Assembly: GCF_013408825.1 (NCBI RefSeq)
Contig: NZ_JACCBZ010000006.1
Coordinates: 124,001 to 188,000 of the forward strand
Direction: 5' to 3'
Length of the DNA: 64,000 nt
From: Mucilaginibacter tundrae
GTDB taxonomy: Bacteria; Bacteroidota; Bacteroidia; Sphingobacteriales; Sphingobacteriaceae
In this document: piece by piece, positions 1 to 64,000 of the stretch
Numbering within the stretch: position 1 is the first letter of the stretch
How the letters are laid out: each line of letters starts with the position of its first letter
The notes under the pieces: generated by a model
Databases searched by the model: none
What the model was told of the DNA's origin: nothing
The model's input: only the letters and a program-made list of their open reading frames with translations
Made by a program: the position numbers and the translations under genes

Positions 1-297
1 AGATGGCACAACAGGGAACACAATTCCAAAATTGTGTTTGTATTTTACGGAACGATCCGATCCACCGGTAGCTGTTGATACCAATCCACGCCTTTTTAAT
101 GTATTTAAAGCTAATACTACCGTTTCCTCATCATAGTTTACCACCGGTTTACGGCTGGTTTTTTGATTACAGGCCGCAATCAAACTATTAACCGTCATAG
201 GATAATAATCCGGAGTGGTTTTGCTTTTTTCCATTAGCACGCCGAGCACACGTAGCTCAGGCGCATCAAGTACAGGTAAAGTTTTTGATGAATCCAT
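1..297 (-). CDS. DUF480 / YceH-type protein, N-terminal part (3' end outside window)
   Basis: The minus strand is open from an ATG at 297 to the left edge, giving the first 99 codons of a longer protein. The residues resemble the start of the YceH/DUF480 (UPF0502) family: an LDAPELRVLGVLMEKSKTT segment, then TPDYYPMT, an AACNQK motif, and PVVNYDEETV. Family members carry two winged-helix domains and are presumed to bind DNA, but the precise role is not established. The gene is divergent from the metallo-beta-lactamase-fold gene at 374, with about 76 bp between the starts. The frame has no internal stop. Confidence 0.8.
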   Translation of the reverse strand, partial: MDSSKTLPVLDAPELRVLGVLMEKSKTTPDYYPMTVNSLIAACNQKTSRKPVVNYDEETVVLALNTLKRRGLVSTATGGSDRSVKYKHNFGIVFPVVPS

Positions 298-357
298 GGG
301 CCAAATATAATCATCCGTTTTGTATTGAAATTTTAAGTTTTTTGATTAAAAAGCGAG

Positions 358-365
358 TATTTTTG
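358..365 (+). promoter_or_regulatory. Candidate -7 element (TATTTTTG)
   Basis: TATTTTTG matches the Bacteroidota -7 consensus TAnnTTTG exactly. It ends 8 nt before the ATG at 374, so transcription from it would start only a few bases before or at the start codon. A TTTG at 341-344 is only 13 bp upstream, shorter than the usual spacing of about 17-23 bp, so the -33 element is not convincing. Confidence 0.35.
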
Positions 366-373
366 TGGCAAGA

Positions 374-1186
374 ATGTCGCTATTTATTACATCGTTAAAT
401 TCGGGGAGTAACGGAAACTGCTATTATATTGGTAATGAGCACGAAGCCGTGTTGGTTGATGCCGGGATTTCATGCCGTGAAACAGAAAAACGCATGCTCA
501 GGCTGGGTTTATCTATTCAAAAAGTAAAAGCGATATTTATTTCTCACGAACATAGCGATCATATAAACGGCGTACCCGTACTGGCAAAAAAGCATAATAT
601 TCCGGTTTATATAACCCCCGGCACGCTAAAACATCTGCGCGTTAACCCGGGGGACTATCAAATAATTCATTTTATCGCTTATAACCCGGTTGTTATAGGC
701 GGGTTAACTATTACGGCATTTCCTAAGTTTCATGATGCTATAGAGCCGCATAGCTTCATTATCTCCTGTAAGGATATTACTGTAGGTGTATTTACAGATA
801 TTGGTGTAGCTTGTGAACATTTAATATCACATTTCAGCAAATGCCATGCAGCATTTTTAGAGGCCAATTACGATGATGAGATGTTGGATAATGGGGGTTA
901 CCCCTATCATTTAAAACGAAGGATTCGTGGCGGCCATGGCCACCTTTCTAACAAACAGGCATTGGAGCTTTTCGTAAATTATAAGCCTGAGTTTATGAGC
1001 CATTTGTTACTTGCGCATTTATCTAAAAATAATAATTCACCCGAGTTAGTATACGAGCTTTTTAACGCTAATGCTAATGGCACAGAAGTTATTGTTGCTT
1101 CTAGATATGAAGAAACACCTGTTTATCACATTGGACAGACAGATGTTATTATCGGCAGGGCAAAACAATTAGCCTTTAATTTATAG
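374..1186 (+). CDS. WalJ/YycJ-like metallo-beta-lactamase-fold hydrolase
   Basis: This is a cytoplasmic metal-dependent hydrolase of about 270 residues. The start LFITSLNSGSNGNCYYIG and the metal-binding HEHSDH motif near residue 60 place it with the WalJ/YycJ MBL-fold proteins, presumed phosphodiesterases or nucleases that in Firmicutes are linked to cell-wall and DNA-repair control. Downstream aspartate and histidine metal ligands are visible (FTDIG; GGHGHLSN). The frame also allows a GTG at 365, but the ATG at 374 begins exactly where family similarity begins and leaves the -7-like element outside the gene. The gene ends directly against the convergent amidase stop at 1187, with no intergenic base. 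Confidence 0.85.
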   Translation: MSLFITSLNSGSNGNCYYIGNEHEAVLVDAGISCRETEKRMLRLGLSIQKVKAIFISHEHSDHINGVPVLAKKHNIPVYITPGTLKHLRVNPGDYQIIHFIAYNPVVIGGLTITAFPKFHDAIEPHSFIISCKDITVGVFTDIGVACEHLISHFSKCHAAFLEANYDDEMLDNGGYPYHLKRRIRGGHGHLSNKQALELFVNYKPEFMSHLLLAHLSKNNNSPELVYELFNANANGTEVIVASRYEETPVYHIGQTDVIIGRAKQLAFNL

Positions 1187-2020
1187 CTATTTACTATCCA
1201 CTTCGTTTTTATACTCCCCTATCGCTTTAACAATCGAGCCAACAATTTCCGCTTGTCCATTTGCTGAATTAAGGTAATCTTCTTCTTCCGGGTTATTAAT
1301 AAAGCCGGTTTCGATCAGCACATTAGGCATACCACTGTGGGCTAATACTAATACACTTTGTTCCTTAACACCTAATGCTACCCTATCACCTGTCGCTTTA
1401 AACTGATCCATTAGCAAGTCGCCAAACAAAATACTCTGCTTGCGGTATTTTTGCATATAAGTATTTAAAACAATCTGATTTACCGGGTCAGTTTCGTCGT
1501 AGCTTTCATAAGTTTCTTTATAATTTTTTTCCTGATAGATAGATGAGTTTTCACGAACCGCCTCTAATTGCTCGCCTTTTCGTTTGTAACTGTACACCAA
1601 CACCATTACCCCTTTTTGTTTATGGGCTATACTTGCAGTGCCTTCCGGCGATGAGTTGCAGTGTATTGAAATAAACAGATTGGCATTGTTATCATTCGCG
1701 ATCTCAGACCGATGATTCAGCGGAATAAAAGTATTATCAGACCGTGTCATAATAACTTTTATCTCCGGATAGTTTTCATGTATAGCATCACGAAGCTTCA
1801 AAGCAATATCTAACGCTACGGTTTTTTCAACCGAGTATGACCCATGAGCGCCCGGATCTTTTCCACCATGGCCTGCATCTATAACAATAGTCCTTACTTT
1901 AAATGGCTTAGCCGTGGTATCTTGCTGTGGAAATGTAAAGGATACAATTGCAGTATAGGTTGTAAAAAACAATATCGCTATCCCTGTAATCGTACTTATT
2001 CTTATTAAATATTTTCTCAT
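1187..2020 (-). CDS. N-acetylmuramoyl-L-alanine amidase (Amidase_3)
   Basis: A 277-residue exported amidase that cleaves the lactyl-amide bond between N-acetylmuramic acid and the stem peptide of peptidoglycan. An N-terminal hydrophobic segment at about residues 8-30 acts as signal or anchor. The Amidase_3 zinc ligands are visible in order: His in DAGHGGKDPG, Glu in SVEKTVALD, His in FISIHCNSS, and the catalytic Glu in LIETGFINN. Length and domain content match the single-domain AmiC-type enzymes of Bacteroidota, where they act in cell separation and wall turnover. Its start is 128 bp downstream of the Fur-family stop, with a palindromic repeat between them. Confidence 0.92.
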   Translation of the reverse strand: MRKYLIRISTITGIAILFFTTYTAIVSFTFPQQDTTAKPFKVRTIVIDAGHGGKDPGAHGSYSVEKTVALDIALKLRDAIHENYPEIKVIMTRSDNTFIPLNHRSEIANDNNANLFISIHCNSSPEGTASIAHKQKGVMVLVYSYKRKGEQLEAVRENSSIYQEKNYKETYESYDETDPVNQIVLNTYMQKYRKQSILFGDLLMDQFKATGDRVALGVKEQSVLVLAHSGMPNVLIETGFINNPEEEDYLNSANGQAEIVGSIVKAIGEYKNEVDSK

Positions 2021-2083
2021 TAATTATATATCGTTTCTATCCTATTTAGTAAAGTTTTCAAAATCACCTCATCAATGGCCCAA

Positions 2084-2156
2084 TCCTCCCAAAAAGGGAG
2101 GACTTTTAATAACGGTCGAACCAAAAAAGTCTTCCCTTCCGGGGAGATTTAGAGGG
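2084..2156. repeat. REPIN-like pair of inverted palindromic units
   Basis: Two similar GC-rich palindromic units lie head to head. Unit A (2084-2102) folds as TCCTCCC, an A5 loop and GGGAGGA. Unit B (about 2124-2156) reads AAAGTCTTCCCTTCCGGGGA and then GATTTAGAGGG. Read on the minus strand, unit A is AAAGTCCTCCCTTTTTGGGA followed by GGATTGGG, so the two are diverged inverted copies. This is the arrangement of REP doublets. The stop codon and last three codons of the Fur-family gene (2149-2160) lie in or against unit B. Membership of a genome-wide family is an inference. Confidence 0.5.
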
Positions 2157-2586
2157 CGCTTTTGTTGCATTGCGGGCATGTGCCCGATGCATAAATTGTG
2201 AATCCATCGGCCTTAAAACCGGGAGGTAAATTGAATGCCGGCAAACTTAAATCATTTAAACAATATACCTTATTACAAACTACACAATTAAAATGTAAAT
2301 GTTCATCGTGATGAAGATGTTCCTGGCAGTTAGAGGTGCAAATAGCGTAGTTGGCAGTTCCGTTTAAATCAAATATCTTATGAATAATGCCCTTTTCTTC
2401 AAACACATTTAATATACGATAAAGCGTAACACGATCTACATCTTCCATTAAACCTTCCAAATCGGGTTGTGACGTCGCTGTATTTTTTGCAGACATCATC
2501 GCCAAAACTTTTAATCTTGGACCGGTTTTTTTTAAATGATGCAAATCAAGCAAATGCTCAAATTTGTTATTTATTATTTCTGTCAT
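2149..2586 (-). CDS. Fur-family metal-responsive transcriptional regulator
   Basis: A 145-residue cytoplasmic repressor of the Fur/Zur family. The N-terminal winged helix includes the recognition-helix region DRVTLYRILNVFEEKGII. The C-terminal dimerisation and metal domain has a His/Cys cluster (CQEHLHHDEHLHFNC), the first CxxC (NCVVCNK) and a final CPQC typical of the structural zinc site. The metal sensed cannot be read from sequence; Zur-like zinc sensing is favoured by its partner, a MerC-domain membrane protein 12 bp upstream. The two appear to form one transcript whose promoter carries a repeated ATGCA motif, probably the regulator's own operator. The last three codons and stop fall within or beside a REP-like repeat. 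Confidence 0.88.
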   Translation of the reverse strand: MTEIINNKFEHLLDLHHLKKTGPRLKVLAMMSAKNTATSQPDLEGLMEDVDRVTLYRILNVFEEKGIIHKIFDLNGTANYAICTSNCQEHLHHDEHLHFNCVVCNKVYCLNDLSLPAFNLPPGFKADGFTIYASGTCPQCNKSAL

Positions 2587-2598
2587 TTAATATGGCTA

Positions 2599-3000
2599 TC
2601 AATGCGACTCATGATTACAAACTTTACAGGCACCAACATATTTATAATTTATAAAATGCGCCATTGCTATGGTAAACCCACCCAAAGGTACAATAATACC
2701 TTCAAGCCAACCTGTAATAAAAAGATGGCCAAGTATAATTACTGTAAAACCTATACTTAATAATAACAATGGAAGCCACCGCTTATGCATGCGAAAATAC
2801 GAAGAACTGATAGATGATATACCAATTATAAAAGCTAAAATTATCATACCCCACTCAAACCAGGGGTTTGCTAAAAAACCAAGGCCAATTAATGGCAAAA
2901 CGGTTATAAAAATGGGCACAAGTGCACAATGAATAGCGCACAAGGTTGATGCTGTCATGCCTATGTTATCCAATTTAGCAGTTAGTTTGGCAAATTCCAT
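2599..3000 (-). CDS. MerC-domain inner-membrane protein
   Basis: A small integral membrane protein of 133 residues from the ATG at 3000, with four predicted transmembrane helices. The first helix carries a STLCAIHCALVP segment, matching the paired cysteines of MerC-type transporters; a C-terminal KVCNHESH adds possible metal ligands. MerC proteins were described as mercuric-ion transporters, but the many Bacteroidota copies beside Fur-family genes more likely handle other metals. An upstream in-frame ATG at 3036 would add 12 poorly hydrophobic residues; the 3000 start is preferred because the family alignment begins there and an exact TAnnTTTG lies just upstream. It is cotranscribed with the Fur-family gene. 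Confidence 0.82.
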   Translation of the reverse strand: MEFAKLTAKLDNIGMTASTLCAIHCALVPIFITVLPLIGLGFLANPWFEWGMIILAFIIGISSISSSYFRMHKRWLPLLLLSIGFTVIILGHLFITGWLEGIIVPLGGFTIAMAHFINYKYVGACKVCNHESH

Positions 3001-3001
3001 A

Positions 3002-3048
3002 ATGCAAATATAATCACAAATGCAACCATGATGCATTTAATTATGCAT
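3002..3048 (-). promoter_or_regulatory. merC-fur promoter with ATGCA repeats (candidate metal operator)
   Basis: On the minus strand an exact -7 element TATATTTG occupies 3005-3012, directly before the merC ATG at 3000. Overlapping and upstream of it, ATGCA recurs at plus-strand positions 3002, 3020, 3031 and 3043. It includes a perfect 7-bp inverted repeat AAATGCA/TGCATTT (3018-3024 and 3032-3038) and a second pair of ATGCAT palindromes (3031-3036, 3043-3048). No -33 TTG is found at the usual distance. The layout suits an operator for the Fur-family repressor encoded by the same transcript; that assignment is inference. Confidence 0.45.
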
Positions 3049-3109
3049 TTTTTTACTCTTTAATTATTTTATATTCATTTAACAATAATTAAATATTGAT
3101 AGTAAATAT

Positions 3110-3117
3110 TATTTTTG
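3110..3117 (+). promoter_or_regulatory. Candidate -7 element (TATTTTTG) for the PAP2-like gene
   Basis: This is an exact TAnnTTTG match 20 nt before the GTG at 3138. Transcription would begin near 3124. The first ATG after that, at 3127, opens an eight-codon reading frame (MSKLCLKI, stop at 3151-3153) that overlaps the GTG start out of frame. No -33 element is seen at normal spacing. Confidence 0.35.
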
Positions 3118-3137
3118 CAGCCGCTAATGTCTAAACT

Positions 3138-3770
3138 GTGTCTCAAAATATAAGTTTGTCAATAAAGGAGAGTTGGAAAGAAACCATCAGTAATACATCT
3201 GATAGGGTTAAATTAATCATTGGTTCAGTGTTGATATTTATCATCCTGGCACTGATGCCCCAATTTTTCAATAAAATTGAAAAACGTAACGGCGTTGTAT
3301 TGCACGATTGGTTATTAGCAGCCATTCCTCCGCATAACGTTTCTGTAGCTATATTTATCGTTATTTGGGGCATGGGCTTGCTCATTTTGTACAGGGCATT
3401 ATATAAACCCAGAATTTATATAATATATATTTGGGCGCTGATTGTTGTTTGCCTTGTTCGTATGGCAACCATTAGTTTTGTGGCGTTAAACCCGCCTATC
3501 GGCCTGATACCATTGGCAGATCCCCTTACAGGTATTTTTTATGGTGAAGCCAGTATTACTAAAGATCTGTTCTTTTCGGGGCATATAGCTACCCTTACCC
3601 TAATATTTTTGTGTCTTGATAAAAAGTCAGACAAAATGATAGCCTTGGGGGCCATCATAACTGTTGCCTGCCTTTTATTGGTGCAACATATACATTATTC
3701 TGTTGATATTTTAGCTTCGCCTATTATTACTTATACCTGCTTCAGATTGGCAAAATACTCTTTGTTTTAG
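3138..3770 (+). CDS. PAP2 / sphingomyelin-synthase-like membrane phosphatase
   Basis: A 210-residue polytopic membrane protein with about six hydrophobic segments. The second half carries FFSGHIATLTLIF and, about 45 residues on, QHIHYSVDIL. These match the conserved SGH and HYxxD motifs of the PAP2_C (sphingomyelin synthase-like) branch of the PAP2 superfamily, whose members transfer or hydrolyse lipid phosphate head groups at the membrane. The substrate is unknown; Sphingobacteriaceae do make sphingolipids, but a synthase role is not shown. The only start upstream of the conserved part is a GTG at 3138, overlapped by a tiny out-of-frame ORF from 3127. The stop overlaps the convergent GH130 stop in the shared bases TTAG at 3767-3770. 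Confidence 0.75.
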   Translation: MSQNISLSIKESWKETISNTSDRVKLIIGSVLIFIILALMPQFFNKIEKRNGVVLHDWLLAAIPPHNVSVAIFIVIWGMGLLILYRALYKPRIYIIYIWALIVVCLVRMATISFVALNPPIGLIPLADPLTGIFYGEASITKDLFFSGHIATLTLIFLCLDKKSDKMIALGAIITVACLLLVQHIHYSVDILASPIITYTCFRLAKYSLF

Positions 3771-4840
3771 CCGGGCAATTTATCCGGAATATCTAAACGG
3801 GCTACGCCTATCCTGTCATCTGCCATTCCATAATAAACATCAAACCTGTTTGGCATACCTATATCGTCTCTTCTGTCTATCCCTGTTGGAAAAACAACAT
3901 CAGCAATTAAGCCAACACGTTCTTCAGGCAATTCAGGCTTCATTATTGGTTCTGCTGATCGATATAATATTTTTGTAACATCCTCCTTTGATAATACCAT
4001 TATCCCGGCAGAATAACACAATTGTGTTTTTTCGCTGTTTGGTAAAGGTACTTCACTAACCCCGTGATACAATATCATCCACCCCAGATCTGTTAAAACA
4101 GGTGGCGTTCCACAACCTATTTTTAGCTTTTCCCAATAAGCCTTGGGTGCCGCCAGCCGTTCATGCGACGTAAAACTCGCTCCTTTAGCCGGCAGGTGTG
4201 TGGCAGTATCAAACCGGCAATACGACAGCCAAATACTTTCGCAGTGTAAATCTACTGTATGGCTACCATCTTTTGCTCTTATTTCTTCGGGGCTTGTACC
4301 CGGAAATATTGGGCGGTGAAGTAGTGCCATTTCATCATGTCCGTTAAGATTTTTTATCAGAAGTGGGAAAGTGCAGGAGTCCTTATCATCTACTCCTTCA
4401 AATTTTATGTCCTCAATAGGAGAAAACTTTGCTAATCCAACTCGTTCCCAATTCAACAAATCTTTTGAACGGGCTATGGCAATCCGAGGCCCATTAGCTC
4501 CAAAAGCCACATAATTCATCACATAATGGTTCAGTGGTTCTACAAAAGTAATACGTGGATCTTCACACCCTCCGCCACCCGGCCTTAACTCATAGTCGGC
4601 TTCTGGTTGTAACGCGATACCTAAACGTTCAACATCAACAGGATCACCGGCATCATTAAATATTACCCTTGCAACACCTATGCGCGAAAAATTCCCTTTA
4701 CCCACCATACGTGGAAATAAATAAAGATGACCATCCTTACCACGGACTGCCGCAGGGTTAAGCACACCTTCTATCTCCATCGCGTCGCCATCTTCAGGCT
4801 TCATAATTATACCCAAACGTTGCAATTTAAACTCACCCAT
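3767..4840 (-). CDS. GH130 family mannoside phosphorylase/mannosidase
   Basis: A 357-residue cytoplasmic (no signal peptide) five-bladed beta-propeller enzyme of GH130, a family of beta-mannoside phosphorylases and some hydrolases. The catalytic acid is Asp94 in GGGCEDPRITF; the flanking ADYELRPGGGG and the MALLHRP and YHGVSEV segments fit the propeller active site. It differs clearly from the GH130_1 enzyme at 54366, so the acceptor may differ; beta-1,2- or beta-1,4-linked mannosides are both possible. Its start overlaps the end of the HAD gene by 8 bp, indicating translational coupling. With the HAD and mannose-6-phosphate isomerase genes it suggests a route from mannosides through mannose-1-phosphate into glycolysis. 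Confidence 0.88.
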   Translation of the reverse strand: MGEFKLQRLGIIMKPEDGDAMEIEGVLNPAAVRGKDGHLYLFPRMVGKGNFSRIGVARVIFNDAGDPVDVERLGIALQPEADYELRPGGGGCEDPRITFVEPLNHYVMNYVAFGANGPRIAIARSKDLLNWERVGLAKFSPIEDIKFEGVDDKDSCTFPLLIKNLNGHDEMALLHRPIFPGTSPEEIRAKDGSHTVDLHCESIWLSYCRFDTATHLPAKGASFTSHERLAAPKAYWEKLKIGCGTPPVLTDLGWMILYHGVSEVPLPNSEKTQLCYSAGIMVLSKEDVTKILYRSAEPIMKPELPEERVGLIADVVFPTGIDRRDDIGMPNRFDVYYGMADDRIGVARLDIPDKLPG

Positions 4841-5621
4841 TTTCCTTATTCTTTTTTGGTTTTAATTTTACTGGCTTACCACCCAGGCATGCTATAATAG
4901 ATTCAATTACCCGCTTGGTTTCATCAGGATCCCGCACTTGAATACAATCGGCACCCGTTATTCTTGCGGGATGATCATTACCACCATCAAATAAAGCGTC
5001 CCCTATAAAAAGCATTTCGCTTATTTTAATATTCAGCACCGATTTTAATTTGCGGATGCCATAAGCCTTATCAATCCCCGGTTTGGTTATATCAATAGAA
5101 GTAGCGCCCCCCATTTGCACAGAAAATCCTGAAAGCGTCTTATCCAGGATGGCTTTTATTTTTTTGCGTTTTACAAATTTAGGATCCCAAACTTTCTTTT
5201 CGTCCAATGGCGCTTTTTGCCCTAATGCCGAATAGGTGATTTGGCTACCCCTGTCTTCAATTTGTTCTCCCCATGTTTTAGCAACTGTGGTTTTTGATTG
5301 CTTTATGGCAGCATTAAGTGCAGTTATGATCTGCGTTTTTTCATCTGCTGTAAAATTTTCTGCGTAGAGCTCCTTCCATCCGTGCTTATAACTATAAAAC
5401 TTAGTGCCGCAGGTTGGTAGTATTGACAAATTTTTAAGGTGCTTTTCTTTAGTTAGATGCGAGAGCACCTGTTTTTCGAACTGCGGCCAATCGCCGCCAG
5501 ATATAATGGCAACCTTTACCGTATCAATCAGCCTACTGAAAAGTGTGGCCATTTCTTCATCTAATGACGCTTTGCTTTGGGCAAGCGTACCGTCGAGGTC
5601 AAATATTATTAATTTCTTCAT
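4833..5621 (-). CDS. HAD-IIB protein resembling eukaryotic-type phosphomannomutase
   Basis: A 262-residue cytoplasmic HAD-superfamily protein. The nucleophile motif is DLDGTLAQ (Asp8, Asp10), followed by AIISGGDWPQFEKQV and a C-terminal FIGDALFDGGNDHP metal-binding motif. Beyond the HAD core the cap resembles eukaryotic PMM1/PMM2: an EDRGSQITYSALGQ stretch, then GFSVQMGGATSIDITKPGID-K, and a RDPDETKRVIE tail. That suggests interconversion of mannose-1-phosphate and mannose-6-phosphate rather than a generic phosphatase. The context supports it: it sits between GH130 (makes mannose-1-phosphate) and ManA (uses mannose-6-phosphate). A plain sugar phosphatase remains possible. It overlaps the GH130 gene by 8 bp and lies 29 bp after manA. 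Confidence 0.72.
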   Translation of the reverse strand: MKKLIIFDLDGTLAQSKASLDEEMATLFSRLIDTVKVAIISGGDWPQFEKQVLSHLTKEKHLKNLSILPTCGTKFYSYKHGWKELYAENFTADEKTQIITALNAAIKQSKTTVAKTWGEQIEDRGSQITYSALGQKAPLDEKKVWDPKFVKRKKIKAILDKTLSGFSVQMGGATSIDITKPGIDKAYGIRKLKSVLNIKISEMLFIGDALFDGGNDHPARITGADCIQVRDPDETKRVIESIIACLGGKPVKLKPKKNKENG

Positions 5622-5650
5622 ATAAATAGCCCTTTATGAATATTTGGCTT

Positions 5651-6646
5651 TTATTTATTGGTATTGGGTATGGCTATTTCTAATAAGTTTATTTTTCCCT
5701 GCGGGATGCAATTAACTATATCGATTTCTGCCGGAAGTAAAACAACATCACCTTTTTGCATGGAATACTTTGTACCATCGAAATCCAGTTCACCTTTGCC
5801 TTCGGTACAAACAAGTATCCGAGGTTCATCTTCTGCCCCTACAATAAACTGATCGGCAGTGTTCATACGCCACATAATGAAATGCTCGTTATTAAAATAT
5901 TCCTCCCGGGTTACTGTCCCATCAGTAATAGTTCTTGGTTTAACAGGATCAATATTAGTTAAACTAAAATCGATACAGGCTAATGCTTTGTCAACCTGCA
6001 ATTCGCGCGGTTTACCTGTTTTGGCATCGGTTCTGTCCCAATCATAGAGGCGATAAGTAGTGTCACTATTTTCCTGCACTTCAAAAACTACCACATCAGC
6101 CAGTGTATGTACTGTACCGGAATGGATAAAGACACCATCGCCAGGTTTAGGAACAAAGCTATGTATATAATCTGCCACTTTATGGTCTGCCAATCCCTTG
6201 CGCAAGTCTTGTTCGGTAGTGCCCGGTGTTAAGCCAGCATAAATTGTTGCTTTAGGCCCTGATTCTATTACAAACCAGGCTTCCGTTTTACCTGTATCTC
6301 CTTTTGGTATGTATTCTTTTTGATCATCAGAAGGATGCACTTGTACAGATAATACCTCTTGAGCATCAAGAAATTTTAGCAATAAGGGAAAACGGTCAAA
6401 CTTTCCAGCAAGCCTACCCATTATACTTTCGGGATATTGCTCAAATAATTGAGTTAAAGTATAACCTTGATATAATCCCGCATTTACAACACTCGCATGG
6501 TCATCGCGATCACTTAATATCCAGGCTTCCCCAACAGGGCCTTCCGGTAACGGCTCAGTTAATAAATGGCTTAACCTCCTACCCCCCCAAAGCCGGTATT
6601 GATAAATTGGAGTAAAAAAAAGAGGATATAATGTAGACTGGTTCAT
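5651..6646 (-). CDS. manA: Mannose-6-phosphate isomerase, class I
   Basis: A 331-residue cytosolic zinc cupin that interconverts mannose-6-phosphate and fructose-6-phosphate. Diagnostic segments are YRLWGGRRL near the start, QVHPSDDQ (zinc ligands Gln and His), KTEAWFVIE (Glu ligand), HSGTVHTL (His ligand), and the active-site VFEVQENSDTTYRLYDW. The length matches the short bacterial ManA form. It is the first gene of a three-gene minus-strand operon with the PMM-like and GH130 genes. The divergent glycine-rich gene starts 182 bp away. No clear TAnnTTTG element was found upstream. Confidence 0.93.
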   Translation of the reverse strand: MNQSTLYPLFFTPIYQYRLWGGRRLSHLLTEPLPEGPVGEAWILSDRDDHASVVNAGLYQGYTLTQLFEQYPESIMGRLAGKFDRFPLLLKFLDAQEVLSVQVHPSDDQKEYIPKGDTGKTEAWFVIESGPKATIYAGLTPGTTEQDLRKGLADHKVADYIHSFVPKPGDGVFIHSGTVHTLADVVVFEVQENSDTTYRLYDWDRTDAKTGKPRELQVDKALACIDFSLTNIDPVKPRTITDGTVTREEYFNNEHFIMWRMNTADQFIVGAEDEPRILVCTEGKGELDFDGTKYSMQKGDVVLLPAEIDIVNCIPQGKINLLEIAIPNTNK

Positions 6647-6828
6647 AATTCTAATCGATTAATACACACAACAAATATTTACCAATTATGTTAGTCACAT
6701 GTTTGTTATAATAGGGTTTAAATATTGGCTTGATACTTGTACTTAAATTATTAGGATCGTATTAAACCTTTTAAATTTTAATGCGTCTATAAATTATCAG
6801 CACAAATCGCTCAGTAAATATTTACATT

Positions 6829-7899
6829 ATGAAAAGGGTATATAAGAATTTGATTTTTTTAAGCATAAGCGGACTGTTATGTTTGTTTTTTGCTCTTCCT
6901 GCTAACGCCCAACATCATGGCGGTGGCGGGGGCGGCGGTCACTTTGGTGGTGGCGGTGGTGGTCATTTCGGTGGCGGCGGAGGTCATTTTAGCGGTGGCG
7001 GAGGTGCTCATTTTAGCAGTGCAGGCCGTTCCAATGCCGGGGCTGTTCGCACTACATCTGCAGGTCGTTCATATTCATCAGCGGCAAGAGGTAATTACGC
7101 TGGCAGAAGTTATGCAGGACGTTCGGTAAACACATATGGAGGTCGTAGTTATGCAGGGCGTGGTTATGCCGGTAGAGGCTATGCTGGTCGTGGTTATGCA
7201 GGCAGAGGTTTTTATGGCCGGGGTTATAACGGCTTTGGATATCATGGCTATTTTGGCCGCGGTGGTTTTTATTACCATGGAGGCTTTTACAACAGCTTGT
7301 ATTATCCACGCCTTGGTTTTAGTGTAGGTTTTCTTCCATTCGGATATTATTCATTTTACTGGGGGGGCTTGCCATACTACTATAGCAATGGTTATTACTA
7401 CGAATATAATGACGATCAATACACTGTAGTTGAACCACCAGTAGGTGCCGAAATAAGCACATTGCCGGCAAAAGCACAGTCAATTGTGATCAATGGCCAG
7501 CAATACTACGAGTTAGACGGTGTTTATTATGTAGCAATTACTAAAGACGATGGATCATTGGCTTATGAAATTGCCGGCAAAGATGGAGAGTTAAATACAG
7601 ATGGTGGCAATCAAGGCAATGTTGCTCCTCCGGTAGGTAACGATCAGGGATATAGCGCTCCTAATCAATCGGCAGCACCTCAGGATGATCAGCCAGTTGC
7701 TCCGGCAAGAAATGGCTCAGCAGATTTGCAGATCGGTGATGTTGTACAATCATTACCGGTAGATTCAAGAGGCGTAACTGTAAACGGTCAACGTTTATTT
7801 GTATCTCCGGATGATGTTTACTATAAGAAAACACGCGATAACAATAACAACGTAGCTTACAAAATTGTAGGTTTACCATCAACAGATCCCAACAACTAA
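6829..7899 (+). CDS. Secreted glycine-rich protein with two DUF6515-like domains
   Basis: A 356-residue exported protein of unknown function. A signal peptide ends near ALPANAQ (about residue 28). A His/Gly-rich tract follows (GGGGGHFGG repeats, residues 30-60), then a Ser/Ala/Gly region and GR(S/G)YA pentapeptide repeats (about 90-135), then a Tyr/Phe-rich hydrophobic stretch (SVGFLPFGYYSFYWGG). The C-terminal half holds two related units: STLPAKAQSIVINGQQYYEL with a following VYYVAI...YEIAGK, and QSLPVDSRGVTVNGQRLFV with a following VYYKKT...YKIVG. These resemble the DUF6515 module of Bacteroidota envelope proteins. A surface or periplasmic role is likely; nothing more specific can be said. 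A strong hairpin follows at 7921-7948. Confidence 0.75.
   Translation: MKRVYKNLIFLSISGLLCLFFALPANAQHHGGGGGGGHFGGGGGGHFGGGGGHFSGGGGAHFSSAGRSNAGAVRTTSAGRSYSSAARGNYAGRSYAGRSVNTYGGRSYAGRGYAGRGYAGRGYAGRGFYGRGYNGFGYHGYFGRGGFYYHGGFYNSLYYPRLGFSVGFLPFGYYSFYWGGLPYYYSNGYYYEYNDDQYTVVEPPVGAEISTLPAKAQSIVINGQQYYELDGVYYVAITKDDGSLAYEIAGKDGELNTDGGNQGNVAPPVGNDQGYSAPNQSAAPQDDQPVAPARNGSADLQIGDVVQSLPVDSRGVTVNGQRLFVSPDDVYYKKTRDNNNNVAYKIVGLPSTDPNN
7141..7230 (+). repeat. Six 15-bp in-frame tandem units (GRxYA repeats)
   Basis: Six consecutive degenerate 15-bp units lie in the glycine-rich gene. The first four encode GR(S/G)YA, and the last two have drifted to GRGFY and GRGYN. Third-position differences between units indicate an old expansion held by protein selection rather than recent slippage. 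This is not a CRISPR array. Confidence 0.8.
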
Positions 7900-7920
7900 T
7901 AACAAATCAATATAAAATTA

Positions 7921-7948
7921 AAAGGGTGAGCATTACTGTTCACCCTTT
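7921..7948. terminator. Bidirectional hairpin terminator
   Basis: AAAGGGTGA (7921-7929) pairs perfectly with TCACCCTTT (7940-7948) and is followed by a T run on the plus strand and an AT-rich TTTAATTTTA run on the minus strand. It lies between the convergent glycine-rich gene and the CheB/CheR kinase gene and can serve both. Confidence 0.8.
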
Positions 7949-7959
7949 TTGGTTTTCTG

Positions 7960-10900
7960 TTATTCAGGTATTATAAACCAAAAAGAAGAACCTTTACCCA
8001 CAGTGCTTTCAATATCTATGTGGCCGCCATGCTGTCGTATTATTTCTGCCGATATATAAAGGCCCAAACCTAATCCAGCATAACGCTGCGAATCTTCATC
8101 AACACGATAAAAACGATCAAAAATTAACGGCAGTTTGTCTGCTGATATACCTATACCAAAATCTTTCACACATACTTTAACTCCTTCGCCTATTTTTTCA
8201 ATTGAAACAATTACTTTATCAGCATCAGGCGAATATTTGATAGCATTTGAAATCAGGTTAATTATCACCTGTTCCAGGCGGTTCCTATCCGCATGCACTT
8301 CTATGTTACGGTAACCTTCTATAGTGATTTTGTGATTCGGTGAGCCATTTTGTATTTCCTCAACACATTCTTTCAATAGTTCGTCAAGCACAAAATCGGT
8401 CTTTCTTAATACCAATTTCCCTGATTGAATTTTGGTTACATCAAGCAGGTCTTTTATTAACTCAGTTAATTTATCAACCTGTTTAATGGCTTTTTGTATA
8501 AAGGTATCTACTGTTTTAATATTATCGCCTTTAAGCGAAGCCCGTTCCATAATTTGCAATGCTGCTTTAAGGCTGGTTACTGGCGTTTTTAGCTCGTGAC
8601 TGGCTATACTTATAAATTCATCTTTTTTATTAAGCAATTCGCGGGTAGCTTCGTCTATCAGTTTTTGGAATGTAATATCAAGCAATGTCCCTATAAAGCG
8701 AATGGCTTCACCTTTTTCATTAAAATACGCCCTGCCTTTACCTTTTAACCATCGTATTTTACCGTTAATTGGTATGGTACGATATTCCGCATCAAACTGA
8801 CTCGATTTTACATCGCTCAGGGCTTCTGATATTTTATCTTGAACTATTTTACGGTCGTCGGGATGGATTACATTAGAAAACGTTTCGGTATCAATTTGCT
8901 CGTTAGGTAAAACGCCATAAATTTCCCGGCAACGTTTATCCCATATCAGTTCTTTACTTTGAGGGTCATAATCCCAGGTACCCAACCCGGCTGAATCTAC
9001 AGCAAATTTTAAACGCTCTTTACTTTCAATAAGTAAACGTTCCGCTTCAGCCAATCCTGCTTCTACTTTGCGTTTGTCTGTTATATCCTCTATGGATAAA
9101 AGTATAAGCTGCTCGCCATTTATATTTTCAATTTGCCTGGCATTAAGGCACATATCTTTTTTTCCAATAACTGGGAATACGTGTGTTACATCAAAATCTT
9201 CTGTAATTTTCTTCGCTGGCAATACACTTTCTAATAACTCACGCAATTTTGGAATATCCCATTGTTTATTCCCTAATTCATAAATATACTGGCCTTCAGT
9301 TTCTTTTTCGGTAGTTTTAAATTTAGTATAAAAACCACCTGTAGCTCTTTTTATACGCAGATCCTTATCCAATATCAACAAAGGATCGCGGATGGTGTTT
9401 ACAATTCCCTCTGTATATAAGCGGGAACTGTTTAACTGGTCATTCCTGCTTAACAGTTCCTTATTAACAATCATTATTTCCTCGTTGGTACTTTGTAATT
9501 CTTCTTTAGAAGTTTCCAGTTCCTCATTGAGGCTTTGCAATTCTTCGCTGCCTGATAATAATTCTTCGTTAGCGCTTTGTAATTCTTCGTTAGCGGTTTC
9601 CTGTTCTTCGGTTATCGCACGCATATCGGCACGTACCTGCATTAATTCTTTTTCAAGCTGCTCAATACGAATTTCACTTTCGTTATAGTTTACATTTTCA
9701 GGATTAGTATTAAGCTCAATAACTGCTTGTTGTATTCCCGTTGATGACGCGTTTTGAAAAACAATAAGATAGTATGGTTCGGGAGTGTCTTTTAGCGGGA
9801 ACGCATAAATATTTACATAATGCTGTAAGCTATTCATTTTAAAAAACACAGCAAATTTACGTGCCGGTAAGGCTGTCTTTTTAGCAAGATGAAGAATGTT
9901 CCGCAATTCAAATGAAAGGCCCTCACGTGCCATCTTTAAAACATTAAAACTTGGTTTACCAGATGGTGGCACCAACCATGTTTCGGTTACACCTCTGAAT
10001 TGAACAATATCAAATCTTTCGTTTACCAAAACCGACGGCGGCATAAAGTTGTTAAGCATGGCTTCATCGGCCATTTTAAAAACATCCTTGTTATCGTTTT
10101 GCCTTTGTACCCCTTTATCTATCTCTCTAAATGTTTGCTCCCGCCCATTAGTAGCCACACTCATAAAACGCCCTAGCGGGCCTTTACGAACGTAAATCTT
10201 TTCATTACTATTATAAGCCGTAAAAATATCGGTATTATTACCTATACTTTCAGATTTACCAAGCATAAGGTATCCATCTTCAACTATTGAATAATGAAAA
10301 GTTGTTAATGCCCGTTTTTGTAAAACAGGTTCAAGGTATATCATTACATTGCGGCAGCTAACCAGATCAATTTTGGAGAATGGAGGATCTTTTAATAAAT
10401 TATGGTGGGCGAATACACACATATCGCGTATGCTTTTACTTACCTGGTAATTTCCATCCAGCTTAACAAAAAATTGTTGTAATCTTGAAGTAGATATACC
10501 ATCAAGTTCACTTTGCCTATAAATCCCTGTTCGTGCTTTAGCTATTGCCGTTTCAGATATATCAGTAGCGAAAATTTGTATTTTCATTACACTGGCCTTG
10601 TCGCCTAATTGCTCTTGCAGACATATGGCCATCGAATATGCTTCCTCTCCGGTAGCACAACCGGCAATCCAGATCCTCAGCGGTTCATTTATAGTTTTTT
10701 TCTCAATAAGCGCCGGGAATAATGTATTACACAACACATCAAAACTTTGTGTATCACGGAAAAAATTGGTTACCGAGATCAACATATCATTATATAAGGC
10801 ATCCTGCTCGCTTTTATTCTCGCGTAAAAAACTTAAATAATCATTCGGCTTTTCTATTTTACTTAAAGCCATACGCCTTATTATGCGGCGTTTAAGTGTA

Positions 10901-11622
10901 CTCTGTTTATAATAGGCAAAATCAACACCACGACGTACCCTTAGTACTGTTAATATCTGTTTAAAGGTTTCGGCATCCTGCTGCGGTAGTGTTTGGTCAA
11001 CCTCTATTGATGAATAGTCAACATGAAAAGGATGGTTTATAGCGATAAGTTTTTCAGCTATCCCTTCAGGTGATAAAACAAAGTCCACAGCTCCTGAGTC
11101 TATTGCGCTTTTGGGCATACTATCAAATTCAGCGGTACTCTCATCCTGAGCAAAGGTTAATCCACCATATGATTTAATAACCTGTAAACCGAGTGTACCA
11201 TCATTAAGCGCACCCGATAGAACGACCCCTACAGCAAAGCTTTGGTGTACCACGCCTAACGAAGAGAAGAACAGATCAATAGTTTTACTTTTTGTATGTT
11301 TTTTATCTAATGGAGCAAGCTTAAGAACGCCATCGGTAGCTGTAACCACTTTATTATTGGGTATAATATACAGATTATCAGGCTCTAGATGAATATTATC
11401 CGTGATTTGCTGTACAGGAAATGGTGCAAATTTTTGAAGTATTTCTGGTAAAACACTCGTATGATCCGGACTCAAATGTTGAATAAATACATAAGCCATA
11501 CCCGACTTCGGTGGCAAGGCCTGTAAAAAAGCCTTTACAGCATCTAAACCGCCTGCGGAAGCACCAATACCAACAACGGGAAACTGCACACTCAGAGTAT
11601 CGGAACTATTTAGCTTAGCCAT
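7960..11622 (-). CDS. CheB-CheR-PAS hybrid histidine kinase
   Basis: A 1220-residue cytoplasmic multidomain sensor kinase. Residues 15-195 form a CheB methylesterase domain with an intact catalytic triad (Ser22 in GASAGG, His49 in QHLSP, Asp141 in GALNDGT). About 215-490 is a CheR methyltransferase domain (ISVTNFFRD; SAM site IWIAGCATGEEAYS). A PAS-like region and a long coiled coil of repeated EELQS/NEEL units follow at about 650-745, then two PAS domains. The HisKA domain has its phospho-acceptor His1009 in SHELKTP, and HATPase_c completes the chain (NLISNAIKY, DFGIGI, GLGLGLYI). No receiver domain is attached and no response regulator gene lies nearby, so the phosphotransfer partner is elsewhere. 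The fusion is common in Bacteroidota without classical chemotaxis; its output is unknown. Confidence 0.92.
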   Translation of the reverse strand: MAKLNSSDTLSVQFPVVGIGASAGGLDAVKAFLQALPPKSGMAYVFIQHLSPDHTSVLPEILQKFAPFPVQQITDNIHLEPDNLYIIPNNKVVTATDGVLKLAPLDKKHTKSKTIDLFFSSLGVVHQSFAVGVVLSGALNDGTLGLQVIKSYGGLTFAQDESTAEFDSMPKSAIDSGAVDFVLSPEGIAEKLIAINHPFHVDYSSIEVDQTLPQQDAETFKQILTVLRVRRGVDFAYYKQSTLKRRIIRRMALSKIEKPNDYLSFLRENKSEQDALYNDMLISVTNFFRDTQSFDVLCNTLFPALIEKKTINEPLRIWIAGCATGEEAYSMAICLQEQLGDKASVMKIQIFATDISETAIAKARTGIYRQSELDGISTSRLQQFFVKLDGNYQVSKSIRDMCVFAHHNLLKDPPFSKIDLVSCRNVMIYLEPVLQKRALTTFHYSIVEDGYLMLGKSESIGNNTDIFTAYNSNEKIYVRKGPLGRFMSVATNGREQTFREIDKGVQRQNDNKDVFKMADEAMLNNFMPPSVLVNERFDIVQFRGVTETWLVPPSGKPSFNVLKMAREGLSFELRNILHLAKKTALPARKFAVFFKMNSLQHYVNIYAFPLKDTPEPYYLIVFQNASSTGIQQAVIELNTNPENVNYNESEIRIEQLEKELMQVRADMRAITEEQETANEELQSANEELLSGSEELQSLNEELETSKEELQSTNEEIMIVNKELLSRNDQLNSSRLYTEGIVNTIRDPLLILDKDLRIKRATGGFYTKFKTTEKETEGQYIYELGNKQWDIPKLRELLESVLPAKKITEDFDVTHVFPVIGKKDMCLNARQIENINGEQLILLSIEDITDKRKVEAGLAEAERLLIESKERLKFAVDSAGLGTWDYDPQSKELIWDKRCREIYGVLPNEQIDTETFSNVIHPDDRKIVQDKISEALSDVKSSQFDAEYRTIPINGKIRWLKGKGRAYFNEKGEAIRFIGTLLDITFQKLIDEATRELLNKKDEFISIASHELKTPVTSLKAALQIMERASLKGDNIKTVDTFIQKAIKQVDKLTELIKDLLDVTKIQSGKLVLRKTDFVLDELLKECVEEIQNGSPNHKITIEGYRNIEVHADRNRLEQVIINLISNAIKYSPDADKVIVSIEKIGEGVKVCVKDFGIGISADKLPLIFDRFYRVDEDSQRYAGLGLGLYISAEIIRQHGGHIDIESTVGKGSSFWFIIPE

Positions 11623-11844
11623 GAAATTTGTACTGATTATTACTTATGCAATTTGAAAAAAGGATCGTGTTAACGCAATATAAAAGTACAAGAATAAACC
11701 GGCTATTTGTGTTTTAAGAAAAAAATAAACGCTATAATTAAGTAACTATAGCTTTACTTAACCATATTGTTCTCAATATCAACAACTACTTTTTTAATTT
11801 TTCATTTAAATTATTAACGGCCATTTCTAAATATGATCCATAAA

Positions 11845-11874
11845 AAAAGGGCACCGATATCTCGGAGCCCTTTT
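11845..11874 (-). terminator. Terminator hairpin of the micro-peptide transcript
   Basis: AAAAGGGC and GCCCTTTT form the outer stem and CCGA/TCGG the inner stem, with one A-A mismatch and a TATC loop. On the minus strand the stem is followed by seven T residues. It lies 29 bp past the stop of the 28-codon frame at 11903-11989, and no other minus-strand gene ends here, so it appears dedicated to that small transcript. Confidence 0.7.
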
Positions 11875-11902
11875 AATTTCTTATCGTTACTTATGATCTG
11901 AA

Positions 11903-11989
11903 TTATTTCGCGATACGGCTGCTTTTAGCAGGTACTAACGGAACAAGGATAACTGCGATCAAGATGGCAACTTCTAATACTACTTGCAT
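11903..11989 (-). CDS. Candidate 28-residue hydrophobic membrane peptide
   Basis: A small frame, ATG at 11989 to TAA at 11903, encodes 28 residues: MQVVLEVAILIAVILVPLVP and then AKSSRIAK. The first 20 residues can form one transmembrane helix and the tail is positively charged, the usual layout of tiny inner-membrane proteins and type I toxins. It is followed after 29 bp by a strong intrinsic terminator on the same strand, and preceded by about 75 bp that include a 12-codon upstream frame (12021-12059) and a small CCCT/AGGG hairpin. An imperfect -7 element, TACATTTA, is visible about 85 bp upstream. I do not recognise a family. Protein-coding status rests on hydrophobicity and the dedicated terminator only. 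Confidence 0.5.
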   Translation of the reverse strand: MQVVLEVAILIAVILVPLVPAKSSRIAK

Positions 11990-12712
11990 GGTTTTTGGAT
12001 TTAAATTTTTAACAATGTGATTAATATCTTTTTTTCGAAGAGATCACTCTTGCATTCATGGCCCTTTTTAGGGTGATAAATGTAAGAACGATCGTAATCT
12101 TCTGAACGCTATATGTCACAAAACATGCCACTAAAAATTAAAGTTCGGATGATTGAAAAACCTTGATTTTTGAAATCAATTAAAAATAAAATTTACTTAC
12201 GATTTTAGACATTCTGCAACTTTTTAGATAGTTTTTTGAATTTGAAGGCATAAATTCCCAACAATCAGGCAAATAAATCGCTCAAAAAAATATTTTTTTC
12301 AAAAAAATGGTGCAAAATCTCATTTTCATGAAATATTTTTCAAAAATAAAACAAAACAAATTTTGTATGCTTCGCAGATATATGATGAGTGAAAAATTGT
12401 GTCATCTAAAAGTCTTCAATACATTAAATATCTCACCAAGTGGCAAATTTCATAAAATTATCGTTTTTTAATTTTTTTTTGCCATTTTGGCATATACACT
12501 GACATCACCATAAGAACTGCCAAAAAGACCGTTAAAAAGATTACCAAATCCTGCCAAAAGCGCCACAAACAGGCTTATAGGCAACTCACACCAAAATATA
12601 GACACATTTTACAGTATGCCAAACGTATAATTTGGTTATGATTTGTTACTTAACACAGAAGAAATGGTAAGTTTTAATTTTGTGTGGGATAATGAAGTGT
12701 ATCACGAAAAGA
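11990..12712. other. Gene-poor AT-rich spacer upstream of the micro-peptide
   Basis: About 720 bp with no convincing gene other than a 12-codon minus-strand frame (12021-12059, MNARVISSKKRY) just before the micro-peptide. The stretch 12160-12480 is very AT-rich, with several A and T tracts of six or more bases (for example 12283-12308), suggesting curved DNA. The octamer TGCCAAAA occurs at 12518 and 12552, inverted at 12485-12492, and as TGCCAAAC at 12617. A palindrome TGCCATTTTGGCA lies at 12480-12492. A 47-codon plus-strand frame at 12328-12471 is low-complexity and was not accepted. Confidence 0.5.
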
Positions 12713-14629
12713 TTATTGCTCCTCGATAACCAACATACTCCAGCCTTTACTGCCAGCGTTACTAAGTTCTTTCTTTTTATGATCCATAAGCTTTTTTATA
12801 CGTGTACTGTATGCCCAACACGTACTTTGACGTATGGCAACAATTTCTGATAACTTATGAGATGATATTTTGCCTTTGGTCGAGTACATCAAAAATATCA
12901 TGTAAAATGCTTTATTTATAGGGATACGAGTATTTTGTAATATCGTATAAGCGATAACCGACTCCTCGTAACCACATTTTGAGCACCGCCTGCTATATGG
13001 TAAGTGACCGTGACTGTAATGATCATTACTACACTTACGGCAGTTATAACCTTTTTCCCATTTAAGGTCCGATAAAAACTTAAAACAGGTTTCCCTATCA
13101 GGGTATATCCTGCTGAATTCTTCAAAATCTACCTGGGCAGACATTACCCTGTCATGCGTTACTTTCTCAATATTGGTATGTAAGGTAATATTGTCTTTCT
13201 CCAGCAACACGTTTATCCTTGAGATTTCTTCAGCCTGATCCTTTAATAATATATTAACGGATTTCAACTCTTCATTTTGCTCCTCTATTACCGCTGATTT
13301 TTCGACTAGCTCTTTTGTTCGTTCACGTACCTGGGCCTCCAACTGGCGGTTTAGGTTATCCTTAAACTCCTCATTTTGCTTCATTTGCCTAATGATACGG
13401 CGCTGCGCATAATCCTTTTTCTTTTTAAGGATACGGACCTTTTCACCAATGGCAAAGGAAATGAATAGCATTTCCATTATAAAGCAAAAACTAAGACTAT
13501 AATGGGTAATCGGGCCAAATGGCAACCATGAAACATCAAAAGCTATAAGTATTTTAATGAGAAAGCCTATAAACAGGAAACTATATCCCACCACAAAAAA
13601 ACGTGCAGGCCAGTATCCTTTATTCAAAATGTAATACCCTGTATAACAAGCTAACAGTAATGGAACAATTTCAACTATACGATAATTGAACCAATTATTA
13701 TCAACAGTTAAGCACAGTATAAAAAATATTGTACGTAACCCTATTACCAACCATATAAGTGTGTTTAGTTTTGGGGCTTTAACCTTTACATATAATAAGC
13801 TACGTGTAAACAGCATGCCAAATATGCTGGCAAAAAACAGCGCTACACCGTAGGCATACTGATTCCACACGGGCGAGTTTGGCCACAAATATTGATAAGC
13901 TATACCATCGGCACACATTTCATACAAACCAATGCTAAGGTTGTACATAATGTAATACAGATATTGTATTTGCCTGATGGCAAAAAACATCATTAAATTA
14001 TACAAGCTGAATACCAGCAGCATTCCGTAAAACACGCCAAAGAAAAAATACTCGTCTAATGCGTAGTGCACAAACCAACTCACAGAACGTAGCACCACAA
14101 TAACGTTTGCAGGCTGATGTGATTTTAAGCGGATATAGTAAGTATGCTCGCCATATAAATTGCTGTTAATATTAAGACTGAAGTTTTTATGCTGAAATAA
14201 CCGCTGTGAAAATGGCAAACTACTACCCATATGAGTTGACGAGTAGGTATTATCAGCATTGGGCGAAAATATTTCTATATCATCCGTAGTTTGATCAAAA
14301 AACTCTAATAACCAATTGTTTTTAGTGGCTTTATCATGATTGATTTTTATACGATACCAATAAATAGTATTTAGATCAGTTACTTTTGGATTGAAAATTT
14401 CGCTGGGTTTGAATGCTGAAGATACGGAAGAATCATTCCTTATCTGATCGAGCGTTAATTTTCCGCTTTTATCTTCAAGCGTTTCAATTTCATTGAATGA
14501 AAAATAATGCTGGGTGATGGTATCATTTAATGTAACTATTTTTTGCGCATGTGCATTTCCAGCTACAAACAGAATAAATAAAACATTAACAAATAATAAT
14601 CTTAGTAGATATTTACCCATATTATCCAA
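12713..14629 (-). CDS. 7TMR-DISM membrane sensor fused to an IS1595-type transposase DNA-binding domain
   Basis: A 638-residue protein with an unusual order of domains. A signal peptide (cleavage near AHAQ29) precedes an extracytoplasmic 7TMR-DISMED2-like beta domain (about 35-180) and seven transmembrane helices (about 193-395, 7TMR-DISM_7TM). A coiled coil runs over about 400-490. Residues 500-620 match the N-terminal part of IS1595-family transposases: FSRIYPDRETCFKFL, a CxxC-x15-CxxC zinc ribbon (Cys530, 533, 549, 552) and the helical part up to QSTCWAYSTRIKKLM. The protein ends about 30 residues later, without the DDE nuclease domain. It therefore looks like a membrane sensor using a captured transposase module to bind DNA or RNA. 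It lies 109 bp downstream of the GH5 gene on the same strand, so it may serve the beta-glucan locus. Confidence 0.82.
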   Translation of the reverse strand: MDNMGKYLLRLLFVNVLFILFVAGNAHAQKIVTLNDTITQHYFSFNEIETLEDKSGKLTLDQIRNDSSVSSAFKPSEIFNPKVTDLNTIYWYRIKINHDKATKNNWLLEFFDQTTDDIEIFSPNADNTYSSTHMGSSLPFSQRLFQHKNFSLNINSNLYGEHTYYIRLKSHQPANVIVVLRSVSWFVHYALDEYFFFGVFYGMLLVFSLYNLMMFFAIRQIQYLYYIMYNLSIGLYEMCADGIAYQYLWPNSPVWNQYAYGVALFFASIFGMLFTRSLLYVKVKAPKLNTLIWLVIGLRTIFFILCLTVDNNWFNYRIVEIVPLLLACYTGYYILNKGYWPARFFVVGYSFLFIGFLIKILIAFDVSWLPFGPITHYSLSFCFIMEMLFISFAIGEKVRILKKKKDYAQRRIIRQMKQNEEFKDNLNRQLEAQVRERTKELVEKSAVIEEQNEELKSVNILLKDQAEEISRINVLLEKDNITLHTNIEKVTHDRVMSAQVDFEEFSRIYPDRETCFKFLSDLKWEKGYNCRKCSNDHYSHGHLPYSRRCSKCGYEESVIAYTILQNTRIPINKAFYMIFLMYSTKGKISSHKLSEIVAIRQSTCWAYSTRIKKLMDHKKKELSNAGSKGWSMLVIEEQ

Positions 14630-14738
14630 TCACATCTAAAAAATATTTCGGCTGCATCGGTACTTCAAGAAAGTATAATTGGCATTGCAGATTAATACAA
14701 GTATAGCCTTTTTTAGGATTAATTTATACTTAAAAATG

Positions 14739-15989
14739 TCATTTCCCGCTAACAAGCCCCAAAGCCTCAATATATCCTTTGTTTGGGGTACAGTTTTCAA
14801 ACTTGCAATTATCAAGCATATCAAATAAAGCTTTCTTTAGTTCTTCTCTATTTGCCGGTGCAGCTTTACGTATATCTTCAAAACTTACTCTCGGCGCTTC
14901 AGCATAAGCTATTACTTTATCATAATTAACAGGCATTTTAAAGGTAACTATGCCTGCTGAATTCTCCATCTTTTTATAAGGCCAATAATGCCATCCTATA
15001 TCGTTTTGTTCAAGCGTTACCCTGAAGTCATGTACCCATTCATCCTTATTTTCGCCTGTTTCGCCGCAGTATATGGGAACATTATATTTATTTCTAAAAT
15101 CAATATACTCCTGTATTACGTCGATGGTAGTAGTTTTTGTCCAATATTTATGAAATGTGTATATGATCTTCGAGTCGAACGGTGTACCAAACATATGCAT
15201 GTTGCTATCCCATTGCGCCCCTCCTAAAACTATTATATGGTTTTTATCAACCGTACGTATCGCCTTAGTGATTTCTTTATAAAAAGGTTCCAAATAATGA
15301 TTTAAACTATCAGCTTTAAAATAATGTGCAATTGGCTCGTTCAGTAAGTCATAACCAATAACCGCTGTTTCGTTTTTATAATGCGCAGCTATTCTTGTCC
15401 ATATTTGTATAGTTTGTTGTCTGCACACCGCGCTTTGAAAAAGGAACGGATAGCCATAACCATCATCAATATTATCACCAGTTTGGCCACCCGGAGCACA
15501 GTGCATATCTAATATAACATAAATACCCTCCTGTTTACACCAACCTATTACCCTATCTAATAGCTCAAACCCACGATCGGGGTTATTTTCGCCCAAATAA
15601 TCTTCGTCGGTAAAAAGTTTATAGTTAAATGGGATGCGAATTGAGTTCATCCCGGTAGATTTCAGGTAATGAATATCGGCGCGGGTAATATAGTTATCCA
15701 AGTATTTTTTCCAGAAAATTTTAGCATCCTCAGGACCTATCAATTCAGTAATCGCTTCATTAATGAGTTTTGGTGAATTGATTTTAGAAAATTTGAACAT
15801 ATAACCTTCGGGGATAAGCCAGTTACCCAAGTTAGTCCCCTTAATTAAAAATGGCTTTTTATCAGGGCCAATAACCCCTTTTCCACGTGTTGAGATGAAA
15901 CCATTAGATTGTGCTATTGCAGTAAATGGCGCAATTAAAACCAGTATTAAAAATAATGAGATTCGGATTTGTTTTTTAATGATCTTCAT
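14739..15989 (-). CDS. Secreted GH5 family glycoside hydrolase
   Basis: A 416-residue exported clan GH-A enzyme. The signal peptide ends near TAIAQ27. The start of the barrel (FLIKGTNLGNWLIPEGYMF) resembles exo-beta-1,3-glucanase-like GH5 enzymes rather than classical cellulases. The acid/base is Glu218 in YDLLNEPI and the nucleophile is Glu310 in IYCGETG, with HxPGG-like DMHCAPGG at about 161-168. It is the last enzyme gene of the minus-strand beta-glucan operon, 57 bp after the cytochrome gene. A beta-1,3- or beta-1,6-glucan substrate is inferred from the neighbours (GH16, two GH30, GH3); the subfamily cannot be settled by eye. Confidence 0.85.
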   Translation of the reverse strand: MKIIKKQIRISLFLILVLIAPFTAIAQSNGFISTRGKGVIGPDKKPFLIKGTNLGNWLIPEGYMFKFSKINSPKLINEAITELIGPEDAKIFWKKYLDNYITRADIHYLKSTGMNSIRIPFNYKLFTDEDYLGENNPDRGFELLDRVIGWCKQEGIYVILDMHCAPGGQTGDNIDDGYGYPFLFQSAVCRQQTIQIWTRIAAHYKNETAVIGYDLLNEPIAHYFKADSLNHYLEPFYKEITKAIRTVDKNHIIVLGGAQWDSNMHMFGTPFDSKIIYTFHKYWTKTTTIDVIQEYIDFRNKYNVPIYCGETGENKDEWVHDFRVTLEQNDIGWHYWPYKKMENSAGIVTFKMPVNYDKVIAYAEAPRVSFEDIRKAAPANREELKKALFDMLDNCKFENCTPNKGYIEALGLVSGK

Positions 15990-16046
15990 GGCTAAACGGA
16001 TTGAGACTCAAGTTTTATTGGTCTTTATTTAGATGTTAATTTATTA

Positions 16047-17258
16047 TTATTTTCGAGAAGCATCAGCATACACAGCTATATGATGGGTACGAACTAAATA
16101 CGGCACCTCTTTACCCTTACCTTCGGTTTCAATAGCAATAACACTTGATGGCCTTGCCGGCATATGGCAATCAATGCAATTATTTTTTATAGCAGCTCCC
16201 AATTTTGGCGCCATGGAGCAAAAATTATGATTCGCTATTGTATGGCAATTCATACATTTCTGCGAATACATAGCCAGATTTCCCCTTTCATTCCGATGTA
16301 CATTGTGGCAGGTAGCACAATCCATATTGCTATTTATGAAACATTTACTGCTGGCTAAAAGCTGACTTTGGTTAGCATGCACATCAAGCTTAGCTGAATC
16401 TACAGGTTTTTGATATGGAGGATTTTCAACAAAGTTGGCAAGATCATCACCCGGTTTAAACACAAATGTTGTTTTTAAGATCATGTTTTTGTTGCCTGAA
16501 TGACAAACCGCGCACATACTAATTTTTTGCGCGCGAGAGAGTGATGCATAAGTGGCTATATATTTGGCTTTCTTCTCCTCCGGAAATGCAGTTTGGTAAT
16601 TCACATGATTAGCTGACGGGCCATGGCAACGTTCGCAATCAATACCTAATATCAGAGAGTTTTTATCAAAGTTTTCTACATCCATGGAATGTAAACTTTG
16701 TGTTTCTGCCGGCAAATCTTTTATATAAGAGCTATGGCATTCAAAGCATCGCCTGCCAATCATTCTGCTGTAATTGGCATATGTTGAATCAAATCCGGGA
16801 CTATTAGTCCATCCCAATGACCTAAAATATGACATAGGCAACTGATACATCTGATTACCTTTCCAATATAAGTAGCTTTCAGCTTTTACACCGCCAAACG
16901 TAATATCAAAACGCTCGGCATTTATTTGCTTCCCGTTTGAATAAGCAACCTGGTATAAGCCATCAGCACGTTTTTCCATCACTACCTTTAAATCTTTACT
17001 AAAGTAAAAAGTATTATCGTGTGGACTAAAACTTCCTCCTATACTGTGTATATCAGCCAGGCGTGTTGTTGAAAAATGCGCTGTGTGAAGGTAATTGTCA
17101 TAAACATCCTTATGACACTTTATACAGGTTGATGAACCCGCGAAGATATCTCCCCGCGGGTCTGGTTTATCCTTATTTATTGTTAAGCATTGCGAAAAGA
17201 TAAAAACAAGCGGAACAATAAAAATTATTATTAAAAATAATTTACGATTACTTTTCAT
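16047..17258 (-). CDS. Seven-haem c-type cytochrome lipoprotein
   Basis: A 403-residue exported protein with seven CxxCH haem-attachment motifs: CIKCH, CFECH, CERCH, CAVCH, CATCH, CMNCH and CIDCH. The N-terminus is a lipoprotein signal with Cys24 in IFSQC, so it is probably membrane-anchored on the periplasmic side or surface-exposed. The layout resembles cytochrome c554-type multihaem electron-transfer proteins. It lies inside the beta-glucan operon, 37 bp after one GH30 gene and 57 bp before GH5 on the same strand, so it is likely cotranscribed with them. A redox role in polysaccharide breakdown is unexpected and unproven. No c-type maturation or oxidoreductase gene is nearby. Confidence 0.88.
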   Translation of the reverse strand: MKSNRKLFLIIIFIVPLVFIFSQCLTINKDKPDPRGDIFAGSSTCIKCHKDVYDNYLHTAHFSTTRLADIHSIGGSFSPHDNTFYFSKDLKVVMEKRADGLYQVAYSNGKQINAERFDITFGGVKAESYLYWKGNQMYQLPMSYFRSLGWTNSPGFDSTYANYSRMIGRRCFECHSSYIKDLPAETQSLHSMDVENFDKNSLILGIDCERCHGPSANHVNYQTAFPEEKKAKYIATYASLSRAQKISMCAVCHSGNKNMILKTTFVFKPGDDLANFVENPPYQKPVDSAKLDVHANQSQLLASSKCFINSNMDCATCHNVHRNERGNLAMYSQKCMNCHTIANHNFCSMAPKLGAAIKNNCIDCHMPARPSSVIAIETEGKGKEVPYLVRTHHIAVYADASRK

Positions 17259-17295
17259 CAGCGTTATACAAATAGCATATCAATAAGAAAACTGC

Positions 17296-18753
17296 CTATT
17301 GAACTATTAATGTTGTTATTGAATGTGGCAAACTGGTTGTATTAGCTGCCATACCTTTTATCCAAAGGTGATATGGCACTTTTTCATTGGTTAAATTTAA
17401 CACAATTACTACCAATTTGTTATCGCTATTTATAAATGCTGTTGTCATTAATTCATCACGGTTAGATGATGCGATAATACGTTTAGCTCCTGGCCTTATA
17501 AATTTTGAAAAATGGCCAATGTAATAGTAAGAATCCATGTAGGTTAACTCTCCGGTTTTAACGTTGGCATGTATTGGCGAAAAGCAGAAATTTCCAACAT
17601 GGTTAGGGCCCCCATATTCATCTAACAAAACATTCCAGTCTGTCCAGCCCACAACACCATTATTAAAATCGTTGACCATTGATTTTCCGTACAATTCGCC
17701 ATATTTCCAATCGTTAATTTTGCTGGCGTCATAAGTATCGCTGCAACCTTCTGTAAATAATAGGTTTTTATCAGGAAAAGCTTCATGTACACGTTTCACA
17801 TTTTCAAAATCGTCGTGCATATACCAATGGAATCCCGTACCCCAAACATATTTCGCTGCTTCTGGGTCCTCTAAAACAGTACTCGCGCGTTGATACATTA
17901 AGTCCCTGTTATGATCCCAGATAATTAGTTTCTTATCAGCTAAGCCACTTTTGTGTAATGTTGGGCCTAAATAATTCTTAACAAAATCGCGCTCATCTTC
18001 ACCAGTATAAATGCATGATTCCCATCTTTGATTAGCCATTGGTTCGTTTTGAACGGATAATCCCCATATTGGAATACCTTCTTTTTCATAAGCTTTAATA
18101 AACTTGACATAAAAATTAGCCCATGCCTGGTCATATTCAGGTTTAAGTTTACCGCCATGCAGCATGTCGTTATTAGTTTTCATGAATGCTGGTGGGCTCC
18201 ATGGAGTTGCAAACAAAGTTAAATTACCACCTGCTGCTGCAATTACCTGTTTAATAAATGGGATACGATATTTACGGTCGTGATCAATATTAAATGTTTT
18301 TAAAGCTTTGTCTCCATCGGCTACATAGCTATAAGTATCACTTGAAAAATCACAACTTTGAATATTCGTACGGCCTAATGAATAGCCAATACCAGTTTTC
18401 TTGTTATAATAAGCATTTAAAATTTCGTCTTGCTTTGCTTTTGGCAGCTTATAAAAAGTTTCGGCAGATGCATCTGTTAATGCACCTCCAATCCCTAAAA
18501 CGGATTGAAACGTTTTTGATGGATCAACAAAAATACAAACCTCTGTTTCAAGTGGTTGACCAAATTGCTTAAACGTTAATGTAGCTGTTTTAGTTATACG
18601 GTAATCGGTGTTTTGTGCCGTTGTATAAACCGATACCGTTTTATTAGCGGCTTGGTATGCTTTTGGATGAAGCGGAGATTTAGCTTTATTAGTTTGTGCA
18701 TTTACTAAAGTAGTGCACGAACATACTAAGGCTAGTATTAAAGATCTTTTCAT
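17296..18753 (-). CDS. Secreted GH30 beta-glycosidase
   Basis: A 485-residue exported enzyme with signal peptide ending near LVNAQ20. It has the GH30 hallmarks: VLGIGGALTDASAETF (about 85-100), the acid/base Glu in LSVQNEPMANQRWES, the nucleophile Glu in LLFTEGCSDT, and a C-terminal beta domain. Bacteroidota GH30 enzymes in loci with GH3 and GH16 are typically beta-1,6-glucanases or beta-glucosylases; that specificity is inferred from the setting. It is a distant paralogue of the lipoprotein GH30 at 20972. The next gene upstream, GH3, ends 38 bp before it, consistent with one operon. Confidence 0.9.
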   Translation of the reverse strand: MKRSLILALVCSCTTLVNAQTNKAKSPLHPKAYQAANKTVSVYTTAQNTDYRITKTATLTFKQFGQPLETEVCIFVDPSKTFQSVLGIGGALTDASAETFYKLPKAKQDEILNAYYNKKTGIGYSLGRTNIQSCDFSSDTYSYVADGDKALKTFNIDHDRKYRIPFIKQVIAAAGGNLTLFATPWSPPAFMKTNNDMLHGGKLKPEYDQAWANFYVKFIKAYEKEGIPIWGLSVQNEPMANQRWESCIYTGEDERDFVKNYLGPTLHKSGLADKKLIIWDHNRDLMYQRASTVLEDPEAAKYVWGTGFHWYMHDDFENVKRVHEAFPDKNLLFTEGCSDTYDASKINDWKYGELYGKSMVNDFNNGVVGWTDWNVLLDEYGGPNHVGNFCFSPIHANVKTGELTYMDSYYYIGHFSKFIRPGAKRIIASSNRDELMTTAFINSDNKLVVIVLNLTNEKVPYHLWIKGMAANTTSLPHSITTLIVQ

Positions 18754-18791
18754 TTATATATATGTATTATTTGGGTTGAAATCAATAAAAT

Positions 18792-20957
18792 TTACAATTC
18801 AGCTTTTCCATTTAGCCTGATATCGCGCGATGAGCTGCCAACAATAAAATCAAAAACTCCCGGATCCATTTCCCATTCGTTTTTTACATCATTAAAGTAT
18901 TTGAAGGCATCCTGATCAAGTGTTATCGTTACTGTTTTCTCTTCGCCTGCTTTTAAAAACACCTTTTCAAAACCTTTTAATTCTTTATCAGGGCGAGGCA
19001 AGTTTAATTTTTCTTGTTTCACATACAATTGTGCTACTTCAGCACCATCAACAGCACCGGTATTTTTCAGGGTAAATGTTACAGTAGCTTGTTTATTAGC
19101 AGCGCTTACTTGCAGATTGCTGTATTTAAAGGTGGTATATGACAAACCATGACCGAAAGCAAATTGCGGTTCAACATTGAAAGTATCGTAATAACGATAA
19201 CCAACATATATATCATCAAAATAATTTACTGTTGTTGAATCGCCGGGATATTGCCCCAGTTTAATAGCGGGAGCATCAGCTAATTTTTTTGGAAAACTTA
19301 CCGGTAACTTTCCTGAAGGATTAACCTGACCAAAGATGATCTTTGCTAGTGCATCACCACCTTCCATCCCAGGGTACCATGCTTGTATTATACCTTTTGC
19401 ATCACCTACCCATTGGGTTATATCCATTGGCCCACCACCCATTAATACTACCACTGTTTTAGGGTTAGCAGCAATTACAGCCTTAATCAACTCGTTTTGA
19501 CCGAACGGCATATCCATATTAGGTTTGTCAATTCCTTCGGCATCATAAGCATTATCGGCCCACACCTTATAATCGTAACCGTGTGTCCAACCGCCAACAA
19601 CTATTACCATATTAGCTTTTTTAGCTGCCTCCACAGCTTGTTGAATCAAGGCTTGATCCGGGCCAGCATCACGCACAATGTTATAACCTTTGCAATAAGT
19701 AATTTTCACCCTTTTACCGGCAATATTCTTTAATCCTTGTAAAGGAGTCACTTCATAAAATGCTTTTATTTGCGAGCTTCCGCCACCAAAAGCTTGTTTT
19801 CTATCAGCATTGTAACCTATTACCGCAATTGACTTTACGTTTGCCGCCAAAGGCAATATATTATCTTGGTTTTTGAGTAATACGATGCCTTCCTCTGCAA
19901 CTTTTTCTGCTGTTAGCTGATGTGCCTTTGTATTGTATTCACCTTTTTGCCGTTTTTGGCCGCCAAGCATATCGGTTTTATACATAACGTACAGTATGCG
20001 CCGTACTTTTTCATTAATAATATATTCAGGTATTTTACCTTCTTTAACTAAAGTAACTACAGTATCGCCCATAAAGAATTTACCATAATCAGGATGAGCA
20101 CCTAAACTAAGATCGGTGCCCATTTCAAGATCAGTGCCATTCCACAAAGCTTGAGTTGTGCTGTGAACAGCGCCCCAATCACTCATTACCAAACCTTTAA
20201 AGCCCCATTCTTTTTTCAGAATTTGATTTATAAGATAGTTGTTTTGCGTGGCCCATTGCCCTCTGAACTTATTGTATGAACCCATTAAAGTATTTACGCC
20301 GCCTTGCTGGACAGCAGCTTTAAAGCCAGGCAGATATATTTCACGCAGAGCACGCTCACTCATTTGTACATCTATGCTGTTACGTAAAGTTTCCTGGTTA
20401 TTACCGGCAAAGTGTTTTACGCAGGCTGATATTCCCTGATCTTGTACACCCTTAATATAACCTACTACCATTTTTGAAACTAAAAACGGATCTTCACTCT
20501 GGTACTCAAAGTTGCGGCCATTTAAAGGTGAACGCATTATGTTGATACCGGGACCTAAAATCACATCCTTACCCCTGAAATTTGCTTCGCTTCCTAATAC
20601 GGAACCAAACGCATACCCTAAGTTAGGGTTCCATGTTGATGCAAGACAAACTCCTGTTGGCAAATATGTTCCTGAATCGAGCACATTTTGCAAGTCAGTC
20701 CATCCTCTTCCATGCTCAACCCGGACTCCATGTGGACCATCAGATGTTACCAGCTCAGGTATACCTAAACGAGGTACCCCCCCTGAAGTAAAGGAAGAGC
20801 TAGCATGAATCATATTGACCTTTTCCTGCAAAGTCATCAGTTTTATAAGGCTATCAGATTTAAAGGCAATCTCAGCATCACTATACCGGGATTGAGCTTT
20901 TACAGAAAAAGGAGCTATTACGCAAAAGAGAAAAAGAAGTTTGAGTTTTGAATTCAT
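18792..20957 (-). CDS. Secreted GH3 beta-glucosidase
   Basis: A 721-residue exported exo-enzyme releasing glucose from beta-gluco-oligosaccharides. The signal peptide ends near SVKAQ22. The N-terminal barrel carries KHFAGNNQE and the nucleophile Asp260 in GLVMSDWGAVH. The middle alpha/beta sandwich (about 360-580) contains IAVIGYNADRKQAFGGGSS, and a C-terminal fibronectin III-like domain (about 625-715) ends the chain. Length and order match typical periplasmic Bacteroidota beta-glucosidases. It lies 14 bp after the upstream GH30 gene. In this locus it would finish oligosaccharides made by GH16 and GH30. Confidence 0.93.
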   Translation of the reverse strand: MNSKLKLLFLFCVIAPFSVKAQSRYSDAEIAFKSDSLIKLMTLQEKVNMIHASSSFTSGGVPRLGIPELVTSDGPHGVRVEHGRGWTDLQNVLDSGTYLPTGVCLASTWNPNLGYAFGSVLGSEANFRGKDVILGPGINIMRSPLNGRNFEYQSEDPFLVSKMVVGYIKGVQDQGISACVKHFAGNNQETLRNSIDVQMSERALREIYLPGFKAAVQQGGVNTLMGSYNKFRGQWATQNNYLINQILKKEWGFKGLVMSDWGAVHSTTQALWNGTDLEMGTDLSLGAHPDYGKFFMGDTVVTLVKEGKIPEYIINEKVRRILYVMYKTDMLGGQKRQKGEYNTKAHQLTAEKVAEEGIVLLKNQDNILPLAANVKSIAVIGYNADRKQAFGGGSSQIKAFYEVTPLQGLKNIAGKRVKITYCKGYNIVRDAGPDQALIQQAVEAAKKANMVIVVGGWTHGYDYKVWADNAYDAEGIDKPNMDMPFGQNELIKAVIAANPKTVVVLMGGGPMDITQWVGDAKGIIQAWYPGMEGGDALAKIIFGQVNPSGKLPVSFPKKLADAPAIKLGQYPGDSTTVNYFDDIYVGYRYYDTFNVEPQFAFGHGLSYTTFKYSNLQVSAANKQATVTFTLKNTGAVDGAEVAQLYVKQEKLNLPRPDKELKGFEKVFLKAGEEKTVTITLDQDAFKYFNDVKNEWEMDPGVFDFIVGSSSRDIRLNGKAEL

Positions 20958-20971
20958 TATTAGGGTGTATA

Positions 20972-22432
20972 TTATTTCCAGGTATAAGTTGCCACAGCGC
21001 CGCCGTTAAGTGTTGAGGTGACTAATTTTGATTTGTATTGAATATTAAAACTTGCAATGTTGCTACTATTATTTAATACAATAAGCACTTTAGAGCCATC
21101 CGGATTTTGAAAGGCAACGTTTGGAAACGCTGTTGAAGCATCGGAAGCGATTCTTATCGCGCCAGCTTTTACAAATTTGGATGCATGAGCTATAATATAG
21201 TAAGAAACATTACGTGTAAATGCTGACCCGCTTACAGTTACCGCGCCCTGGCATGTACTGCAACCACCTACAGTATGAGGGCCATAATTAGGATCAGAAG
21301 CTAAATTCCATTCTATAACGTTCCGGCTCCAATTACGCGTTGCACCAACAATTAAATTGGTTACGTGCCAATTTAAGTCACCACTAAAAGTTCCGGTTGA
21401 AAATGTAGCTTGCTCTGTAAAATAAATGTTTTTGTTAGGGAATGCTGTATGCACAGGAGTAAGTGCTGATATATCGCCCGCATACAAGTGAAATGCAGAC
21501 CCATCAACGTATTTATTCGCAGTTGCATCATTTAAAACATAAATTGGATATTCTGGGTGGTCGCAGTTATGATCATAGCAAATTATTTTTGTTGAAATGC
21601 CTGCCGTTTGAAAAGCGGGACCCAAATAATTACCTATAAAATTTGTTTCAGCAGTGTCAACCTCTAGCATAGCAGGGTTATTGTATGCATTTAATGGCTC
21701 ATTTTGTGGTGTCACTGCATCAATATTTATCCCTTGGGCCTTCATTGCCTGTATATACTTTACAAAGTAATTTGCATATACGCTGTAATATTGAGGTAAT
21801 AAACTACCACCTGACAGATTGTTATTAGTTTTCATCCACGCAGGTGCACTCCATGGGCAAGCTAATATTTTTATATTAGGATTTAAGGCGATTATCTTTT
21901 TTAATACAGGGATAAGGTCAGTTTCCATCGAGATGCTAAAATTCTGTAAGTTAACATCGGGAGTACTCGAATCGTCATAAGTAAATGGAGCCGTACTCAT
22001 ATCCGAAGCGCCGAGCGTAACTCTTATATAGCTGATATTAATACCGGTGCTATCAGTTGCAAAAAGTTCTTTTATAAGCGCATTGTTTTGTGTAGCAGGC
22101 ATAGCGTTTATTACCTGGGCGCTGCCACCAGTAAGCGCAAACCCAAAACCATCTATTGTTTGATAGGTAGTGGTTGAATCAACATTAATTGTTGTGTTTG
22201 AATTAGTAATTGTGTTAAACAGCAAACTAACATTTTGCTTAGCCAGTAATTGTGCTTGATCAGGCGTGGTTAGCCACATATTAACATCTGTTTTTACCGT
22301 TACCGGAGGGGTAACGACTGTGCCGCCCCCACCACCGCCTGTACTTGCCACTTTTTTACTGCAACTCATCAGCATAAAGGCAGCTAATCCTGTAAATAAT
22401 ATCGTAAACCTTGTATTTCGTATCGTTTTCAT
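20972..22432 (-). CDS. Lipoprotein GH30 glycosidase (candidate surface beta-1,6-glucanase)
   Basis: A 486-residue enzyme from the ATG at 22432. An in-frame ATG at 22453 would add seven residues before the signal peptide and is less likely. The lipobox is LMSC, followed by SKK and a polyglycine linker, so the enzyme is probably tethered to the outer membrane. GH30 features are TIDGFGFALTGGSAQVI, the acid/base Glu in VTPQNEPLNAYN, and the nucleophile Glu in IYFTEQATF. The surface anchor suggests it makes the first cuts in the polymer, while the soluble GH30 at 17296 acts on fragments. By analogy with known Bacteroides beta-1,6-glucan loci, beta-1,6-glucan is the favoured target. Confidence 0.9.
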   Translation of the reverse strand: MKTIRNTRFTILFTGLAAFMLMSCSKKVASTGGGGGGTVVTPPVTVKTDVNMWLTTPDQAQLLAKQNVSLLFNTITNSNTTINVDSTTTYQTIDGFGFALTGGSAQVINAMPATQNNALIKELFATDSTGINISYIRVTLGASDMSTAPFTYDDSSTPDVNLQNFSISMETDLIPVLKKIIALNPNIKILACPWSAPAWMKTNNNLSGGSLLPQYYSVYANYFVKYIQAMKAQGINIDAVTPQNEPLNAYNNPAMLEVDTAETNFIGNYLGPAFQTAGISTKIICYDHNCDHPEYPIYVLNDATANKYVDGSAFHLYAGDISALTPVHTAFPNKNIYFTEQATFSTGTFSGDLNWHVTNLIVGATRNWSRNVIEWNLASDPNYGPHTVGGCSTCQGAVTVSGSAFTRNVSYYIIAHASKFVKAGAIRIASDASTAFPNVAFQNPDGSKVLIVLNNSSNIASFNIQYKSKLVTSTLNGGAVATYTWK

Positions 22433-22474
22433 AAGTTTTCTCCAGTACACCATATCCTTACCTTTAGTTATTTA

Positions 22475-23338
22475 TTATTGTGTTTTATGAATTATGTTAA
22501 AGAAATGAACATAATCAACCTTCATTGATGTTGGGAAGGCTGTGGTATCAATCCCATCTATCCCACCCCAACTTCCACCTACAGCGATGTTCATTAATAA
22601 GTGAAATTTTTGATTGTAAGGCCATGTAGATGAGCCTTTGCCATCATTTACGTAAGTAAATACAAGGTTATCATCATAATATCCTCTAATGGCGTATGGT
22701 GTCCAGTCTTCACGATACAAATGGTATGCGGTTGAAGCTGTAGGAATATTCATAGTACTTGTTTTTGCATTTCCTGCAAAATATGTTGAATTATGCGCAC
22801 TAAAATGCACGTTGTTAGGATCGTACCCTACCATTTCCATAATGTCAACTTCACCTGAAGCCGGCCAGGCGCCGTAGGCATATGTATCAGGCAACATCCA
22901 TATCGCAGGCCATGTGCCCCTACCCGAAGGTAACATTGCTTTTACTTCAATACGACCATAGGTCATTGAAAATTTAGAAATCATTCTTGACGAAGTAAAG
23001 GCTTCGCCCCCTACACTTTGCTTTTTTGCTGTTATTGTTAACACATCATTGGCTACACTTGCATTGCCTAATGAATCTGTATAAAATTCAGATTCGCCAT
23101 TACCCCATCCACCACCGCCTAAATCATATGTCCATTTGGTTGGATCGGGTGTTCCGGTATTAGTGAATTCATCTACCCATACCGGCGTTGTTTCAAAACT
23201 CCAGTTGCTATCTACAGGAGCAGGAGGAGGTGTATAAACATATGATTTACCGCTATTTTGACTGCTTTTTGAGCATGATATTATGCTCGTGCTTAGCAAT
23301 ATTACTACTAATAACGATTTTGTTTTAAATCCCAACAT
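22475..23338 (-). CDS. Lipoprotein GH16 endo-beta-1,3-glucanase (laminarinase-like)
   Basis: A 287-residue lipoprotein (Cys22 in SIISC) with a short Pro-rich linker and a single GH16 jelly-roll domain. The catalytic motif GEVDIMEMVG gives nucleophile Glu163, helper Asp165 and acid/base Glu168. The form with an extra Met between Asp and Glu is that of laminarinases and lichenases, unlike kappa-carrageenases. The segment GTWPAIWMLP and a C-terminal MNIAVGGSWGG are also typical. It would cut beta-1,3-glucan at the cell surface. It is the first enzyme gene after SusD, separated from it by a hairpin at 23358-23385. Confidence 0.92.
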   Translation of the reverse strand: MLGFKTKSLLVVILLSTSIISCSKSSQNSGKSYVYTPPPAPVDSNWSFETTPVWVDEFTNTGTPDPTKWTYDLGGGGWGNGESEFYTDSLGNASVANDVLTITAKKQSVGGEAFTSSRMISKFSMTYGRIEVKAMLPSGRGTWPAIWMLPDTYAYGAWPASGEVDIMEMVGYDPNNVHFSAHNSTYFAGNAKTSTMNIPTASTAYHLYREDWTPYAIRGYYDDNLVFTYVNDGKGSSTWPYNQKFHLLMNIAVGGSWGGIDGIDTTAFPTSMKVDYVHFFNIIHKTQ

Positions 23339-23357
23339 ATATTGCCTTTGCTAAAAT

Positions 23358-23385
23358 AAAACTGCCGGTATTACCCGGCAGTTTT
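23358..23385 (-). terminator. Terminator-like hairpin between SusD and GH16
   Basis: AAAACTGCCGG (23358-23368) pairs perfectly with CCGGCAGTTTT (23375-23385) around a 6-nt loop. On the minus strand the stem is followed by TTTTATTTTAG. In this position it would let most transcripts end after susC-susD and only part read on into the glycoside hydrolase genes. Confidence 0.65.
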
Positions 23386-23403
23386 ATAATCAATTATAAA
23401 TTA

Positions 23404-24948
23404 TTAATTGGCGTAACCTGGGTTTTGAACCAGTTTTGTCGCGGCAAGATCTGTAAGTGGTATAGGTAACAATTCATTTGTACCAGATTTAAACCCTTTA
23501 AATGCAAGTGTAGCCGGAGCGTCTCCCCATCTAACCAAATCAAACCAACGGTGCCCTTCGGTTGCTAGCTCTAAACGGCGCTCGGCTTTAACGTTCGCCA
23601 TTGTTGCAGCTACAGGTGCTAAACCAACCCTTGCACGAACAGCATTAATTAACGCTGCGGCACGAGAGGCATCACCACCGCCTTGTAACAAAGCTTCAGC
23701 TTCCATCAGGTAAGTATCAGCCAAACGAATTTCAATATAGTCGTTAGGGTAGTTCAAGATATTAGTTCCCTGAGTTGACAGATATTTAGTTAATGGAGCA
23801 TATTTCACCATGAAGAAACCAGTATTTTGGTAACTTGCCTGGTAAGTTGTATGCTCAAGCGCAGCAAGGCTATCCATATTTAATATGGTATATCCATATC
23901 GTGGATCTTTTACGCCGCTACCATCGTACGGAGTAACGAAAGCATCATGTAATTGCTGAGTTATTGGGTTGAATCCCCAACCACCTGCATATACAGCATC
24001 GCCAAAGTTCCTAGGGCCAATCATTTCAGAATAAACACTTCCTTTAAATGCATCCCAATTGCTCCAAGTATAAGCCTGAGTGTTAGTGAAGTTGATTTCG
24101 AAAATTGATTCACTGTTAAATTTATTATCCGGGCTAAATATAGCTGGGTAGCTGGCTTGTAAATGATAACCGTAACCAGGGGTTGTACCACCAGGTGTGC
24201 CATTTATAATTGCAAACTCCTGGGCAGCTAAAGTATATTTTTGCTCGTATAAATAGACTTTACCCAACAGTGCAATTGCAGCACCTTGTGTTACACGTCC
24301 GCTTTCCGATGTGATTACAGTTTGCGGTAAATTAGGAATAGCTGCTTTTAAATCGTTTTCAATTTGCGTATATACATCGGCAGGTTTGGCCTGTGGTTGG
24401 TTATAAATAGTAGCCGGTGTAAGAGGCGCCGTAATTAATGGCACATTTTTAAATAATCTTTCCAGATCAAAATAATAGTGAGCACGTAAAAATTGGGCCT
24501 CAGCAGTGTATCTGCTTGCTAATGCTGCACTTAAACCCGGTACACCAGAAAGTTTTGACAATATTGTATTAGCACGGCTTACACCTAAAAAGTTAATAGG
24601 CCAATAACCATTTTGCGGTCCCGCAGCGGATGTTAACTGATAATCATTCCATAACTGCCAGTCAGGAGTATCGCTTGAACCACCACCACCTGCATAGCAG
24701 TCGTCAGAAGCTGCGTTTAACGGCCCACGTGGGTCTGTATAGGTTTGATCTATACCACCTGTTTCAGTAAGTAATGGGTCATACGCTGATGCTAAGCCTG
24801 CAAAAGCCTGATCAGGTGTTGAATAATAACTTTGTTCTGAAAACTCTCCTTTTGGGTTAAGTTGCAGAAACGATTTTTTGCAGGATACGAATACACTACT
24901 CATCCCCAGCAAGCTAACCGCTGTGTATTTAATATATCTTCTTTTCAT
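23404..24948 (-). CDS. SusD/RagB-family outer-membrane glycan-binding lipoprotein
   Basis: A 514-residue surface lipoprotein (Cys23 in FVSCKK) of the SusD family, which caps the SusC channel and binds oligosaccharides. Visible family features are the N-terminal FLQLNPKGEFSEQSYY, tetratricopeptide-like helices (AEAQFLRAHYYFDLERLF, about 165-182), and the C-terminal RLADTYLMEAEALL and RRLELATEGHRWFDLVRWGD. It follows its SusC partner by 29 bp. Beta-glucan binding is inferred from the downstream enzymes. Confidence 0.93.
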   Translation of the reverse strand: MKRRYIKYTAVSLLGMSSVFVSCKKSFLQLNPKGEFSEQSYYSTPDQAFAGLASAYDPLLTETGGIDQTYTDPRGPLNAASDDCYAGGGGSSDTPDWQLWNDYQLTSAAGPQNGYWPINFLGVSRANTILSKLSGVPGLSAALASRYTAEAQFLRAHYYFDLERLFKNVPLITAPLTPATIYNQPQAKPADVYTQIENDLKAAIPNLPQTVITSESGRVTQGAAIALLGKVYLYEQKYTLAAQEFAIINGTPGGTTPGYGYHLQASYPAIFSPDNKFNSESIFEINFTNTQAYTWSNWDAFKGSVYSEMIGPRNFGDAVYAGGWGFNPITQQLHDAFVTPYDGSGVKDPRYGYTILNMDSLAALEHTTYQASYQNTGFFMVKYAPLTKYLSTQGTNILNYPNDYIEIRLADTYLMEAEALLQGGGDASRAAALINAVRARVGLAPVAATMANVKAERRLELATEGHRWFDLVRWGDAPATLAFKGFKSGTNELLPIPLTDLAATKLVQNPGYAN

Positions 24949-24977
24949 AATATTAAAATATTTTTAATTAGTAATAA

Positions 24978-27900
24978 TTATAAGGTAACATCAACACCAA
25001 CTCTAACTGTACGTGCGGTTGGGTATACACCCTCGTCAACACCGCCAGTATTCGCGTTACCACCCCAAACTTCAGGATCATATCCGTTATACTTTGTAAT
25101 GGTAAATAAGTTGTCGGCACCTACATAAACATGTAACCTGCTCATATCTAATTTAGTCATCATATTCTTAGAGAATGTATAACCTACTTGTAGCGTTTTG
25201 ATACGCAGATAAGAACCGCTTTGCAATAATGCACTTGACAGGTTTTTGTAGTTACCATTAGGATCATTATCTGATAATCTTGCAACGTTGGTATTTGTAT
25301 TAGTTGGAGTCCATGCGTCCAAGGCAGTAGTTGGATAATTTGCAGTAGCAATATCTAAACGACGATATTCCTGAAGTACCTTGTTACCTGAAACACCCTG
25401 ACCAAACACGCTTAGATCAAATTGTTTATAGGCAACATTAAAGTTAAATCCATACGTTAATGGTGGCAACGGACTTCCAAGGAACTGACGGTCACTTGGG
25501 CCAATCGGGCCATTGTCGGAAACACTTTGATAAATATAATCACCGGGTTTAGCACTAGGTTGCAATAAGTTACCATTTTTGTCTTTGTATGCATTAACCT
25601 GAGCCTGTGACTGGAATATACCAAGCACCTTATAACCGTAGAATTCAGCGTATGGATGGCCAACTTGTGACCGTTGAATTTGCGGTGTAAGTGAACCCTG
25701 CCAGCTATTATTAGGCGGCACTAAAAATGGAAGTACATTTAAATTGGTAACGGTATTTTTATTGTATGCAATGTTACCATTTAAGTTTAAGTGGAAATCT
25801 CCAACTTGTTTGTTATAACCTAATTGGAACTCAATACCTTTATTATCTATACCCCCGGCATTTTCAAATGCTTGGCCGCTAACACCCGCATAAGAAGGCG
25901 GATTTACCGATAACAATAATTGATCTGAGGCTTTATTATAATAATCAACAGTAAGCGTAAAGTCATGGAATAAAGTCGCATCTATGGCAATATCGGTAGA
26001 TTTATCTTTTTCCCATTGTAATGCAGCATTTGGTAATGAATTTGGACCATAGCCGGTAACTAATGTTTGTCCGCCTTGCTGACCATATACGTAGCTACCA
26101 ACTGAACCTACAATTGGAGTATATTGGAACGGAGATAATGCTAACTCATTACCCAAAATACCATACGACCCACGTAATTTTAAATTATCCACAAATGTAT
26201 TTTTGGGGAACCAATCCTCTTTGGTAATTACCCAACCAGCTGATATAGAGGGGAAAGTACCATAAACGTTATCACTACCAAATTTTGATGAACCATCGCG
26301 ACGGATGATGCCTTGTAAAAGGTATTTTCCATCATAGTCATAGCTTACACGACCAAAAAGTGAGGCAAGCGTTGATGGCTGAACATCTGAGCCATATCCA
26401 AAGCGATCGGCTTGTGGTAAATTAAAGTTAAAAGATGCTTGATTATAAGAGGTTATTGGCTCGCCGTAATTGGTATCTTGTACGGTTGTTCCACTTTCTT
26501 CTTCGGCGCTTTGGCCTACTAAAATAGTAAAATTATGTTTACCTATTGAACGGGCGTAAGTTGCTGTATTATCCCAGTTCCATTCCAAATTTTGATTCAT
26601 TTGGCGATACTGGTTATTTGTTGCGGGCGGAAGATTGGAATTATTCGCGTTCAAATAATAAAGCGGTGTGAATGATTCACTACCGTAAAATGATTGCTTG
26701 GCAGCAATTTCTGTTTTGATGGTTAAACCTTTTATAGGTTCAATTTGCAAATATGCATCACCTTGTAAGTTATGGGACCAGTTATAGTTACCATTTTGCA
26801 ATTGTTCAGCTGCAATCGGATTAACAATCTCATTGGCTACATAATTTGATATACCATAGGGTTGGCCTTGCGCATTCCTAAATATATATGGCGCATAGCT
26901 CGGATTAGTATAAGTTGAAGCGTTAGGTTGTCCGCTTACATTGGTAACCACAACAGGTGTAAGTGGGTCAAGGTTAATTGCATCACTCAATGGACCGCCA
27001 AATACACTATTTGTATTGAAATTAGTAGTGCTTCTGATATAAGCGTAGTTAAAGTTTTCGCCATAAGTTAACCAGCTTTTCGGCTTAGAACTTGTATTTA
27101 CTCTGAAGTTCATTCTTTTATAATCAGAATAAGCTGGAGTAACTATACCTTCTTGATTAAGATAACCTAAAGATGTAAAATAATTAGATTTATCTGTACC
27201 ACCGCTTATTGCAAGATTTTGTTGCATAATTGGCGCGTTACCAAATATTTGATCTTGCCAATTAGTACCAGTACCATATTGTGACGGATTAGCAAATGGC
27301 GCTGTGCCACCATCATTTGTTACAGACTCATTTCTTAACTCAGCATACTGTGTTCCATCTGCTAAGCCTACTTTTTTAGCAACAGATTGATTACCGTAGT
27401 AAAAATTGTAAGTAATTCTTGGTGTACCAATAGCACCTTTTTTGGTTGTGATTAAAACAACACCATTAGATGCGCGGGAACCATAAATAGCTGCAGAAGC
27501 ATCCTTAAGCACTTGTAGTGATTCGATATCATTTGGATTAATAGATTCATAACCACCGTTATCCCATATCTGACCGTCAACAACATATAAAGGAGAACCA
27601 TTTGTTAATGAGTTTTGACCTCTTATAATTACATTAGGGGCAGCGCCCGGTGCGCCTGAAGTTTGTGTTACAGTTACACCTGCAGCACGGCCTTCCAAAG
27701 CATCATCAACACGTAAAACTTGTTGATCTTTTAAATCAGCGGCTGAGACACCAGAAATTGCACCTGTAACAGTTGCTTTTTTCTGTGTCCCGTAACCTAT
27801 TACTACGACCTCATTTAAGTCGGTTGTATTTTCTTGTAAGCTAACGTTAATTACCATTTGGTTATTTACAGCAACTTCTTTTGCATTATAACCAACAAAT

Positions 27901-28118
27901 GTAAATCTTAATGTTCCGTCTACTGGTGCATTGATGCTGAAGTGGCCGTTAGCATCAGTTTGAGTACCAATAGTAGTCGCCTTTAATGTTACAGTAACAC
28001 CTGGCAACGCAGCTCCTGTTTTATCAACAACTGTTCCTTTCACAGTGATGTTTTGAGCTAGGGCAACTGATATGCCCGATAACAGGAAAATGAATAAAAT
28101 TGTAATTGTTTTTCTCAT
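24978..28118 (-). CDS. SusC-family TonB-dependent outer-membrane transporter
   Basis: A 1046-residue TonB-dependent porin. The signal peptide ends near ALAQ22, followed by a carboxypeptidase-regulatory-like domain (about 25-110), a TonB-box-like region NEVVVIGYG, a plug domain with DALEGRAAGVTVTQTSG and VVDGQIWDN, and a 22-strand barrel ending in TARTVRVGVDVTL. With the adjacent SusD it imports oligosaccharides using TonB energy. It is the first gene of the beta-glucan operon. A well-formed promoter lies about 170 bp upstream at 28299-28331. Confidence 0.94.
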   Translation of the reverse strand: MRKTITILFIFLLSGISVALAQNITVKGTVVDKTGAALPGVTVTLKATTIGTQTDANGHFSINAPVDGTLRFTFVGYNAKEVAVNNQMVINVSLQENTTDLNEVVVIGYGTQKKATVTGAISGVSAADLKDQQVLRVDDALEGRAAGVTVTQTSGAPGAAPNVIIRGQNSLTNGSPLYVVDGQIWDNGGYESINPNDIESLQVLKDASAAIYGSRASNGVVLITTKKGAIGTPRITYNFYYGNQSVAKKVGLADGTQYAELRNESVTNDGGTAPFANPSQYGTGTNWQDQIFGNAPIMQQNLAISGGTDKSNYFTSLGYLNQEGIVTPAYSDYKRMNFRVNTSSKPKSWLTYGENFNYAYIRSTTNFNTNSVFGGPLSDAINLDPLTPVVVTNVSGQPNASTYTNPSYAPYIFRNAQGQPYGISNYVANEIVNPIAAEQLQNGNYNWSHNLQGDAYLQIEPIKGLTIKTEIAAKQSFYGSESFTPLYYLNANNSNLPPATNNQYRQMNQNLEWNWDNTATYARSIGKHNFTILVGQSAEEESGTTVQDTNYGEPITSYNQASFNFNLPQADRFGYGSDVQPSTLASLFGRVSYDYDGKYLLQGIIRRDGSSKFGSDNVYGTFPSISAGWVITKEDWFPKNTFVDNLKLRGSYGILGNELALSPFQYTPIVGSVGSYVYGQQGGQTLVTGYGPNSLPNAALQWEKDKSTDIAIDATLFHDFTLTVDYYNKASDQLLLSVNPPSYAGVSGQAFENAGGIDNKGIEFQLGYNKQVGDFHLNLNGNIAYNKNTVTNLNVLPFLVPPNNSWQGSLTPQIQRSQVGHPYAEFYGYKVLGIFQSQAQVNAYKDKNGNLLQPSAKPGDYIYQSVSDNGPIGPSDRQFLGSPLPPLTYGFNFNVAYKQFDLSVFGQGVSGNKVLQEYRRLDIATANYPTTALDAWTPTNTNTNVARLSDNDPNGNYKNLSSALLQSGSYLRIKTLQVGYTFSKNMMTKLDMSRLHVYVGADNLFTITKYNGYDPEVWGGNANTGGVDEGVYPTARTVRVGVDVTL

Positions 28119-28680
28119 GAATAATAAATTAATAATTGGTTTATGATTGTGTTTTAGGTTTGTTCTTTAATAGAAATAAAAGAACGTACACCGGCTGCTA
28201 GCCGTAACTAGTTAAATAGTACAGTTGGTTGTTCATACTTGGTTAATTAATAAAAAAATGCACAGGTTTTTACTTAGGTTATCCTGTATTGGTTGCATCA
28301 AACTTATGAAAGTTTGAAATAAAAAAACAAATTTATTTTTCATAAATAGTTGATTTTAAGTACTTTATGTTCATTTTGAAACGCTTCAATCACAATGATA
28401 TAAATCAATTTATGCTTGATAATCAGTCAAAAAGCTTATTTAAAAGATTTAAATCAAAAAAAACGATACGCTTTGTTCCAGCTTATTTTTTTTTACACAA
28501 TCTGCCTTTAAATGGGTATTAAAGCCGATTTACTTAGGTGTAATGGATGAGAAAGTGGCTAAATTGATGCTACAAGAATACTATAAAATGCGTATTTTAC
28601 TAAATATGCTTAACGGTTTAGCAGAAAAACCAGGATAATACAACCAATATATTCAGTAAGATACCCTAATATAAAGGCAC
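28119..28680. other. Intergenic region with SusC leader and a possible 31-codon ORF
   Basis: About 560 bp between the beta-glucan SusC gene and the terminator of the alpha-glucan GH13 gene. It contains a promoter at 28299-28331 and a leader of about 175 nt. On the plus strand a 31-codon frame (28543-28638; begins MDEKVAKLMLQEYYKMRILL) has reasonable composition and stays open upstream, without a start, to about 28454. It could be a small gene or a gene remnant; no family is recognised and confidence in it alone is about 0.2. Confidence 0.4.
28299..28331 (-). promoter_or_regulatory. Promoter of the beta-glucan susC operon, with overlapping palindrome
   Basis: On the minus strand TTTG (28328-28331) and an exact -7 element TAAGTTTG (28299-28306) are 21 bp apart, the expected Bacteroidota -33/-7 spacing. 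The -7 element overlaps a perfect inverted repeat CAAACTT-ATGA-AAGTTTG (28299-28316), a candidate operator. Transcription would start near 28293, giving a leader of about 175 nt. Confidence 0.5.
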
Positions 28681-28718
28681 AAAAAAAGGGTCCTTTACCA
28701 ATAAAGAACCCTTTTTAT
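28681..28718. terminator. Terminator downstream of the GH13 gene
   Basis: AAAAAGGGT...ACCCTTTTT forms a stem, extended by CTTTA/TAAAG after a one-base mismatch, with a small CCAA loop. On the minus strand it is followed by TTTTTTTG and lies 35 bp past the GH13 stop. The plus strand also has a T run, so it can act in both directions. Confidence 0.75.
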
Positions 28719-28752
28719 TATAAAACCACCTGCGTGGAGGTATTAGCAGTAT

Positions 28753-30150
28753 TTACCTTTTAAATGCAAGATAACTATATGGTTGCAATGTATACTGTGT
28801 TGAAAATGTAACGTTGCCACCAGTGTAGCCATTTACCCAGGTTGTACCTTGTAATGGAGCTGGTACATTAAAGGTTTCAGTGGCGTTTTTTGTATTTGCT
28901 AGTATTAATACATCATCAGTACCTGATGTTTTTTCGAATGCGACAATGTTAGCATCATTATACTGAGTTAAAGCTCCGGTTTTTATTGCCTCATGTGCGG
29001 CCCTAAAAGCTAATATTTGTTTGTATGCAGCCACCATATCAGGATTTGCTGTATAATCAACAGGTACATTGTTAAAAAAGTTTATCGCGCTTGGATAACC
29101 AACCTCCTGGCTGCTGTAAATCAATGGCACACCACCCATATATGATACTATTGCAAATGCTGCTAATGCTCCTTGTTTACCACCATATTCAGTAATGGTA
29201 CTACCGTCAGAAGAGGCATCATCATGATTAGTTATATATCTTAATTTAGTACCTGATGCAGGTATTGAACTAATTTCGGTAGCGTTAGTGGCGAACAATG
29301 AACTAGGCGTTGATGACCCCGCGAATAACGACTTAATTGAGCCATAGTAATCAAATGCATAATCAAGTTGAAAGCCCGATGATATTTCGGTACTGGCAGT
29401 TCCTTCAGCAAGATAGATTAGTTTGTGGGTTGTTATATTGTTTAAGGTATCCAATGCCTGTGTCCAAAAGTCAGCTGGTGGGTTATCAGCAAAGTCACAA
29501 CGGTAACCATCAACATTTGCGGTAAATACCCAATACTTCATAGCCTTAATTAGTGCTAAACGCATGCTTTGATTGCTAAAGTTTAACGCTGCAACATCGC
29601 TATATGTTGAAAGTTGCTGAATAACGCCGCCGTTTTGAATATACCATGATGGGTTACTGGTAATCCAGGCATTATCCCATGATGTACCGTTAGCTTCCCA
29701 ATCTAAAATAACTGCCATACCTAAAGAGTGTGCTTGTGTTACTAAAGCCCGCAAGTCACTCAATGTACCAAAAGCAGAGTTTACACCCTCATAGTCTTGA
29801 ACAGAATAAGGAGACCCACTGGCTTTTAGTACGCCAATTGGGTAAATAGGCATCAACCATATCACGTTAACGCCTAGAGCTTTTATAGAATCCAGCCTGG
29901 ATTCAACACCGGCGAAATTAGCGTTTGGAAACGTTTTTATGTTAACCTCATACATTACTATATCTTTTGTAGCAGGGACACTGGCATAAGGTGTACCATA
30001 TTGTGCAGGATCGCCACTGCTAACCGGAGTTGGGGTTGGTGTTGGTACAAACGGTTTTGATTTGCTGCAACCTGAAAATGCCAGTATTGTTACCAGCAAC
30101 AATATTGGGCTGTAGGGTTTCAATTTTAGTTTTTGGATATTCATATTCAC
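28753..30150 (-). CDS. GH13 alpha-glucan hydrolase lipoprotein with altered region I
   Basis: A 465-residue lipoprotein (Cys28 in FSGC, then a Thr/Pro linker) with a GH13 barrel. The nucleophile is Asp219 in DGYRCDFAD, the acid/base is Glu249 in IYLAEGT, and the third carboxylate is Asp in ITNHDDAS. Conserved region I reads DWEANGTSWD instead of the usual D-x-V-x-N-H: the His that contacts the -1 sugar is Gly. The paralogue at 41464 keeps DWVGNHTSWD. It may therefore have altered specificity or weak activity. By position it is the SusG-like surface enzyme of the alpha-glucan locus. It starts 14 bp after the GH31 stop and is followed by a terminator. Confidence 0.87.
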   Translation of the reverse strand: MNMNIQKLKLKPYSPILLLVTILAFSGCSKSKPFVPTPTPTPVSSGDPAQYGTPYASVPATKDIVMYEVNIKTFPNANFAGVESRLDSIKALGVNVIWLMPIYPIGVLKASGSPYSVQDYEGVNSAFGTLSDLRALVTQAHSLGMAVILDWEANGTSWDNAWITSNPSWYIQNGGVIQQLSTYSDVAALNFSNQSMRLALIKAMKYWVFTANVDGYRCDFADNPPADFWTQALDTLNNITTHKLIYLAEGTASTEISSGFQLDYAFDYYGSIKSLFAGSSTPSSLFATNATEISSIPASGTKLRYITNHDDASSDGSTITEYGGKQGALAAFAIVSYMGGVPLIYSSQEVGYPSAINFFNNVPVDYTANPDMVAAYKQILAFRAAHEAIKTGALTQYNDANIVAFEKTSGTDDVLILANTKNATETFNVPAPLQGTTWVNGYTGGNVTFSTQYTLQPYSYLAFKR

Positions 30151-30164
30151 AATTCCTCCTGTAT

Positions 30165-32618
30165 TTAATAATTAAGATTTATTTTATTTTGACTATTTTT
30201 TATTACTACGCATTTTACAGCACAGGATTCAGTAGCTGACGTACTACCCTGTGGATCGGTGTTAGCAGCCGCGCTTAAAAAAGCATAATTTCCATTTTCC
30301 AGCTTTAGCTGACCTTTACCGTTGCTAATACTATCAATCTGGTTAAAACCATGAAATATTAATTTTATATATTTAAAGTGAGTGGCATAACTACCCTCTG
30401 CTTCGGTTAAAGTAATATTACGTGCTAACGGATTAAAAGTAATTAAGCGTTTATAATATATTCCATTTTTATATTGAAAACTTATGCCATCATCTTCATA
30501 ATATACAAAGCTATTTGTTTTGTTGCCATTATAAATATGAATTGAAAGCGTATCTGTAGGTAGTATTGCTGTTGATTGTACCAACGATTGCATCGGAATT
30601 ATACTACTCCCTTTAACGTATACAGGCAATTTATTGATATTTAGCTGTATAACTTTATTTTGGTTCCCTGTTTGAACCGAATCTGTGTATAAATCATACC
30701 ATATACCTTCAGGAAAGTATATTTTACCATAATCTTTATCGCTTTCAAATGGAGCTACCATAAATGCATCGCCAAATTCATATTGATTTTGATAATCAGG
30801 ATATAGTATTTTAGGATCAAACGTATAGTTAATAGCCAATGAGCGCATTACCGGCAAGCCATTTTGAGTGGACTCATAAAACGTTGAATACAAATATGGC
30901 ATTAGTTGGTACCGCAAGCTAATATAATTACGCGCTATATCGAGCACATCTTCTCCGTAAGTCCATGGTTCCGAAGCTTTTGAATTCAGGCTCGTATGGT
31001 TTCTGAAATATGGGATAAAAGCACCTAATTGAATCCAACGAGTATACAAAGGAATGGATGGATTACCTGTGAATCCTCCAATATCCATAGCGGTAAAGGA
31101 TACGCCACTTAAGCCAAGGCTATTTAATAAACGTACACCTTGTAGCATGTGATCGTCTTCAGCGCGGTTATCGCCCGTCCAGATGGCCGTATATCGTTGT
31201 AAACCAGCATAACCTGATCGTGAGAGTATAAATGGACGCTCTTTAAATTGTTCAACAGCACCTTCATAACTTGATCGGGCCATTTGCATACCGTACACGT
31301 TATGCGCTTCCAAATGAGTAGTTATTTTACCATCATAATTAAATATTACGTTGTCAGGCATTTTTTGGCCCCAGGTTGATATTTCATTCATATCATTCCA
31401 GATACCGCTAACCCCTGATTTTGCAAAGAACTCAACTTGTTTATGCCACCAATCACGCCCTTTCTGACTTGTAAAATCAGTAAAATTACACCAGCCCGGC
31501 CAAACCTGACCAGTATATGGTTCTCCATCAGCATACTTTATGTATACATCATCTTTTAAACCACTTTCATAAGCAGGCGCGCCCTTTTGCACTTTAATTC
31601 CCGGATCAACTATTACAGTTGTTCTGAAGCCCAATTTCTTTAATGTATCATTCATCAGTGCCGGGTTAGGAAAACGGCTATGATTCCAGGTAAACAATTG
31701 ATATTGATCCATGTAATGAATATCGAGTGTGATGCCATCAGCAGGTATGCGTTTTTCGCGCAGGGTGCGTGCAATGCGCATTACCTCGGCCTGCGGGTAA
31801 TAACTGTAACGGTTTTGCTGGTAACCCAACGACCACAACGGGGGCATTGGCATACGGCCGGTTAGGTAGGTATATGACGTAATAATATCTGCAAGATGTT
31901 TATGGTATATGAAATAATAATTCATTTCCCCTCCTCTTGCCCCAAATGAAGAAAAGCGATTATTGCTTGCGCCAAAGTTAAAATCGGTTTGGTAAGTATT
32001 ATCTAAAAAAATACCATAGTTTATATTGTGGTGAATGCCAATGTAAAAAGGTATTGTAGAATATAGGGGATCCTGATCAATGTGGTAACCGTATACATCC
32101 GAGTTCCAGTTAGTGTAACCACTACCTCTTCTGTCAAGATTTCCTGTTTTTTCACCAAGCCCTACAAAATGTTCATCATCTTGCAGTTTTTTATATGTTG
32201 TTACTGATGTACCCACCCATGAGGTAGTTAAACCGTGTTCATCCTCATTAATAGGGGTTCCATCTATCGTATAAAAAGCAATTGAAAATGGTTGTTTTTG
32301 AATGATCGCTTTAACTGAGTCGGTTACCAGTGTAATAGTCTCATTAGTTTGCGTAATAGTAGTTTTTGTTTGTTGTGGTTCGCCAACAACAGCGTAGGAA
32401 AAGTTCCCTTCCATTGGTTTTTTATCCAATCGTACGCGAATAATTGAAGGAGAGTAAACTGTAATCCTTCCGTAGGCATTGGTGCTTTTGAAAGATACAT
32501 CCTGCTGACCGATAGTAACTGTTCCCAGATTACCTGGGGTTGAAACAGGAGACTGCGCCATTAGGCGCGGCATATTCAAAAGACACGCAAGCATAAATGT
32601 GATCTTAATAAATTTCAT
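30165..32618 (-). CDS. GH31 alpha-glucosidase
   Basis: An 817-residue exported enzyme (signal peptide to about LMAQ22). The N-terminal beta domain is followed by a barrel with the nucleophile Asp in GIWNDMNEIS and the acid/base Asp in IWTGDNRAEDDH; the C-terminal region contains YYEDDG. This matches GH31 exo-alpha-glucosidases, which release glucose from non-reducing ends of alpha-1,4 or alpha-1,6 oligosaccharides. Specificity is not readable from sequence. The gene is separated from the SusE/F-like gene by 202 bp holding a strong terminator, so it and the GH13 gene may be expressed at a lower level or from their own promoter. Confidence 0.9.
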   Translation of the reverse strand: MKFIKITFMLACLLNMPRLMAQSPVSTPGNLGTVTIGQQDVSFKSTNAYGRITVYSPSIIRVRLDKKPMEGNFSYAVVGEPQQTKTTITQTNETITLVTDSVKAIIQKQPFSIAFYTIDGTPINEDEHGLTTSWVGTSVTTYKKLQDDEHFVGLGEKTGNLDRRGSGYTNWNSDVYGYHIDQDPLYSTIPFYIGIHHNINYGIFLDNTYQTDFNFGASNNRFSSFGARGGEMNYYFIYHKHLADIITSYTYLTGRMPMPPLWSLGYQQNRYSYYPQAEVMRIARTLREKRIPADGITLDIHYMDQYQLFTWNHSRFPNPALMNDTLKKLGFRTTVIVDPGIKVQKGAPAYESGLKDDVYIKYADGEPYTGQVWPGWCNFTDFTSQKGRDWWHKQVEFFAKSGVSGIWNDMNEISTWGQKMPDNVIFNYDGKITTHLEAHNVYGMQMARSSYEGAVEQFKERPFILSRSGYAGLQRYTAIWTGDNRAEDDHMLQGVRLLNSLGLSGVSFTAMDIGGFTGNPSIPLYTRWIQLGAFIPYFRNHTSLNSKASEPWTYGEDVLDIARNYISLRYQLMPYLYSTFYESTQNGLPVMRSLAINYTFDPKILYPDYQNQYEFGDAFMVAPFESDKDYGKIYFPEGIWYDLYTDSVQTGNQNKVIQLNINKLPVYVKGSSIIPMQSLVQSTAILPTDTLSIHIYNGNKTNSFVYYEDDGISFQYKNGIYYKRLITFNPLARNITLTEAEGSYATHFKYIKLIFHGFNQIDSISNGKGQLKLENGNYAFLSAAANTDPQGSTSATESCAVKCVVIKNSQNKINLNY

Positions 32619-32789
32619 GAATTGTTTTAGAAATGAATTTAAACTGCGTTATGCCATGCATGGCGCTGTAGTATTGTTTGTATTTATAAATATTTTGACT
32701 GCAAAAAGCCACATTGAGCGGCTTGTATAACTTGCTTGCAATCATAATAGATGCAGTATTAAAATCATATTTATGGGCAAATTAAAATA

Positions 32790-32811
32790 AGGCAGCGCTT
32801 TCGCGCTGCCT
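32790..32811 (-). terminator. Strong hairpin between SusE/F-like gene and GH31
   Basis: AGGCAGCGC and GCGCTGCCT pair perfectly around a TTTC loop. On the minus strand the stem is followed by TATTTTAATTT. It lies about 10 bp past the stop of the SusE/F-like gene and separates the binding/transport module from the enzyme genes. Confidence 0.75.
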
Positions 32812-32820
32812 ATTGAATAG

Positions 32821-33975
32821 TTATTGTTTTACTGCTGTATAATAATAATCGTTAGGATCACCAAGATATAATGTGATTACATATGTACCATTAGCGGGTA
32901 CAGTCATATTATTAAGACCAGATTTCGAACCACCACCTCCAAATATTGGATTATCAGCATAAAATATCCTGTTAGTAGCTGGATCGATACCAAAATCAAT
33001 ATTCCATGCATTATTAGCTCTGAATTTGAATGATCCGGCTGTAACCATATTTAGCTTAATTGTGTAAGCCATTTTTGACGGAACAAAGGTCATTTCAGTT
33101 TCAGTATTCCAGCCATTAGGTGTAGCATCACCAATTATTGCCCATGTTGTTAAGGTATAAGTCCAAGCAAGTGTAACAGGATTAGCAGACACTTCATACA
33201 GACCTGGGCCTGGCAATGTCATACCTGCTGCGTTTCCGTCTGTAGTAAGCAAACCAGGGGTACCAGAATCACCATAGTTAATGTGATTCCAATCAGGTGC
33301 ATTTGTGAACTTAAACTGATAGGTACCTCCTGCCGGCTCATAAATATAACCTTCGTATATATTTGGTGCAGCCGAAATTGGATAAACTCCAACAGTTGGC
33401 GCTGCTGCTGTTCCAAAAGATGATGGCACAATAGCGTTAGGCAACCATCCTTGATAATCACCCGGTAAATATAATATTGGGTAACCGGCATTAAAAGGAG
33501 GAACTATAACAGCTGGTTTATAAGTAATAACGCTAATTGTAATAGGTTTTGAATAAGCATTACGATCCTGATATGCTTGTACCCTAATAACTAGTTTACC
33601 GGTATCATTAGCGCCGATACCCGCTTGTATAGCCAATGCGTTAAAATCACTGCCTTTATATGCTTTTGTTAATACATCGCTTCCTACTGTAACATTTACA
33701 GCGTTTGACCATGGAGTGGCACCAACTGTATCAGTGGGTAAATCCACTTGCAAAGTGTAAGTAACATGTGCTTTGTAAGGATAAACCACTGCCGGCCAGT
33801 TAAATGTTATAACTGTTGAAGCGGTATCAGCAGGTGTAATATCAACGCTTGTTGTTGTTGATGTTAACGGGCCTGTAAACGCTACCGGTTGTAACTTGGT
33901 TAATGCAGCATCCTTATGGCAAGCAACAGCCAAACTGGCTATTGCTATTAATGTAAAATTGATTAATTTTTTCAT
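32821..33975 (-). CDS. SusE/SusF-like surface alpha-glucan-binding lipoprotein
   Basis: A 384-residue lipoprotein (Cys19 in LAVAC, then HKD, a surface-export-like signal). The N-terminal third resembles the SusE Ig-like domain (FTGPLTSTTTSVDITPADT). Two starch-binding-like repeats follow: LYLPGDYQGWLPN through PAGGTYQFKFT, and WAIIGDATPNGWNTET through AGSFKFRANNAWNIDFG. These are the modules that in Bacteroides SusE and SusF hold starch at the cell surface. The gene follows SusD by 8 bp. Its presence is the best single indicator that the locus targets an alpha-glucan. Confidence 0.85.
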   Translation of the reverse strand: MKKLINFTLIAIASLAVACHKDAALTKLQPVAFTGPLTSTTTSVDITPADTASTVITFNWPAVVYPYKAHVTYTLQVDLPTDTVGATPWSNAVNVTVGSDVLTKAYKGSDFNALAIQAGIGANDTGKLVIRVQAYQDRNAYSKPITISVITYKPAVIVPPFNAGYPILYLPGDYQGWLPNAIVPSSFGTAAAPTVGVYPISAAPNIYEGYIYEPAGGTYQFKFTNAPDWNHINYGDSGTPGLLTTDGNAAGMTLPGPGLYEVSANPVTLAWTYTLTTWAIIGDATPNGWNTETEMTFVPSKMAYTIKLNMVTAGSFKFRANNAWNIDFGIDPATNRIFYADNPIFGGGGSKSGLNNMTVPANGTYVITLYLGDPNDYYYTAVKQ

Positions 33976-33983
33976 AATGATTA

Positions 33984-35474
33984 TTAATTAGTATAACCAG
34001 GATTCTGTTTTAATGAAGGATCCGCATTGATCTGTGCTGTTGGTATAGGGAATAATTCCATATAAGCTTGCCCTTGTGGTACAAACCCATGTGCATCAAG
34101 ATATGTCCCAAACCGGATCATATCCTGCCTGCGATGGCCTTCCATATTTAATTCAAATCCTCTTTCATCATAAATATTTTGCAACGTTGGATCTGCTATG
34201 TCAGCTAACCCTGCACGTTCCCTCACCTGGTTTAAGAATGGTGCGGCCGCTGGTACATTTCCTAAACGAACATTACATTCTGCTTCCATTAATAAAACGT
34301 CGGCATACCTATACACCGGGAAATCATTTGATGCACCACTGGCGTCTTTTATGCCTGTAGGATAAAATTTAACATCACGTATACCTTCATTTGGAGCTGC
34401 TCCCGGAGAAATAAGCGACGATACATCTGTGGTATAAACTGTACCATCAGGCTGCGCGCCAACCAGGAATTGCTGCCTCCTAATATCACTAGGATCAAAC
34501 TTGTTATAAAACTCTGAAGGGATAACGGTTCCATTCCAACCAGCAAAGCCCATTAATGCCACACCTGTAGGGGTATTTAAACTCCTTATAGAGTAAATGT
34601 TACCACTCACAATATTTTCAGTTAGGTATAATGCAAAAATGGTTTCATCATTAGGGCACACATCACCGAAAAGATCCCAGTAACTATTACCATTTAAACT
34701 TGCAGTATTCGGTGCAGCTGGGTGTAATGTGTAACCACCAGCGGCAACCTGGGCGCAAGCATCAAGGCAAGCCTGCCATTGCGGGGTGCCTGTATATACG
34801 CCTGCGTTTAAGTAAACCTTGGCAAGCACCATATAACCCGCATATTTGTTAAAACGATTGTAGAAAGTGCCACCTCTTGTTGTAGGAAGCAAATCAACAT
34901 TAGCTTTAAGCTCAGACACTATAAAATTATAAATGGTTGCTTTTGGTGTTTGCTTAATTGTTGACAAATTAACGTTGTTATCTGTATAAAAAGGCACATC
35001 GCCAAAATCATCAATCATTAAGTAATAAGCCCAAGCCCTTGCAACTTTAGCTTCGGCAATCGATGCAGGAGCCGCATTTGATGCAGTTAACTGACTAATA
35101 GCAAGGTTTGACGCGTGGATACATTGATTGAGCCAGATCCAGGTATTGTTTGTTATACCAAGGCTTGGTTGTGCTGTACGTGTGTATAGTTGCGCAAAAT
35201 CAAGTTGCCAGTCGCCTGTATTACGGTGAGGTATCACCTGTTCATCAGATGAAAACTCATTAAGGTCATACCAGCAATTATCCCGGCCTGCATAGTTATT
35301 GCCCCATGTGCCGGTAATTTGGCCATATATACTTGCCAATGCATCCTGCTGGCCGGCAGGTGTTGCATAAAACGCATTCGCGGCATATTTGTCGTAAACG
35401 TTTTCATTTACCTTGGTGCAACTTTGAGCAGCAAGGCCGACTATTAAAATACCAAATAATATCTTTTTCATCAC
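33984..35474 (-). CDS. SusD/RagB-family lipoprotein (alpha-glucan locus)
   Basis: A 496-residue lipoprotein (Cys19 in AAQSC). SusD features include NVYDKYAANAFYATPAGQQD, AKVARAWAYYLMIDDFGDVPF, YRYADVLLMEAECNVRLG, and the C-terminal ERGFELNMEGHRRQDMIRFG. As the lid of the SusC channel it would deliver oligosaccharides for import. It lies 5 bp downstream of the SusC gene and 8 bp upstream of the SusE/F-like gene. Confidence 0.93.
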   Translation of the reverse strand: MMKKILFGILIVGLAAQSCTKVNENVYDKYAANAFYATPAGQQDALASIYGQITGTWGNNYAGRDNCWYDLNEFSSDEQVIPHRNTGDWQLDFAQLYTRTAQPSLGITNNTWIWLNQCIHASNLAISQLTASNAAPASIAEAKVARAWAYYLMIDDFGDVPFYTDNNVNLSTIKQTPKATIYNFIVSELKANVDLLPTTRGGTFYNRFNKYAGYMVLAKVYLNAGVYTGTPQWQACLDACAQVAAGGYTLHPAAPNTASLNGNSYWDLFGDVCPNDETIFALYLTENIVSGNIYSIRSLNTPTGVALMGFAGWNGTVIPSEFYNKFDPSDIRRQQFLVGAQPDGTVYTTDVSSLISPGAAPNEGIRDVKFYPTGIKDASGASNDFPVYRYADVLLMEAECNVRLGNVPAAAPFLNQVRERAGLADIADPTLQNIYDERGFELNMEGHRRQDMIRFGTYLDAHGFVPQGQAYMELFPIPTAQINADPSLKQNPGYTN

Positions 35475-35479
35475 TCTAA

Positions 35480-38473
35480 TTATTTTAATACAATATCTAA
35501 ACCTGCTGAGAATGTCCTGGTGAGCGGATAAACTCCGGCATCATTACCCGATGAATCCTGATACCCTGTATTTCCGATACCTTGTGCACCACCACCACTG
35601 GTATTAACTTCAGGATCAAGCCCTGTATACTTGGTTATGGTTAATAGATCTTGCCCGGTTAATGATACACGTAAAGAACTAATGTACTTGTTGTTAGCTA
35701 CGTTAAACCTGTAACCGAATGATAGATTCTGAAACCTTAGGTAGTTTCCACTTTCTAGCCACTCATCAGAAGCGAATGAAGACGAATGTATACCTTCAGG
35801 AACCGCGCTTTCAAGCACGTTTGATTTACCTATATTTTGTAACAAGCTTAATGTTGAGCGTACTGAGTTGTAAATTTTGTTGCCGCCAGCACCGCGCCAA
35901 ACCATCGACACATCAAAGTTTTTGTAGCTGAATGACGGAGTGAATGCATAATCATATTTAGGTAAAGCTTGGCCTTCATCAACCCTGGCTGCACTTTGTG
36001 CACTTTGATCAACTTGTCCATTTACTTCACCTGCAACAGTTTCAGCACCGGTTGCATCTACACCTGTATGGTGTAAAATAAGATAAGTATCTATCGGTTT
36101 TCCTACAACCAGGTAGGCATTTGGAGTATAGGTACCCACATAATTGGTAGGAACATTAACGCCTTCTATATCACCACCAAGACTTAACACTTTACTTTGC
36201 ATTAATGACCCATTACCTGCAAGTGTGAATGTCATTTTATCATTCCTGATTACCGCGTAGCTTAATGAAAGCTCAAGTCCGCGATTTTGGATTGAACCAA
36301 GGTTTGTAAGGAATGTAGGATAATTAAACGGCCCTTCAACAGGTACAGCATAGTTAAATAAAAGGTTATCGGTATTAGCTGTATAAACATCAAAGGTACC
36401 GGTAAGCCTGTCATTAAATAAACCGAAATCCAAACCTGCGTCTGCTTGTTTCTTAGTTTCCCATTTTAAGTTGGGGTTATTATTTTGAGTTGCAGCATAA
36501 TAAGGTATTACCTGGCCACCAAAATAAGTGGTGCCGGCTAAACCTACTAACGCAAGCGAGTTTTGCGGCTGAATACCCTGCTGATTACCTGTTTCGCCAT
36601 AACCTACACGTAATTTCAAACTGCTTACTACATTTTGATCTTTTATGAAATCTTCCTGATCAATTTTCCATGAAGCACCAGCTGATGGGAAATTAGCAAA
36701 TTTGTTATTTATACCAAATACAGATGAACCATCACGCCTAAAGCTGGCGGTTAAGTAATATTCATGGTTAAAATTATAATTTGCCAACCCGATGAATGAA
36801 ACCAGCGTCCTATCGTTTTTATAGGATGAAACGTCGCCTGGTTGCGCATCGGCGAATGTCCCTGCTTGTAAAGCGTTATAAGTTGCAATATCATTTATGA
36901 AACCTCGGGCTTGCGCAAAGTCACCAAAATAAGTTTGGCGCTGCCACTCATAAATACCTTGTATATCAAAATGACTTTTGCCAAAATCATGGGTATATTT
37001 CAAATTGATGTCCATTAATTTCTCATCGGTATGCTTGTTGTTAATGTTAGCAATACCATTATAAGCGATAGCATTTGTAAGGGTTGACGATGCAGGAGCG
37101 TAATAACCCGTATTTTCATCGGTTTTTCTCCAACTGCCAAACCATCCAGCTGTTAATCCTTTGTAAATATCCAGATCAGCTCTTAAGCTTCCGAACAAGT
37201 TATCAAAATCATCAACGTTTTTAACTGTTTTAGCTACTGCGTAAGGATTTACGTATTGAAATACATTTGGATCGATATAATAACTTCCATCAGTGTTGTA
37301 TACCGGATCTGTTGGCCGTGAGATATAGGTTTGGCTTATCAAATTTGATTGATAAGATACAGGGCCCACACCTGTAGGGCTATAGGTAGTATTATTAACA
37401 CCACTATTTAAATTCATAGTCAGGGTAAGCTTATCATTTAAAGCTTTTTGTGTTGCCACGATCCTGCCAATGTATTTATGATAATTTGAATTAATAACGA
37501 TACCTGTTTCGTCAATAGCACTTAATGACGCGCGATAGTTAAACTCATCAGTAGCACCGCCAAAAGCAAGTGTATGATTTTGAGTTACACCATTCTGTGT
37601 CAACAAATTAAACCAATCTGTATTTGAACCGTGATTGGCCGAAGCATCAACACCTAAAGCAGCTGCCTCCTGTGTCCATTGTGCTGCATTTAATTCATGC
37701 AAGGTTTTTGCAATAACATCAAGCGAGGTGTTTTCAGTATATTCAACACTTGTTTTACCGGCCTGGGTTCTTTTAGTAGTAATAATAATTACACCTGCCG
37801 CGCCGCGTGAACCGTATTGAGCTGTTGCAACAGCATCTTTCAATACTTGTACATTCTCTATTTCACTTGGAGGTACTTGGTTCAATAAAGTCATGTCACC
37901 TTGTATACCGTCAACAATTACCAAGGGATCGTTCCCGCCTTCTAGTGAAGTTATACCGCGGATACGCACTGTAGGCGCAACTCCCGGCTCACTGCCTGTT
38001 GAGGTAATATTCACACCCGCCGCTTTACCTGCCAATTGATCTAAAGGGTTGGTACTCGGACCAGGATTTAAGTCCTTAGCTGAAATACTTGATACAGATC
38101 CAACCAGATCGGTCTTTTTAACGGAGTTATAACCTACAACAATAACCTCTGATAAAGCCTTTTGATTAGGGACTAATTGAATAATCGGTCTTTCATCTGT
38201 TGCAGCAATTGTTTTATCAAATACATCATAGCCAACAAAAGTGATTGTTACGGCAATTGCCGATTGACCTCTGTTTGGAAATGAGAACACGCCTTTTGCA
38301 TCAGTAGTAGTCGTTTGATCAGTCCCTTTAATATGGACGGTTGCGCCCGGAAGAGGCTGCGCTGTTTCATCAACTACTTTACCTGTAAAAGGCTTGTTTT
38401 GCGCAAACACACTTATTGCACAAATTAATAATAGCACGGTAAGACCATACTTAAATAAGTAAACTTGTTTCAT
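35480..38473 (-). CDS. SusC-family TonB-dependent transporter (alpha-glucan locus)
   Basis: A 997-residue outer-membrane transporter. Signal peptide to about VFAQ25, carboxypeptidase-like domain (about 30-110), SEVIVVGYNS box, plug with DQLAGKAAGVNITSTGS and IVDGIQGD, then the barrel ending TFSAGLDIVLK. It pairs with the next SusD and the SusE/F-like protein. A promoter-like TTACTTTG (38531-38538, one mismatch to TAnnTTTG) with TTG 20 bp further upstream lies about 55 bp before the start. Confidence 0.93.
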   Translation of the reverse strand: MKQVYLFKYGLTVLLLICAISVFAQNKPFTGKVVDETAQPLPGATVHIKGTDQTTTTDAKGVFSFPNRGQSAIAVTITFVGYDVFDKTIAATDERPIIQLVPNQKALSEVIVVGYNSVKKTDLVGSVSSISAKDLNPGPSTNPLDQLAGKAAGVNITSTGSEPGVAPTVRIRGITSLEGGNDPLVIVDGIQGDMTLLNQVPPSEIENVQVLKDAVATAQYGSRGAAGVIIITTKRTQAGKTSVEYTENTSLDVIAKTLHELNAAQWTQEAAALGVDASANHGSNTDWFNLLTQNGVTQNHTLAFGGATDEFNYRASLSAIDETGIVINSNYHKYIGRIVATQKALNDKLTLTMNLNSGVNNTTYSPTGVGPVSYQSNLISQTYISRPTDPVYNTDGSYYIDPNVFQYVNPYAVAKTVKNVDDFDNLFGSLRADLDIYKGLTAGWFGSWRKTDENTGYYAPASSTLTNAIAYNGIANINNKHTDEKLMDINLKYTHDFGKSHFDIQGIYEWQRQTYFGDFAQARGFINDIATYNALQAGTFADAQPGDVSSYKNDRTLVSFIGLANYNFNHEYYLTASFRRDGSSVFGINNKFANFPSAGASWKIDQEDFIKDQNVVSSLKLRVGYGETGNQQGIQPQNSLALVGLAGTTYFGGQVIPYYAATQNNNPNLKWETKKQADAGLDFGLFNDRLTGTFDVYTANTDNLLFNYAVPVEGPFNYPTFLTNLGSIQNRGLELSLSYAVIRNDKMTFTLAGNGSLMQSKVLSLGGDIEGVNVPTNYVGTYTPNAYLVVGKPIDTYLILHHTGVDATGAETVAGEVNGQVDQSAQSAARVDEGQALPKYDYAFTPSFSYKNFDVSMVWRGAGGNKIYNSVRSTLSLLQNIGKSNVLESAVPEGIHSSSFASDEWLESGNYLRFQNLSFGYRFNVANNKYISSLRVSLTGQDLLTITKYTGLDPEVNTSGGGAQGIGNTGYQDSSGNDAGVYPLTRTFSAGLDIVLK

Positions 38474-39044
38474 TGATTTTGGGTTTAATAAATTGGTTAA
38501 AACTATCCACTGCTATAGCGATAGGATTATCAAAGTAAATTAGGATTGGAGGGAAATACAACTAATCAAACATCCAATATTAAAAAAATCAAATAACATA
38601 TATAAATAATAGATTGATAATCAATTACTTACTTACTTAAACGCAAAAAGAATATATAGATTATTATTAAAGATAATATGAATCAAAAAACTGATTTTAA
38701 ATATGAAATTATCGACTTAACCCAATAGAGCCGACTTTTATAAATTGTGTTTGATCTCATTTAAGATGGATAATTGTATTTTAAACATTTCTACATTAAA
38801 TAAAAATCAATATTTAACAACAACACAAACACGCACAATAATCTATAAATCAAACCCTTATATATACTGCCACATATTAAATTCTATATAGGCTATTTCT
38901 TGTATTGATTTTTGTACTGATGAATAGTTCATTTGTATAGTGTTGCACCTAAATGGCAGCTAACACCAACCAATGAAGCTTTTTGTTGATGTTGATCATA
39001 AAACAATATCAACTTATCATACCAATTATTTATCGCATATAATA
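38474..39044. promoter_or_regulatory. Divergent promoter region of the alpha-glucan locus
   Basis: About 570 AT-rich bases between SusC (minus) and the mutarotase-like gene (plus). Minus strand: TTACTTTG at 38531-38538 with TTG at 38559-38561 (spacing 20). Plus strand: TTCATTTG at 38928-38935 with TTG at 38905-38907 (spacing 20). Both -7 elements have one mismatch at the second base. No clear operator was found between them. Confidence 0.35.
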
Positions 39045-40031
39045 ATGCAGCTATTCATTAAACATAAGGTTTACATAATTACTTGTCTGTTAATTGGCAT
39101 TTCTGTTTGCATTTCATCATTTATTGAGCCTAATGAGGTTGAAATAAATAATGGCTTAATTTCAGCTCATTTATATCTACCTAACTTTACCACCGGTTAT
39201 TATCGCGCTGTGCGATTTGATTGGGCCGGAATCATTCCCAGCCTAACTTATAATGGCCATAGCTATTATGGCCAATGGTTTAAAAATTATGATCCATTAA
39301 AGGATGATGCGGTTATGGGGCCTGTAGAATCATTTGACCCATTAGGTTATGATAAAGCTAGAATTGGTGGCAGTTTTTTAAAGATTGGCGTAGGTGTATT
39401 AACCAAGCCCGATGATTCTATATATAAGTTCAGTAGGTTGTACAAGATTGTTAATCCTGGAAAATGGGATGTGCAGGTTAAAAAGGATCAGGTAATTTTC
39501 ACCCATACTCTAAAAGACTCCGCATATTCGTACAGCTATGAAAAAACTGTAAAGCTGATTAAGAATAAACCAATATTAGAGTTAAGCCATACTTTAAAGA
39601 ATACCGGCAATCGCATCATCGAAACATCAGTATTCGACCATAATTTTTTAGTTATGGATAACCAACCAACAGGCGCGGGATTTGATATTACGTTTCCATT
39701 TGATCTAAGCGGAATAGTAAACAGAAAACCGGACTATGTAAAATTGCAAGGGAACCAGTTGATATATTTAAAAGACCTGGACAACAAGTTTGTATCATTT
39801 GTTGATCTGACAAATGGCAAAGGATCCGACCGCTATGACCTGAAAATTGAAAATCACAATACAGGTGCAGCGGTTAGAATAACTGCAGATAAACCTATCG
39901 AAAAAATGGTGTTTTGGTCTGCAGATAAAACGATTTGCCCCGAACCTTATATCAAGATAAAAGTCGCCCCAGGCCAGGAGTTTACCTGGACCATTAGATA
40001 TGAATACTATACCTGCAACATAGTTAAATAA
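39045..40031 (+). CDS. Secreted galactose-mutarotase-like protein
   Basis: A 328-residue exported protein from the ATG at 39045, which directly begins a signal peptide (MQLFIKHKVYIITCLLIGIS). An upstream in-frame ATG at 38973 would place 24 polar residues before it and is less likely. The body resembles the aldose 1-epimerase/galactose-mutarotase supersandwich fold (YYRAVRFDWAGIIPSLTYNG; FDHNFLVMDNQPTGAGFDI). Such proteins are often seen in glycan loci and may speed anomer interconversion or bind sugars; catalysis is not shown. It is the first of three plus-strand genes, 26 bp before the beta-helix enzyme. Confidence 0.65.
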   Translation: MQLFIKHKVYIITCLLIGISVCISSFIEPNEVEINNGLISAHLYLPNFTTGYYRAVRFDWAGIIPSLTYNGHSYYGQWFKNYDPLKDDAVMGPVESFDPLGYDKARIGGSFLKIGVGVLTKPDDSIYKFSRLYKIVNPGKWDVQVKKDQVIFTHTLKDSAYSYSYEKTVKLIKNKPILELSHTLKNTGNRIIETSVFDHNFLVMDNQPTGAGFDITFPFDLSGIVNRKPDYVKLQGNQLIYLKDLDNKFVSFVDLTNGKGSDRYDLKIENHNTGAAVRITADKPIEKMVFWSADKTICPEPYIKIKVAPGQEFTWTIRYEYYTCNIVK

Positions 40032-40057
40032 CCAATATAGCTGAAACAGATTATTAT

Positions 40058-41410
40058 ATGAGAACCATTTTATACTTGTTTATTTTTATAGGTTTATTGT
40101 TTACGCGATTTATAAGCAATGCGCAAGTTATAACCTATCCCCCACCCTCAGGACTTACAACCAGTCCCGACTTTTCTGTTAAAGTTAATAATAAGCCTAT
40201 TTGGACAGAGAGTATAGGCAATGGTGGTATGGAAAACTTGAATGTAGCTAATTATTCAGCATCGGGAAAGCAAATTATTACTGTAACAACATCCTCCGCA
40301 ATTAAAAAGTATGCCATTCTACCTAAAAGCAGAAACATAATAGGCCATGTTAATGGTCGCAGCTTAACTTTTACTATTTCAGGCCCTCAAAAACTTTATA
40401 TCGAGGTTGATGGACTGCCCCATTTAGCTATATTCTCCAATCCGCTAGAAAAAGATGTACCTAAAGCACAGGATAAAAACTTAATTTTTTATGGCCCGGG
40501 CAGTGTTCATACAGAGAAAGAGATTGATTTGCAAAGCAATCAAACCATTTATATTGCTGGTGGCGCTGTGGTAAATGCCAATATAAGAGGTAGAAACTTA
40601 CAAAATGTTAAAATTATTGGCCGTGGTATATTAAATGGTAATGTACGCATATCAGGGACTACAAATTTGGAGGTGAACGGTATATTTATACGCAGCACTT
40701 CTGGCTGGTGTAATACACTTACTGATTGCCATCATACCCTTTATAAAAATGTTAAGGTATTTAGTTACAAAACTGTTTGGGGGATTGATGGCATTGACCC
40801 TGTATCATGTAAAGATTTTACAATCGATGATTGTTTTATTCGTACCCGGGATGATTGCATTTCTATAAAATCCATTCTGAATCATGGCAGGGATACATCA
40901 AAAGACATCAATACAGATTCGATCACGATAAAAAACTGTGTACTAATGGGCTGGTCTCATGCTGATGGCGTTACTATGGGCTTTGAACTACAAGGTGGTT
41001 ATGCGCAAAATGTACTGGTAAAAAATTGCGACATCCTTTCATCGCGAGGACAGGGGCGCACTGGCGGACACTCGGCTTTTAGTATTGTATGTGATGGGCC
41101 ATCGATAGTCCGTAATATTCGTTTTGAAGACATCAGAGTAGAAAATGCCATAGAATATAAAAATATGGAATTGATTGTTACTGAAGGTCGTCGTTACGGT
41201 ACAGCAGGCGCCGGGCAAATTAATGGCGTTTATTTAAAGAATATACACTGGGCTAACGCCGGAAAACCTTTTGTAATAGCTGGGATACCTACAAATTTTG
41301 TGGAGAACGTAACATTTGACCATTGCTATCTGGCTGGAAAATTAATAACAAGTATGAATGATGCCCAATTTGAAACTGAGTTTGCCAAAGGCATAAAGTT
41401 TATACCATAA
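40058..41410 (+). CDS. Secreted clan GH-N beta-helix hydrolase, possible GH49 dextranase
   Basis: A 450-residue exported protein (signal peptide to about SNAQ23) with an N-terminal beta-sandwich (about 30-130) and a right-handed beta-helix. The fold and YIAGGAVV segment place it with GH28/GH49 (clan GH-N). The candidate catalytic region is WGIDGIDP (Asp244, Asp247) and FIRTRDDCISIKS (Asp265, Asp266). The GHG and RIK motifs of GH28 polygalacturonases are not found. The arrangement DGI...DD...IxxC...GW is more like GH49 dextranases, which also have an N-terminal sandwich. Lying between a mutarotase-like gene and a GH13 gene, a dextranase would suit this locus. The GH28 versus GH49 choice is made by eye and is uncertain. 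Confidence 0.65.
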   Translation: MRTILYLFIFIGLLFTRFISNAQVITYPPPSGLTTSPDFSVKVNNKPIWTESIGNGGMENLNVANYSASGKQIITVTTSSAIKKYAILPKSRNIIGHVNGRSLTFTISGPQKLYIEVDGLPHLAIFSNPLEKDVPKAQDKNLIFYGPGSVHTEKEIDLQSNQTIYIAGGAVVNANIRGRNLQNVKIIGRGILNGNVRISGTTNLEVNGIFIRSTSGWCNTLTDCHHTLYKNVKVFSYKTVWGIDGIDPVSCKDFTIDDCFIRTRDDCISIKSILNHGRDTSKDINTDSITIKNCVLMGWSHADGVTMGFELQGGYAQNVLVKNCDILSSRGQGRTGGHSAFSIVCDGPSIVRNIRFEDIRVENAIEYKNMELIVTEGRRYGTAGAGQINGVYLKNIHWANAGKPFVIAGIPTNFVENVTFDHCYLAGKLITSMNDAQFETEFAKGIKFIP

Positions 41411-41463
41411 TCAATCTATAAAAACTGAGATCTGAATAATAAAATATAAGTCAACATATAAAA

Positions 41464-42819
41464 ATGAAAAAAATAATTAGTTACATGGCCATCTCGGCTA
41501 TGCTTTCCGGAATCATTCCCGCTACCGCGATGGCGCAGACCACAGCAGACGTTGATCCATCGCAGTATGGAAAACCATATAAGAATGTACCCGACAGACG
41601 CGATGTATCCATGTATCAGGTAAATATGCGTTCATTCAGTAAAGAGGGTAACTTTAAAGGTGTTATAGCACGTTTAGATTCTATAAAGGCATTAGGTGTT
41701 AATGTGGTTTATATTTTACCCATCTACCCGGTAGGTGTATTAAAAGCTCAAGGCTCTCCTTACGCGGTAAAGGATTACCGCCAAATAAACACTGAATTTG
41801 GGACACTTGATGATTTACGAGCCTTAGTGAATGGTGTGCATAAAAGAAAAATGGCTATCATAATTGATTGGGTAGGCAACCATACATCATGGGATAACCC
41901 ATGGATAGTAAACAAAGATTGGTACGAGCAAGATTCAACCGGCAACATAAAACACGCGCAAACCTGGCGCGACGTGGCCCAGTTGAATTTTAAGAATAAC
42001 GATATGCGCCTAACCATGATAAAAGATATGAAATATTGGGTGTTGACCGCAAATGTGGATGGCTTCCGTTGTGATTACGCAGACGGACCACCAGCCGATT
42101 TTTGGAAACAAGCAATTGACACGCTTAGAAATATCCCCGTACACAAATTGTTATTTTTAGCTGAAGGTACCCGTGGAGAAAACTTTAACGCTGGCTTTGA
42201 TTATAATTTCGGGTTTAGATTTTTTGAAAATCTAAAGAGAATCTATAAAAAAGGAAAATCTGTAAAATCAATTGACACCATCAACTCAAGGGATTACGCC
42301 AATGCTGCCGACGGACAGCAGATGGTTAGGTATATTACCAATCATGATGTAAATAGTTCTGACGGTTCACCAATACCATTATTTGGAGGTAAAAAAGGTT
42401 CAATGGCAGCTTTCGTAGTAGTTGCTTATATGAAAAGTGTACCAATGATATATGACGGGCAGGAAGTTGGCACTCCATATCGTTTGGTATTCCCTTTTAC
42501 CAAATCAAAAATTGACTGGACATTAAACCCTGATGTTACCGCCGAATATAAAAAAGTAATAGCTTTTAGAAACAGTAGCGAAGCTGTTAGAAGAGGTGAA
42601 TTAATTTCATACAGTAGTGATGACGTATGTGCTTTTACTAAGACGTTAGGGGCTAAATCTGTTTTTGTATTATCAAATCTTAGAAATACGACTGTTAGCT
42701 ATACTATTCCATCTAATCTATTAACTTATAAATGGAAAGATGGTTTTACAGGAAGTAGAAGCGAGCTAAATGGCGTTATTACACTTGCCCCATACCAGTA
42801 TATAGTTTTGAAAAATTAA
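41464..42819 (+). CDS. Secreted GH13 alpha-glucan hydrolase
   Basis: A 451-residue exported enzyme with a cleavable signal peptide (to about AMAQ25) and no lipobox, so probably periplasmic. The GH13 regions are complete: DWVGNH (His140), nucleophile Asp204 in DGFRCDYAD, acid/base Glu234 in LFLAEGT, and ITNHDVNSSD. It is a close paralogue of the lipoprotein GH13 at 28753, with near-identical stretches such as ARLDSIKALGVNV and WDNPW. The pair suggests a duplication giving one surface and one periplasmic enzyme. It follows the beta-helix gene by 53 bp and ends at a strong terminator. Confidence 0.9.
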   Translation: MKKIISYMAISAMLSGIIPATAMAQTTADVDPSQYGKPYKNVPDRRDVSMYQVNMRSFSKEGNFKGVIARLDSIKALGVNVVYILPIYPVGVLKAQGSPYAVKDYRQINTEFGTLDDLRALVNGVHKRKMAIIIDWVGNHTSWDNPWIVNKDWYEQDSTGNIKHAQTWRDVAQLNFKNNDMRLTMIKDMKYWVLTANVDGFRCDYADGPPADFWKQAIDTLRNIPVHKLLFLAEGTRGENFNAGFDYNFGFRFFENLKRIYKKGKSVKSIDTINSRDYANAADGQQMVRYITNHDVNSSDGSPIPLFGGKKGSMAAFVVVAYMKSVPMIYDGQEVGTPYRLVFPFTKSKIDWTLNPDVTAEYKKVIAFRNSSEAVRRGELISYSSDDVCAFTKTLGAKSVFVLSNLRNTTVSYTIPSNLLTYKWKDGFTGSRSELNGVITLAPYQYIVLKN

Positions 42820-42844
42820 ACTGTTGAATAATGGCAACCCCAAT

Positions 42845-42875
42845 GCTCCGAGGAATATATCCTCGGAGCTTTTTT
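42845..42875 (+). terminator. Strong intrinsic terminator after the plus-strand GH13
   Basis: GCTCCGAGGA (42845-42854) and TCCTCGGAGC (42860-42869) form a perfect 10-bp stem with an ATATA loop, followed by TTTTTT. It lies 26 bp past the GH13 stop and 22 bp before the end of the convergent DUF6377 gene. Confidence 0.88.
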
Positions 42876-42897
42876 ATGTTTTAAAGGTGGTGTGTGC

Positions 42898-44613
42898 TTA
42901 ATCTACCTGATTAAGCTGATCTACGTTTTCTTTAACCGCCTTTATTAGCATTATCCTGTCTTCAAACTCTTCGTTCGGGATCAGCGACTTGTTTTTAACC
43001 TTTGTTTTATAGGTATATATGGTATTAACCGAATAGTTCAGGATTTTACCAATAGTTTCGTTATCATGAATACCCAATCGTATCAGGGCAAAAATGCGTA
43101 GTTCACTGTTAAGCAATTGCCCATCGGCTAAATTTATTTGATGATCGGCATCAAATAGTGCGTTAAAATCTTCCACAAATTTGGGGAAGATATTTAAAAA
43201 CACTTTATCAAAACTATGTGACAGGTTTTCACGCTCGAAATTTGTATTCAAGCGGTTTAGCACCATTAGAACCTCTTCGTAACGCTTTTCGCGCATGTTT
43301 TTTTCTATAGAACGCTTAAGCCTGTCAAGTTTCTCAATATAATCCGAGTGCGTGTTGAAAAAATAGCCAATGTATTCATCCTTAATCATATTGGCCTCAT
43401 CAAGCTTTAAATTAAACTGTAATAGGGTACGGTTGGCGTTATCAAGATGCCTGTTTACTTTTAAAAGCGATGCATTGGCTGCATTTAAATCATTGTTTTT
43501 ATTTACGATGATCTGATCAGCAATGCGCAGCTTTTTAAGTTGTTTTAAAACTATGATCGAAAAGATGATCACTAAAAAAACCAACCCGGTTATTATTGAT
43601 GCATAAATAATTAATGATCGCTTTTGTTTCTCTATCCCTCCTATCTGTTCGCTTTCAATAATTGGCATTATATTACTTATCTGCGCTTCGCGGTGCCTCG
43701 CGCCATAAAAATTAGCGTCCTCAATGGCGTTATTTATATAGCTAAAAGCAGTTTTGATATCTCCACGCTGTAAGATGTGAGTAGCGAGATTTGTTAATGC
43801 AACCGACTCTTTTGTAGAATGAGTATTATCAATGATTGCAGATTTTATCAGCATCGACAAACCTTTATCCGGCTGCCCCAATTCAAAATAAACAAAACCT
43901 AAACAGCTATAATTAATTGCGCTGTCCTGATAGCTTTGTTTAAAGCGCAGCAATTGTTCATAAGGAGCTATCGCGGCTTTATAATCTTCACTTCTTAGTA
44001 ATTTTAAACCTAAAGCCGAAAGGTACTCGTATGAACCTGGTTTATTTTCATTTAAAATAGAATCACAATAACTAAAGCCTTTAGAGCTATATTTTTTGTA
44101 GTAATCGTTTATCTTATCAAAATCTGCCAGGTCAAAGTTACTGCGTACTTGTAAAAAAAGATAATTATACCGCTGCTCATTGGTTAGGTACTTAACATTT
44201 ACCTTACTCAAAGTATCTAATCCTTCCTTAAACATACCTGCCGATACCAAGATAAATCCCATATCTAAACGGGAGTAGTTTATTTTATTTTCATCTTTTA
44301 GCACATAAGCGCAAGTGTTTAATTTTTTGCAATAAACATAAGCGGAATCATGAATGAATGATTTGTATTGCTCAAATAATTGATCATAAACATTGTATTT
44401 AGCGCTTTCGGATTTTGCAAATTTTAGTTGTCTTTTTATTTCAGCAATAGTTTCCTGCTTCTTTTTAACAAGCACCTCTTTATTAGCCAATACACTATTA
44501 AGTTTGTTAAGCAAGCTATCAGTAGTTGATTCGGCGTGTACAACAATATTAAACAACAAAACAACCTGCACCAATATCAATAGCCGTATCACTTTAATCA
44601 TATTATACTCCAA
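42898..44613 (-). CDS. SusR-like membrane-spanning regulator (TPR plus DUF6377)
   Basis: A 571-residue protein with signal peptide (to about residue 27), a periplasmic helical tetratricopeptide-like domain (about 30-325), one transmembrane helix (about 333-357), a cytoplasmic coiled coil, and a C-terminal LuxR-type helix-turn-helix ([21 protein letters not shown], then [20 protein letters not shown], about 500-550). This is the DUF6377 architecture, to which the Bacteroides starch regulator SusR appears to belong; periplasmic oligosaccharide would be sensed and passed to the DNA-binding end. It lies between the alpha-glucan locus and the mannan SusC gene, which is divergent from it with 539 bp between, so which locus it controls is not settled. 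An in-frame ATG at 44601 is an alternative start. Confidence 0.82.
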
Positions 44614-45152
44614 AATAATTGTAGTTTATAAAGTATTAAATTTATAAAACTTTTTAGTTTTACACACTTAAATCAATAATAATTATCTTTTTTCGGAGTA
44701 ATACTAAATTGAAATATCAGAACACTAAGCCTTGTTACATTTATATATTGATGTAATGAATTTTATATCTGTTAAACCATTCTTAATAACAATTTGATTA
44801 CGCCAAAAATGATTTTTCAGCGGGTTTCACTTGCAACCGTGATTATTAAAAGATGATACTTTTTTCACATCAAATATCATAAAACTATTTATTTCCATAC
44901 AGCAGTTCTTGCTAAATCGAATAAACCGATTCGAAATTTTGAGAGAAAATACAAGTAAACGAGTAGTTAATTGATTATTTATAACAAATAAATGTTAAAA
45001 TAATATCACCCATTGCCTTGCATATTAGTTTGTATACGCTTCGTATACCCTTTTTACAGACAATTTTTAATTATAGAATGGTAAAAAAATATTATAATCC
45101 ATGTCATTCCTAAGGTATTTTTGATATAATCAATTATAAAACTAATCATATT
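44614..45152. promoter_or_regulatory. Divergent region with the mannan susC promoter
   Basis: An AT-rich 539-bp spacer. On the plus strand an exact -7 element TATTTTTG lies at 45116-45123, 29 bp before the SusC ATG; no TTG is found at the expected -33 distance, which would suit an activator-dependent promoter. On the minus strand no exact TAnnTTTG was found before the DUF6377 start. No ORF of note and no strong hairpin were seen. Confidence 0.4.
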
Positions 45153-48100
45153 ATGAGAAAAATTCTACAAATGGCGATGCTGTTTATGGCTCTGCTTGTG
45201 TATGCCCCGGCATTTTCACAAACAACAGGGAGCATAATCACCATCAAAGGAACCGTTAGTGACGGCCAAAATGTTACACTGCCAGGTGTAACGGTTTCAC
45301 TAAAAGGCAGCAGTATTGCTGTAATTACTGATATTAATGGACATTACTCCATTAACATACCACAAAGCAGCAATGCTGTATTGCATTTTAGTTTTGTAGG
45401 TATGGAATCTGCAGATATTGCTGTGGGCGGCAGGACAAATATCAATATATCACTTAAGAATAGCTACAATGAACTTAATGACGTTGTAGTAATTGGTTAC
45501 GGCACACAAAGAAGAGGTGACGTAAACGGTGCTATTTCTTCTGTAACTGCTAAAGACATACAGGATATTCCCCAGCCAAGTATCGACCAGATGCTTCAAG
45601 GTAAAGCCGCAGGCGTAACCGTTACACTAAATTCTGGAGCTCCTGGTAGCGCTACATCGGTGCATATACGTGGTATTACATCTTTTAGCGGAAGCGAACC
45701 ATTATATGTAATAGATGGAGTAGCTATTGATGGTGGGGCGAATAATGCACATCAATTAACAAGTACAGCAAGCCCAAGTGAACAAGAATCCAGCCCTAGT
45801 CCTTTAGCACAATTGAATCCTAATGATATCGAATCTATCGATATATTAAAAGATGCTTCGGCAACAGCCATTTATGGCAGCCGTGGAGCTAATGGTGTTG
45901 TAATTATCACGACTAAAAAAGGCAAAGCAGGATCTGGCAAAATCGATTATGATTTTTACTATGGCGACCAAACACAAGGGAAATTTTTAAACATGATGAC
46001 CTTGCCACAATATGCGTCATTTGAAAACACATTAGCCGACGAATATGGCTTAGGCAGACGCGTTGAATTTTCCAACCCAAGCGCCTTAGGCCCTGGAACT
46101 GATTGGCAGGAAGCAATTTTTAAAAATGCCCCCGAGCAAAGCCACACTCTTTCTATCTCAGGTGGTACTGATAAATCGGATTATTATATATCTGGCGGCT
46201 ATTTTGACCAACAAGGTACGGTTCTTGGTTCAAGCTTTAACCGCTATACATTCCATACCACAGTTAACTCACAGGTAAAAGATTGGTTTAAAGCAGGTAC
46301 GAGTGTTTCTGCTAATCAAAGTTTTACAAACATCGGTTTAGGAAACTCTTATGGCATTATTTACAATGCACTACTTGCAGCACCTGACCAGGCGGTTTAT
46401 AATGCAGATGGTTCTTTTGCAGGACCTGCAGTAGTAAATGGAACTATAGAAGGTGGACGCAATCCGGTTCAAGAAGCGTTAAATATTACCAACACGTTGC
46501 TTAGAAGTAATGTACAAGGTAACGTATATGGCGATATCCTATTTTCAAAAGACTTGACTTTGCATTCAGAAATTGATGGTAATTTTGATTGGAGCAATGC
46601 AAAAACATTTTTACCCACTTATTCTTATGGTGCAACTGGTTCATCGGCAGCATTTGTAAATACTCAAGCCATTTTAAATGAATATAATGCTTCAGATAAC
46701 TACTGGAACTGGGTTGAGCACTTAAACTATAACCACACTTTTGGCAAACATGTGATCTCGGCATTAGTGGGCCGTGAGGTGTGGGAATCAACTTATGATG
46801 GTATACAAGCAGGCACTAAAGGCTTCACAGCTGGTAATACTATTCAAACTTTAAATTTAGGCACACAATCAACCAATAGCTTAGGAGAACCTAAAGGAAG
46901 CACCTCAATGGAGTCGTACCTGGCTCGTATTATTTATACATACGACGACAAGTACAGCATCACTGCCAGTGACCGTAGCGACCGCTCTTCAAACTTTTCC
47001 GAAGGTCATCAAACCGGTTATTTCCCCGGTGTAGCCGTTTCATGGAGATTATCACAGGAAGCGTTTATGTCTGGTGTTGATAAAGTAGTAAGTAATCTAA
47101 AAATTAGATTGGGTTACGGTACTACAGGCAACTCTAACATACCTCAATATCGTTATGGTACTGCAATTACACCTGTAGTCACTGGTTTAGGTACTGGTTT
47201 TAGCTTTTATAATTTTTCAAATCCCAACTTAACTTGGGAAACAGCTATACAAAAAAACATAGGTATTGATTTTAGTTTACTGAATAACAGAATTGATGCA
47301 AGTGTTGACGCGTATGATAAAACTTCAAAAAATTTCCTTTTTCAAAAACCGTTACCTGCTTTCCTTGGTGGTGGAACAGCTGAATATTCCAATCAAGCTG
47401 TTGTACAGTCACCTTACGTTAACGCAGGTGAAATTGATAACAAAGGTATTGAGTTAAGTATCACCAGTCGCAATATTGTTGGAAAAGATTTTAAGTGGAC
47501 AACTAATGTAATATTTAGTCATTTTAATAATAAAGTGACTTCTTTAGATGGTGCGCCTCCAATAATTGGTAACGTATCTACAGGCTTCGGCCCACAAATA
47601 CCAGCTACACTTACCCAGGTTGGTGGCCCGGTTGGAGAATTTTATGGTTACAAAGTAGTAGGCATTATTAAAACCCAGGCGCAATTGCAATACTTAGCGG
47701 CTCATCCTCAAAATGTGTTAGGGATAGCGGGAACTACAGGCGAGCCAATAACCAGCGACAGAACTGTAAGTAACGGTATATATTTAGGTGATATTGAATA
47801 TGCTGGAAATAACAATGGCGCGCCAAATAAAGAATATGATTTAGGTAGCCCAAATCCTGATTTCACTTATAGTATTACGAACACATTCAGCTACAAAGAT
47901 TTTGATCTATCAATATTTCTGAATGGATCATATGGCGGAAAGGTATTAAATGCAGTATCTTTTCAAACAGAAGGTGAATATGGATTGTACATGAATCAAA
48001 CAGCTTCTACAGCAAATTTCTGGACACCATCTAACCCAAACTCTAATATCCCTACACCAAGGTCGGGATTTGGAAATAATAACCTGGTAATGTCTGATAG

Positions 48101-48359
48101 GTTTTTGGAAAGTGCCTCATTCCTGAGGTTACAAAATGTGCGCCTAGGTTACAACTTGCCATCAAGATGGGCTAAATACATTAAAATGAGCCATCTAAAA
48201 GTATTCGTGAGTGGTCAAAATCTTTATGTATTTACTAAATATAGTGGTTTAGATCCTGAGGTAGGATCATTAAATCAAGACCCTACATTACAAAACATAG
48301 ATTATGGCAGGTATCCAACACCAAGAATTATTACAGGTGGACTTAATGCTGAGTTTTAA
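45153..48359 (+). CDS. SusC-family TonB-dependent transporter (beta-mannan locus)
   Basis: A 1068-residue outer-membrane transporter. The signal peptide ends near AFSQ23, then a carboxypeptidase-like domain (about 30-110), a DVVVIGYGTQ box, a plug with DQMLQGKAAGVTVTLNSG and VIDGVAIDG, and a barrel ending in TPRIITGGLNAEF. With the next two genes it forms a complete uptake module. Its assignment to beta-mannan rests on the downstream plus-strand enzyme operon, not on its own sequence. Confidence 0.93.
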   Translation: MRKILQMAMLFMALLVYAPAFSQTTGSIITIKGTVSDGQNVTLPGVTVSLKGSSIAVITDINGHYSINIPQSSNAVLHFSFVGMESADIAVGGRTNINISLKNSYNELNDVVVIGYGTQRRGDVNGAISSVTAKDIQDIPQPSIDQMLQGKAAGVTVTLNSGAPGSATSVHIRGITSFSGSEPLYVIDGVAIDGGANNAHQLTSTASPSEQESSPSPLAQLNPNDIESIDILKDASATAIYGSRGANGVVIITTKKGKAGSGKIDYDFYYGDQTQGKFLNMMTLPQYASFENTLADEYGLGRRVEFSNPSALGPGTDWQEAIFKNAPEQSHTLSISGGTDKSDYYISGGYFDQQGTVLGSSFNRYTFHTTVNSQVKDWFKAGTSVSANQSFTNIGLGNSYGIIYNALLAAPDQAVYNADGSFAGPAVVNGTIEGGRNPVQEALNITNTLLRSNVQGNVYGDILFSKDLTLHSEIDGNFDWSNAKTFLPTYSYGATGSSAAFVNTQAILNEYNASDNYWNWVEHLNYNHTFGKHVISALVGREVWESTYDGIQAGTKGFTAGNTIQTLNLGTQSTNSLGEPKGSTSMESYLARIIYTYDDKYSITASDRSDRSSNFSEGHQTGYFPGVAVSWRLSQEAFMSGVDKVVSNLKIRLGYGTTGNSNIPQYRYGTAITPVVTGLGTGFSFYNFSNPNLTWETAIQKNIGIDFSLLNNRIDASVDAYDKTSKNFLFQKPLPAFLGGGTAEYSNQAVVQSPYVNAGEIDNKGIELSITSRNIVGKDFKWTTNVIFSHFNNKVTSLDGAPPIIGNVSTGFGPQIPATLTQVGGPVGEFYGYKVVGIIKTQAQLQYLAAHPQNVLGIAGTTGEPITSDRTVSNGIYLGDIEYAGNNNGAPNKEYDLGSPNPDFTYSITNTFSYKDFDLSIFLNGSYGGKVLNAVSFQTEGEYGLYMNQTASTANFWTPSNPNSNIPTPRSGFGNNNLVMSDRFLESASFLRLQNVRLGYNLPSRWAKYIKMSHLKVFVSGQNLYVFTKYSGLDPEVGSLNQDPTLQNIDYGRYPTPRIITGGLNAEF

Positions 48360-48377
48360 TCAATAATTTAAAATAAG

Positions 48378-50024
48378 ATGAAAAAACATATAAAATATTT
48401 AATCGGAGCGGCAGTGATTGGTGTGGCTGCAACCGGCTGTAAAAAAGATTTTTTTAACAGGCCTCCCGAAAACGCATCAACAGTAGGAACCTATTATCAA
48501 ACAACTGATGAGGTGCAATCAAGCACAAATATACTCTATGCCGCACCATGGTTCGGCTTTAATGGAAAGGCGTTTTTAGCTATAGGAGATTTGCAAAGCG
48601 GTAACGCGCGTTGTTATTCAGGTACTGATGGAGAGTTTGATCCTTTCGCCAATTTTTCGGAAGGAAATGCTACCCAAGCTGTGCAAAGCACCTGGAACTC
48701 ATTATTTACTGTTGTTGCGCAGGCTAATGCATTGTTAAACAATTTACCAACTGCTGTACCAGCATCTGTACCAACACCTGTTGTTAATAACGCATTAGGC
48801 GAAGGTCATTTAATGCGGGCCGCTGCATATTTTTACTTGGTACGTTTGTTTGGCAATGTACCTATTATTACAGATCCAACTACACAGGTAAATAGCTTTC
48901 AGACCATACCTACCAATTATGTAACTGATGTTTACACTTTTATAATCAATGATTTAAAATTTGCGGAAGCTAATTGCACAAAAAATGTGGCCAGTACTGG
49001 CCACGTATCAAGTGGATCAGCTTCAGCATTATTAGCTAAAGTTTATTTATACGAGCAAGATTATGCCGATGCTAAAACAGAAGCGGAAAAAGTGATCAAC
49101 AGTGGTGAATTTGGCTTAATTGGCTTAGATTTTGGAGGAACATATACAAACCTGTTCGAAACAGCTTATAATAACAACAAAGAATCTATTATAGCACTCC
49201 AATGGACCTCAAATGGTGGCTACGGTTTTGGTAACCAAATACAATCTGTCATAGCCGATGGTGAAAATGGCAACTACCTTACCGGCACCAGCGATGGTTA
49301 TGGCGAACTAGGCCCAACCTGGGATTTACAAGATGCGTTTAAAAATGCTGGTGATAGTATACGCCGCCATGGTTGTATTATGTTACCGGGTGAATATTAT
49401 GCTGAACTTCATAAAGCTACCGGCGGTTATACAACCCCGCTTGCCGTTGATGAGCAAGGTACACACGCCGGCATGAAAAAATATGTAGTAGGCACCCCTG
49501 CTGACAATAATGGCGCAAGCGCAACTCAGGCAACTAGTAATAATACTTATATTATGCGTTATGCTGATGTTTATTTAATTGAATCCGAAGCTATCTTGGG
49601 TTTATCAGCAAACCCTGGTGCAGGCCATGGTATAGATACTAATGCAACTACATCTGATGCGACAGCATTGAAATACTTTAATTTGGTACGCCAGCGTGCC
49701 GGCTTGGCGGCAAGGACTAGCTTTTCCTACAGAGATTTGATCAAGGAAAGGCGCCTTGAATTTGCTATAGAAGGTGAGTATTGGTATGATTTGCAACGCC
49801 TGGATGGCTTTAACGCTACCACGCACCCTGTGGCACGTACAATTATATCTAAACAAAACAGGGGCGATTCTTCTGGTGCAGGTACAGCTCCAAATTATAC
49901 CGATTATACACGCAACACGTTGTATATTACGCCGTCGGATGGAGCCTTTCTGATTCCTATACCAGCTACTGATGTTTCAGCCGATCCAAACCTGTTAAAA
50001 TCTCCGGTTCATTACAAATTCTAA
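48378..50024 (+). CDS. SusD/RagB-family lipoprotein (beta-mannan locus)
   Basis: A 548-residue lipoprotein (Cys21 in AATGC, then KKD). SusD features include DFFNRPPENAST near the start, GEGHLMRAAAYFYLVRLFGN, IMRYADVYLIESEAIL and the C-terminal KERRLEFAIEGEYWYDLQRL. It lies 18 bp downstream of SusC and 13 bp upstream of the IPT-domain gene. Confidence 0.93.
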   Translation: MKKHIKYLIGAAVIGVAATGCKKDFFNRPPENASTVGTYYQTTDEVQSSTNILYAAPWFGFNGKAFLAIGDLQSGNARCYSGTDGEFDPFANFSEGNATQAVQSTWNSLFTVVAQANALLNNLPTAVPASVPTPVVNNALGEGHLMRAAAYFYLVRLFGNVPIITDPTTQVNSFQTIPTNYVTDVYTFIINDLKFAEANCTKNVASTGHVSSGSASALLAKVYLYEQDYADAKTEAEKVINSGEFGLIGLDFGGTYTNLFETAYNNNKESIIALQWTSNGGYGFGNQIQSVIADGENGNYLTGTSDGYGELGPTWDLQDAFKNAGDSIRRHGCIMLPGEYYAELHKATGGYTTPLAVDEQGTHAGMKKYVVGTPADNNGASATQATSNNTYIMRYADVYLIESEAILGLSANPGAGHGIDTNATTSDATALKYFNLVRQRAGLAARTSFSYRDLIKERRLEFAIEGEYWYDLQRLDGFNATTHPVARTIISKQNRGDSSGAGTAPNYTDYTRNTLYITPSDGAFLIPIPATDVSADPNLLKSPVHYKF

Positions 50025-50037
50025 TTTATCATATAAT

Positions 50038-51291
50038 ATGAAAAAGATGATCTTACAATCAAAAAACTTAACCTGGATACTATCGGCATTGATAGTTCTT
50101 GGTTTTGCTTCCTGCCGAAAGGATAATAGCCTTGGCTATACCGCTGGCAGTGGGGCACCCATCATCACTTCTGTTCATACTTTAAGTAAAACAGACACCT
50201 CTAAAACGCCAAGAGTGATAACAGCCATTGATAATAGTGGAAATATCACTCTCGACACTTTAGGTTACCCGATAAATCCTGCTGCTTTTGACTCAGTAAC
50301 AACTAACGGCATTAAACAGGATTATTACGTAATCTATGGTAAAAACCTGGGTAGCACCACTCAAATTACATTTAATGGTGTGGTAGCTTATTTTAACAGA
50401 GCGCTTATTACCGATAATTCACTTATTGTAAGCATTCCAACTACTGTACCTACAGTAGGCTCCGGTGCTACCAACAAATTGGTAGTAACTACCCTACATG
50501 GTTCGGCAACTTACTCTTTTGTTACGCTTACACCAGTACCTACAATTACCGCGGTATCTGACTATGACTTCTGGGCGGGTTCGCAAATAACCTTAACCGG
50601 TTTTGGATTTGCAACAGTTTCGTCCGTAGGTTTAGTAGGCAGTACGGCAACATGTACAATCATTAGTCAAACAGATGACCAATTAACCGTTCAGTTCCCT
50701 ACGGGCCTTACTGTTAATCGCACTAATCTACTACTTACCTATGTGTATAATTCGGCTGGCAGTACCAAAACCGCTACCAGCACGCAGGAATTCAACGACC
50801 TGGATAATGCCTATACTATCTTTTATAAAAACACTTTTCAAAATGCATGGGGTGACAATTCTTGGTCTGCACCTTCAGGTGTATCCACAAACGCCTCCCA
50901 TTCAGGAACTGCTTCTCTTGAAGCAACTTATCCTTCAAACGGGTGGAAGATCGAAGGATGGGCTAATTGGTATCCTAGCTTTACTTATGATCCAAGCTAC
51001 AAGTATCTGACTTTTTGGGTTAAAGGTGGGACTCAAGCTCAAACGCTTACATTAGTTGGCGATCAAGTGGCTGGTGGTTATGGGCAGAATACCTCCCCTG
51101 CCGCCATCCAGCAGATCAACGTTCCGCCTGGTGTATGGACGTTTTACAAGATACCACTTGGCACTGGCAATGGGCAGCTTAATTTCTGGGCTAATGGTAC
51201 CACTGCTAAGCAACTCGGATTCTTCCTTAAGGGACAGGGTTCCGATCCTGACGAAACTATGTACTTCGATGAGGTTGCTTTCCTTAAATAA
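50038..51291 (+). CDS. IPT/TIG-domain surface glycan-binding lipoprotein
   Basis: A 417-residue lipoprotein (Cys22 in FASC, then RKDNS). Two IPT/TIG immunoglobulin-like domains span about residues 35-165 (YGKNLGSTTQITFNG) and 165-250 (LTGFGFATVSSVGLVG). The C-terminal 160 residues form a jelly-roll-like binding domain (YPSNGWKIEGWANWYPSF; ending DETMYFDEVAFLK). This matches the surface glycan-binding proteins encoded after SusC/D in many Bacteroidota loci, including hemicellulose loci. It would hold mannan chains at the surface for the GH26 enzyme. A terminator follows at 51341. Confidence 0.82.
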   Translation: MKKMILQSKNLTWILSALIVLGFASCRKDNSLGYTAGSGAPIITSVHTLSKTDTSKTPRVITAIDNSGNITLDTLGYPINPAAFDSVTTNGIKQDYYVIYGKNLGSTTQITFNGVVAYFNRALITDNSLIVSIPTTVPTVGSGATNKLVVTTLHGSATYSFVTLTPVPTITAVSDYDFWAGSQITLTGFGFATVSSVGLVGSTATCTIISQTDDQLTVQFPTGLTVNRTNLLLTYVYNSAGSTKTATSTQEFNDLDNAYTIFYKNTFQNAWGDNSWSAPSGVSTNASHSGTASLEATYPSNGWKIEGWANWYPSFTYDPSYKYLTFWVKGGTQAQTLTLVGDQVAGGYGQNTSPAAIQQINVPPGVWTFYKIPLGTGNGQLNFWANGTTAKQLGFFLKGQGSDPDETMYFDEVAFLK

Positions 51292-51340
51292 TTAAGGGTA
51301 ACATTAATTAACCCTGTCGATAATAAAATTGGTTAATTAT

Positions 51341-51376
51341 AAAAAGAAGCTGTCTCAAAAGGGCAGCTTCTTTTTT
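51341..51376 (+). terminator. Terminator after the mannan SusC/D/binding-protein module
   Basis: AAAAAGAAGCTG (51341-51352) pairs with CAGCTTCTTTTTT (51364-51376), extended by a T-G and a C-G pair inside, and ends in a T run. It lies 50 bp past the stop of the binding protein and separates it from the AraC gene and the enzyme operon. Confidence 0.85.
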
Positions 51377-51418
51377 GAAATAGGAATTGTGTTTTAACAT
51401 TAATGATTAATAATATGT

Positions 51419-51426
51419 TAAATTTG
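51419..51426 (+). promoter_or_regulatory. Candidate -7 element of the AraC gene (TAAATTTG)
   Basis: This is an exact TAnnTTTG match 43 bp before the AraC ATG and 42 bp after the preceding terminator. The nearest upstream TTG (51387-51389) is 29 bp away, too far for a standard -33 element. Confidence 0.35.
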
Positions 51427-51469
51427 TATCAATATCTTAACCAATTAAGTATATCTCAAATTTATTGAT

Positions 51470-52345
51470 ATGACAAGTAACGTAATGCGCGAAATTACGC
51501 CGTTAACTCCCGGTGATTGTTTTACAATTTTTTCAAGGGTTAAACAAAAATTCGACTTCCCGTTGCACTACCATGAGGAGTATGAGCTTAATTTGATCAT
51601 CAACGCAAAAGGGGCAAAACGGGTTGTTGGGGGACACATTGAGGTAATTGACGACCTGGAGCTGGTACTTGTTGGCCCAAATGTATATCACGCTTGGTTT
51701 ACACATCAATGCCAAAGTAAGTCAATTACCGAAGTAACTATACAGTTCCATAAGGATTTATTTGATGATAAATTTTTGAGGCGCAACCAGTTAAGCTTTG
51801 TTAAAAACATGATAGAGCGCTCGCAAAGAGGCATATTATTCTCGCCCGAAACCATAGCGGCATTAAAAGACCGCATATCGTCATTAAACAAAAAAAGCGG
51901 GTTTGATTCGGTACTGGAACTATTGTCCATACTGCACGATCTTTCTATATCCCGCAATATGAAAACGCTCTCGGATTCCAGCTTTTCAAACGAGCAGTTC
52001 CACTACAACAGCAGGCGTATTGAGAAGGTTTTTGAATATATGAACAGCCACTACAATATGCAAATCACACTAGCTGAGGTAGCTAAAATAGCCAACATGC
52101 CCGAAGCATCTTTCAGCAGATTCATAAAAAAAAGAACCGGGAAAACATTTATTGATAGTTTAAATGAAATTCGCCTGGGGCACGCATCAAGAATGCTGAT
52201 CGACACTACTAATACCGTTGCCGAAATTGCTTATAAATGCGGGTTTAACAATATATCGAACTTCAACCGGATATTTAAACGTAAGAAATTCTGCATCCCT
52301 AAAGATTTCCGGGAAACATATACCGGTAACCGGATATTTATATAA
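51470..52345 (+). CDS. AraC-family transcriptional regulator
   Basis: A 291-residue cytoplasmic activator. The N-terminal half is a cupin-like sensing domain (FPLHYHEEYELNLI, VLVGPNVYHAWF). The C-terminal 100 residues hold the paired helix-turn-helix domain of AraC proteins (ITLAEVAKIANMPEASFSRF, then VAEIAYKCGFNNISNFNRIF). It lies between the SusC/D module and the symporter-enzyme operon, both on the plus strand. A role in switching on mannan genes in response to a cytoplasmic sugar such as mannobiose or mannosylglucose is a reasonable inference. The next gene starts 179 bp away. Confidence 0.9.
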   Translation: MTSNVMREITPLTPGDCFTIFSRVKQKFDFPLHYHEEYELNLIINAKGAKRVVGGHIEVIDDLELVLVGPNVYHAWFTHQCQSKSITEVTIQFHKDLFDDKFLRRNQLSFVKNMIERSQRGILFSPETIAALKDRISSLNKKSGFDSVLELLSILHDLSISRNMKTLSDSSFSNEQFHYNSRRIEKVFEYMNSHYNMQITLAEVAKIANMPEASFSRFIKKRTGKTFIDSLNEIRLGHASRMLIDTTNTVAEIAYKCGFNNISNFNRIFKRKKFCIPKDFRETYTGNRIFI

Positions 52346-52524
52346 TCCCGAAAGACCAATTAAGACATTTAATAACAGTTTATGTATTTTAAATGGTTAA
52401 AATAGTATTAGTATACTGTTGACAACCATTTTAATTTAGCTACAGCCAATAAAACCAGTTTTACCCTCCTCTCAAAAGGTAATAAAGCTGTAGCGAGCCA
52501 TATATTAATTTATAAAACACACCC

Positions 52525-54357
52525 ATGCATCTATCTTTTATAGATCTATCAATAATTGCGTTGTATTTACTTACAACCGTATTTATTGGTTTATGGTATC
52601 GCAAAAAAGCACGAAAAAATAAAGAAAGTTATATGCTCGGTGGTAAATCGCTGCCTTGGTATATGCTTGGCCTAAGCGATGCATCAGACATGTTCGACAT
52701 TAGCGGCACCATGTGGATGGTGAGCCTTTGCTTCGCCTACGGTATGAAAAGTATTTGGATACCGTGGCTTTGGCCTGTATTTAACCAGGTATTTTTAATG
52801 ATGTATTTATCCCGCTGGCTACGCCGTTCCAATGCCTCAACCGGTGCCGAGTGGTTAAAAACCAGGTTTGGCGACAGCGGCAAAGCCGTTGGCGCATCGC
52901 ACATTATCGTGATCGTGTTCGCCTTGTTTTGTTGTTTTGGGTATTTGGCTTATGGATTTATCGGCCTCGGTAAATTTATCGAAATATTTGCGCCATGGAA
53001 TGCTGTAAAGGCATATGTGCCGTTCGATGTGCCATTAAAATATGTACCACAATTTTACGGGATAATTTTCACCCTCTTTGCTATGTTTTACTCTATTTTA
53101 GGTGGCATGCATGGCATTGTTTTGGGCGATGTGATCAAATATATTGTAATGACCGCTGCTTGCATCTGGATCTCCATTATCGCTGTAATGAAATTGCAAG
53201 GTCATTTGTTGGATGTACCGAATGGCTGGTATAGTCCATTTTTTGGCTTGCACCTTAACCTAAACTGGACGGGCATCATTACCGAAGTAAACCAAAAAAT
53301 AAAGGAGGACGGCTACTCGCTTTTCGGGGTATTTTTTATGATGATGACCTTCAGAGGATTTTTCGCGGCACTTGCCGGCCCCGCACCGACTTATGATATG
53401 CAGAAGATATTATCTACCCGCACACCCGAGGAGGCTAGTAAGATGAGTGGCTTTGTAAATATCATCCTGTTGCCAATCCGTTACGCGCTGATCATCAGTT
53501 TAACCTTATTAGGGCTATTGTATTATCACCAAATGAACTTGAAAGATGCCACAGGAGCGATTGACTTTGAACGCATCTTACCGGCGGTAATAAATAACTT
53601 TTTACCTGTTGGTTTAGTTGGTTTATTGCTTGCAGGCCTACTTGGGGCTTTCATGAGCACCTTTAGCGGTACACTTAACGCGGCGCAGGCTTATATTGTT
53701 AATGATATTTATGTAAAATATGTAGACCCTAAAGCATCGACTAAAAAAATAATGACGATGAACTATCTGATGGGCATTGTTGTAGTGGCTATAGGTATTT
53801 TATTGGGTTTTTGCATAAAAAATATAAATGCAGCCTTACAATTCATTGTATCAGCATTATATAGCGGCTACATTGTATCAAATGTTTTAAAATGGCATTG
53901 GTGGCGCTTTAATGCTAATGGATTTTTCTGGGGGATGCTAAGCGGCATTGCAACAGCTATGATATTAGCAGTTACCGTTGATGCAGGACATGTTTTGTAT
54001 TGGTTTCCGGTATTATTCGTAGTGTCGATTGCGGGCGCAATCATTGGCACTTACTCATCCCCTCCTACTGAAATTGCTGTTTTACGGTCATTTTACGTTA
54101 ATGTACGCCCATGGGGCGCATGGGGGCATATTGAAGCCTTGGTTAGGGCTGATGATCCAGACTTTCAATCTAACAAAAACTTTAAATTAAATATGTTCAA
54201 TGTGGTAATTGGTACCATCGCACAGCTATGCCTTACCATATTGCCTATGTACTTAATACTGATGCAAAAGTTACCATTAATGGTGACTATAGCCCTACTG
54301 GCTGTCATCATAGTGATACTTAAAAAAACCTGGTGGAATAAATTAAAAGATTATTAA
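52525..54357 (+). CDS. Sodium:solute symporter (SSS family), probable mannobiose importer
   Basis: A 610-residue polytopic inner-membrane protein with about 13-14 helices. SSS-family signs are SYMLGGKSLPWYMLGLS near the start, followed by DASDMFDISGTMW, and the LAGLLGAFMSTFSGTLNAAQ segment near residues 370-390. It is the first gene of the enzyme operon: GH130_1 starts 8 bp after its stop. In Bacteroides fragilis a symporter, cellobiose 2-epimerase and mannosylglucose phosphorylase are encoded together, so import of mannobiose or related disaccharides is likely. The sugar cannot be read from the sequence. Confidence 0.87.
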   Translation: MHLSFIDLSIIALYLLTTVFIGLWYRKKARKNKESYMLGGKSLPWYMLGLSDASDMFDISGTMWMVSLCFAYGMKSIWIPWLWPVFNQVFLMMYLSRWLRRSNASTGAEWLKTRFGDSGKAVGASHIIVIVFALFCCFGYLAYGFIGLGKFIEIFAPWNAVKAYVPFDVPLKYVPQFYGIIFTLFAMFYSILGGMHGIVLGDVIKYIVMTAACIWISIIAVMKLQGHLLDVPNGWYSPFFGLHLNLNWTGIITEVNQKIKEDGYSLFGVFFMMMTFRGFFAALAGPAPTYDMQKILSTRTPEEASKMSGFVNIILLPIRYALIISLTLLGLLYYHQMNLKDATGAIDFERILPAVINNFLPVGLVGLLLAGLLGAFMSTFSGTLNAAQAYIVNDIYVKYVDPKASTKKIMTMNYLMGIVVVAIGILLGFCIKNINAALQFIVSALYSGYIVSNVLKWHWWRFNANGFFWGMLSGIATAMILAVTVDAGHVLYWFPVLFVVSIAGAIIGTYSSPPTEIAVLRSFYVNVRPWGAWGHIEALVRADDPDFQSNKNFKLNMFNVVIGTIAQLCLTILPMYLILMQKLPLMVTIALLAVIIVILKKTWWNKLKDY

Positions 54358-54365
54358 ATACTGAA

Positions 54366-55553
54366 ATGACGAGAGAATTTGAACAACGGTTATCAGCATT
54401 AGAAAATGCTTACGATAAACTAGTTACTATGCCAAATAAAATTGCCGGGCTTGGTAATGGTGTTTATGACCGCTATATAAATCCTGTATTAACAGCAGCC
54501 CATGCGCCGGTTTTTTGGAAATATGATTTAAATCCTAAAACAAACCCTTATTTAATGGAGCGCTTTGGTGTTAACGCGGCATTTAACGCAGGCGCCATAA
54601 AATGGAAAGGCAAATACTTGCTAATGGCCCGTGTGGAAGGTGTTGACCGGAAATCATTCTTCGCGATAGCCGAGAGCCCAAATGGTATAGACAATTTCAC
54701 ATTTTGGGAAATACCTGTTAACATGCCCGAAACAGAGGAGCCTGATACCAACATATATGATGCCCGTTTAACTGAACATGCTGATGGTTGGATATATGCC
54801 TTATTTTGTACTGAAAGGCGCGATCCGGAAGCTCCGATTTATGATCAATCAATGGCGGTTGCTGCTTGCGGTATTGCCCGCACCCACGATTTTATAAATT
54901 GGGAACGTTTGCCCGACCTTAAAACACCATCGGCCCAACAGCGCAATGTTGTATTGCACCCGGAATTTGTTAATGGTAAATATGCTTTTTACACACGCCC
55001 GCAGGATAGTTTTATAAATGCAGGTAAAGGCGGCGGTATAGGTTTTGGTGTGTGCGATGATATTGAGCATGCCGTTATAGATCATGAAGACATCATCGAC
55101 AATAAAATATATCATACTGTTTACGAAGCTAAAAATGGCCAGGGCCCTGCGCCAATTAAAACTGAACATGGATGGCTGCATTTAGCCCATGGTGTGCGTA
55201 ATACAGCGGCGGGTTTAAGGTATGTGTTATATATATTTATGACTGATCTGCACGACCTTACTAAAGTAATTTACAAACCAGGGGGTTATTTTATAGCACC
55301 TGCTGACGATGAATGTATGGGCGATGTACCAAATGTAGTCTTCTGTAACGGTTGGGTAACGGATGAGGATGGCACTGTTTACATTTACTATGCATCATCT
55401 GATACGAGGATGCACGTGGCAACCTCTACCCTGCCTAAGTTGTTAGATTACGTTATGAATAACCCTGCAGATGGTTTGCGTTCGGCAACATCTGTTGACA
55501 CATTAAACAAAATAATTTCGGCTAATAACAATATACTGGCACGTGAAAAATAA
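54366..55553 (+). CDS. GH130_1 4-O-beta-D-mannosyl-D-glucose phosphorylase
   Basis: A 395-residue cytoplasmic enzyme that phosphorolyses mannosyl-beta-1,4-glucose to alpha-mannose-1-phosphate and glucose. The sequence closely follows the characterised Bacteroides fragilis enzyme: GVYDRYINPVLTAAH, NAAFNAGAIKWKGKYLL, RKSFFAIAESPNGIDNF, QQRNVVLHPEF and GWLHLAHGVRNTAAGLRYVL. The catalytic acid corresponds to Asp132 in NIYDARLTEH. There is no signal peptide. It lies between the symporter (8 bp) and the epimerase (7 bp), completing the standard three-gene mannobiose pathway. Its product mannose-1-phosphate could enter the PMM-like/ManA route encoded at 4833-6646. Confidence 0.95.
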   Translation: MTREFEQRLSALENAYDKLVTMPNKIAGLGNGVYDRYINPVLTAAHAPVFWKYDLNPKTNPYLMERFGVNAAFNAGAIKWKGKYLLMARVEGVDRKSFFAIAESPNGIDNFTFWEIPVNMPETEEPDTNIYDARLTEHADGWIYALFCTERRDPEAPIYDQSMAVAACGIARTHDFINWERLPDLKTPSAQQRNVVLHPEFVNGKYAFYTRPQDSFINAGKGGGIGFGVCDDIEHAVIDHEDIIDNKIYHTVYEAKNGQGPAPIKTEHGWLHLAHGVRNTAAGLRYVLYIFMTDLHDLTKVIYKPGGYFIAPADDECMGDVPNVVFCNGWVTDEDGTVYIYYASSDTRMHVATSTLPKLLDYVMNNPADGLRSATSVDTLNKIISANNNILAREK

Positions 55554-55560
55554 ATGATAA

Positions 55561-56784
55561 GTGGAAGAGATAGTAAATAATCGGACTGTTGAAGATCATC
55601 TCTCAATATTAAAAAATGAGCTAAGCGATGAGCTGGCAAATATTTTAAATTATTGGATGAAATATACCCCTGACGAGGTATATGGCGGCTTTGTGGGGCG
55701 AATTGACGAAAGCAATCTGATGGTTGCTAACGCTCCGAAAGGTTCCGTCTTAAATTCGAGAATATTGTGGTCGTTTTCATCGGCTTATAACCTTACTAAA
55801 AATGCTGATTATTTGTTATATGCTGAAAGAGCGTATCAGTATATAATTGATCATATAATTGATAAAAAGTTTGGGGGCGTTTACTGGTCGGTGGATTATG
55901 AAGGCAATCCTTTAGATACCAAAAAGCAGGTGTATGCGTCCGCTTTTACCATTTACGGGCTGAGTGAATATTATATTGCAACAGGGAAGGAAAAAGCCAG
56001 GGCTCTGGCAATCGAGCTATATAATTTATTAGTTAAAAACAGTTTTGATACTAAAAACACTGGTTATTTAGAGGCCTTTACCAGGGATTGGCAACCTATC
56101 GATGACCTACGCTTAAGTGCCAAGGATGCCAATGAGAAAAAGACGATGAACACTCATTTGCATGTTTTGGAGGCTTATACAAATTTATATCGCATTTGGC
56201 AGGATGATCAGTTAAAAGCACAGATCGAACTATTGATCCATAATTTTTTAGATCATTTTATTGATCTGCAAACGCATCACTGCTTATTATTTTTTGATGA
56301 GGGGTGGAACAGTAAATCAGGACTGATATCCTATGGGCACGATATTGAGGCTACCTGGCTTTTGCAGGAAGCCGCTGAAGTGATAAATAATATTTTTTTA
56401 CTGGAAAAAATTAAAACTGTCAATATTACAATAACTGACGCAACGATTACCGGTTTGGACGATGATGGCGGCCTTTGGTATGAATATGAACCTGCCGATC
56501 ATCACCTTAGTAAACAAAAACATTGGTGGGTGCAGGCTGAGGCCATTGTTGGATTTTATAATACCTGGCAAATTACAGGCAATACGAAATACCTTGCTAT
56601 AGTTGAGAAAAACTGGCAATATATTAAAGCTAAAATATTAGATAAACAAAATGGAGAGTGGCTTTGGGGAATAGATAAAAACGGTGAACCTATGAAGGGC
56701 GAAGATAAGGCGGGCCTTTGGAAATGCCCTTATCATAACAGCCGGGCATGTATGGAAATTATTAAACGGACAAGTAAATTATGA
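55561..56784 (+). CDS. Cellobiose 2-epimerase (AGE superfamily)
   Basis: A 407-residue cytoplasmic (alpha/alpha)6-barrel enzyme that converts mannobiose to mannosylglucose by epimerising C2 of the reducing sugar. The active-site elements are present: RILWSFSSAY (67-76), the histidines of NTHLHVLEAY (His199, His201), YGHDIEATWLL (His260, Glu263), WWVQAEAIVGFY (322-333), and the final histidine His392 in PYHNSR. The start is a GTG at 55561; an in-frame stop lies just upstream and an overlapping ATG at 55554 is in another frame and closes quickly. It is translationally coupled to the next gene through ATGA at 56781-56784. Confidence 0.92.
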   Translation: MEEIVNNRTVEDHLSILKNELSDELANILNYWMKYTPDEVYGGFVGRIDESNLMVANAPKGSVLNSRILWSFSSAYNLTKNADYLLYAERAYQYIIDHIIDKKFGGVYWSVDYEGNPLDTKKQVYASAFTIYGLSEYYIATGKEKARALAIELYNLLVKNSFDTKNTGYLEAFTRDWQPIDDLRLSAKDANEKKTMNTHLHVLEAYTNLYRIWQDDQLKAQIELLIHNFLDHFIDLQTHHCLLFFDEGWNSKSGLISYGHDIEATWLLQEAAEVINNIFLLEKIKTVNITITDATITGLDDDGGLWYEYEPADHHLSKQKHWWVQAEAIVGFYNTWQITGNTKYLAIVEKNWQYIKAKILDKQNGEWLWGIDKNGEPMKGEDKAGLWKCPYHNSRACMEIIKRTSKL

Positions 56785-58535
56785 GAAACTTAAACAAAAC
56801 ACTATTAGCTATTGTCTGCTGCGGCCTATTATTACAGGCTTGTAAAAAGAGTAGCTCGAACGGAGGAGGCGGTATGGCTACCGATACAACACCAACAACT
56901 ATAACTCCGCCAACTGAACCTGCTATTGCCAATACACAAGGTTTTTTCCTGAATAACTGGACGGCCAAAACGTGGATAGCACCAGCTACTACGGCGGCCG
57001 ACAAACCGTCGTCAGCCGGTGCAGTTATTGTTACTGTTGATTTAAGCAAGGAAATTACTAAAGTATCAAATTTGGAGTATGGCAATAATAGTAACCCTTT
57101 TATGGGGCAAATCTCTACTGTGCCCACATTGATCAATAATATCACCAGCTTATCACCTAATATTCTGAGGTTTCCTGGTGGCAGCCTTTCTGATATTTAT
57201 TTCTGGAACCAAACGTCGGCCCCACCTGCGGACGCGCCCGCCAATTTATTGGATGACCAGGGCAACTCGGCGGCTGCGGGTTACTGGTTTGGCAATAACC
57301 CCGGCACATGGACAATGACTGTTGATGACTATTATTCAACACTACAACAAACACACAGTACAGGGCTTATAACTGTAAATTATGGTTATGCCCGTTATGG
57401 TACTAGCGCCAACCCGGTTGCTGCCGCGGCGCATTTAGCGGCCGATTGGGTAAGGTATGATAAAGGCCGTACAACCTATTGGGAAGTAGGTAATGAAATT
57501 TATGGAAATTGGGAAGCTGGTTATCGCATTGACCAAACACAAAACAAGGATGGCCAGGTGCAAATTCAGGATGGCACGACCTATGGCAAACACTTTAAAG
57601 TATTTGCTGATTCGATGCGAGCAGCTGCAACACAAGTTGGTAACGCAGGCATTAAAATAGGAATAGTAATTGATGGTGCTAATGACCAAAATGGTGCAAG
57701 TAATGGACAGGTGAGCAACTGGAACAGTAATGTATTTACCGCAGCGGGAAATACAGCAGACTTTTTTGTTGTGCATAATTACTATACCCCTTACGATCAA
57801 AACTCTACCGCGGCAGTAATTTTAGGCACACCTGAGCCGGGTACCAGTCAGATGATGGCCTGGATAAAATCATCTGCATCAGCAGCAGGGGTTACACAAC
57901 TACCGGTTGCAATGGACGAATGGAACATACAATCAACCGGGTCAGCCCAAATGGTTTCGAACGTTGCAGGCGTACATGCGGTAATGGTGCTTGGCGAAGC
58001 ACTGAAAAATCAGATCAGTATGACTAGTCGCTGGGATTTGGCTAACGCGTACTCAAATGGAGATGATATGGGTATGTTTAATAATTCATCCCCATCGGGA
58101 GATGCCGAACCAAACGCACCTGCATGGAACCCCCGTCCGGCATTTTACTACATGTATTTTTTCCAACATTATATTGGGGATCACCTGCTTACCACGGCAT
58201 CCAGCAACGCAGATATAGCAGCATATGGATCTTCATATAGTTCAGGGCAAGCGGGTGTTATTTTAGTGAACAAAGGTAGCGGCACACATACCGTACAAAT
58301 TAACTTTAGAAACTTCGCAGAGGGTAGTAATTACTATTACTATACCTTAAGCGGAGGGACTGATAATGCGCCATTTTCGCACAAAGTGTATGTTAACGGA
58401 ACAGGTCCATCAACAGCATCAGGCGGCCCGTCTAATTACGCGACAATCCCGGCCAATGTTTCGAGTACAAGTGGAGGAATATTAGTTTCAATTCCTGCAA
58501 ACAGCGCCGTATATTTAGTGGCCGATAAAAAATAA
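56781..58535 (+). CDS. Clan GH-A-like lipoprotein hydrolase, GH51-related, family unassigned
   Basis: A 584-residue lipoprotein (Cys21 in LLQAC, then a Ser/Gly linker and Thr/Pro stretch). The barrel has ILRFPGGSLSDIYFWN (about 128-142), a likely acid/base Glu239 in TYWEVGNEIYGNWE, and a likely nucleophile Glu380 in LPVAMDEWN, followed by a C-terminal beta-sandwich with VILVNKGSG. The NE and DEWN motifs are those of clan GH-A and nearest GH51, but the full sequence does not fit an arabinofuranosidase I recognise. It overlaps the epimerase stop by 4 bp and precedes GH27 by 6 bp, so a surface role on mannan is likely. Endo-mannanase, endo-glucanase or arabinofuranosidase activity are all possible. 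Confidence 0.7.
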   Translation: MRNLNKTLLAIVCCGLLLQACKKSSSNGGGGMATDTTPTTITPPTEPAIANTQGFFLNNWTAKTWIAPATTAADKPSSAGAVIVTVDLSKEITKVSNLEYGNNSNPFMGQISTVPTLINNITSLSPNILRFPGGSLSDIYFWNQTSAPPADAPANLLDDQGNSAAAGYWFGNNPGTWTMTVDDYYSTLQQTHSTGLITVNYGYARYGTSANPVAAAAHLAADWVRYDKGRTTYWEVGNEIYGNWEAGYRIDQTQNKDGQVQIQDGTTYGKHFKVFADSMRAAATQVGNAGIKIGIVIDGANDQNGASNGQVSNWNSNVFTAAGNTADFFVVHNYYTPYDQNSTAAVILGTPEPGTSQMMAWIKSSASAAGVTQLPVAMDEWNIQSTGSAQMVSNVAGVHAVMVLGEALKNQISMTSRWDLANAYSNGDDMGMFNNSSPSGDAEPNAPAWNPRPAFYYMYFFQHYIGDHLLTTASSNADIAAYGSSYSSGQAGVILVNKGSGTHTVQINFRNFAEGSNYYYYTLSGGTDNAPFSHKVYVNGTGPSTASGGPSNYATIPANVSSTSGGILVSIPANSAVYLVADKK

Positions 58536-58541
58536 CTAATT

Positions 58542-59765
58542 ATGAGACCTACCTTTTATAAACTATTACTAGTGGTAATATGCTGTTTCAGCAGCGCAAA
58601 TTTATTCGCGCAAAAGTTTGAAGAGCTGGCGCAGACCCCACCAATGGGCTGGAACAGCTGGAACACATTCCAAACCAATATTAACGAGCAAATGCTACGT
58701 GATATGGTCGATGCTTACGTATCGTCTGGCATGCGAGATGCCGGTTACACTTATTTTGTATTGGATGATGGCTGGATGGCAATGCAACGAGATAACAACG
58801 GCAGTTTGGTTGCTGATCCAAAGAAATTCCCAAGCGGAATGAAGGCCTTTGCCGATTACGTGCACTCGAAAGGATTAAAATTTGGTATTTATAACTGCGC
58901 AGGTACGCATACCTGTGCGGGTTATCCCGGCACACATGGTTACGAGTACCAGGATGCCAGATTATATGCATCGTGGGGTGTTGATTATTTAAAATACGAT
59001 TGGTGCAATACCGACAGCATAAATGCGCGTGATGCTTATTTGACCATGAGCCGGGCCATTCGCGCAGCGGGCAGGCCAATGGTTTTTAGTCTTTGCGAGT
59101 GGGGAAATCATGCACCCTGGCTTTGGGCAAAAAACATAGGCCAGCTTTGGCGTACTACTACTGATATTCATGCAGGGTTTGCACAAGACCTAAACAACGG
59201 TACCTGGACGTCATTTGGTGTTTTGCACATTTTGGATTTACAGGATCATATCAGGCAATATGCAGGCCCCAGCCATTGGAATGACCCGGATATGCTGGAG
59301 GTTGGCAACGGAATGACTTATGCTGAAGATAAATCTCATTTTTCATTATGGTGTATGCTTGCAGCACCATTGATTTCGGGTAACGATTTACGTAAAATGT
59401 CGCCACAAACAATATCCATTTTAACTAATAAGGAGGTTATCGCGGTAGACCAGGATTCGTTGGGTATGGAGTGTTTTAAATATTACTCTTTTGATGGCAT
59501 GGAGATCTTTGTAAAAGCATTGAAAGATAACAGCCTCGCGGTTTGCTTTTTAAACCGTTCATCGCGCCAGCAAAATATTGACTTCGACTGGAAAGAACAT
59601 GTGATCACTGATACTATATCAAAACTAGATATCGACTTTAATAAAAACACGTATGCATTGCGTGACCTTTGGGCTAAAAAGAATATCGGCACAACCAATA
59701 AGCCACTAAAACAATCCATTGGCTCGCATGAAGTATTGATGCTTAAATTAAGTAAAGTAAACTAA
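58542..59765 (+). CDS. Secreted GH27 alpha-galactosidase
   Basis: A 407-residue exported enzyme (signal peptide to about LFAQ24) that removes alpha-1,6-galactose side chains from galactomannan. The GH27 signature TPPMGWNSWNTF is at 32-43, DDGWM at 75-79, the nucleophile is Asp153 in YLKYDWCNTD, and the acid/base is Asp208 in LWRTTTDIH. SHWNDPDMLEVGNG is also typical. The length fits barrel plus small C-terminal beta domain. It shares the stop/start overlap TAATG with the GH26 gene at 59763-59767. Confidence 0.94.
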   Translation: MRPTFYKLLLVVICCFSSANLFAQKFEELAQTPPMGWNSWNTFQTNINEQMLRDMVDAYVSSGMRDAGYTYFVLDDGWMAMQRDNNGSLVADPKKFPSGMKAFADYVHSKGLKFGIYNCAGTHTCAGYPGTHGYEYQDARLYASWGVDYLKYDWCNTDSINARDAYLTMSRAIRAAGRPMVFSLCEWGNHAPWLWAKNIGQLWRTTTDIHAGFAQDLNNGTWTSFGVLHILDLQDHIRQYAGPSHWNDPDMLEVGNGMTYAEDKSHFSLWCMLAAPLISGNDLRKMSPQTISILTNKEVIAVDQDSLGMECFKYYSFDGMEIFVKALKDNSLAVCFLNRSSRQQNIDFDWKEHVITDTISKLDIDFNKNTYALRDLWAKKNIGTTNKPLKQSIGSHEVLMLKLSKVN

Positions 59766-60889
59766 TGAAAAAGCCTATAATCCTACTGTCGGCCTTGTTG
59801 TGCAGCTCGGTGGGCTTTGCACAGCAATTATATGTGCCAAGTGATAAACTGGCCACTTATGAAACAGTGCAGCTTTACAGCAGCATGCAACGTTTGGTAG
59901 GTGCAGGAACATTATTTGGGCACCATGATGATACTGCTTACGGTGTAGGTTGGCAGGACCAAGACACCCGCTCGGATGTAAAAAGTGTTACCGGCTCCTA
60001 CCCTGCGTTATACGAATGGGATTTTGCGAGGATGGAACATAAACGCGATAGCGACATTAACGGACACCCGTTTAAACGCCAGCGCAAACTGGTTAGGGAG
60101 GCTTATGACCGAGGCGGCATTAATGAGTTCTGTTGGCATATGGATAACCCATCTAACGGAAAATCGGCTTGGGATACTACCCATAACAGCGTTGCGGATA
60201 TTATACCGGGCGGCTCGCATCATGATGTTTATGTTAAGTATTTAGATAATATTGCTGAATATGCCCACACATTGAAAGGACCGGATGGCGAAGCTATTCC
60301 TTTCCTTTTCAGGCCATTTCATGAACTTACGGGGAATTGGTTTTGGTGGGGTAGAAATGATTGCACACCGGATGAATTCAAAACCTTATGGCGCTTTACT
60401 ATTGATTATTTGCGCAATACAAAAAAACTGCATAACCTGCTGATTGTGTATTCTGTAGCTGATTTTAATACCAAAGAAGACTTTTTAGCAAGATATCCCG
60501 GCGACGATTACGTAGATGTAATAGGCTTTGATAATTACTGCTACAACAGTGTAAAAAACTATGCCTATAATTTAGATAAACGAATGGGTTTACAACTGGC
60601 AATAGCAAAGGAGCATCATAAATTGGCTTGCCTTGCCGAAACAGGCTATCAAGGTATACCACAGGCTGATTTTTGGACCAGCGTTTTATTACCTAAATTG
60701 CAGAAGTATCCGCAAACATCATTTGTATTGGTTTGGCGTAATTGGAAAACAACACATTTTTACGCGCCTTATCCGGGGCAGGTTAGCGCGGATGATTTCG
60801 TTAAGTTTGCAAAGGATGATCACACTATGTTTCAAAACCGTTTAACACCTCTGGCGGTGTATGGTAAATATATCCCGCCAATTCAATAA
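59765..60889 (+). CDS. Secreted GH26 endo-beta-1,4-mannanase
   Basis: A 374-residue exported enzyme (signal peptide to about GFAQ20) that cuts beta-1,4-mannan chains. GH26 features: GTLFGHHDDTAYG (48-60), HMDNPSNG (125-132), acid/base Glu187 in LFRPFHELTGNWFWWG, and nucleophile Glu292 in ACLAETGYQ. It has no lipobox and no extra carbohydrate-binding module. Bacteroidota enzymes of this type often release mannobiose, which would feed the symporter and epimerase of the same operon. The CE2 gene follows after 6 bp. Confidence 0.94.
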   Translation: MKKPIILLSALLCSSVGFAQQLYVPSDKLATYETVQLYSSMQRLVGAGTLFGHHDDTAYGVGWQDQDTRSDVKSVTGSYPALYEWDFARMEHKRDSDINGHPFKRQRKLVREAYDRGGINEFCWHMDNPSNGKSAWDTTHNSVADIIPGGSHHDVYVKYLDNIAEYAHTLKGPDGEAIPFLFRPFHELTGNWFWWGRNDCTPDEFKTLWRFTIDYLRNTKKLHNLLIVYSVADFNTKEDFLARYPGDDYVDVIGFDNYCYNSVKNYAYNLDKRMGLQLAIAKEHHKLACLAETGYQGIPQADFWTSVLLPKLQKYPQTSFVLVWRNWKTTHFYAPYPGQVSADDFVKFAKDDHTMFQNRLTPLAVYGKYIPPIQ

Positions 60890-60895
60890 TATTAA

Positions 60896-61969
60896 ATGAA
60901 GTATCTTTTTTGTTTATTCATTGCCGCTCTCACCACATTTTGCGCTATCGCGAAGCCTCTAAAACATAAAGAGTTAACATTTTTCGCTGCCGATAATCCT
61001 AAAATTAAATATGTTGGCAGGGTTGATTTTGATAATCCCCTAGCACCGCGTTTTTGGAATCCGGGTGTATATGTACAAGCTAAGTTTAAAGGCACATCGT
61101 TAGAAATCACTGTTAATGACGAAACGCTCTATGGCGTAACCCATAATTATTTGGAGATAGTTATTGATAACAATACGCCTATCAGAATACAAACCACCGG
61201 GAAGGTTAGTCATTTGTTAGTTGCCAGCAATCTTTCATCCGGATCGCATACAGTGACTATCTGTAAGGATACAGAATCCGGCATTGGTTATATTGAGTTT
61301 GTGGGGATGAAATGCGAAGAGCTATTGCCTATGCATAAACCTAAAAGGAAAATTGAATTTATAGGCGATTCCATAACCTGTGGTTCGAGCATGGATGTTT
61401 CAAGCGTTAAATGCGATCAGGGCAAATGGTACGATCAGCACAATGCATATATGAGTTATGGGCCGACTACTGCGCGTATGCTTGATGCACAGTGGCATGT
61501 AACCGCGGTATCGGGCATTGGCCTTATCCATAGCTGCTGCAATATGAATATACTTATGCCGCAGGTTTTTGACAAAGTAAATTTACGGGCTGATACCTTA
61601 CGATGGAACTTCAGCAAATATACTCCTGATGTAGTTACCATTTGCCTTGGGCAAAACGACGGCAAACAGGATTCTGCGGCTTTTTGCAGCGCTTACGTGG
61701 GTTTTATTAAACAAATCAGGTCTCATTACCCTAAAGCAGATATCGTTTGCCTGAACAGCCCTATGGGCAACCTTGAGCTAACCGCGATGCTGAAGAATTA
61801 CATTATAGGCATCCAACAGTACATGAATAATGCCGGAGATAATAGGGTATCTCATTTCTTTTTCCCGGGAGGGTATAATAAAGGTTGTGGTAGTCACCCG
61901 GATATGGCGCAACACCAATTGATCGCCGAACAGCTTTCGGGGTATTTGAAGCAGTTGGAGAAGTGGTAA
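60896..61969 (+). CDS. Secreted CE2 acetyl esterase
   Basis: A 357-residue exported esterase of carbohydrate esterase family 2. After a signal peptide (to about residue 20) comes an N-terminal jelly-roll (YVGRVDFDNPLAPRFWNPG; EITVND, about 40-135). The SGNH hydrolase domain follows, with the nucleophile Ser in FIGDSITCGSS, GQNDG in block III, and the late catalytic His in CGSHPDMAQH. CE2 enzymes remove O-acetyl groups from mannan and xylan side positions. It is the last gene of the operon and implies acetylated (gluco)mannan as substrate. A long inverted repeat at 61990-62033 followed by a T run may be the operon terminator. Confidence 0.92.
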   Translation: MKYLFCLFIAALTTFCAIAKPLKHKELTFFAADNPKIKYVGRVDFDNPLAPRFWNPGVYVQAKFKGTSLEITVNDETLYGVTHNYLEIVIDNNTPIRIQTTGKVSHLLVASNLSSGSHTVTICKDTESGIGYIEFVGMKCEELLPMHKPKRKIEFIGDSITCGSSMDVSSVKCDQGKWYDQHNAYMSYGPTTARMLDAQWHVTAVSGIGLIHSCCNMNILMPQVFDKVNLRADTLRWNFSKYTPDVVTICLGQNDGKQDSAAFCSAYVGFIKQIRSHYPKADIVCLNSPMGNLELTAMLKNYIIGIQQYMNNAGDNRVSHFFFPGGYNKGCGSHPDMAQHQLIAEQLSGYLKQLEKW

Positions 61970-62262
61970 CAGGTACGTAAATAACGCGCGTGTACCACAA
62001 ATACACATGGCACAGTTGGTACATTTGGTACACTTTTTGCGCTAAAAACGCCCTAAAAACCTACAAAAAGGCTTTTATTAACTCTATTTTTGTGCATTTT
62101 ATTGCCCATTTTAGCTCGAAAAATCGCATTTTCAGGCCAAATTATGCCCAAAAACAACTAATTTTTACTGCTTTTTGCCCTAATTTTGCTTGAAAAGATC
62201 GGCATTTACGCATGTTAGATTCAAAATGAAACAGTTTGATACAGTTAAAATGATAAAAACTC
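61970..62262. other. Spacer between convergent CE2 and GH2 genes
   Basis: About 290 bp. GTGTACCA (61990-61997) and TGGTACAC (62026-62033) form an inverted repeat with a 28-nt loop, followed by TTTTT; this may terminate the mannan operon. Inside it TTGGTACA occurs twice, 9 bp apart (62016 and 62025). The rest is AT-rich with no credible gene; a 67-codon plus-strand frame at 61990-62193 is low-complexity. Confidence 0.4.
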
Positions 62263-62282
62263 CCGAAGTTTTGAAACTTCGG
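62263..62282 (-). terminator. Terminator of the GH2 gene
   Basis: CCGAAGTTT and AAACTTCGG form a perfect 9-bp stem with a two-base loop gap. On the minus strand it is followed by GAGTTTTTATCATTTT. It lies 43 bp past the GH2 stop. Confidence 0.75.
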
Positions 62283-62325
62283 AAGTCTGACTGAATAACA
62301 AAATGGTCTTTAGTGAATACGCGTA

Positions 62326-64000
62326 TTAAGGAAGTACAACATCCTGCTCCTTCACATTCCATCCACTAACTAAAACACTCGGCTTTTCACTGCCTATTTT
62401 TGCCGTCGGTGCGCTTACCGTTACGGTTGTGCTTTCGCCCGGTGCAAGACTGAAATAATTCGTCGACCAGTATGATGGCATTACCTCTTCGCCTTCAACC
62501 ATTAATTGCGGGCGGATGAAGAACGCGATCCGTTTGCTATTGTTGGTTATTTGCAAGCTATATTTATCCTCTTTATAGCCCCTCTCAGCCTTAATTACTT
62601 TTGTGGCGAGGTTCGCATTATCCATATTATTTAATGGCTTATAATCGTTATTTGGCGCCATCCAATACGTATTGCGTGATACTACTTTGCCCAATGCATT
62701 GGTTAACTTCAGCACAACAAAACAAAACTCATTAATATCGCCCAAAACAGGTTTTAATGGCATTATCGAAGTGGTGCCGGTTGAGGACAAGTTCACACTT
62801 GCCGAACGGTGATACAGAGATTTACTATTAAGTGAATAAACATCAGCCTGCGCGGTTAAACTACCTGTGCCTTTAAAGGTGCGGTTGATCACCATCACCG
62901 TCGAATCATCCTGGTTAAACTGAATATGGATTGGCTCTACTGCATTTTGCATGGCATAGTAACCGGCATTAGGTTCTAAATACCAATCGTAAATTTGCCA
63001 TACTACACTTGGTAACGCTGAATTTAGTTTCCAAAGCATTACACCTCCGGTTTCGTTTAGCTTGTGGCCATCTGCCTCAAAAATCCCTTGATAACCAGTA
63101 TAGTTCATCAGCTGCATTTTATCGGAGAAACCTACCATTGTTGTGGGTTGACCGTAACGGCTTACCATGTCACTATAGTACTCGTCATACTTGGCAGCAC
63201 CTGTACAGGCATCATGATAACCCCAGGTATTGTTAAGCGGGAAAGGCAATTTGGTATCCCAGGTTAAGTTGGTAACCACTTTTGCCAAGGTATTATATGG
63301 CGGTTGCGATGGTATACCCGTTTCATCTTTAAATACCCAGTCCTTACCCGCGTCTGCTAATTTGTAATATTCTTTTGGGTCTTTCCAGGCATAAGGGCCA
63401 CCGCTGTAAACGCCTGATGACTTGTTATCGGGATATGCCCCCTCCCATCCCGCAGGCAATTTGGCAAAACCTGATGAACATGGAATGAACGGACGGGTAC
63501 CATCCATCGCGATCACGTTATCGCGCATAGCATAATATAACTCTTTGCGGGCATGGCCCTCGTTGCCACCTGTCCACACCAATAAACTTGGGTGGTTTCG
63601 CACACGGTAAATAGTGCTGATCACGCTCTTTACAAACACGTTTCCTTCAAGCGGCCAATCAGGGGAGCCTTTAAATTCACCCTGTGTATCTCCGGTAACC
63701 CAAAAGTCTGACCATACCATCAAACCATAGCGATCTGCAGCATCCCAGAAAGCATCGGGCGGCGTAACACCACCACCCCAAATACGCACCAGGTTTACGT
63801 TTGCATTTTTGCATAAGTGCATTTCATAATCATAACGGGCAGAATCACGGTTCACCATCATATCAGGTACCCAGGCACCACCTACCAAATGCACTCGCTT
63901 GCCATTCACATAAAAATCGCGGCGGTTATAGCCGTTGATATCTGTTGATGTTGACCCAACAGTGCGTACGCCAAATACAAAGGTGGTATCGTCGCTTACG
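62326..64000 (-). CDS. GH2 glycosidase, beta-mannosidase/exo-glucosaminidase type (5' part outside window)
   Basis: The frame is open from the right edge to a stop at 62326, giving the last 558 or so residues of a larger protein. It continues upstream of the ATG at 63909 without a stop (FVFGVRTVGSTS...NGYNRRDFYVNGKRVHLVGG), so that ATG is internal. GH2 features are GGAWVPDMM, NLVRIWGGG, and the acid/base Glu in LLVWTGGNE; C-terminal beta domains complete it. Similarity is to the mannosidase and exo-beta-D-glucosaminidase branch rather than to LacZ. Lying beside the mannan operon, an exo-beta-mannosidase role is plausible; a GlcN-specific role cannot be excluded. Confidence 0.85.
   Translation of the reverse strand, partial: VSDDTTFVFGVRTVGSTSTDINGYNRRDFYVNGKRVHLVGGAWVPDMMVNRDSARYDYEMHLCKNANVNLVRIWGGGVTPPDAFWDAADRYGLMVWSDFWVTGDTQGEFKGSPDWPLEGNVFVKSVISTIYRVRNHPSLLVWTGGNEGHARKELYYAMRDNVIAMDGTRPFIPCSSGFAKLPAGWEGAYPDNKSSGVYSGGPYAWKDPKEYYKLADAGKDWVFKDETGIPSQPPYNTLAKVVTNLTWDTKLPFPLNNTWGYHDACTGAAKYDEYYSDMVSRYGQPTTMVGFSDKMQLMNYTGYQGIFEADGHKLNETGGVMLWKLNSALPSVVWQIYDWYLEPNAGYYAMQNAVEPIHIQFNQDDSTVMVINRTFKGTGSLTAQADVYSLNSKSLYHRSASVNLSSTGTTSIMPLKPVLGDINEFCFVVLKLTNALGKVVSRNTYWMAPNNDYKPLNNMDNANLATKVIKAERGYKEDKYSLQITNNSKRIAFFIRPQLMVEGEEVMPSYWSTNYFSLAPGESTTVTVSAPTAKIGSEKPSVLVSGWNVKEQDVVLP

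Follow-up and report, generated by a model that had tools for sequence, protein, structure and literature searches.

A seven-helix membrane receptor joined to an IS1595-type DNA-binding head, a candidate regulator of polysaccharide-utilization loci in Bacteroidota

Membrane receptors of the 7TMR-DISM type usually have kinases, cyclases or HTH domains as outputs. Among regulators of polysaccharide-utilization loci (PULs), ECF sigma/anti-sigma pairs sit just upstream of SusC-SusD. The available sections of a 2013 paper (PMC3878776) name three types of PUL regulators, SusR-like proteins, hybrid two-component systems (HTCS) and ECF/anti-sigma factors, and present SusR as a membrane protein that senses in the periplasm and binds DNA on the cytoplasmic side, at sites predicted to be direct repeats with a distance of 67 or 77 bp. 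Here we describe a gene which, judged by its sequence, appears to encode a polysaccharide-digestion switch of a kind not recognised before.

The gene, labelled FUS like its protein, lies in a 64-kb stretch of Mucilaginibacter tundrae DNA that was analysed as a whole (the window; Table 1). It forms an intact, open single frame. The original prediction let this frame begin at a TTG (14629); the open frame stands, while the likelier start is an ATG located 9 bases further in. PF07696 (DISMED2) reaches 101.8 bits in window FUS against a cut-off of 22, a full 7TMR-DISM feature, and PF07695 (the DISM seven-helix domain) reaches 147.1 bits against a cut-off of 29. Precomputed annotation assigns both domains to all 120 listed homologues, of 989 found with the C-terminal part; PF12760 is additionally annotated in two of the 120 listed.

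Table 1. Coordinates of FUS, its domains, the surrounding PUL genes and the operator-like sites in the window.
Feature	Position	Strand	Remarks
FUS gene	12713..14629	(-)	likely CDS 12713-14620 from ATG, 635 aa
7TMR-DISMED2 extracytoplasmic sensor domain, residues 44-177	14090..14491	(-)	Pfam E 4e-29
7TMR-DISM seven-helix membrane domain, residues 190-393	13442..14053	(-)	Pfam E 9e-43
Long helical, coiled-coil-like linker, residues 394-492	13145..13441	(-)	model helices 370-446 and 455-493, middle of low confidence
IS1595-type zinc ribbon, residues 509-551	12968..13096	(-)	Pfam, invariant cysteines, relatives, profile-profile comparison
IS1595-type helix-turn-helix, residues 563-618	12767..12934	(-)	NCBIfam, C-terminal model, profile-profile comparison
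GH5	14739..15989	(-)	
Multihaem cytochrome c-like protein in PUL	16047..17258	(-)	
GH30	17296..18753	(-)	
GH3	18792..20957	(-)	
GH30	20972..22453	(-)	
GH16	22475..23338	(-)	
SusD-like glycan-binding protein	23404..24948	(-)	
SusC-like TonB-dependent transporter	24978..28118	(-)	plug and carboxypeptidase-regulatory domains
Promoter-side element TTAAAATCAACTATTTATG	28341..28359	(-)	fits consensus TAttaATCAgTtATTTAtg of relatives
Proximal operator-like site AAGCGTTTCA	28377..28386	(-)	87 bp from distal site
Distal operator-like site AAGCGTATCG	28464..28473	(-)	

At the C-terminal end of window FUS, the Pfam profile Zn_ribbon_IS1595 scores 20 bits (E 7e-4), under its 25.4-bit cut-off, and the NCBIfam profile transpos_IS1595 matches residues 563-618 with positions 1-59 of its 215 (E 3e-6, 27 bits), missing its cut-off of 75. 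Since these scores are sub-threshold, the link was tested further through relatives and by profile-profile comparison. The zinc ribbon is matched at E <= 1 by all 14 sequences of alignment A2, window included, with a best value of 2.5e-7; among five further relatives scanned, three exceed the cut-off, one falls under it and one is unmatched. Compared as a profile with seven IS1595 transposases, the FUS C-terminus aligns over 123 columns with a probability of 99.95 (E 1e-38). The IS1595 match foreseen for this region was thus found, supported by relatives and profile-profile comparison, but in window FUS it does not exceed the cut-off.

The same comparison bears on affiliation with SusR, whose domain we take to be DUF6377. 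That FUS is a SusR family member with a diverged DNA-binding domain appears very improbable to us: it has the same plan of periplasmic sensor, membrane part and C-terminal HTH, and SusR-like operators are, in the available sections of PMC3878776, likewise predicted as direct repeats with a long spacer (67 or 77 bp), but FUS gives no DUF6377 (PF19904) match at E <= 1, and hhalign against three DUF6377 C-termini yields a probability of 1.3 over 24 columns, as against 99.95 for IS1595 transposases. In the M. tundrae genome, three proteins exceed the DUF6377 cut-off, and one of them is encoded in the window. This one (L265, 43051-43830 (-)), a protein of 571 aa with TPR repeats, lies beside GH13 and near SusC/SusD and is probably a SusR-like regulator at a starch-type PUL, its SusR identity being our assumption.

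Across 16 aligned sequences, window included, the cysteines C527, C530, C546 and C549 (C-x2-C-x15-C-x2-C) are invariant, and so is the stretch IRQSTCW. The DDE catalytic domain is absent: window FUS stops at residue 635, and none of the 16 sequences is longer. Mean pairwise identity climbs toward the C-terminus, from 0.44 in DISMED2 through 0.58 (membrane part), 0.61 (linker) and 0.66 (zinc ribbon) to 0.72 in the HTH, the DNA-binding part being the best-conserved region of FUS. Structure prediction gives the C-terminal part as a three-helix HTH (mean pLDDT 86); the full-length prediction, in which long helices link the membrane and DNA-binding parts, is weaker (pLDDT 77, pTM 0.49). Pfam, relatives and profile-profile comparison together confirm what had been claimed for this gene, a 7TMR-DISM receptor continuing in one frame into a CxxC-x15-CxxC zinc ribbon and IS1595-type helices, with no DDE nuclease. 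One might still suppose that FUS signals by protein contacts, its zinc ribbon and HTH serving as a dimer or partner domain that no longer binds DNA; the Pfam zinc-ribbon match of the window lies under the cut-off, and DNA binding is a prediction. Against this stand the identity of exactly these two regions, high compared to DISMED2, the invariant cysteines and IRQSTCW, and we hold the idea to be quite improbable.

An assembly join between the two halves is excluded, because 54 loci in other assemblies encode a FUS relative. The frame is single in 52 of them; L024 is cut by a contig end and L045 stops early, and the FUS of L046 needs a non-ATG start. M. tundrae itself has one FUS copy and two ordinary 307-aa IS1595 transposases. 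Taking E <= 1e-50 as a fusion-grade match, we found such matches in 113 of 250 genomes of the order and, in a phylum sample, in 10 of 345 genomes, these ten belonging to families f1, f2, f8 and f9. In the survey for the same fusion proposed earlier, the architecture thus recurs in four families, the window's own included.

Next, we examined the genomic context of FUS genes. In the window, nine genes follow one another on a single strand, separated by 14 to 109 bp, in the order SusC, SusD, GH16, GH30, GH3, GH30, cytochrome c, GH5 and FUS, the 109 bp between GH5 and FUS being as originally described. Going by family specificities, the substrate is presumably a beta-1,6/1,3-glucan. A multihaem cytochrome c-like gene is also present inside related PULs (L048, L054, L151, L251). 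In the closest relatives FUS is flanked by the same genes as in the window, and in more distant ones it often lies directly ahead of SusC-SusD. Among 83 distinct FUS copies, a PUL gene is found within five genes in 79 cases and within two genes in 75, SusC or SusD within five genes in 34, and SusC as the next downstream gene on the same strand in 20; with duplicates kept, linkage is seen for 81 of 86 FUS genes. The four copies without a nearby PUL gene are those of L018, L024, L028 and L043, the contig ending at the first two. PUL labels in these counts derive from profiles of the PUL genes in the window and therefore overlook PUL enzymes of other kinds. SusD genes number 9 (G430), 21 (M. tundrae) and up to 84 (G016) per genome, so that linkage by chance, small in some genomes, has to be reckoned with in others. 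Seven duplicate or near-duplicate pairs (L013/L138, L016/L020, L030/L261, L036/L141, L043/L135, L046/L136, L047/L153) are partly included in the first linkage count, the first spacing count and the position-model counts, and were removed from the 83-copy linkage and the 82-locus spacing counts.

The origin of the DNA-binding part was followed in a maximum-likelihood tree of 72 rows, drawn midpoint-rooted, for which filtering at 90% identity left 39 of 86 fusions. All fusions cluster together (support 89/66, 90% of 200 bootstrap trees), and their cluster joins an IS1595 subgroup at a fork with support 97/80. A stand-alone protein, L132, branches next to the fusions on a long branch; given this position, one single capture of the IS1595 head is likely though unproven. 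Tree and profile comparison show that the head is descended from an IS1595 transposase and, along with its conservation, bear out the original view of a captured transposase module used as output of a membrane sensor. A transposition remnant or helper, not a regulator, would likewise have a domain grouping with transposases, but the lack of DDE, the preserved PUL neighbourhood and the strong conservation across many species leave such a role barely credible.

Some IS1595-type proteins outside the fusions deserve mention. Membranihabitans marinus (G406; L125-L131, L134) has a single genome with twelve matches of IS1595 type, each about 305-340 aa long; the eight proteins read have apparently lost the DDE residues, and seven of ten fetched 20-kb stretches hold no SusC/SusD. 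This set is possibly a second domestication. In G446 (L133/L167), a stand-alone 185-aa IS1595-type zinc-ribbon/HTH protein is encoded directly 3' of GH5 in a SusCD locus.

On reading the gaps between FUS and SusC, we spotted the motif AAGCGTATYA, often twice. The tandem sites share a strand, are spaced by 74-96 bp and precede SusC, GH30 or GH3. Exact AASCGTATYA pairs at this spacing occur in 26 of 82 distinct FUS loci, compared with 0, 0, 0, 0, 0, 0 and 1 at seven other spacing ranges; with at most one mismatch in all, pairs are found in 50 of the 82 (0 to 2 at other spacings), and with at most two mismatches in 60 (8 to 16 at other spacings). Spacings cluster near 77-79, 86-88 and 91-92, and the consensus among relatives is TGnGannnAAGCGTATCA twice, with TAttaATCAgTtATTTAtg, which the promoter-side element of Table 1 fits, after the second copy. 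Terminal repeats of IS1595 elements were considered as a source of the operator because a close IS, L195, ends in TAGGCTATTAA; this idea found no support, as none of the 20 ends in the real flanks of ten elements stood out against shuffles (p 0.18 to 0.98).

When 250 genomes of the order were surveyed, the exact pair turned up in 47 of 113 genomes with FUS and in 6 of 137 without it (Fisher 3e-13), and a control pattern read backwards in 6 of 250. With at least 150 FUS places listed, 34 of 58 pairs lie no more than 1.5 kb from a listed FUS match, every one of these downstream on the FUS strand, and 42 within 20 kb. Nine pairs in FUS-bearing genomes are more than 20 kb from a listed FUS: four overlap other ORFs, and five, which precede SusC (G048, G134, G024), GH3-GH30 (G106) or GH30-GH16 (G017), are candidate trans targets. 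Three of the seven pairs from genomes devoid of FUS were fetched; two are inside ORFs, the third (G208) overlaps one ORF start and lies upstream of another, and the best composite score is below 0 in each of the three stretches. In the phylum sample, the exact pair occurs in 5 of 345 genomes, none with the fusion, and in 0 of the 10 fusion-bearing ones; pairs with one mismatch are present in L117 (f2) and L149 (G005). In L143 and L144 the pair precedes FUS itself, which suggests that these copies may be autoregulated. In L252 (G073) and L262 (G032), a pair with 74-bp spacing also precedes two ORFs, of 190 and 388 aa, close to the same PUL; these perhaps encode an ECF sigma factor and its anti-sigma factor.

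The window pair (28377-28473) is on the SusC strand, 355 bp upstream of the PUL SusC, and the promoter-side element comes after it. A relaxed pair pattern, devised once the window sites had been seen, has three matches in the 4.83-Mb genome, one being the window pair. For a less biased test, both strands of the 64 kb were scored with position models whose training had left the window out. Under three window-free training sets, this pair came out on top with 49.6, 53.8 and 57.4, the next-best places scoring 14.8, -2.3 and -4.2, respectively; the 'Pedobacter-type' set of 20 loci includes a few Mucilaginibacter loci (L137, L139, L254). The best control score was 2.0 in 33 loci without the fusion (427 kb), mostly from other families, so that base composition may differ. 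In two cross-tests, the top match fell at most 600 bp ahead of a PUL gene or of FUS, in 32 of 34 loci in the first and in 18 of 21 in the second; L006 and L007, which the first test missed, are stretches ending inside SusD. A near-exact pair is absent from 35 FUS loci, the window among them; eight of these score over 15, every time at a place that precedes SusC, GH30 or GH3. The remaining 27 score no more than 15; here L004-L010 end ahead of the SusC promoter, and seven are f8 or f9 loci.

In FUS loci of f8 and f9 the site pair was not found, and a search for a shared tandem motif in these families gave none that was convincing; AAGTGTATA and AAGCGTATA, noticed by eye, occur once each between FUS and GH3 in L118 and L119, too little to count. 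The HTH signature RQxTCW is kept in f1, f2, f9 and close transposases and lost in f8. Signature and sites are both present in f1 and f2; f9 has the signature and at most single sites. Loss of RQxTCW would explain the missing pair in f8, whereas f9 does not fit. It is conceivable that FUS is a real PUL-linked sensor and that another factor serving the same loci binds the tandem sites, binding by FUS being predicted and the f8 and f9 loci having no pair, f9 despite its RQxTCW. However, the pairs track FUS presence among genomes, all 34 near pairs lie downstream of FUS on its strand, L143 and L144 have one ahead of FUS itself, and f1 and f2 have signature and sites where f8 loci have lost the signature and lack the sites. 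We judge such a factor unlikely.

We consider it quite probable that FUS acts as a transcription factor for the beta-glucan PUL, in the form of a single inner-membrane protein. Periplasmic DISMED2 would sense a breakdown product, and the signal would travel along the seven helices and then the coiled coil, by which FUS would also dimerize, to two zinc-ribbon/HTH heads of IS1595 transposase descent. Each head would occupy one site of the pair seen upstream of SusC, tandem copies of AAGCGTATYA separated by about 87 bp. Bound FUS would most likely activate the whole operon from SusC to FUS, whose gene order, common strand and small gaps suggest a single transcript. As the last gene of the operon it would activate, FUS would come under positive feedback. 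The earlier suggestion that FUS could control the beta-glucan locus gains support, on sequence grounds, from the conserved PUL linkage and from the operator-like pair at the window SusC promoter.

In the available text of open-licence papers, we found no description of a FUS-type fusion or of 7TMR-DISM proteins at PULs, and no experiments on the FUS family. We lean, somewhat more tentatively, towards a fourth class of Bacteroidota PUL regulators: a receptor with a transposase head captured probably once, spread over at least four families, and able, though anchored in the membrane, to bridge a pair of operators separated by about eight helix turns, its recognition helix and operator apparently changing together (f1 and f2 versus f8). 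If true, this would add to the three named types one built by domesticating a transposase head, and would show, in bacteria, how a transposase part can be captured as a transcription factor and coupled to a transmembrane receptor. The predicted operator makes the role of FUS directly testable, and predicts regulons and trans targets in many soil Bacteroidota.

Compared with known systems, FUS belongs by Pfam fully to the 7TMR-DISM receptors in its sensor and membrane domains, and differs from them in its output, a transposase-derived DNA-binding module. With IS1595 transposases, among which it groups, it shares a homologous zinc ribbon and HTH over the 123 columns; unlike them, it has no DDE, is fused to a receptor, and its operator is not significantly like the sampled transposon ends. 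ECF sigma/anti-sigma pairs have PUL control in common with FUS (available sections of PMC3878776), which is a single protein with no sigma70 or FecR domain at E <= 1 in Pfam or NCBIfam. HTCS are, as FUS would be, PUL membrane sensors with predicted direct-repeat operators, but their repeats are on average 21 bp apart (same sections of PMC3878776), and no histidine kinase, receiver or AraC domain was detected in FUS at E <= 1 with Pfam and NCBIfam. Closest are the SusR-like regulators (SusR, BT3705 and paralogues), with which FUS shares the one-piece membrane plan, proximity to SusC/SusD (within five genes in 34 of 83 copies) and a predicted long-spacer direct-repeat operator (67 or 77 bp for SusR in the available sections of PMC3878776, 74-96 for FUS). 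The sensor of FUS is 7TMR-DISM, whereas the M. tundrae DUF6377 proteins have TPR repeats, and its DNA-binding domain is an IS1595 zinc ribbon and HTH with no profile match to DUF6377. Most likely, then, FUS would work like SusR, with an unrelated DNA-binding domain.
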